A stretch of DNA of 22,854 nucleotides, taken from the IMG/VR virus record IMGVR_UViG_3300042924_000174, positions 1 through 22,854 of that record. One strand, written 5' to 3'. Positions 1 to 22,854 of the stretch are shown here, in pieces. Every line of letters starts with the position of its first letter. Position 1 is the first letter of the stretch. A program made the translations under genes and the position numbers. This stretch comes from a virus. The notes under the pieces were generated by a model. That model saw nothing but the letters and a program-made list of their open reading frames with translations, ran no database searches and was not told the origin of the DNA.

Positions 1-632
1 TCTGTGGACTAGACCCTGCAATGATTGGCGATACTGCAGCTATCTGCTACGCCATTGACCGATCAACGAGCAAGAGGTACATAGTAGATGCTATTAAAAT
101 TAGCCGTCCGTCTCCAGCCGATATCCGTAATCTTATTTTTGATTGGACATCCCTCTACTCCCCCTCAGAGTGGATCGTCGAAAAGAACGCCTTCCAATCC
201 TTCCTAACACAGGATGAAGGTATCCGTATGCACTTGGCTTCTCGCGGAGTCCAGTTCAAGGAACACCACACTGGTTCTAACAAGTGGGATGCCGGCTTCG
301 GTGTAGCCTCTATGTCTACCCTCTTTGGTACTAAGCAGTTTGATGGTAAGCACCATCGAGATAACTTAATACATCTGCCAAGCGATCAGACCGAGAATGT
401 TAAGGCTCTGATTGAGCAGTTAATTACCTGGACTCCAACGACTAAGGGTAAGACCGATATGGTGATGGCCTTGTGGTTCTGTGAGATTAGAGCACGTGAG
501 ATGCTCAACTACGGTAAATATGCCACCCACCATATGAAAAACCCATTCCTATCTCGCCAAGAGATGGGCAAGCGAACAGTGATTAACTTAGAAGAAGCCT
601 TCGCTGAACAAAATAAAATGAGAATCATTTAG
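1..632 (+). CDS. terL: Terminase large subunit, C-terminal nuclease part (5' partial)
   Basis: The frame is open from the first complete codon (base 3), so the gene begins upstream and only about 209 residues are visible. They match the RNase H-like nuclease of phage terminases, which cuts concatemeric DNA at the start and end of packaging. The expected acidic residues are present: Asp in GLDPA right at the window edge, Glu in IVEKNAF, and Asp in KTDMVMALWF near the end. The N-terminal packaging ATPase (Walker A and B) lies outside the window. The ATG at 21 is internal because the conserved GLDPA lies before it in frame. The stop codon sits inside the ribosome binding site of the portal gene, the usual terL-portal arrangement. 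The protein acts at the portal vertex of the procapsid in the host cytoplasm. Confidence 0.87.
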   Translation, partial: CGLDPAMIGDTAAICYAIDRSTSKRYIVDAIKISRPSPADIRNLIFDWTSLYSPSEWIVEKNAFQSFLTQDEGIRMHLASRGVQFKEHHTGSNKWDAGFGVASMSTLFGTKQFDGKHHRDNLIHLPSDQTENVKALIEQLITWTPTTKGKTDMVMALWFCEIRAREMLNYGKYATHHMKNPFLSRQEMGKRTVINLEEAFAEQNKMRII

Positions 633-644
633 GAGATAACATTG
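631..644 (+). promoter_or_regulatory. Ribosome binding site fixing a TTG start for the portal gene
   Basis: TAGGAG (630-635) overlaps the terminase stop codon and lies six bases before TTG at 642. No ATG or GTG stands at a suitable distance, and the protein read from the TTG begins with a plausible helical N-terminus. This supports the rare TTG start. Confidence 0.7.
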
Positions 645-2399
645 TTATCAGTCAAAGAAGTTGACGCGAAGCTATCGCGGCTACGTACACGCTCATCAGC
701 GCGTGACCAACGTATGCGTGATGTGCTTTCGGTGCGTCAAGGAGATATCTCAAAGGTATATCCTTCGATGTTTTCAGAGGACTACCCAAAGCCTCTTGTT
801 GCCAACTTCATTGACGTAGCAGCACGTGACCTAGCAGAAGCTATGGCACCACTGCCATCCTTTAACTGCTCAGCAACCAATATGGTTTCAGATTCTGCAC
901 GTAAGATGGCAGATACTCGTACCCGTATTGCTAACTTTTATGTCACCAACTCTGATCTACAACTTCAGATGTATACCGCAGCAGACTGGTATAACACCTA
1001 CGGTCTAGGTATTGGTATGGTTGAGATGGATTACGATGACAATAATCCTCGTATCCGTATGCTCAACCCATTTGGTACATACCCAGAGTTGGATCGTTAT
1101 GGTCGAGTTTTATCTATTAGCCAAGTTATTGTTACCGATGCAGAGACATTGGCTGCACAGTACCCAGAGTTCTACGACCAGATCCTAGGTCGCAATCAGT
1201 ACCAGTTGTCTTCGCCTTATATCTCAATGGTCAAGTACCACGATAAGGATCAGGACCTGCTCTACCTACCAGAGCGTAAGAACCTAGTTCTATCTAACAC
1301 ACCTAACGTATTAGGCAAGCCAATGGCATCTGTCATTATGCGTTCTTCTTTAGATGGAGAAGCACGCGGTCAGTTTGATGATGTACTCTCAGTACAACTT
1401 GCTCGTGCTCGCTTTGCAGTATTGCAGATCCAAGCAGCTGAGAAGTCTATCCAAGCACCTATTGCTATCCCACAGGATGTGCAAGAGTTGGCACTTGGAC
1501 CAGATGCAATTATGCGTTCTGCTAATCCGCAAGGCATCCGTCGTGTACCACTAGAACTACCACCTGGAGTCTTTACAGAGTCTGGCGTTCTTGAGCGTGA
1601 ACTACGTATGGGTGCTCGTTACCCAGAATCTCGCTCAGGAAACATTGACGCATCTGTTGTTACAGGTCGTGGAGTTCAAGCACTACAGGCAGGCTTTGAT
1701 ACACAAATCAAGGCAGCACAAGCACAGTTTGCTCGTATGTTCCAAGAACTTACCGCTGTCTGCTTTGAAGCAGATGAGAAGATCTTTGGTGGTATTCCAA
1801 AGACAATCAAGGGTTCAGATGATGGAACACCTTATGTACTCAAGTACATCCCATCACGCGACATCAAGGGTGAGTACGGCGTAGATGTCCGTTACGGAAT
1901 TATGTCTGGTATGGACCCTAACCGTGCCATCATTGCTTTGCTACAGATGCGTTCAGATAAGCTCGTATCACGTGACTATGTACGTCGTGAGATCCCAATG
2001 GATCTTAACGTGACACAGGAGGAACAACGTGTTGATATTGAAGAAATGCGTGACTCTTTGCGCGTTGCTGTTGCTCAGTACGCTCAGGCGATACCGGCAC
2101 TCGCGGCGCAAGGCCAAGACCCTTCACAGATTATCGGGCGTATCGCATCTGTTATCCAAGGTCGCCAAAAGGGACAAGCCCTAGAGAACGTTATCGAAAA
2201 AGCATTTGCACCAGAACCAGCACCAACCCCAGAGATGCCACCTATGGCACCAGGTATGGAGCAACAGATTCCAGCAGCAGGTGCGGCCCCCGCCCCTGCC
2301 TCGCAGCAACCTCCACAAACACAAGCTGGTTCGGCCCCTGCTGCTGGTCAACGTCCAGATATAGCACAACTACTCGCTGGTATCACCGGCGCAGCATAA
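642..2399 (+). CDS. Portal protein
   Basis: A 585-residue protein directly after the terminase, in the position and size range of phage portal proteins. Portals form the dodecameric ring at one capsid vertex through which DNA enters and leaves and to which the tail attaches. The N-terminal half carries a helical start, the segment SEDYPKPLVANFIDVAARDL, and a beta-rich region with NPFGTYPELD. The second half has a helical stretch with RGVQALQAGFDTQIKAAQ (around residue 345), as expected for the stem and wing region. From about residue 520 the tail is low-complexity Pro/Ala/Gln and probably disordered. The start is TTG at 642. The call rests on synteny, length and overall pattern; I see no single diagnostic motif. 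Confidence 0.8.
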   Translation: MLSVKEVDAKLSRLRTRSSARDQRMRDVLSVRQGDISKVYPSMFSEDYPKPLVANFIDVAARDLAEAMAPLPSFNCSATNMVSDSARKMADTRTRIANFYVTNSDLQLQMYTAADWYNTYGLGIGMVEMDYDDNNPRIRMLNPFGTYPELDRYGRVLSISQVIVTDAETLAAQYPEFYDQILGRNQYQLSSPYISMVKYHDKDQDLLYLPERKNLVLSNTPNVLGKPMASVIMRSSLDGEARGQFDDVLSVQLARARFAVLQIQAAEKSIQAPIAIPQDVQELALGPDAIMRSANPQGIRRVPLELPPGVFTESGVLERELRMGARYPESRSGNIDASVVTGRGVQALQAGFDTQIKAAQAQFARMFQELTAVCFEADEKIFGGIPKTIKGSDDGTPYVLKYIPSRDIKGEYGVDVRYGIMSGMDPNRAIIALLQMRSDKLVSRDYVRREIPMDLNVTQEEQRVDIEEMRDSLRVAVAQYAQAIPALAAQGQDPSQIIGRIASVIQGRQKGQALENVIEKAFAPEPAPTPEMPPMAPGMEQQIPAAGAAPAPASQQPPQTQAGSAPAAGQRPDIAQLLAGITGAA

Positions 2400-2416
2400 G
2401 TGAGGGAGGTGTAAAT

Positions 2417-2557
2417 ATGAATAAAGGATCACGCGCAGCAGCGCCAATGTCAAAGCCTGTCGAGGGCAAGAAGGATACCTCTAAGCCAAAAGGCGGCAAG
2501 GTAGTTCCATCAATGATGCCAGCAGGCCGCAAGGGAACATCAGTAAAAAAGGGTTAA
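2417..2557 (+). CDS. Small basic protein of unknown function (46 aa)
   Basis: The ATG at 2417 follows a good ribosome binding site (GGGAGG, 2403-2408). The 46 residues are rich in Lys, Gly, Pro and Ser and contain SMMPAGRKG, with no hydrophobic core, so the protein is probably disordered. It sits between portal and the next small gene in the late operon. In composition it resembles the basic micro-proteins of 12405-13267. I do not recognise a family. Strong ribosome binding and placement in a tightly packed operon support it being real. Confidence 0.6.
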   Translation: MNKGSRAAAPMSKPVEGKKDTSKPKGGKVVPSMMPAGRKGTSVKKG

Positions 2558-2584
2558 TTATTTTAATGGAAGGTGTATAGGGTG

Positions 2585-2794
2585 ATGGATCATAATAAAA
2601 TACGTCGCCCTATACGCCCTTCTGATTTCTTAGTAATAGCTACAGAAACTGCATATAACTTATCGCAGGTAGCAACAGGATTCTTTGAATCATTATATGA
2701 ATTAAGTATTTACCATTCTAACCAAAAGACTGAAACCAATCAGGCTTGGGAACAGATGGCGCAAGACCTAGAGACTTTAGAGGAGGACCGATGA
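2585..2794 (+). CDS. Small helical protein of unknown function (69 aa)
   Basis: The frame can start at GTG 2573, GTG 2582 or ATG 2585. I chose ATG 2585 because GGAAGGTG (2568-2575) then lies at normal Shine-Dalgarno distance. The 69 residues have a basic N-terminus (HNKIRRPIRPSDF), then a mostly helical body with aromatic residues, and an acidic end (LETLEEDR). There is no membrane segment and no recognised family. Its stop overlaps the ATG of the next gene (ATGA at 2791-2794), which indicates translational coupling. Its place between portal and the giant virion protein suggests a minor virion or assembly role; this is inference. Confidence 0.6.
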   Translation: MDHNKIRRPIRPSDFLVIATETAYNLSQVATGFFESLYELSIYHSNQKTETNQAWEQMAQDLETLEEDR

Positions 2795-3213
2795 CAACAG
2801 CACCAATGAATCCATTGGCTGGCCCAGCAGGTCCTGGCAAGTATTCTACACGTACAGATAATCTACAGATGGGTTCTATCGCTTACGGTGAAGGCGTTGA
2901 GACAGCCGCTATTAAATCCGGTGCAGCCCTTGCCTCTACTCCAGATGTAAAGGGTACTCCTGCATCTGCTGTACGCCAAGCAGCACTAACACCTTTATAT
3001 GCACCAACAGAACGCCCAGATACGCCCGTTACAGAAGGTATTGATATGGGACCAGGTGCAGGATCTGAAGCGATTGTAATGCCCCAGGAAGATGATACAA
3101 ATTTTCGTACCGCTATCTCAGAGTATATGCCTGTATTAAACTTTATATCAGATCAGCCCAACACCTCACCGGAAACACGAGCAGCTATTAAGAGACTATT
3201 GGATAACCTGTGA
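2791..3213 (+). CDS. Hypothetical protein in the portal-to-giant-protein interval (140 aa)
   Basis: Start ATG 2791 is set by a perfect AGGAGG at 2781-2786; a longer open frame from 2746 has no such site and overlaps the previous gene more. The protein is rich in Ala, Pro, Gly and Thr in its first 100 residues, including NPLAGPAGPGKY and TPVTEGIDMGPGAGSEA, and so is probably disordered. A short folded helix follows (TAISEYMPVLNFIS) and then a C-terminal TSPETRAAIKRLLDNL helix. The last helix might be a docking element for a larger partner. The stop overlaps the GTG start of the giant protein gene (GTGA, 3210-3213). I do not recognise a family. Confidence 0.65.
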   Translation: MTTAPMNPLAGPAGPGKYSTRTDNLQMGSIAYGEGVETAAIKSGAALASTPDVKGTPASAVRQAALTPLYAPTERPDTPVTEGIDMGPGAGSEAIVMPQEDDTNFRTAISEYMPVLNFISDQPNTSPETRAAIKRLLDNL

Positions 3214-6200
3214 GTATATGGAATCGAATTGGCGATATAGCCACAACAATAGGAAAAACAACAGCAAGTTCAGCAGTTAATCTTGCCAAATGGGGCGGAG
3301 AAATTGCTGGAGCCGTTGGCGGAACAGCACGCTTTGCTTGGGATGTCGGAACTGCTCCTTGGAATGATGCTGAAGAGTATAACGGTTTTGTTCAACCATT
3401 TAAGACTGCTTCAGAAAAACAAGGCAAAGATATAATCAAGCCTTTTGCATCTGCTGGCGGAGCTATTATGAAGGTTCCTGGTTTACAGGCTGCTCTTCAA
3501 AACTTAGATAAAGTCAACCAAGAAGTTATTCGTGAACCAGCTACAACATTTGCCTTAGTAACAGGTGAGATAAATAGAGAAGCAGTTCGTGGCGAAGGTC
3601 TATTACCTGCAGAACTTGGTTTTTTTAATCCGGACTTGTGGCGCAAAGCCTACAAAGGCGCTCAAGAGATTTCATTTGGTCAAGCGGTAGTAGGTGGAGG
3701 GCGCTCTTTCTATGACCCAAAGTTTAATATTTACGATCCAGCACAGCGTGATGCAGCTTTTAAGAAAAGCGCTTGGGGTAAAGCCTTATCTGGTGGATTT
3801 GATTTAGGTATTCAGTTCTTTGGTGATCTTACAGTCGTTGGAGCCAAGGTTGGTAAAGTAGTAAAGGCTAGCGAACTAGGCGTTGGTAAACTAACTAACG
3901 CTAATGCGGTAGCAAAGGCTGCAGAAGATATTACCAAGGCTCAATATGGCGTTAATAACCGCTTTTCCAAAGTACTCGATGATTTTACAACTAACGATTC
4001 TGTCTATGCACTTAATCACCCAATGGTTAAGTCCTCATCTGAGCCAGCGTTATTAGCACACTTGCTAGGTGACTCTGTAGATCGTGATGAAACAGCAATG
4101 ATTCTACGTTCTGCACTGGGTGATCCAGCAGCAATGGATGAATTACGCCTACAACGCGCATATATTACAGATGCTTTAGAAGCAGCTCGTGGTGATTTAG
4201 ATACAGTTACAGAGTTTAAGCTCTTTGCAGCTCCAGATGGTAGCGGTATGCTCCCATTCTTAAACGATGACCCTGCGGTTATCAAGGCAGCGCAAGATAA
4301 CTATTCATCTTTGATTGCATCCGATAAATACTTTGCCAAGTTTATGCAAATTGGTGAAGGTGGCGGTACACTTACACGCACAACCGGTAAGGGTTTACAA
4401 GGCGCAGAAGATTTCGTAGCAAAAGCGCGTGCAATTAAATTTTACGATCAAGCAGTGGGTGCTTCCAAGGTAGATGTCTACCAGCCAACACCATTTCACA
4501 GACTATACCAAAAGGTTTCTTGGCTAGGCGGAGAACGCCCTGCTGGACTTGTTGACTTTAACGATGCTGACTCATATCGTGAGATCGTAGCAACCCTTAA
4601 TCGTGTTGGTCCAAGCGATGCTATAGCAGGAACACCTGCAAAGGTAAGACGTTTAGGTCTTCTAACTCAAGAGCAGTCAAACAATTTACTTAACGACTAC
4701 ATTGGTGCTGCTACACCAGAAGCGCGTTTTATTGCAACCCAGAATCTTGAGGAAACTGTATTGCGATCACTTGCTGCAAAGCACGGCATTGAAGAAGAAG
4801 CAATAAATACTCTTTACAATGATTACAAGGGTGCTCGAACATCTGCTCTTAAGTCAATGCAAGATCGTGGTTTTATGGTAGATACTGATGGCAGCATTAT
4901 CAAAGTTCAGCAGTTAGAATCTCAGAGCGCAAACTTCTTACCATTGATGGATTTTGATTTAGCAGATAGAATTATTGGGCGCAACGCTGCAGGTATTAAT
5001 GCCTTCCTTGGCAGAAAAAAAGATGGTTTGTTTAATACCGCTGATCTAGTTCAGGATCTGTTTAAGGCAGGAGCCTTGCTTCGTCTTGGTTATACCCAGC
5101 GTAACGCCATTGATTCTCAGCTTCGTATTGCTGCATCTGTTGGTGCTATGGCATCTCTTCGTCATCTAGGCCCTGGCGTTAAAAACATTGTAAACAATGT
5201 AGGCAGTGACATTTCTAGACTTGTAGATAGAATTAACCCTCTTGGTGAAAGACTAAATTTTGCTGATGTTCAGAAGGCAAGCATTGGTGTTATTCGTGAA
5301 CTTGAAGAACTTAAGTCTAAGATTGGTGCAGGAGAGGCAAAGTTATCTCTTTTCCCAGATGATGTAGATTTAATGGGAGAAGTAAACACTCTCAAGTTAT
5401 TACAAGAAGAAAAACTTGCAGTCTATAATAGCTATGCACAAACTCTTAGCAGCTCAAAGAAGGCAAAGCCTAAAGATCGTATTGGCACAGGCTCTTTTAC
5501 GGTAACTACTTCTGATGGTCAAAAGTATATCCTTGATGATGCATTTGGTGGACCTTTGGGAGAGATGTACCGCAAAATTGCATCTTCTGCTAATTCATTT
5601 GAACGTATGGTAGATAGCAATACTGATATGTATGCCAGAGCGCTTTCCTCAAAAGGCATAGCAGCCATTCGCCCTACAGATCCAGCATACTTTGAGCAGT
5701 GGGCACAAACCCTACGTCAACAGTTTGGTAACTCAGCAGTAGCAAGAAAACTTGCCGGCGGTGAAACTATAGATGATATCTCTCAATGGTTGAGATCATC
5801 TCCTGAAGGCCGCGATTTACGTCGTCGTTTATCTATTGATTCACGTGACTCTGTAGAATATGTCACTCGTATTAGCAACTTCTTCGATACCTACCTGCCA
5901 GTATCTTCAAACCTTCGTAGTAAGTTAAACGATATAACTGCAGATGATTTAAGAACAACCTTTAAGGACCCAACAGATTTGCCTATTATTCACGGTAATC
6001 TTCTTGAGGAAACATTCTTTAACAAGACAGATAATATAGGAAAAAGATTCGTCAATAGCGCCTTTAAGTTACTTGCTACTTTGCCTGAAGACGCTCTAGC
6101 TCGCAATCCTTTATATACTTACTTTTATCGTCAAGAAGTAAAGCGCAGAGTTGATGTTGTAGCCGGACTCAAGGGAGATAGAATCTCAGTAGAAGACCAG

Positions 6201-7898
6201 CAAAAAATTATGTCTGTGGCTCGTAAGGTAGCTCTTCGTGAGATGAAGGGTGTGCTCTTTAATATTGAGCGCAAGACAAACTTTGCTACCTTGATGAAGT
6301 ATATTAACCCATTCTTTTCAGCACAGGAAAACTCATACAAGACTTGGATGAAGTTTGCTGTTTCTAATCCAGCCATTATCAATCGTGGATACCTGTTATG
6401 GCAAGCACCAAACAAGGCTGGTCTTGTAACAGACCAAGATGGCAATATAGTCCCAGAAGGTCAGACATCTGGTAGCGATATTATGTACTTCTCAGTACCA
6501 GAAGGTATAACGCGAGTAATTCCAGGAATGTCTTCGCTTACCGAGTTTGGTATTCCTAAAGCGTCATTGGATATCATTTTCCAAGGTGGTATGGATGCTC
6601 TGTATAGCCAGGGCAACCCTAACTTGTTCAGCGATATCTTTCCAACCGGTCCTTATGTTGCAGTACCTATTGCTGAAATTACAAAGAACCGCCCTGATGT
6701 AAGAGAGACACTTAAGTTTCTGTTTCCATACGGATATCCTAAAGATGTAGCAGGAGGCTTCTTGCCTACTTGGACAAAGAGATTAAGTACTCGCCAAGCA
6801 GGTCAGGATGACCCACAGTTTGCTAGGTCGTATCAGTTAATCTATAACACTGAACGCCAAAAGGCAGCCGAGCAAGGAATCCCTATGCCAAAGCCAGAGA
6901 AGATTCTTAAGATGACTAAGGACTACTGGAACTTGCGTACTGCAGCAGCGCTTATTATGCCATTTGCCCCACGCTTTGACACACCTTACAAGTTCTATCT
7001 TGATAAGTCTCGTGAGTATGATCGCATTTATGGTGTTAACTCCGGTGCTAAGTTCCTTGAAGACTTTCCAGAGTATTTTGAGTTCTCAGCAAGTCTTTCA
7101 AAGAACCCAACTGGAGTACAATCTTCAATAGCTGCCACTAAGAACATCAAAAAGTATGAAGAACTTATTGGTGAGGTAGTTAAGATTGAACCTAAGTTAG
7201 TTGGGTTAATTGTAAATGACCCATCAGGTTATGAGTTCTCACAGTCTGCCTATGACTATCTTTACAAGAAGCGCGTATCGGCAGATGCACCCGATAGATT
7301 CCTTTCCTCACAAAGTCCTGCTGAGTCTCAAAGAAAGACAGATGCTGAAAAGGGTTGGGTTAAATACAATCAATTTATGGAAGTTATTGATGAAGAAATT
7401 AAGTCTCGTGGACTTACATCTATTCAACAAACCGGAGCAGAGGATCTTGCTCTTCTTAAGAGTACTCTTATCAACAAACTAGCAATTCAAACAGATGCTG
7501 AAGGAAAGCCAATACTCAATAAAAAGACCGGTGAGTATGAGTACACAGCTTGGTATATTGACTATAAAGATGATGATGGATCTAAGACTAACCGAGTTAT
7601 TTCAGGCCTTGGCAAGATTCTTACTAACCCAGAGTTTGTTAAGAACAACAGAAATAATACTACCTGGAAGTCTATTGAACAGTACTTGAAATTAAGAAAA
7701 GTAATAGCACAAGAACTTCTTTTAAGAGAAGCAAAATCAATCGAAGCAAAATCAAACAGAGACTTAAAAATGGTTTTTGATGTTGTTGTTAATAAATTAA
7801 AAGACGACGATAAATTAGGATTTACCTACGTCTATGACAGATTCCTGTCACAAGACCTAGTAGTAGATAAGCAGTTAACCGCAAAGGAGACTAAGTAA
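3210..7898 (+). CDS. Giant virion protein, possibly internal/ejection protein (1562 aa)
   Basis: The largest gene in the window, starting at GTG 3210 and overlapping the previous stop. The N-terminus is amphipathic and Ala/Gly-rich (residues 1-50), like a membrane-interacting helix. Around residue 620 is LLRLGYTQRNAIDSQLRI and around 1030 is YINPFFSAQENSYKTW. I associate both patterns with very large structural proteins of actinobacteriophages, which databases label minor capsid, minor tail or unknown. I see no lytic transglycosylase or peptidase motif and no coiled-coil periodicity typical of a tape measure. Size and position in the packaging-capsid block point to a virion component, and a role inside the capsid or in DNA delivery is inference. 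The last ~70 codons are noticeably A-rich and contain a 13-base direct repeat. Confidence 0.6.
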   Translation: MSIWNRIGDIATTIGKTTASSAVNLAKWGGEIAGAVGGTARFAWDVGTAPWNDAEEYNGFVQPFKTASEKQGKDIIKPFASAGGAIMKVPGLQAALQNLDKVNQEVIREPATTFALVTGEINREAVRGEGLLPAELGFFNPDLWRKAYKGAQEISFGQAVVGGGRSFYDPKFNIYDPAQRDAAFKKSAWGKALSGGFDLGIQFFGDLTVVGAKVGKVVKASELGVGKLTNANAVAKAAEDITKAQYGVNNRFSKVLDDFTTNDSVYALNHPMVKSSSEPALLAHLLGDSVDRDETAMILRSALGDPAAMDELRLQRAYITDALEAARGDLDTVTEFKLFAAPDGSGMLPFLNDDPAVIKAAQDNYSSLIASDKYFAKFMQIGEGGGTLTRTTGKGLQGAEDFVAKARAIKFYDQAVGASKVDVYQPTPFHRLYQKVSWLGGERPAGLVDFNDADSYREIVATLNRVGPSDAIAGTPAKVRRLGLLTQEQSNNLLNDYIGAATPEARFIATQNLEETVLRSLAAKHGIEEEAINTLYNDYKGARTSALKSMQDRGFMVDTDGSIIKVQQLESQSANFLPLMDFDLADRIIGRNAAGINAFLGRKKDGLFNTADLVQDLFKAGALLRLGYTQRNAIDSQLRIAASVGAMASLRHLGPGVKNIVNNVGSDISRLVDRINPLGERLNFADVQKASIGVIRELEELKSKIGAGEAKLSLFPDDVDLMGEVNTLKLLQEEKLAVYNSYAQTLSSSKKAKPKDRIGTGSFTVTTSDGQKYILDDAFGGPLGEMYRKIASSANSFERMVDSNTDMYARALSSKGIAAIRPTDPAYFEQWAQTLRQQFGNSAVARKLAGGETIDDISQWLRSSPEGRDLRRRLSIDSRDSVEYVTRISNFFDTYLPVSSNLRSKLNDITADDLRTTFKDPTDLPIIHGNLLEETFFNKTDNIGKRFVNSAFKLLATLPEDALARNPLYTYFYRQEVKRRVDVVAGLKGDRISVEDQQKIMSVARKVALREMKGVLFNIERKTNFATLMKYINPFFSAQENSYKTWMKFAVSNPAIINRGYLLWQAPNKAGLVTDQDGNIVPEGQTSGSDIMYFSVPEGITRVIPGMSSLTEFGIPKASLDIIFQGGMDALYSQGNPNLFSDIFPTGPYVAVPIAEITKNRPDVRETLKFLFPYGYPKDVAGGFLPTWTKRLSTRQAGQDDPQFARSYQLIYNTERQKAAEQGIPMPKPEKILKMTKDYWNLRTAAALIMPFAPRFDTPYKFYLDKSREYDRIYGVNSGAKFLEDFPEYFEFSASLSKNPTGVQSSIAATKNIKKYEELIGEVVKIEPKLVGLIVNDPSGYEFSQSAYDYLYKKRVSADAPDRFLSSQSPAESQRKTDAEKGWVKYNQFMEVIDEEIKSRGLTSIQQTGAEDLALLKSTLINKLAIQTDAEGKPILNKKTGEYEYTAWYIDYKDDDGSKTNRVISGLGKILTNPEFVKNNRNNTTWKSIEQYLKLRKVIAQELLLREAKSIEAKSNRDLKMVFDVVVNKLKDDDKLGFTYVYDRFLSQDLVVDKQLTAKETK
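7728..7755 (+). repeat. 13-base direct repeat inside the giant protein gene
   Basis: GAAGCAAAATCAA occurs at 7728-7740 and again at 7743-7755. The 15-base period keeps the reading frame and gives a duplicated EAKS motif. It looks like a small in-frame tandem duplication in an A-rich stretch. Confidence 0.7.
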
Positions 7899-8815
7899 TG
7901 GCTTATTCAGAGGCATTAAAGGCGTTTCTTAGATCACAGGGTGTTAGCAACGAAGAAATTGCAAGGATGGAAGCAGAACTTGCTTCTGGTACAACTCCTA
8001 AATCAACACCAAAGCCACCTAAGTCTGGTGTATTCACACGTACCTATGTTAGCAATAATATCCCTGCAGATAGCAGCCTCAAGGATAGTATCAACAAAGT
8101 ATTCCAGCGATACTATGGGCGTGATGCTTTAGAGACAGAAATTACAACCTACTTGCCTATGCTTCAAAGCAGGTACAAGTCAAAGTCTGGTGCTTCTAAG
8201 AGTACTGTTAAAGAAACATACAAAAATGGCGTACTTACCAATACTCAGTATCTAACTGCAGATAACCAAGATCCGACGATCTTCCTTGATGATACAATCA
8301 AGAAGCAACTTGCCAGTGGTGTCCAGGAGATTAACACTCTTAATATTCCTGAAGGTCCTTCAGGCAAGTTCTTCGTACAAATTAAGAACCTTGCATTTGA
8401 TAACGGCATCAAACTGTCAGACAAAGACGCTACATCTTATGCCAATAAGATTGTGGCTGGTCAGGTAGATGAGAGCACTGTCTACAGTACAATTCGTGAA
8501 AGTGCAGCATCAGCGTTTCCGGCACTGGCAGACAAGATTAAGGCAGGATTAGATTTGAAGAATCTTGCTAGTCCTTACATTCAGTCAATGAGTGACATCC
8601 TAGAAATACCAGATACTGCTATTGATCTATTCGATCCACAGATCCGTAGTGCTATGGCCTTTACTCTTCCAGATGGAAAGGTTGGCACTAAGTCAATCTA
8701 CAACTTTGAGAAGGAACTACGCAAGGATGATCGCTGGCAGTATACAAAAAAAGCACGTGAACAAGCAGCTTCTGTTGCTACCACTGTGCTCCGAGATTTT
8801 GGGTTTATGGGGTAA
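7898..8815 (+). CDS. Virion-associated protein of unknown function (305 aa)
   Basis: The start overlaps the preceding stop (TAATG) and has AAAGGAG at 7884-7889. The first 25 residues are helical (ALKAFLRSQGVSNEEIARME), followed by a Thr/Pro/Lys linker. A segment near residues 60-98 (SINKVFQRYYGRDALETEIT) resembles short helical modules in actinophage structural proteins encoded beside the giant protein. The rest is mixed alpha/beta with no catalytic motif that I can see. It forms a tight unit with the giant gene before it and the 390-residue gene after it. I infer that the three products work in one virion substructure. Confidence 0.55.
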   Translation: MAYSEALKAFLRSQGVSNEEIARMEAELASGTTPKSTPKPPKSGVFTRTYVSNNIPADSSLKDSINKVFQRYYGRDALETEITTYLPMLQSRYKSKSGASKSTVKETYKNGVLTNTQYLTADNQDPTIFLDDTIKKQLASGVQEINTLNIPEGPSGKFFVQIKNLAFDNGIKLSDKDATSYANKIVAGQVDESTVYSTIRESAASAFPALADKIKAGLDLKNLASPYIQSMSDILEIPDTAIDLFDPQIRSAMAFTLPDGKVGTKSIYNFEKELRKDDRWQYTKKAREQAASVATTVLRDFGFMG

Positions 8816-9988
8816 ATGATGACAACAGCACCAGAAGATCGTATTCGTGAAATAGCTTCTTTACCGAAAAGAACAGCTCAATCCCCAACCCAATATCCTA
8901 TGGCTGAGATCGTAACCAATACAGGTGAAAAGGTTATGGTCTATACAGATGGTCCACTTGCTGGCCAAGATAAAGATGGCAACTTTCCAATTCAAGCAAC
9001 AGATCCAGCATCATTTGCACCTGAAAACGACGAAGGTGACGGAGCAGGAGCAGGAACAGGGCTTACTGCAGCACAGATTGAAGCACTTGTTACTAGCTAC
9101 ACAAAAGAGCGCCTTGATAAAATGTCTCAAGAGCAAAAGACCGAAGAGCGTCTTAGCGCCTATAACATCCTTAAGATGGAGTTTGACCAGTACGGCCTAG
9201 GTAGCCTAGTAACAGACATTAGAGATTTACTTATTAACGATACTCCTACCTCAGAGTTTGGCTTACGCCTTCGTGGTACAGACGCTTACAAGACAAGGTT
9301 TAAGGCAAACGAGGCACGCATTGCGGCTGGCCTTTCATCCCTTAGTCCTGCTGAGTATGTAGCACTTGAGGATCAGTACCAAAGCGTTATGCGTAACTAT
9401 GGACTTCCTGCCTCTTACTACACCAAGGACTCTACTGGCAAGCAGGTAGGTTTTGAGAAATTTATTGCTGGAGATGTATCCGCTACAGAGTTAGCAGATC
9501 GTATCTCTACAGCACAGAAACGTGTTATTAATGCTAACCCAGAAGTTAGTTCAGCACTTAGAGCCTTCTATCCAGATATCCAAAATGGTGACATCTTGGC
9601 TTATGTTCTTGACCCTTCACAGGGTCTTGAGAATATCAAACGTAAAGTAACCGCTGCTGAAATTGGTGGTGCTGCTATGTCTCAAGGATTAGCAACTAGC
9701 GCAACTCGTGCTATGCAATTAGCAGGTTACGGTGTAGATAAAGAAGCAGCTACTGCAGGATTTTCAACAATCGGTGCAGGATTACAGCGTGGTTCAGAGT
9801 TGGCCGCAATATACCAACAAGATCCGTATACACAAGAAACCGCAGAGTCAGAAGTATTCAAACTTTCAGGAGCACAAGAAGCACGCAAGCAGCGCCAGAA
9901 AGTTACCGGACTTGAGAAGGCTACCTTTGGTGGTCAATCTGGATTAACTAGCGGAGCCTTAGCGCGAGATCGCGCAGGAGGCTACTAA
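8816..9988 (+). CDS. Virion-associated protein of unknown function (390 aa)
   Basis: The start ATG directly follows the upstream stop; a second ATG at 8819 is equally possible, and only a weak G-rich site precedes both, so coupled translation is likely. The N-terminus is Pro/Thr-rich, with a Gly/Ala/Glu linker near residues 70-85. The best conserved-looking block is about residues 142-202, containing DAYKTRFKANEARIAAGL, LSPAEYVALEDQY and MRNYGLPASYY. I recall this pattern from actinophage and podophage structural genes of unknown function. The C-terminal third is Ala/Gly-rich and helical (GGAAMSQGLATSATRAMQLA). It closes the three-gene unit that begins with the giant protein. Confidence 0.55.
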   Translation: MMTTAPEDRIREIASLPKRTAQSPTQYPMAEIVTNTGEKVMVYTDGPLAGQDKDGNFPIQATDPASFAPENDEGDGAGAGTGLTAAQIEALVTSYTKERLDKMSQEQKTEERLSAYNILKMEFDQYGLGSLVTDIRDLLINDTPTSEFGLRLRGTDAYKTRFKANEARIAAGLSSLSPAEYVALEDQYQSVMRNYGLPASYYTKDSTGKQVGFEKFIAGDVSATELADRISTAQKRVINANPEVSSALRAFYPDIQNGDILAYVLDPSQGLENIKRKVTAAEIGGAAMSQGLATSATRAMQLAGYGVDKEAATAGFSTIGAGLQRGSELAAIYQQDPYTQETAESEVFKLSGAQEARKQRQKVTGLEKATFGGQSGLTSGALARDRAGGY

Positions 9989-9998
9989 ACTAAACCTG

Positions 9999-10022
9999 CC
10001 ACTAGAACGACTGGCCTAGTGG
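9999..10022 (+). other. RNA hairpin, 7-bp stem
   Basis: CCACTAG (9999-10005) pairs perfectly with CTAGTGG (10016-10022) around a 10-base loop. No T-run follows, so it is not a typical intrinsic terminator. Confidence 0.5.
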
Positions 10023-10053
10023 AGCGACAATAATACCAGGAGTCAGAGCCATA

Positions 10054-10069
10054 CCAAATCCCCATTTGG
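10054..10069 (+). other. RNA hairpin with CCCC loop
   Basis: CCAAAT (10054-10059) and ATTTGG (10064-10069) form a perfect 6-bp stem with loop CCCC. Flanking AT bases could extend it past a one-base bulge. It lies 45 bases before the scaffold start codon. Confidence 0.5.
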
Positions 10070-10113
10070 ATATGAGGCTGGCGCAATCAACTAACTGATA
10101 GGGAGAAGGACAT

Positions 10114-10587
10114 ATGTCCAATTACGAGTACGAGGATGAAGACGACGATATCACTACAAACGATTCGTCGAATGACCTTGTAAAGCAACTACGCAAGGCT
10201 TCAAAGCAAAAGGATAAAGAACTACAAGAGCTTCGTGCTCAGTTTGAAAACCTTAGCAAGGGCCAGCGCGAACGAGCAATTAAGGATGTCCTCGCATCTC
10301 GCGGGGTGAATGGCAAAATTGCTTCATTTATTCCGCAGGACATTGACCCAACTGAAGAGTCACTGTCTAAATGGCTAGACGATTATGCCGATGTATTCGG
10401 CTTTGAATCCAGCCAAACCCAGGCAACACCTAATGTAGATCCGGCTCAAGCCGCTGCGTATAAGAGAATGACTAACACTGCAGATGCTGGCGCTTCGCCA
10501 GAACATAATGCAGACATAATGCAAAAACTTATGAACGCAAACAGCAAAGAAGAGTTGGATGAAGTCATTAGATTGTCTGGACTCTAA
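10114..10587 (+). CDS. Capsid scaffolding protein candidate (157 aa)
   Basis: Encoded directly before the major capsid gene, the usual place for a scaffold. The N-terminus is strongly acidic (about residues 4-13). A charged heptad-like helix over residues 20-55 includes QLRKASKQKDKELQELRAQF, a likely coiled coil. The C-terminal part ends in two helices (NADIMQKLMNANSKEELDEV). Small acidic, helical proteins of this kind guide procapsid assembly and then leave the shell. No protease domain is seen here or next door, so processing by a phage protease is not evident. The strong ribosome binding site at 10101-10110 fits a need for many copies. The assignment is from position and composition rather than a specific family signature. 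Confidence 0.7.
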   Translation: MSNYEYEDEDDDITTNDSSNDLVKQLRKASKQKDKELQELRAQFENLSKGQRERAIKDVLASRGVNGKIASFIPQDIDPTEESLSKWLDDYADVFGFESSQTQATPNVDPAQAAAYKRMTNTADAGASPEHNADIMQKLMNANSKEELDEVIRLSGL

Positions 10588-10616
10588 TCCGATCCTAAAC
10601 AAGAAAGGCTAAACTA

Positions 10617-11744
10617 ATGGCCACACCACAAGGTACCCCTACCAGTACTGGTACCATCACCGCACTTGTGCAAGCAGCATACGATCAGTATGTAAGAATG
10701 GCGCTCCGCTCCATTCCTGTAATGCGCTCACTTGCAGATGTAAAGCCAGTACAGCAGGCAATGCCAGGATCATCAGTTGTTTTCTCAATCTACTCAGATC
10801 TTGCACAAGCAACATCTACTTTGACAGAAACATCAGATGTATCAAGCATTGCTCTAGGTAACCCATCACAGGTTACAGTAACTCTGAACGAATACGGTTC
10901 AGCAGTAACAACAACAAAGAAGTTGAACCTCACTTCTTTCAACGACGTTGATTCAGCTCTTGCTGACATCATCGCGTACAACGCAGCAGACTCGATTGAC
11001 AACGTAGTAGGACAGGTACTCTCAAAGGGTACTAACGTTATCTACTCAAACGGTCCATCAGGAACTGCTCCAACTTCATCTGCAACAGTTCTACCAGTAG
11101 ACACAATGACAGTAGCGGATATCCGCAACGCTGTTGTTTCACTACGCACAAACAAGGCATTGCCTCGTATGGGTGAACTCTACGCAGCATACCTCCACCC
11201 ACGTCAGTCAGCAGACCTTCGCGCTGAGACTGGTACAGGCGGATTCCAGGAGCTAACAAAGTACGTAGAGCGTACACCGTTCGTTGCTGGTGCAGTAGGC
11301 GTTATTGAAGGCGCTTTCATCGTTGAGACACCACGTGTCCTCAATGGTCTAAAGCTAGGTACAGGTGCTAATACTACTATTTCACCTACAGTATCACTCA
11401 CTAACGTTGTTGCAACAACAAGCTCTGTAACAAACACAGCGGTTAACGGCACATTCACAATCACTGCTGTTACATCAACAACATTTACCTATGCCCTAGC
11501 AGGCAGCGCAATCTCAACAGTTGCAGACACAGGTACTGTTACATTTACCAACAACTACCGTGCGATCATCGCAGGTCGTGAAGCATTGGCTGAAGCACAG
11601 GCTGCAGACATCTCAACCGTTATCGGTCCAGAGATTGACGCACTCCGTCGTTTCCGCACAATCGGTTGGTACTACTTCGGTGGCTTTGCACGCCTCCGTG
11701 AAGCAGCGCTCTATCGCATTGAGTCTGCAGCAACAAACGGATAA
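10617..11744 (+). CDS. Major capsid protein, N4-gp56-like, with probable Ig-like insertion
   Basis: A 375-residue protein preceded by AGAAAGG (10602-10608). The middle shows the pattern I associate with N4-gp56-type capsid proteins of HK97 fold: AAYLHPRQSADLR (190-202), a GGFQELTKYV block, then VGVIEGAFIVETPRV (227-241). The framework resumes at NYRAIIAGREALAEA (313-327) and ends with RFRTIGWYYFGGFARLRE. Between the two, residues 244-312 are Thr/Ser/Val-rich beta sequence (VNGTFTITAV, STTFTYALAGSA, TGTVTF). This resembles Ig-like modules of phage surface proteins and looks inserted. The protein forms the icosahedral shell. Coding is the most regular of the window, with many copies of preferred codons, consistent with high expression. 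Confidence 0.85.
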   Translation: MATPQGTPTSTGTITALVQAAYDQYVRMALRSIPVMRSLADVKPVQQAMPGSSVVFSIYSDLAQATSTLTETSDVSSIALGNPSQVTVTLNEYGSAVTTTKKLNLTSFNDVDSALADIIAYNAADSIDNVVGQVLSKGTNVIYSNGPSGTAPTSSATVLPVDTMTVADIRNAVVSLRTNKALPRMGELYAAYLHPRQSADLRAETGTGGFQELTKYVERTPFVAGAVGVIEGAFIVETPRVLNGLKLGTGANTTISPTVSLTNVVATTSSVTNTAVNGTFTITAVTSTTFTYALAGSAISTVADTGTVTFTNNYRAIIAGREALAEAQAADISTVIGPEIDALRRFRTIGWYYFGGFARLREAALYRIESAATNG

Positions 11745-11759
11745 TTCCGCTAGTGCAAC

Positions 11760-11789
11760 GGCAGGGGTGGGGTCAAACCCACCTCTGTC
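11760..11789 (+). other. Strong RNA hairpin downstream of the capsid gene
   Basis: Bases 11760-11771 pair with 11778-11789 in a 12-bp stem (two G-U pairs, the rest Watson-Crick) closed by the six-base loop GTCAAA. It lies 16 bases after the capsid stop codon and just before the ribosome binding site AGGAAAGG of the next gene. No T-run follows. It could stabilise the capsid mRNA 3' end, attenuate read-through or be an RNase site. Confidence 0.65.
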
Positions 11790-11807
11790 ACTTAGGAAAG
11801 GTTAGAT

Positions 11808-12131
11808 ATGGCATATACGTTAATGACACCCTACCAATGGCAAACCTGGGGCGGAGGTACTGGTGAGTTCACCAAGTACTCACGCCTTGCTGGTCGCCGG
11901 TTCAACGGTGGCACTATTGACGGTCCTATCCCGATCAGCCTTACAGATGTAGCACGTGGCCAGACACTTATTGTCAATGGAACTAATGTCACTTTGACAT
12001 TGACTCCTAGCCAAGATGATCTAGCAGCAGCTAGTTATTACTTCCTTGGTGGCCACGAATACGAGATTAGTGATTACCAAGCACAGGTTCTCATTGATGC
12101 AGGATACGGCGATTGGGTTACTCCAGTATGA
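11808..12131 (+). CDS. Small head-region protein of unknown function (107 aa)
   Basis: Follows the capsid gene after the hairpin and has a good ribosome binding site (AGGAAAGG). The protein begins MAYTLMTPYQWQTWGGGTG, then has Gly/Thr-rich beta segments (GQTLIVNGTNVTLTLT) and a terminal acidic-aromatic stretch (YEISDYQAQVLIDAGYGDW). No signal peptide or membrane segment is present. A capsid decoration, head-completion or neck role is plausible from position and beta content. I do not recognise a specific family. Confidence 0.6.
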   Translation: MAYTLMTPYQWQTWGGGTGEFTKYSRLAGRRFNGGTIDGPIPISLTDVARGQTLIVNGTNVTLTLTPSQDDLAAASYYFLGGHEYEISDYQAQVLIDAGYGDWVTPV

Positions 12132-12394
12132 AACATTGGGAAGAACATCCTGAAAGAATTGACAACTGCTTTGGTTGCAAGGTTCTAGGCTTACAAGTTA
12201 ATGAAGTCTCTTTGCGAGCCAACGGTATTCCTACTGCAAAGCAGCACGATAAAGAACTACAGTCTTATTACGATGCAACACGTCAAGGAATAGAACCACG
12301 TTCTACAAAATCTAAAGATATAGATGCAGCAGTTAAACTTTCCAACGAGGCTGGTAAGGCTTTCGATGGGATTGCAATGACCTTCAAAGACTAG
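12128..12394 (+). CDS. Small CxxC protein, possible zinc-binding (88 aa)
   Basis: Start ATG 12128 overlaps the previous stop (ATGA); an upstream in-frame start at 12113 would overlap more and has no better site. The N-terminus reads MKHWEEHPERIDNCFGCK: His3, His7, Cys14 and Cys17 could form one metal site. The rest is charged and helical, with KQHDKELQSYYDATRQGI and a C-terminal AAVKLSNEAGKAFD. I recall the pattern HWxxHP...CFGCK followed by a D-L-x-x-Y...G-I-x-P motif from small actinobacteriophage proteins, which is one reason to favour an actinobacterial host. Function is unknown. Confidence 0.65.
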   Translation: MKHWEEHPERIDNCFGCKVLGLQVNEVSLRANGIPTAKQHDKELQSYYDATRQGIEPRSTKSKDIDAAVKLSNEAGKAFDGIAMTFKD

Positions 12395-12404
12395 GGAGAA
12401 AATA

Positions 12405-12533
12405 ATGCCAAAAGTAGGAATGAAAGAGTTTTCATACGGACCAAAGGGTATGAAGGCAGCAAAGATGGAAGCCAAGAAGACTGGCAAGAAGATGGTTGTT
12501 AAGAAGCCTAAGAAGATGGGGAAGAAGAAGTAA
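12405..12533 (+). CDS. Small lysine-rich protein (42 aa)
   Basis: ATG 12405 follows GGGAGAAA (12394-12401). The product starts MPKVGMKEFSYGPKGMKAAK and ends KKPKKMGKKK; about two fifths of the residues are Lys. I recall similar proteins from marine and freshwater phages, always unassigned. The charge suggests nucleic-acid binding, perhaps in the packaged genome or at assembly, but this is inference. Its stop overlaps the next ATG (TAATG). It is the first of five overlapping small genes. Confidence 0.65.
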   Translation: MPKVGMKEFSYGPKGMKAAKMEAKKTGKKMVVKKPKKMGKKK

Positions 12534-12536
12534 TGG
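12516..12536 (+). repeat. Repeated gene-junction sequence, copy 1
   Basis: The 21 bases across this gene junction (MGKKK, stop, overlapping ATG) match 12814-12834 with a single mismatch. The two copies mark the ends of two different lysine-rich genes and could allow recombination that adds or removes micro-genes. Confidence 0.65.
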
Positions 12537-12658
12537 AAAACTACACAGAAGAAGATATTGCAAAGTACCCAACACCTGATAAGCAGTACGACGGTGCCAA
12601 GAAGTATGAGACTTATGAGTCACTACAGACCGGTGCTATGGGAAAGTCTGCTAAGTAA
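12533..12658 (+). CDS. Small acidic/tyrosine-containing protein (41 aa)
   Basis: Starts by TAATG overlap with the previous gene and ends by TAATG overlap with the next. The product MENYTEEDIAKYPTPDKQYD... is balanced in charge and has four Tyr, unlike its Lys-rich neighbours. It has no recognised family, no membrane segment and no fold that can be inferred. The two flawless overlaps are the main evidence that it is translated. It might be an acidic partner to the basic proteins beside it; this is speculation. Confidence 0.55.
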   Translation: MENYTEEDIAKYPTPDKQYDGAKKYETYESLQTGAMGKSAK

Positions 12659-12831
12659 TGAACAAGGCAGCTAAGAAGGCCAAGATTGCTAAGGTAATGA
12701 AAGAGTTCAAATCTGGAACTCTAAACTCTGGGTCTAGTAGAGGACCAGTAGTAAAGGGCAAGAAGCAAGCGATTGCTATTGCACTATCACAGGCAAAGAT
12801 GTCTAAGAAGAAAATGGGTAAGAAGAAGTAA
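12658..12831 (+). CDS. Small basic protein, DUF6496-like (57 aa)
   Basis: Coupled to both neighbours by TAATG overlaps. It has a Lys/Ala helix at the N-terminus, then VMKEFKSGTLNSGSS, then VKGKKQAIAIALSQAK, and a KKKMGKKK tail. The E-F-K-x-G-x-L-x-S-G plus KQAIAIALS pattern matches, from memory, the small family called DUF6496, found in phages and bacteria without known role. The central block looks folded, unlike the tails. The high positive charge suggests DNA or RNA contact. Confidence 0.65.
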   Translation: MNKAAKKAKIAKVMKEFKSGTLNSGSSRGPVVKGKKQAIAIALSQAKMSKKKMGKKK

Positions 12832-12834
12832 TGG
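12814..12834 (+). repeat. Repeated gene-junction sequence, copy 2
   Basis: Matches 12516-12536 with one mismatch across 21 bases, again coding MGKKK, stop and overlapping ATG. See copy 1. Confidence 0.65.
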
Positions 12835-13109
12835 CTAAGTCTCCAGCGTGGCAAAGAGCAGAAGGCAAGAACCCAAAGGGTGGCCTTAACGCCAAGGGTC
12901 GTGCCTCTGCTAAAGCGCAGGGGATGAACCTCAAGCCTCCGGTCAAAAAGGCTGAGGCTGCCAAATCTCCTAAGTCTGCAGGAAGGCGCAAGTCTTTCTG
13001 TGGTCGTATGTGCGGTATGAAGTCTAAATTAACTTCTGCTAAAACTGCTAAAGATCCGAACTCAAGAATAAACAAGTCACTTCGTGCTTGGGATTGTAGT
13101 TGCAAATGA
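12831..13109 (+). CDS. Small basic Cys-containing protein, DUF6321-like (92 aa)
   Basis: Starts by TAATG overlap. The N-terminal half is Lys/Ala/Gly-rich (SPAWQRAEGKNPKGGLNAKG), with a linker. The C-terminal half, RRKSFCGRMCGMKSKLTSA, then DPNSRINKSLRAWDCSCK, resembles from memory the family called DUF6321 of cyanophages and other environmental phages. Four Cys (in FCGRMCGM and the final CSC) could bind one metal ion. Function is unknown. Its stop overlaps the next start (ATGA). A reverse-strand open frame over the same region is a codon shadow. Confidence 0.65.
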   Translation: MAKSPAWQRAEGKNPKGGLNAKGRASAKAQGMNLKPPVKKAEAAKSPKSAGRRKSFCGRMCGMKSKLTSAKTAKDPNSRINKSLRAWDCSCK

Positions 13110-13267
13110 AAAAGAAAGTAGCGTTTTGGGATAAGAAGAATCCTAAGAAGACATCAAAGGCGCTAACGCCTGCACAAAAGGCATCAGCAAAGGCAAAGGC
13201 TAAGGCAGCAGGACGACCTTATCCAAACCTAATAGATAACGCGGCAGCAGCTCGCAAGAAGAAGTAA
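13106..13267 (+). CDS. Small lysine/alanine-rich protein (53 aa)
   Basis: Starts at ATG 13106 overlapping the previous stop. It has a basic start (MKKKVAFWDKKNPKK), then an Ala/Lys helix (TPAQKASAKAKAKAAGRPYP), then NLIDNAAAARKKK. The GRPYPNLIDN block is a pattern I have seen in small proteins of environmental phages. It is the last gene of the basic nest; the next gene follows after a TAAGGAGAT site. A nucleoid-like role in the capsid is possible but unproven. Confidence 0.65.
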   Translation: MKKKVAFWDKKNPKKTSKALTPAQKASAKAKAKAAGRPYPNLIDNAAAARKKK

Positions 13268-13277
13268 GGAGATATAG

Positions 13278-13558
13278 GTGGCACTAGGAGTATACGGTAC
13301 AACGCTATTGGATGAACTCAATCGTCTAGCCAATGGTGGCACCTATCGAGCACCAAGTGAGATGGTGGATGAAGCACTTGCTGCCCGTCAGTGGGCAGTA
13401 CAGCGCTCAGTAAATACAAACTTAACAGATACAGTAGGAGTATTAAATGCGATTGCGGGGACCAGTACATCTAACCGTCTTGATTACAACGGTGTATGTA
13501 ACCTTATCGCTGGTACTTTTCAACTACCTGCAGCGCAAGCTCTCAGAGGTGTCTCAAC

Positions 13559-13562
<4 letters not shown>
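13278..13562 (+). CDS. Small structural-region protein (94 aa)
   Basis: GTG start at 13278 preceded by TAAGGAGAT (13265-13273). The sequence is helical: TTLLDELNRLANGG, then SEMVDEALAARQWAVQ, then TVGVLNAIAGTSTSNRLDYNGVCNLIAGTF and a short Ala-rich end. No membrane segment. I have no firm family. The block LDYNGVCNLIAGT looks like a conserved core of small phage proteins encoded near neck and fibre genes. It overlaps the next gene by GTGA (13559-13562). Confidence 0.55.
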
Positions 13563-15507
<1,945 letters not shown>

Positions 15508-15516
15508 GGAAACCAA

Positions 15517-15870
15517 ATGCCAACATATTCAAAACAACTTCTTAGTGGTAGCACAAATGGTAAAGGCATTAAAGTTGCTGCAACCGCAACTGCTGGAACC
15601 CTTATTCATACTGCTGTTTCTGGCACTTCATCACTTGATGAGGTCTGGCTCTATGCCCACAACACTTCAGCAGGTACGGTAAAACTTACCCTTGAATGGG
15701 GTGGTGTAGCTTCACCTGACGATCACATTGAGATCAACATTGGGGCTGAAGGCACTGGTTTAATTCTTGTTGCACCTGGCATATTGCTACAAAATAGCCT
15801 TGTTGTTCGTGCTTTTGCAGGTACTGCCAACGTCATCAACATCTTTGGCTATGTGAATCGAATCGTATAA
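15517..15870 (+). CDS. Small beta-rich virion protein (117 aa)
   Basis: Preceded by AAGGA (15506-15510). It starts MPTYSKQLLSGSTNGKGIKV, followed by TLIHTAVSGTSSLDEVWLYAHNT and alternating beta strands (VKLTLEWGG, DHIEINIG, GLILVAPGILLQNSLVVRAF). This is the pattern of small beta-sandwich phage proteins that usually sit between fibre genes and are listed as unknown structural proteins. No membrane segment or signal is present. It is likely a tail-appendage or capsid-surface component. Confidence 0.65.
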   Translation: MPTYSKQLLSGSTNGKGIKVAATATAGTLIHTAVSGTSSLDEVWLYAHNTSAGTVKLTLEWGGVASPDDHIEINIGAEGTGLILVAPGILLQNSLVVRAFAGTANVINIFGYVNRIV

Positions 15871-16794
15871 ATGAGCAGATACGGACAAAGAACAAGGTTA
15901 ACGCAATCAGCAATAAATGTTAACCAAATTGCTACTTGGTTTGGTAATAATCTTACTTCTTTACCTTTAACCGTTGATTACCTTGTTATCGCAGGCGGTG
16001 GCGGTGGTGGAGTGGATTCTCGTGGCGCAGGCGGCGGTGCTGGTGGTTATCGTACAAGTGCAGGTACATCTGGTGCTAATTCATCAGCAGAATCATCTTT
16101 GACATTAGTTTCAGGTATTTCATATTCAGTAACTATTGGCGGCGGCGGTGCGTATGGAGCTGGTGGTGGCGCATCATCCAGAGGATCATCAGGTGCAAAT
16201 AGTATATTTTCTACGATTACATCAACCGCAGGTGGCGGTGGCGGTGGTGGTGCTACAAGCGTGGCAAATGGTTTAACAGGTGGCTCTGGCGGTGGTGGCG
16301 GTGGTTATTATACAGGAACAGGCGCACAAGGAACTTCTCTTCAAGGTTTAAGCGGCGGGAACGGTACTACTAATCCTAATTTCGGTGCAGGTGGTGGTGG
16401 TGGTGCTGGTCAGGCCGGCGCAGCAGGTAGTGGAAATAACGGCGGTAAAGGTGGAGATGGTATTGCATCTTCAATTACTGGATCATCCGTTACTCGCGCA
16501 GGCGGTGGCGGTGGCGGTGCAACTGGAACTGCTGGCGGTGCTGGTGCAGGCGGTGGTGGCGCGGGTGGTGCCAATAATGGTAGTGCCAATACAGGCGGTG
16601 GCGGTGGCGGTGCTACTGATGGCGCTACTGGTGGCAATGGCGGTTCTGGTGTGATTATCCTTAAATATCCAAGTAGGTATACCGCAACCTTCAGCGGTGG
16701 AGTTACACAGACCACAGACAGTTCAACAGTTCCTGGATTTAAGATATCAACAATTACGGCAGCAGGTGTTTCAGACACAGTGAGTTGGGCATAA
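15871..16794 (+). CDS. Glycine-rich tail adhesin (307 aa)
   Basis: The ATG directly follows the upstream stop and has no clear ribosome site, so translation is probably coupled. Residues 1-34 are an attachment segment. The canonical opening VDYLVIAGGGGGG is at 35-47. Residues 41-260 are Gly-rich with six- and seven-Gly runs, and the domain closes with SGVIILKYP (259-267). A 40-residue beta end follows (TATFSGGVTQ...). Such domains, as in T-even phage gp38 tips and many fibre ends, can fold as polyglycine-II sheets with variable loops that bind receptors. It is therefore a probable receptor-binding tip protein. A Gly-rich shadow on the minus strand is not a gene. Confidence 0.8.
   Translation: MSRYGQRTRLTQSAINVNQIATWFGNNLTSLPLTVDYLVIAGGGGGGVDSRGAGGGAGGYRTSAGTSGANSSAESSLTLVSGISYSVTIGGGGAYGAGGGASSRGSSGANSIFSTITSTAGGGGGGGATSVANGLTGGSGGGGGGYYTGTGAQGTSLQGLSGGNGTTNPNFGAGGGGGAGQAGAAGSGNNGGKGGDGIASSITGSSVTRAGGGGGGATGTAGGAGAGGGGAGGANNGSANTGGGGGGATDGATGGNGGSGVIILKYPSRYTATFSGGVTQTTDSSTVPGFKISTITAAGVSDTVSWA
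15994..16650 (+). repeat. GGY simple-sequence tracts in the adhesin gene
   Basis: GGC/GGT/GGA repeats, notably around 15994-16010, 16231-16252, 16501-16520 and 16595-16613, encode the polyglycine runs. Slippage by whole triplets would change loop length without breaking the frame. Confidence 0.75.
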
Positions 16795-17153
16795 TGGCAC
16801 ATTACGCATACTTAGATGAAAATAACATTGTTGTTGCCGTAACAGTAGGCAAAGATGAAACCGAACTTATTGATGGTTTAGATACTGAGACCTACTATGC
16901 ACAAGGTACTCCTTACACAGTCAAGCGCACCTCATATAATGGCAACATTCGCAAAAACTACGCAGGAGTTGACTATTACTTTGATGAAGCTCGTGATGCC
17001 TTTATTGCCCCTAAGCCTTACGACTCTTGGGTACTCGATGAAGAAACCTGCCGTTGGCAAGCACCTGTTGCTTACCCTACAGATGGCCTTATGTACACTT
17101 GGAATGAAGAAATTACGGATTGGCAAGCAATTAGGATTGAGGAGTCAGAATGA
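16794..17153 (+). CDS. Fibre-associated small protein (119 aa)
   Basis: ATG 16794 overlaps the adhesin stop (TAATG); an in-frame TTG at 16785 is not needed. It starts MAHYAYLDENNIVVAVTVG, then TSYNGNIRKNYAGVDYYFDE and FIAPKPYDSWVLDEETCRWQAP, and ends YPTDGLMYTWNEEITDWQ. This N-x-R-K-N-Y-A-G plus PKPxxSWVLxEETxxWxAP arrangement is one I have met often in environmental phages beside fibre genes. Its role has not been assigned, with a virion or fibre-assembly role most likely. Overlap with the following fibre gene (ATGA, 17150-17153) supports that link. Confidence 0.7.
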   Translation: MAHYAYLDENNIVVAVTVGKDETELIDGLDTETYYAQGTPYTVKRTSYNGNIRKNYAGVDYYFDEARDAFIAPKPYDSWVLDEETCRWQAPVAYPTDGLMYTWNEEITDWQAIRIEESE

Positions 17154-17758
17154 CAAGATCACGCGACGTTGCAAACATTGATGGACTCTTAACGACCAAA
17201 GGCGATATCTATGCTGCAACTGCTGCTGCCACCCCAGATCGTCTTGGAGTTGGTGCAAACAACACAGTGCTGACTGCTGACTCAACAACTGCAACTGGTT
17301 TAAAATGGGCAGCAGGCGGTAAAATTTTGCAAGTAGTTTCAAGTACTTATTCAACAGCAACGACAGTAGCATCCACGACTTATGCTGACACGGGACTATC
17401 TGCCACGATTACACCATCTGCGACAACCAGCAAAATTTTGGTCTTAGTTACTCAATCTTATGCAATGGCGAGATCGGATACTACGGTTGGTTACGCCTTA
17501 AAAATTCGCCGTGATTCAACGGATATTTTTAACGGATCAGCCGCCTACCAAACATCATATTTCTATTTGGACGGAAATACTGTCTTTAAAGAAATCTATT
17601 CATATACAAATTACACATATTTGGATTCTCCAAGTTCTACATCTGCATTAACCTACAAAACTCAAGGCCGAGCATATTTGACTACAAGCGGTGGAACAGT
17701 CACTTTTCAAATTGGTTCTGGCACTTCAACCATTACCCTATTAGAGATTGGCGCATAA
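17150..17758 (+). CDS. Modular tail fibre A (202 aa)
   Basis: GAGGAG at 17139-17144 precedes ATG 17150. Residues 11-53 carry the module LLTTKGDIYAATAAATPDRL...GVGANNTVLTADSTTATGLKW. I know this as a repeated shaft or attachment module of phage fibres. Residues 57-202 form a beta-rich knob with SATITPSATTSKILV and YLDSPSSTSALTYK. Both parts are clearly related to the second half of the gene at 20004, so the two are paralogous fibres. The shorter N-terminus implies this one attaches by a different partner. The end of the gene is AT-rich. Confidence 0.75.
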   Translation: MTRSRDVANIDGLLTTKGDIYAATAAATPDRLGVGANNTVLTADSTTATGLKWAAGGKILQVVSSTYSTATTVASTTYADTGLSATITPSATTSKILVLVTQSYAMARSDTTVGYALKIRRDSTDIFNGSAAYQTSYFYLDGNTVFKEIYSYTNYTYLDSPSSTSALTYKTQGRAYLTTSGGTVTFQIGSGTSTITLLEIGA

Positions 17759-17759
17759 T

Positions 17760-18017
17760 ATGATACACGAAGAAATTGTAAAAGCGTTAAGTTATCTTTA
17801 CCCAGAAGCAAAATATGTTTTAAGTGGTGAAGATATTGAAAATATTGATTGGCAATCTACCAATATACAAAAACCTGATCTTGCTACATTGGAAAAAGCC
17901 TACGCGGATTCTTTAGAATCTGATAAGAAAGCAAAAGAATTAGCAGCGATTAGAAAAACTGCCCTCCTTGAGCGTCTAGGCATTACTGAGGATGAGGCTA
18001 AGCTGCTGCTTTCATAG
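17760..18017 (+). CDS. Small helical fibre-associated protein A (85 aa)
   Basis: ATG 17760 lies one base after the fibre stop; an upstream in-frame TTG (17748) would overlap the fibre gene and adds only four residues. Sequence: IVKALSYLYPEAKYVLSGED, then a charged helix (DLATLEKAYADSLESDKKAK) and LLERLGITEDEAKLLLS. It resembles, from memory, small proteins such as XkdW encoded after phage fibre genes. It has a paralog at 20927 in the same relation to fibre B. It could be a fibre chaperone or a bound end-piece. Confidence 0.65.
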   Translation: MIHEEIVKALSYLYPEAKYVLSGEDIENIDWQSTNIQKPDLATLEKAYADSLESDKKAKELAAIRKTALLERLGITEDEAKLLLS

Positions 18018-18021
18018 TATT

Positions 18022-18030
18022 TGATATACT
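18022..18030 (+). promoter_or_regulatory. Extended -10 promoter, probably giving a leaderless mRNA
   Basis: TGATATACT (18022-18030) combines a TGn extension with TATACT, a good sigma-70 -10 box that also fits the actinobacterial TANNNT consensus. Six bases separate it from ATG 18037, so the expected start of transcription is at or next to the start codon. No Shine-Dalgarno precedes that ATG and no clear -35 is seen. It is the only strong promoter candidate noticed in the window. Confidence 0.55.
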
Positions 18031-18036
18031 GTCAAT

Positions 18037-19098
18037 ATGAGATTCCACGTAATAAGCCTGCCACATACACAAACAACTAAAGATTACGTCAACTGCGCCT
18101 ATACCGAAAAGGTAAGACGCTTTTGTATGATGATGAAGAGTCTAGGCCATACGGTCTATCTCTATGCTGGAGATCAGAATGAAGCACCGGTAGATGAACT
18201 TATCACTTGCATCACCAAGGAACAGCAGGATGAAGCACTTGATGGTAAGCACTACACCGAAGCTGCATTTGATAATGCGTTACCACACTGGCAGATCTTT
18301 AATAGCAACGCCATCATTCAACTAGGCAAGCGTCTGCAGAAGAAAGACTTTATCTGCTTGATCGGTGGTGCTTCACAGAAACCTATCGCAGATGCCTATC
18401 CAGAGTATATGAGCGTTGAGTTCGGTGTTGGATACGGTGGAGTATTTAGCCAGTACAAAGTCTTTGAGTCTTACGCTTGGATGCACAGCATCTATGCAAT
18501 GTTTAAGAACCCTACGCTAGTAGATGGAAACTTCTATGATGCGGTAATACCTGGTTACTTAGAACCAGAGATGTTCCCGCTACAAGAGAAGAAGGAAGAC
18601 TACTACCTATACGTAGGTCGTATGGTAGATCGCAAAGGTTTAATTGTTGCACAACACGTCTGTAGAGAACTAGGCGTTAAGTTAATTATGGCAGGTCCTG
18701 GTAATAACCCAAAGATTGAATATGGTGAATGGGTAGGACCAGTAGGACCGGAAGAACGAGCGAAGTTAATGGGCGGTGCTATTGCCCTATTTGCTCCAAC
18801 GCTTTACATCGAACCTTTTGGAAATGTGGTAATTGAGGCGCAAGCCTGTGGAACTCCAACAATTACCACAGACTGGGGAGCCTTCACGGAAACCAACCCC
18901 AACGGAGTTACTGGATACCGTTGCAGAAATGCAATGGAATTTGCAGTAGCAACAGAATGGGTCAAGGACTTAGACCCAGTAGCAATACATAAGAGAGCAG
19001 TAGCGTTGTATTCATTAGAGGCTATTGCACCACAATACGAGCAATACTTTGCAAGACTGCTAACTCTATGGGGAGATGGCTGGTATGAAAGGAAATAA
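18037..19098 (+). CDS. Glycosyltransferase, GT-B fold, GT4-like (353 aa)
   Basis: A retaining GT4-type enzyme that should move a sugar from an NDP- or UDP-sugar to an unknown acceptor. The N-terminal domain (1-170) begins with a strand, MRFHVISLPH. The C-terminal Rossmann domain opens with YLYVGRMVDRKG (190-201), continues with VKLIMAGPG, and carries the E-x7-E donor-binding motif at Glu259 and Glu267 in EPFGNVVIEAQACGTP. Length is normal and no residue is obviously missing. There is no ribosome site and a -10 box lies directly upstream, so leaderless translation is likely. It interrupts the tail genes and may decorate a virion protein or change the host surface; the acceptor cannot be told from sequence. 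Its stop overlaps the next gene (TAATG). Confidence 0.85.
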   Translation: MRFHVISLPHTQTTKDYVNCAYTEKVRRFCMMMKSLGHTVYLYAGDQNEAPVDELITCITKEQQDEALDGKHYTEAAFDNALPHWQIFNSNAIIQLGKRLQKKDFICLIGGASQKPIADAYPEYMSVEFGVGYGGVFSQYKVFESYAWMHSIYAMFKNPTLVDGNFYDAVIPGYLEPEMFPLQEKKEDYYLYVGRMVDRKGLIVAQHVCRELGVKLIMAGPGNNPKIEYGEWVGPVGPEERAKLMGGAIALFAPTLYIEPFGNVVIEAQACGTPTITTDWGAFTETNPNGVTGYRCRNAMEFAVATEWVKDLDPVAIHKRAVALYSLEAIAPQYEQYFARLLTLWGDGWYERK

Positions 19099-19994
19099 TG
19101 CCAACACTAATTGATATGGTTGATGAGGTTCGCTCATCTCTGGCAGGGTATACCTTGCGTCAGGATAGAATATCTTATCTGACATCAGCAATTAATACAA
19201 CAGACCTTGCTATGAACATCGGTTCATCTGCCAACCTTGCTAAAGGCATCATTGAAATTGATGATGAACTGATCTGGATTGATAACTTTAGCCAGACAAG
19301 TAGCACGCTTAATGCAGCTCCAGGCTTTGGTCGAGGATACCAAGGAACATCACCTGCACCTCACAGCCAGTATGCACAGATCACCCTTACTCCAACCTTC
19401 CCAAGGGTAACAATTAAGAAGGCTATCAACGATGTTATCAATAGCCTCTATCCTAAACTCTGGGCTGTCTCTTCTTACACCTTTACCTTTAATGCCAGCC
19501 AGACAACCTATGCCCTGCCTGATGATCTTGAATCAATCCTCTATATGTCTTGGCAGACAACAGGTTCAAGCCTTGAGTGGCTACCTATCAACCGTTGGCG
19601 TGCAGATCCAATGGCAAACGTTGCAACGTTTAATACAACAAACACAGTAAATATTTACGAGAACATCCAGCCTGGTAGAACCGTACAGGTCTACTACACA
19701 ACTACTGCAAATACTTTAGATAACAATACAGATGACTACGCAGATGTAACAGGGTTACCTGAATCATCTGTTGAGGTAGTGATCTTAGGAGCCTGTTACA
19801 AGTTGCTATCTTATGTAGATTCTGGACGTATCAACCTAAGTTCAGCAGAAGCTGATCTAAACGATACCAAGATTCCAAGCAGTGCAGGCGTTGCTTCATC
19901 CCGATACATCTATGCTCTATATCAGCAGAGACTCAATGATGAAGCGCTTAAACTTCAAGACAAGTATCCAATCCGTATCCACTACACAAAGTAA
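19098..19994 (+). CDS. Head-to-tail adaptor or tail-tube-A-like protein (298 aa)
   Basis: AAAGGAA precedes ATG 19098. Residues 1-90 contain DMVDEVRSSLAGYT and IIEIDDELIWIDNF, a start found in many phage structural proteins. The middle (110-220) has a helical TIKKAINDVINSLYP element and SQTTYALPDDLESILYMSW. The C-terminal part is helical with YKLLSYVDSG and YIYALYQQRLNDEALKLQ. The L-P-D-D-L element and the size recall podophage gp11-type adaptor proteins between portal and nozzle. The nozzle-like gene at 21200 supports the idea. Confidence in the exact role is low, but confidence that it is a virion protein is good. Confidence 0.55.
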   Translation: MPTLIDMVDEVRSSLAGYTLRQDRISYLTSAINTTDLAMNIGSSANLAKGIIEIDDELIWIDNFSQTSSTLNAAPGFGRGYQGTSPAPHSQYAQITLTPTFPRVTIKKAINDVINSLYPKLWAVSSYTFTFNASQTTYALPDDLESILYMSWQTTGSSLEWLPINRWRADPMANVATFNTTNTVNIYENIQPGRTVQVYYTTTANTLDNNTDDYADVTGLPESSVEVVILGACYKLLSYVDSGRINLSSAEADLNDTKIPSSAGVASSRYIYALYQQRLNDEALKLQDKYPIRIHYTK

Positions 19995-20003
19995 GGCAGA
20001 TAA

Positions 20004-20927
20004 ATGACTAGAGAATATTCGAGTATTAGCGTTGAGACAACGCTTAACAGTGGTATCAACACTACTGCAACTACTATGGTTCTTCCATCAGTTGCTGCCG
20101 CTACTGCTTTGCTAGGTGGCGTATCCCTTGCTCCTGGTAACGTAGATATCTTTACCGTTGCAATAGATGTAGATACCATCAATGAAGAGATTGTTTATGT
20201 GACAGGCGTATCTGGTGACACGCTCACCATTAGTCGAGGTCAAGCCGGAACAGGAACTCCTGGAGTATCTGGTATTGCCCACAGTGCTGGTGCAACCATC
20301 AAGCACGTACTTACATCATCTGATCTTATCTACTTCAACACTGCAATCCAGCCAGATACTTTGACTGCTAAGGGTGATATCTATGCTGCATCAGCATCAG
20401 CTACAGTAGGTCGAGTAGCCGTAGGTACCAATGGTCAGGTGCTAACTGCAGATAGTTCACAGACTAGAGGATTGGCTTGGACTACAATTTCAGCAACTCC
20501 TAAAATTGGACAAGTAGTTCAGACAACTGGTAGTTCATCCTTTACCACATCATCTTCATCTTATGTAGATGTTACTTCTATAACTGCAACAATAACCCCA
20601 ACATTAAGTACAAGCAAAATTCTTGTAAGTGTATCTTTTGATGGTACCTATAATGGTCCTTGGCAAAATCCAAATATTGCTTCGGCAGGATTTCAAATCG
20701 TTCGTACTTCAACTTCAATTATGGAGTCAGGCCCTTGGATTACTTGGGGACTTGCAGGGTCAAACGAGATTTCTTTAAGACAGCGATATTGCCTGATGTA
20801 TTTAGATTCACCTGCTACAACATCTGCAACGACTTACAAACTGCAATGCAAGGTGGCCCAGAACAGCGTAAACGCTGGTGTGGTCGCATACCCTTGGTCT
20901 ATTATTCTTCAGGAGGTTCTCGTTTAA
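20004..20927 (+). CDS. Modular tail fibre B (307 aa)
   Basis: Starts at ATG 20004 after AAGG (19993-19996). Residues 9-110 form an attachment module with ETTLNSGINTTATTMVLPS, TINEEIVYVTGVSGDTLTISRG and HSAGATIKHVLTSSDL, a pattern common in actinophage fibres. Residues 119-160 are the KGDIYAAS...GRVAVGTNGQVLTAD module, and 167-307 a beta knob with SITATITPTLSTSKILVSV and YLDSPATTSATTYK. The last two parts are homologous to fibre A at 17150. The longer N-terminus suggests this is the fibre anchored directly to the tail. It is followed by a strong AGGAGG for the next gene. Confidence 0.78.
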   Translation: MTREYSSISVETTLNSGINTTATTMVLPSVAAATALLGGVSLAPGNVDIFTVAIDVDTINEEIVYVTGVSGDTLTISRGQAGTGTPGVSGIAHSAGATIKHVLTSSDLIYFNTAIQPDTLTAKGDIYAASASATVGRVAVGTNGQVLTADSSQTRGLAWTTISATPKIGQVVQTTGSSSFTTSSSSYVDVTSITATITPTLSTSKILVSVSFDGTYNGPWQNPNIASAGFQIVRTSTSIMESGPWITWGLAGSNEISLRQRYCLMYLDSPATTSATTYKLQCKVAQNSVNAGVVAYPWSIILQEVLV

Positions 20928-21190
20928 TGATTACACTTACTAAGGCGCTTATGTCGCTTCGACCAAATAAAGAATTTTCGTGGAGCAATGATGACTTATC
21001 TACTCTGGTTTGGCACTCTCCAGATGTAATTACTCCAACACTTGATGAACTTAACGCTGAAGTTGCTCGTCTTGAAGCCTTGCAAGATCAGGAAAAGGCA
21101 AACAAGGAAGCAGCCCAAGCATCAGCTGTAGCAAAACTTAAAGCACTTGGCTTATCAGATGTAGAAATCGCAGCACTGTCTAACAACTAA
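20927..21190 (+). CDS. Small helical fibre-associated protein B (87 aa)
   Basis: The ATG at 20927 overlaps the fibre B stop (TAATG) and follows AGGAGG at 20911-20916, which rules out longer starts in this frame. It begins MITLTKALMSLRPNKEFSWS, then SPDVITPTLDELNAEVARLE as a long helix, and ends AKLKALGLSDVEIAALSNN. Position, size and helix order match the 85-residue protein at 17760, including the ALxxLxP opening and LGxxxxEaxxLS-type end. Both are probably fibre chaperones or fibre-bound subunits. Confidence 0.68.
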   Translation: MITLTKALMSLRPNKEFSWSNDDLSTLVWHSPDVITPTLDELNAEVARLEALQDQEKANKEAAQASAVAKLKALGLSDVEIAALSNN

Positions 21191-21199
21191 GGAGTAATA

Positions 21200-22854
21200 A
21201 TGCCCTACGGCGATGACATTACTGAGGGAATCCCCTATGTACTCTCCAACCCTGCAGGATCTACCGCCTATATTCCAACTGGGCCAGCCTATGAGATAGC
21301 CTTTGCAGGGCTACCGTTCTTTCTTGCAGCATCCGATGAGCAACCTTACCGTCGAGTCACAGCGCAGTATCGCAAGCAACAGATTGACCAGACGCGTGAA
21401 CCTGGTGAGCAGACGCTCACCGGCTGGTGGGTTAGATCTCAATCCTCGTTCCACTTAGGAGCGGGGATTAAGTATTTTGAGCCTATCCAAGAAGAGTCAC
21501 TGCGCTTTCAATACACAGAATCTAAAGGTGTAGATGTCTGGACCAGAGGACAGGCTACTCTGCTTAATGACACTGCCAGTTTCTATACAGGTTCAGCTCC
21601 TGCTCAGATGATCGGTGTTAACGATGGCACCAATGACTGCATCATTGTCAGTGATGGATCAGCACTCAAAAAGATCACAACCGCTGGTTCTTCAAGCACA
21701 TACACACAGGCTGGTACAGCATCTACTATTTACAGCCTTACCACTAACGGTAAGCAATACTTCTTTGTCAATGGTTCGACAGTTCACCGAGGTAATATCT
21801 CTGGCAGTACTAGCGATACCGAAATCTACACAGCCTCTAGCACTACTCGTGCAACTATCCGCTACGTAAAGCAGCGCCTTATTGTCGCTATCGGTCCTGC
21901 TATCTATGAACTTAACGCTAACGCTAGTGCATCAACTGCACTACCTACTGCCTTGTATACCCATCCGAACTCATCTTGGGTCTGGTCTAGCATCTCTGAA
22001 GGACCACAGGCCATCTACATCTCAGGCTATGATCCTAATGGAACATCATCATCTGTCTTCAAGGTCGGCCTAGATGCAACAACTCCTAACTCTCTAGGCT
22101 TTCCAACCCTTGAAACACCTACTGTAATTATTGATCTGCCAACTGGTGAATACATCAATGACTTCGATGTCTATCTTGGTACCTATGCCATCCTTGCAAC
22201 CAGCGCTGGCTTTAGAGTCGGAGTCTCTGATGCAACTGGAGACATCCAGTATGGACCGCTTCTCTTTAGAGATGCTGCCTGTACTGCTATCGCTTTCAAG
22301 GATAGTTATGCCTACATCGCAACAAAGGTAGATGGCGAAGCAGGTCTAGTTCGTACTGATCTATCTACAACTGTTATCGCTAGCGCTCTGTATTTTCCTT
22401 GGGCTTGGGATCTAGTTGCTGCTGGTACTACTGTTACCGCATCTCAGGTTGCTTTCTTTGGCAACTCAGACCGATTAGCATTTGCTACAGGCAATAACAT
22501 TTGGGCTGAGGCAACAACTCTGGTAGCAAGTGGTTACTTGCGTACCGGTTATATCCGCTACAACACACTTGAAACTAAGATCTACAAACTGCTACAAGCT
22601 CGCATTGATACAACCAATGGCGGTATTACGATCCAATCTATTGACTCAACCGATACTGAATATTCTATCGGTGTCTTCTCACAAGGTGAGAGCGTACCTG
22701 AGATCAACGTAAGTTACCCAACTACTTCACAAGAGTATCTTGGCTTTAAGTTTACTATGTCTAGATCAACTGCTGATTCAACCAAGGGGCCACTATTTAC
22801 TGGCTACCAGTTGAAGTCACTGCCAGCAGTTCCCCGTCAGCGCCTGATCCAATA
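21200..22854 (+). CDS. Large tail protein, probable nozzle or hub (3' partial, 551+ aa)
   Basis: An open frame from ATG 21200, with AAGGAG at 21189-21194, running without a stop to the window end (551 complete codons). It begins MPYGDDITEGIPYVLSNPAG, then LTGWWVRSQSSFHLGAGIKYFEP. Next come many beta hairpins with repeated modules such as GVNDGTNDCIIVSDGSALKK, YSLTTNGKQYFFVNGS and RYVKQRLIVAIGPAIYELN, which look like beta-propeller blades. Near the end is YQLKSLPAVPRQRLIQ, a motif I link to large tail proteins of actinophages and podophages, including T7 gp12-like nozzles. It is a structural tail protein with good confidence. The exact place is inferred from the adaptor-like gene before it. 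Confidence 0.68.
   Translation, partial: MPYGDDITEGIPYVLSNPAGSTAYIPTGPAYEIAFAGLPFFLAASDEQPYRRVTAQYRKQQIDQTREPGEQTLTGWWVRSQSSFHLGAGIKYFEPIQEESLRFQYTESKGVDVWTRGQATLLNDTASFYTGSAPAQMIGVNDGTNDCIIVSDGSALKKITTAGSSSTYTQAGTASTIYSLTTNGKQYFFVNGSTVHRGNISGSTSDTEIYTASSTTRATIRYVKQRLIVAIGPAIYELNANASASTALPTALYTHPNSSWVWSSISEGPQAIYISGYDPNGTSSSVFKVGLDATTPNSLGFPTLETPTVIIDLPTGEYINDFDVYLGTYAILATSAGFRVGVSDATGDIQYGPLLFRDAACTAIAFKDSYAYIATKVDGEAGLVRTDLSTTVIASALYFPWAWDLVAAGTTVTASQVAFFGNSDRLAFATGNNIWAEATTLVASGYLRTGYIRYNTLETKIYKLLQARIDTTNGGITIQSIDSTDTEYSIGVFSQGESVPEINVSYPTTSQEYLGFKFTMSRSTADSTKGPLFTGYQLKSLPAVPRQRLIQ

What the first reader, a model, noticed from the sequence alone, without database searches (positions are those of the whole stretch)
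3210..9988. Giant 1562-residue virion protein with two partners placed between portal and scaffold
Three coupled genes occupy 6.8 kb ahead of the capsid genes. Podophages such as T7 carry ejection proteins after the tail genes, so this placement differs. The giant protein lacks obvious tape-measure or lysozyme motifs but has conserved-looking blocks near residues 620 and 1030. It could be a different class of internal or injected protein, or an uncharacterised enzyme.
Basis: partly seen in the sequence, partly recalled or inferred. Interest (0 to 1): 0.6.

Follow-up and report, generated by a model that had tools for sequence, protein, structure and literature searches.

The report
Swappable giant DNA-ejection module of actinophages
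A huge, previously unnamed protein and its partner genes, sitting between the portal and scaffold genes of a short-tailed phage of freshwater actinobacteria, most likely form the machine that carries phage DNA through the cell wall, and related phages repeatedly swap the whole block for very different versions while the genes on either side stay almost the same.

Summary
In detail: three translationally coupled ORFs (1562, 305, 390 aa) lie between portal and scaffold at the stated coordinates. Relatives carry them in the same order: 40 IMG/VR contigs and the Streptomyces podophages of subfamily Beephvirinae. Neither the giant nor its family has a Pfam, PDB-sequence or PDB-fold match. The partner's C-terminal half is the constant module of two Streptomyces-phage proteins whose N-termini are an NlpC/P60 peptidase and an SLT transglycosylase. 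I infer an ejection-protein set that works like T7 gp14-16 or P22 gp7/20/16. Virion location is untested.

The unexpected result is that the set is an exchange cassette. All 51 testable portal-bearing loci hold a giant ORF there (complete ones 1534-1764 aa), in three classes related only at profile level. Class changes at least 20 times on a portal tree. Isolates E7 and F5, which infect the same Planktophila strain, match at 96-98% in the flanks and not at all across the cassette. This identifies the '8 kbp genomic island' of hypothetical proteins left unexplained in PMC10202952. P22 E-proteins set a precedent (PMC10883804).

The parts
642..2399 (+). portal protein (conserved backbone upstream of the cassette)
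   Evidence: tblastn to annotated portal proteins of Beephvirinae
2573..2794 (+). 73-aa ORF at the variable left edge of the cassette
   Evidence: conserved position in relatives, identity 31-93%
2791..3213 (+). 140-aa ORF (phrog_8200); the exchange boundary often falls inside it (about 3066 against L122 and L124)
   Evidence: E7/F5 junction inside the homologous ORF
3210..7898 (+). giant protein, 1562 aa, phrog_10618 family; proposed main ejection (pilot) protein
   Evidence: (E 8e-107)
4050..4169 (+). conserved block, giant residues 281-320
   Evidence: highest identity to Streptomyces homologues
4890..5129 (+). conserved block, giant residues 561-640 (K619..ALLRLGYTQRNxxDS)
   Evidence: invariant residues
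6210..6689 (+). conserved block, giant residues 1001-1160 (NPFFSAQENSYKTW..)
   Evidence: invariant residues
7898..8815 (+). 305-aa partner; variable N-terminus plus constant C-terminal module
8297..8809 (+). C-terminal module of the partner (residues 134-304, phrog_6654), shared with the NlpC/P60 and SLT proteins of Beephvirinae
8816..9988 (+). 390-aa partner (phrog_8424), homologue of Beephvirinae gp13
   Evidence: E 1.8e-91
10114..10587 (+). scaffold-like protein; conserved backbone resumes here
   Evidence: phrog_7813 plus weak scaffolding hits; identity recovers
10617..11744 (+). major capsid protein
   Evidence: Phage_capsid_3 E 9e-17
19098..19994 (+). head-tail adaptor of SU10 type (supports a short-tailed phage)
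   Evidence: PF24175 E 3e-8, above cut-off
21200..22852 (+). conserved large tail protein (phrog_11667), runs off the window

Best explanation
The 1562-aa protein, the 305-aa and the 390-aa proteins (with the 3' part of the 140-aa ORF) form a co-adapted ejection-protein set of a short-tailed actinophage. Inferred mechanism: they are packaged inside the capsid near the portal, leave through the tail at infection and assemble an extension that crosses the cell wall and membrane so that DNA can enter. The giant is the structural body. The 305-aa protein carries a constant docking module at its C-terminus and an exchangeable N-terminal tip, which in relatives is a peptidoglycan peptidase or transglycosylase. 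Shown here: a conserved syntenic set, hydrolase domains on the partner family in relatives, and whole-cassette exchange between phages with nearly identical portal, scaffold and capsid genes, which fits proteins that must work together and face the host envelope or exclusion systems. Not shown: presence in the virion, ejection, or a channel.
For: Same gene order in all relatives examined. Relatives are podoviruses by electron microscopy (PMC9753666), and an SU10-type adaptor is present in the window. The partner's C-terminal module is shared with NlpC/P60 (E 2e-29) and SLT (E 4e-5) proteins just downstream of the giant in Beephvirinae. A giant ORF follows the portal in 51 of 51 loci, with complete lengths 1534-1764 aa despite loss of BLAST similarity. 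Three classes are homologous only by profile (hhalign probability 99.7-99.9, E 8e-27 and 3e-34). E7/F5 flanks are 96-98% identical with an unalignable cassette. Sharp identity breaks lie near 2500 and 10000 in several contigs, with synonymous divergence doubled. Portal and giant trees conflict (AU p from 1.5e-3 to 8e-41), while the 305- and 390-aa proteins largely repeat the giant's groupings and the scaffold follows the portal. At least 20 class changes on the portal tree. L186/L188 have 96% and 94% identical flanks around unalignable cassettes. [quoted passage not shown]
Against: No virion proteomics or structure was found in the held library for any relative. No sequence or fold match to T7 gp15/gp16 was found, though this test was weak (single T7 sequences, models at pLDDT 57-66). 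No strong transmembrane segment in the giant (maximum Kyte-Doolittle 1.1 over 19 residues), whereas gp14/gp16 homologues have membrane-spanning elements. No hydrolase domain is recognisable in the window's own 305-aa partner or in other freshwater partners.
Confidence: 0.7

Rival explanations
1. The giant and partners are injected anti-defence or host-takeover proteins (polyvalent-type or T4 IP / P1 Dar-like) rather than a DNA conduit; frequent swapping reflects an arms race with intracellular defences.
For: Extreme exchange of the cassette on constant backbones is also what such proteins would show.
Against: No enzymatic or polyvalent domain; strict presence and near-constant length in 51 of 51 loci; invariant residues spread over the whole length; linkage to a wall-hydrolase-bearing partner family.
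Confidence: 0.15
2. The giant is a tape measure of a long-tailed phage.
For: Large, largely helical predicted protein; a few weak, non-significant Foldseek rows to tape measures (E 0.3 or worse).
Against: Relatives are podoviruses by TEM (also PMC13097060); SU10-type adaptor in the window; position ahead of scaffold and capsid.
Confidence: 0.03
3. The giant is a capsid-internal structural protein (core, or portal-barrel/scaffold helper) that is not ejected.
For: Placement between portal and scaffold genes would suit early co-assembly with the portal.
Against: Scaffold and capsid genes do not share its exchange history; such fast cassette turnover is unusual for a purely internal assembly part; partners carry wall hydrolases in relatives.
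Confidence: 0.1
4. The apparent cassette exchange is a metagenome-assembly artefact (chimeric contigs).
For: Most sequences are assembled contigs.
Against: Isolates E7 and F5 show the same replacement, and contig pairs return to 90-96% identity on both sides of the cassette, so two matching mis-joins would be needed each time.
Confidence: 0.02

Closest known systems
Beephvirinae (Streptomyces podophages, actinophage cluster BF) gp9-gp13 block, phrog_10618 / 6654 / 8424
   Same: Homologous giant (23-25% identity over 1280 residues), homologous partners, same order portal-giant-partners-scaffold-capsid
   Different: Streptomyces phages carry two hydrolase-tipped partner copies (NlpC/P60 and SLT), an extra gp10 and a tRNA array between cassette and scaffold; the window has one partner of this type, no recognisable hydrolase on it and no tRNA
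Planktophila phages LanE43AprE7 and LanE43AprF5 (PMC10202952)
   Same: Same backbone order and homologous portal, scaffold and capsid; cassette at the same place
   Different: Giants of classes 2 and 3, detectable as homologues of the window giant only by profile methods; published as an 8-kb island of hypothetical proteins
T7 gp14/gp15/gp16 and P22 gp7/gp20/gp16 ejection proteins
   Same: Multi-gene set in the morphogenesis region of podophages, hydrolase domain that moves between members, most variable part of the virion gene set, whole-set exchange (PMC8954989, PMC10883804)
   Different: No detectable sequence similarity to T7 gp15/gp16 (P22 not tested); located ahead of scaffold and capsid instead of after the tail genes; hosts of relatives are Gram-positive actinobacteria without a Gram-negative outer membrane
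Giant (>4,400 aa) proteins of Microbacterium podophages, cluster EK and Burro (PMC7302621)
   Same: Actinobacterial podophages with an oversized, fast-diverging protein of unknown role, virion-associated in Burro
   Different: Nearly three times larger; homology to the present family not tested

Membership tests
phrog_10618 (giant protein family of Beephvirinae) | Sequence homology over most of the length | tested here: met
   hmmscan E 8e-107; tblastn residues 271-1550, E 4e-70
phrog_10618 (giant protein family of Beephvirinae) | Gene neighbourhood portal - small ORFs - giant - partners - scaffold - capsid | tested here: met
Podophage ejection proteins (T7 gp14-16 / P22 gp7, 20, 16 type) | Packaged in the virion and released into the cell at infection | not testable with these tools
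   needs proteomics of virions and of ghosts after ejection
Podophage ejection proteins (T7 gp14-16 / P22 gp7, 20, 16 type) | Adjacent set of several genes in the morphogenesis region of a short-tailed phage | tested here: met
   podovirus morphology of relatives in PMC9753666
Podophage ejection proteins (T7 gp14-16 / P22 gp7, 20, 16 type) | Peptidoglycan hydrolase domain on one member (T7 type; absent in P22) | tested here: inconclusive
   Present on the homologous partners of Streptomyces phages; not recognised in the window partner or in other freshwater partners
Podophage ejection proteins (T7 gp14-16 / P22 gp7, 20, 16 type) | Sequence or fold similarity to gp15/gp16 | tested here: inconclusive
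   hhalign against single T7 sequences gave probability below 1%; Foldseek/VIA gave no such match with models at pLDDT 57-66
Podophage ejection proteins (T7 gp14-16 / P22 gp7, 20, 16 type) | Membrane-spanning or membrane-inserting segments | tested here: inconclusive
   Highest 19-residue hydropathy 1.1, below a usual transmembrane threshold; no dedicated predictor was run
Podophage ejection proteins (T7 gp14-16 / P22 gp7, 20, 16 type) | Much more variable than neighbouring virion genes and exchanged as a set | tested here: met
Tape measure protein | Belongs to a phage with a long tail tube | tested here: not met
   SU10-type podovirus adaptor in the window; homologous phages are podoviruses by TEM
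N4-type virion RNA polymerase | Recognisable RNA polymerase domain | tested here: inconclusive
   No Pfam or PHROG hit to a polymerase; no direct comparison with N4 gp50 was run

The most novel reading that the evidence does not exclude
The block is a long-lived, multi-class ejectosome cassette of abundant freshwater actinophages. At least three giant-protein classes that may predate the split between freshwater and Streptomyces phage lineages circulate by whole-cassette exchange on nearly identical virion backbones, kept diverse by superinfection exclusion or envelope variation, and they serve podophages of Gram-positive hosts, for which I know of no described T7-like ejection set.
Probability: 0.35. 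Interest if true: 0.78.

Novelty: new variant of a known kind. Interest (0 to 1): 0.58.

Why it matters
It gives a testable identity to an unexplained hypervariable 8-kb island in phages of the dominant freshwater actinobacteria (PMC10202952). It proposes a T7/P22-like ejection set for podophages of Gram-positive actinobacteria; [quoted passage not shown] And it offers a natural system, two isolates on one host strain with the same backbone and different cassettes, to ask what drives exchange of DNA-entry machinery: superinfection exclusion, envelope change or something else.

Tried and rejected
1) T7 gp15/gp16 comparison by hhalign: no signal, weak because the T7 side was a single sequence. 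2) PDB and fold searches: nothing significant in PDB (best Foldseek E 0.65). The VIA-align rows concentrate on one helical hairpin near residues 676-758 (best Z 10.3) and look like generic coiled coils; no T7 or P22 ejection protein appears among the listed rows. BFVD hits at E below 1e-3 are uncharacterised or unnamed phage proteins, one of them from Streptomyces phage Manuel. 3) Idea that the 305- and 390-aa partners are paralogues: hhalign probability 10.5%, dropped. 4) Search for the giant in bacterial genomes (prophages): none confirmed, in line with lytic phages. 5) Remote relatives of the two conserved blocks in other named phages: only Beephvirinae, plus an Arthrobacter-phage match at E 4 that is not significant. 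6) Hydrolase domains on other freshwater partner proteins: none reached a cut-off. 7) Literature search for virion proteomics of Streptomyces podophages: nothing relevant found in the held library.
Full report
OBSERVATION. The window is a complete 22,854-base IMG/VR record. Upstream are the C-terminal part of a terminase, a portal and two small ORFs; downstream a scaffold-like ORF and a Phage_capsid_3 capsid protein.

FAMILY. Pfam has nothing for the giant. PHROGs place it in phrog_10618, unknown function, E 8e-107, and the partners in phrog_6654 and phrog_8424. Among named phages only the Streptomyces podophages of subfamily Beephvirinae match by tblastn (29 records, 23-25% identity over about 1280 residues). 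Their order is terminase, lysin, portal, small ORFs, giant (about 1640 aa), gp10, NlpC/P60 'peptidase', 'glycosylase', gp13, tRNAs, scaffold-position ORF, capsid. Forty close relatives in IMG/VR keep the order portal - 73-aa - 140-aa - giant - 305-aa - 390-aa - scaffold - capsid wherever the contig is long enough (one contig lacks a match to the 73-aa ORF), and a profile scan found 318 encoding loci. Near-complete relatives all encode WhiB (11 of 11), an actinophage marker according to PMC10202952. With the homology to Planktophila phages E7 and F5 this makes a freshwater actinobacterial host likely.

PARTNER WITH AN EXCHANGEABLE TIP. Residues 134-304 of the 305-aa protein are homologous to the C-terminal parts of both Beephvirinae proteins whose N-termini are NlpC/P60 (E 1.7e-29) and SLT (E 3.6e-5). 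Across relatives the protein downstream of the giant keeps this C-terminal module while its N-terminal part varies from about 100 to nearly 700 residues. In the window and in the other freshwater copies tested the N-terminus has no recognisable domain. I read the C-terminal part as a docking module and the N-terminus as a variable tip; this is inference.

STRUCTURE. AlphaFold2 with 69-sequence alignments gives largely helical models (residues 561-1562: pLDDT 66, pTM 0.48; residues 1-760: pLDDT 57, pTM 0.32). Foldseek finds no PDB match (best E 0.65), and among viral predictions only uncharacterised or unnamed phage proteins score below E 1e-3, including one from Streptomyces phage Manuel. VIA-align rows concentrate on a single helical hairpin. 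Invariant residues are spread along the chain and include no His or Cys in the listed columns; 83 of 90 giants have no cysteine at all. This looks structural rather than enzymatic.

THE CASSETTE IS EXCHANGED. In close relatives the giant and partners are far more diverged than the flanks: the giant is more than 10 points below the portal in 448 of 780 pairs and more than 10 points above in 4. Synonymous differences rise too (L036: 0.30 in the portal, 0.64 in the giant; L100: 0.34 and 0.69), so stronger protein-level constraint on the portal does not explain it. Nucleotide identity drops sharply just after the portal gene (about 2500) and recovers around the scaffold gene (about 10000) in L011 and L100, and the drop is equally sharp in L018, L036 and L111. 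Portal and giant trees conflict: the giant data reject the portal groups {window, L004, L036, L100}, {L009, L118} and {L026, L033}, and the portal data reject the giant groups {L100, L113}, {L111, L118} and {L013, L036} (AU p from 1.5e-3 to 8e-41; the groups were chosen after seeing the trees). The 305- and 390-aa protein trees repeat the giant's groups {L100, L113} and {L111, L118, L029, L032}, while the scaffold tree follows the portal.

THREE DEEP CLASSES. A portal-first scan looks at the place without choosing by the giant: all 51 loci with at least 3.5 kb after the portal have a giant ORF within 3 kb, complete ones 1534-1764 aa, yet most show no BLAST similarity to the window's giant although their portals are up to 97% identical to the window's. 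The giants fall into class 1 (window and Streptomyces phages), class 2 (39 sequences including E7) and class 3 (F5). They are homologous by profile only: class 1-2 probability 99.7%, E 8e-27; class 1-3 probability 99.9%, E 3e-34; class 2-3 directly not supported (14.8%). The window's giant is thus closer to Streptomyces-phage giants (portal about 44% identical) than to giants on 97%-identical portals. Class changes at least 20 times on a portal tree of 86 (many inner branches are weak, so the exact number is soft). Clean pairs are L186/L188 (flanks 96% and 94%) and L178/L112 (95-97% and 90%), with nothing alignable between. L122 matches the window at 91% up to base 3066, inside the 140-aa ORF, and again only from 8792.

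A PUBLISHED ISLAND EXPLAINED. Planktophila phages E7 and F5 infect the same strain, LanE-43. PMC10202952 reports that they differ mainly by an 8-kb genomic island of three and four hypothetical proteins without homologues in the other phage, and counts it as one of two extremely variable regions. Alignment shows the island is this cassette: shared sequence runs to 8372 in E7 (inside the 140-aa homologue) and resumes at 16922 (end of the 390-aa homologue), flanks 96-98% identical. The two giants (1764 and 1711 aa) are remote homologues of the present one.

HOW IT PROBABLY WORKS. Ejection proteins of podophages are stored in the capsid, leave at infection and build a conduit; [quoted passage not shown] In P22, replacing all three ejection genes by distant homologues works, replacing gp16 or gp20 alone by the Sf6 version fails, and the exclusion protein SieA acts through these proteins (PMC10883804). 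The cassette here shows the matching pattern: a co-inherited set, extreme variability, and cell-wall hydrolases on the partner family. I therefore propose an ejection set with the giant as its body. The selective force (exclusion, envelope variation) is conjecture. That the same host strain is infected by phages with different cassettes shows the cassette alone does not set host range at that level.

LIMITS. Virion location, ejection and channel formation are untested. Sequence and fold links to T7 proteins were not found, though the tests were weak, and P22 proteins were not compared directly. Membership in the T7/P22 families is not claimed; the claim is that it works like them. Burro (PMC7302621) shows that a giant actinobacterial podophage protein can be virion-associated, but homology to it was not tested.

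Noticed in passing
L120:7500-8036 and L121:21199-21735 (Planktophila phages E7 and F5): 178-aa ORF directly after the portal matches the proteasome subunit family (PF00227, E 1.2e-5 in E7, above cut-off); possibly a protease of the proteasome type. Absent at this place in the window.
   Followed up: partly
L123:10373-11011, L124:9999-10739: Some class 2 cassettes have an extra ORF between giant and partner that weakly matches phrog_13037, the family of Beephvirinae gp10, which the window lacks.
   Followed up: partly
L003 (Streptomyces phage JXY1):19134-24065: The giant is annotated as a shortened 1332-aa ORF followed by a separate ORF; a disruption or sequencing error in that record.
   Followed up: no
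window:13894-15507: 537-aa collagen-like (G-x-y repeat) tail fibre; the second hypervariable island of these phages in PMC10202952 covers this kind of gene.
   Followed up: no
window:18037-19098: Glycosyltransferase (PF00534, E 4e-14) inside the tail gene block, highly conserved in some relatives (90% in L016).
   Followed up: no
window:19098-19994: 298-aa protein of unknown function in PHROGs, hypothetical in Beephvirinae records, is an SU10-type adaptor by Pfam (PF24175, E 3e-8).
   Followed up: yes
L137:9413-12076 and L166:10175-12598: Partner proteins of 887 and 807 aa with long unassigned N-terminal regions ahead of the constant C-terminal module; candidates for new cell-wall-active domains.
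   Followed up: partly
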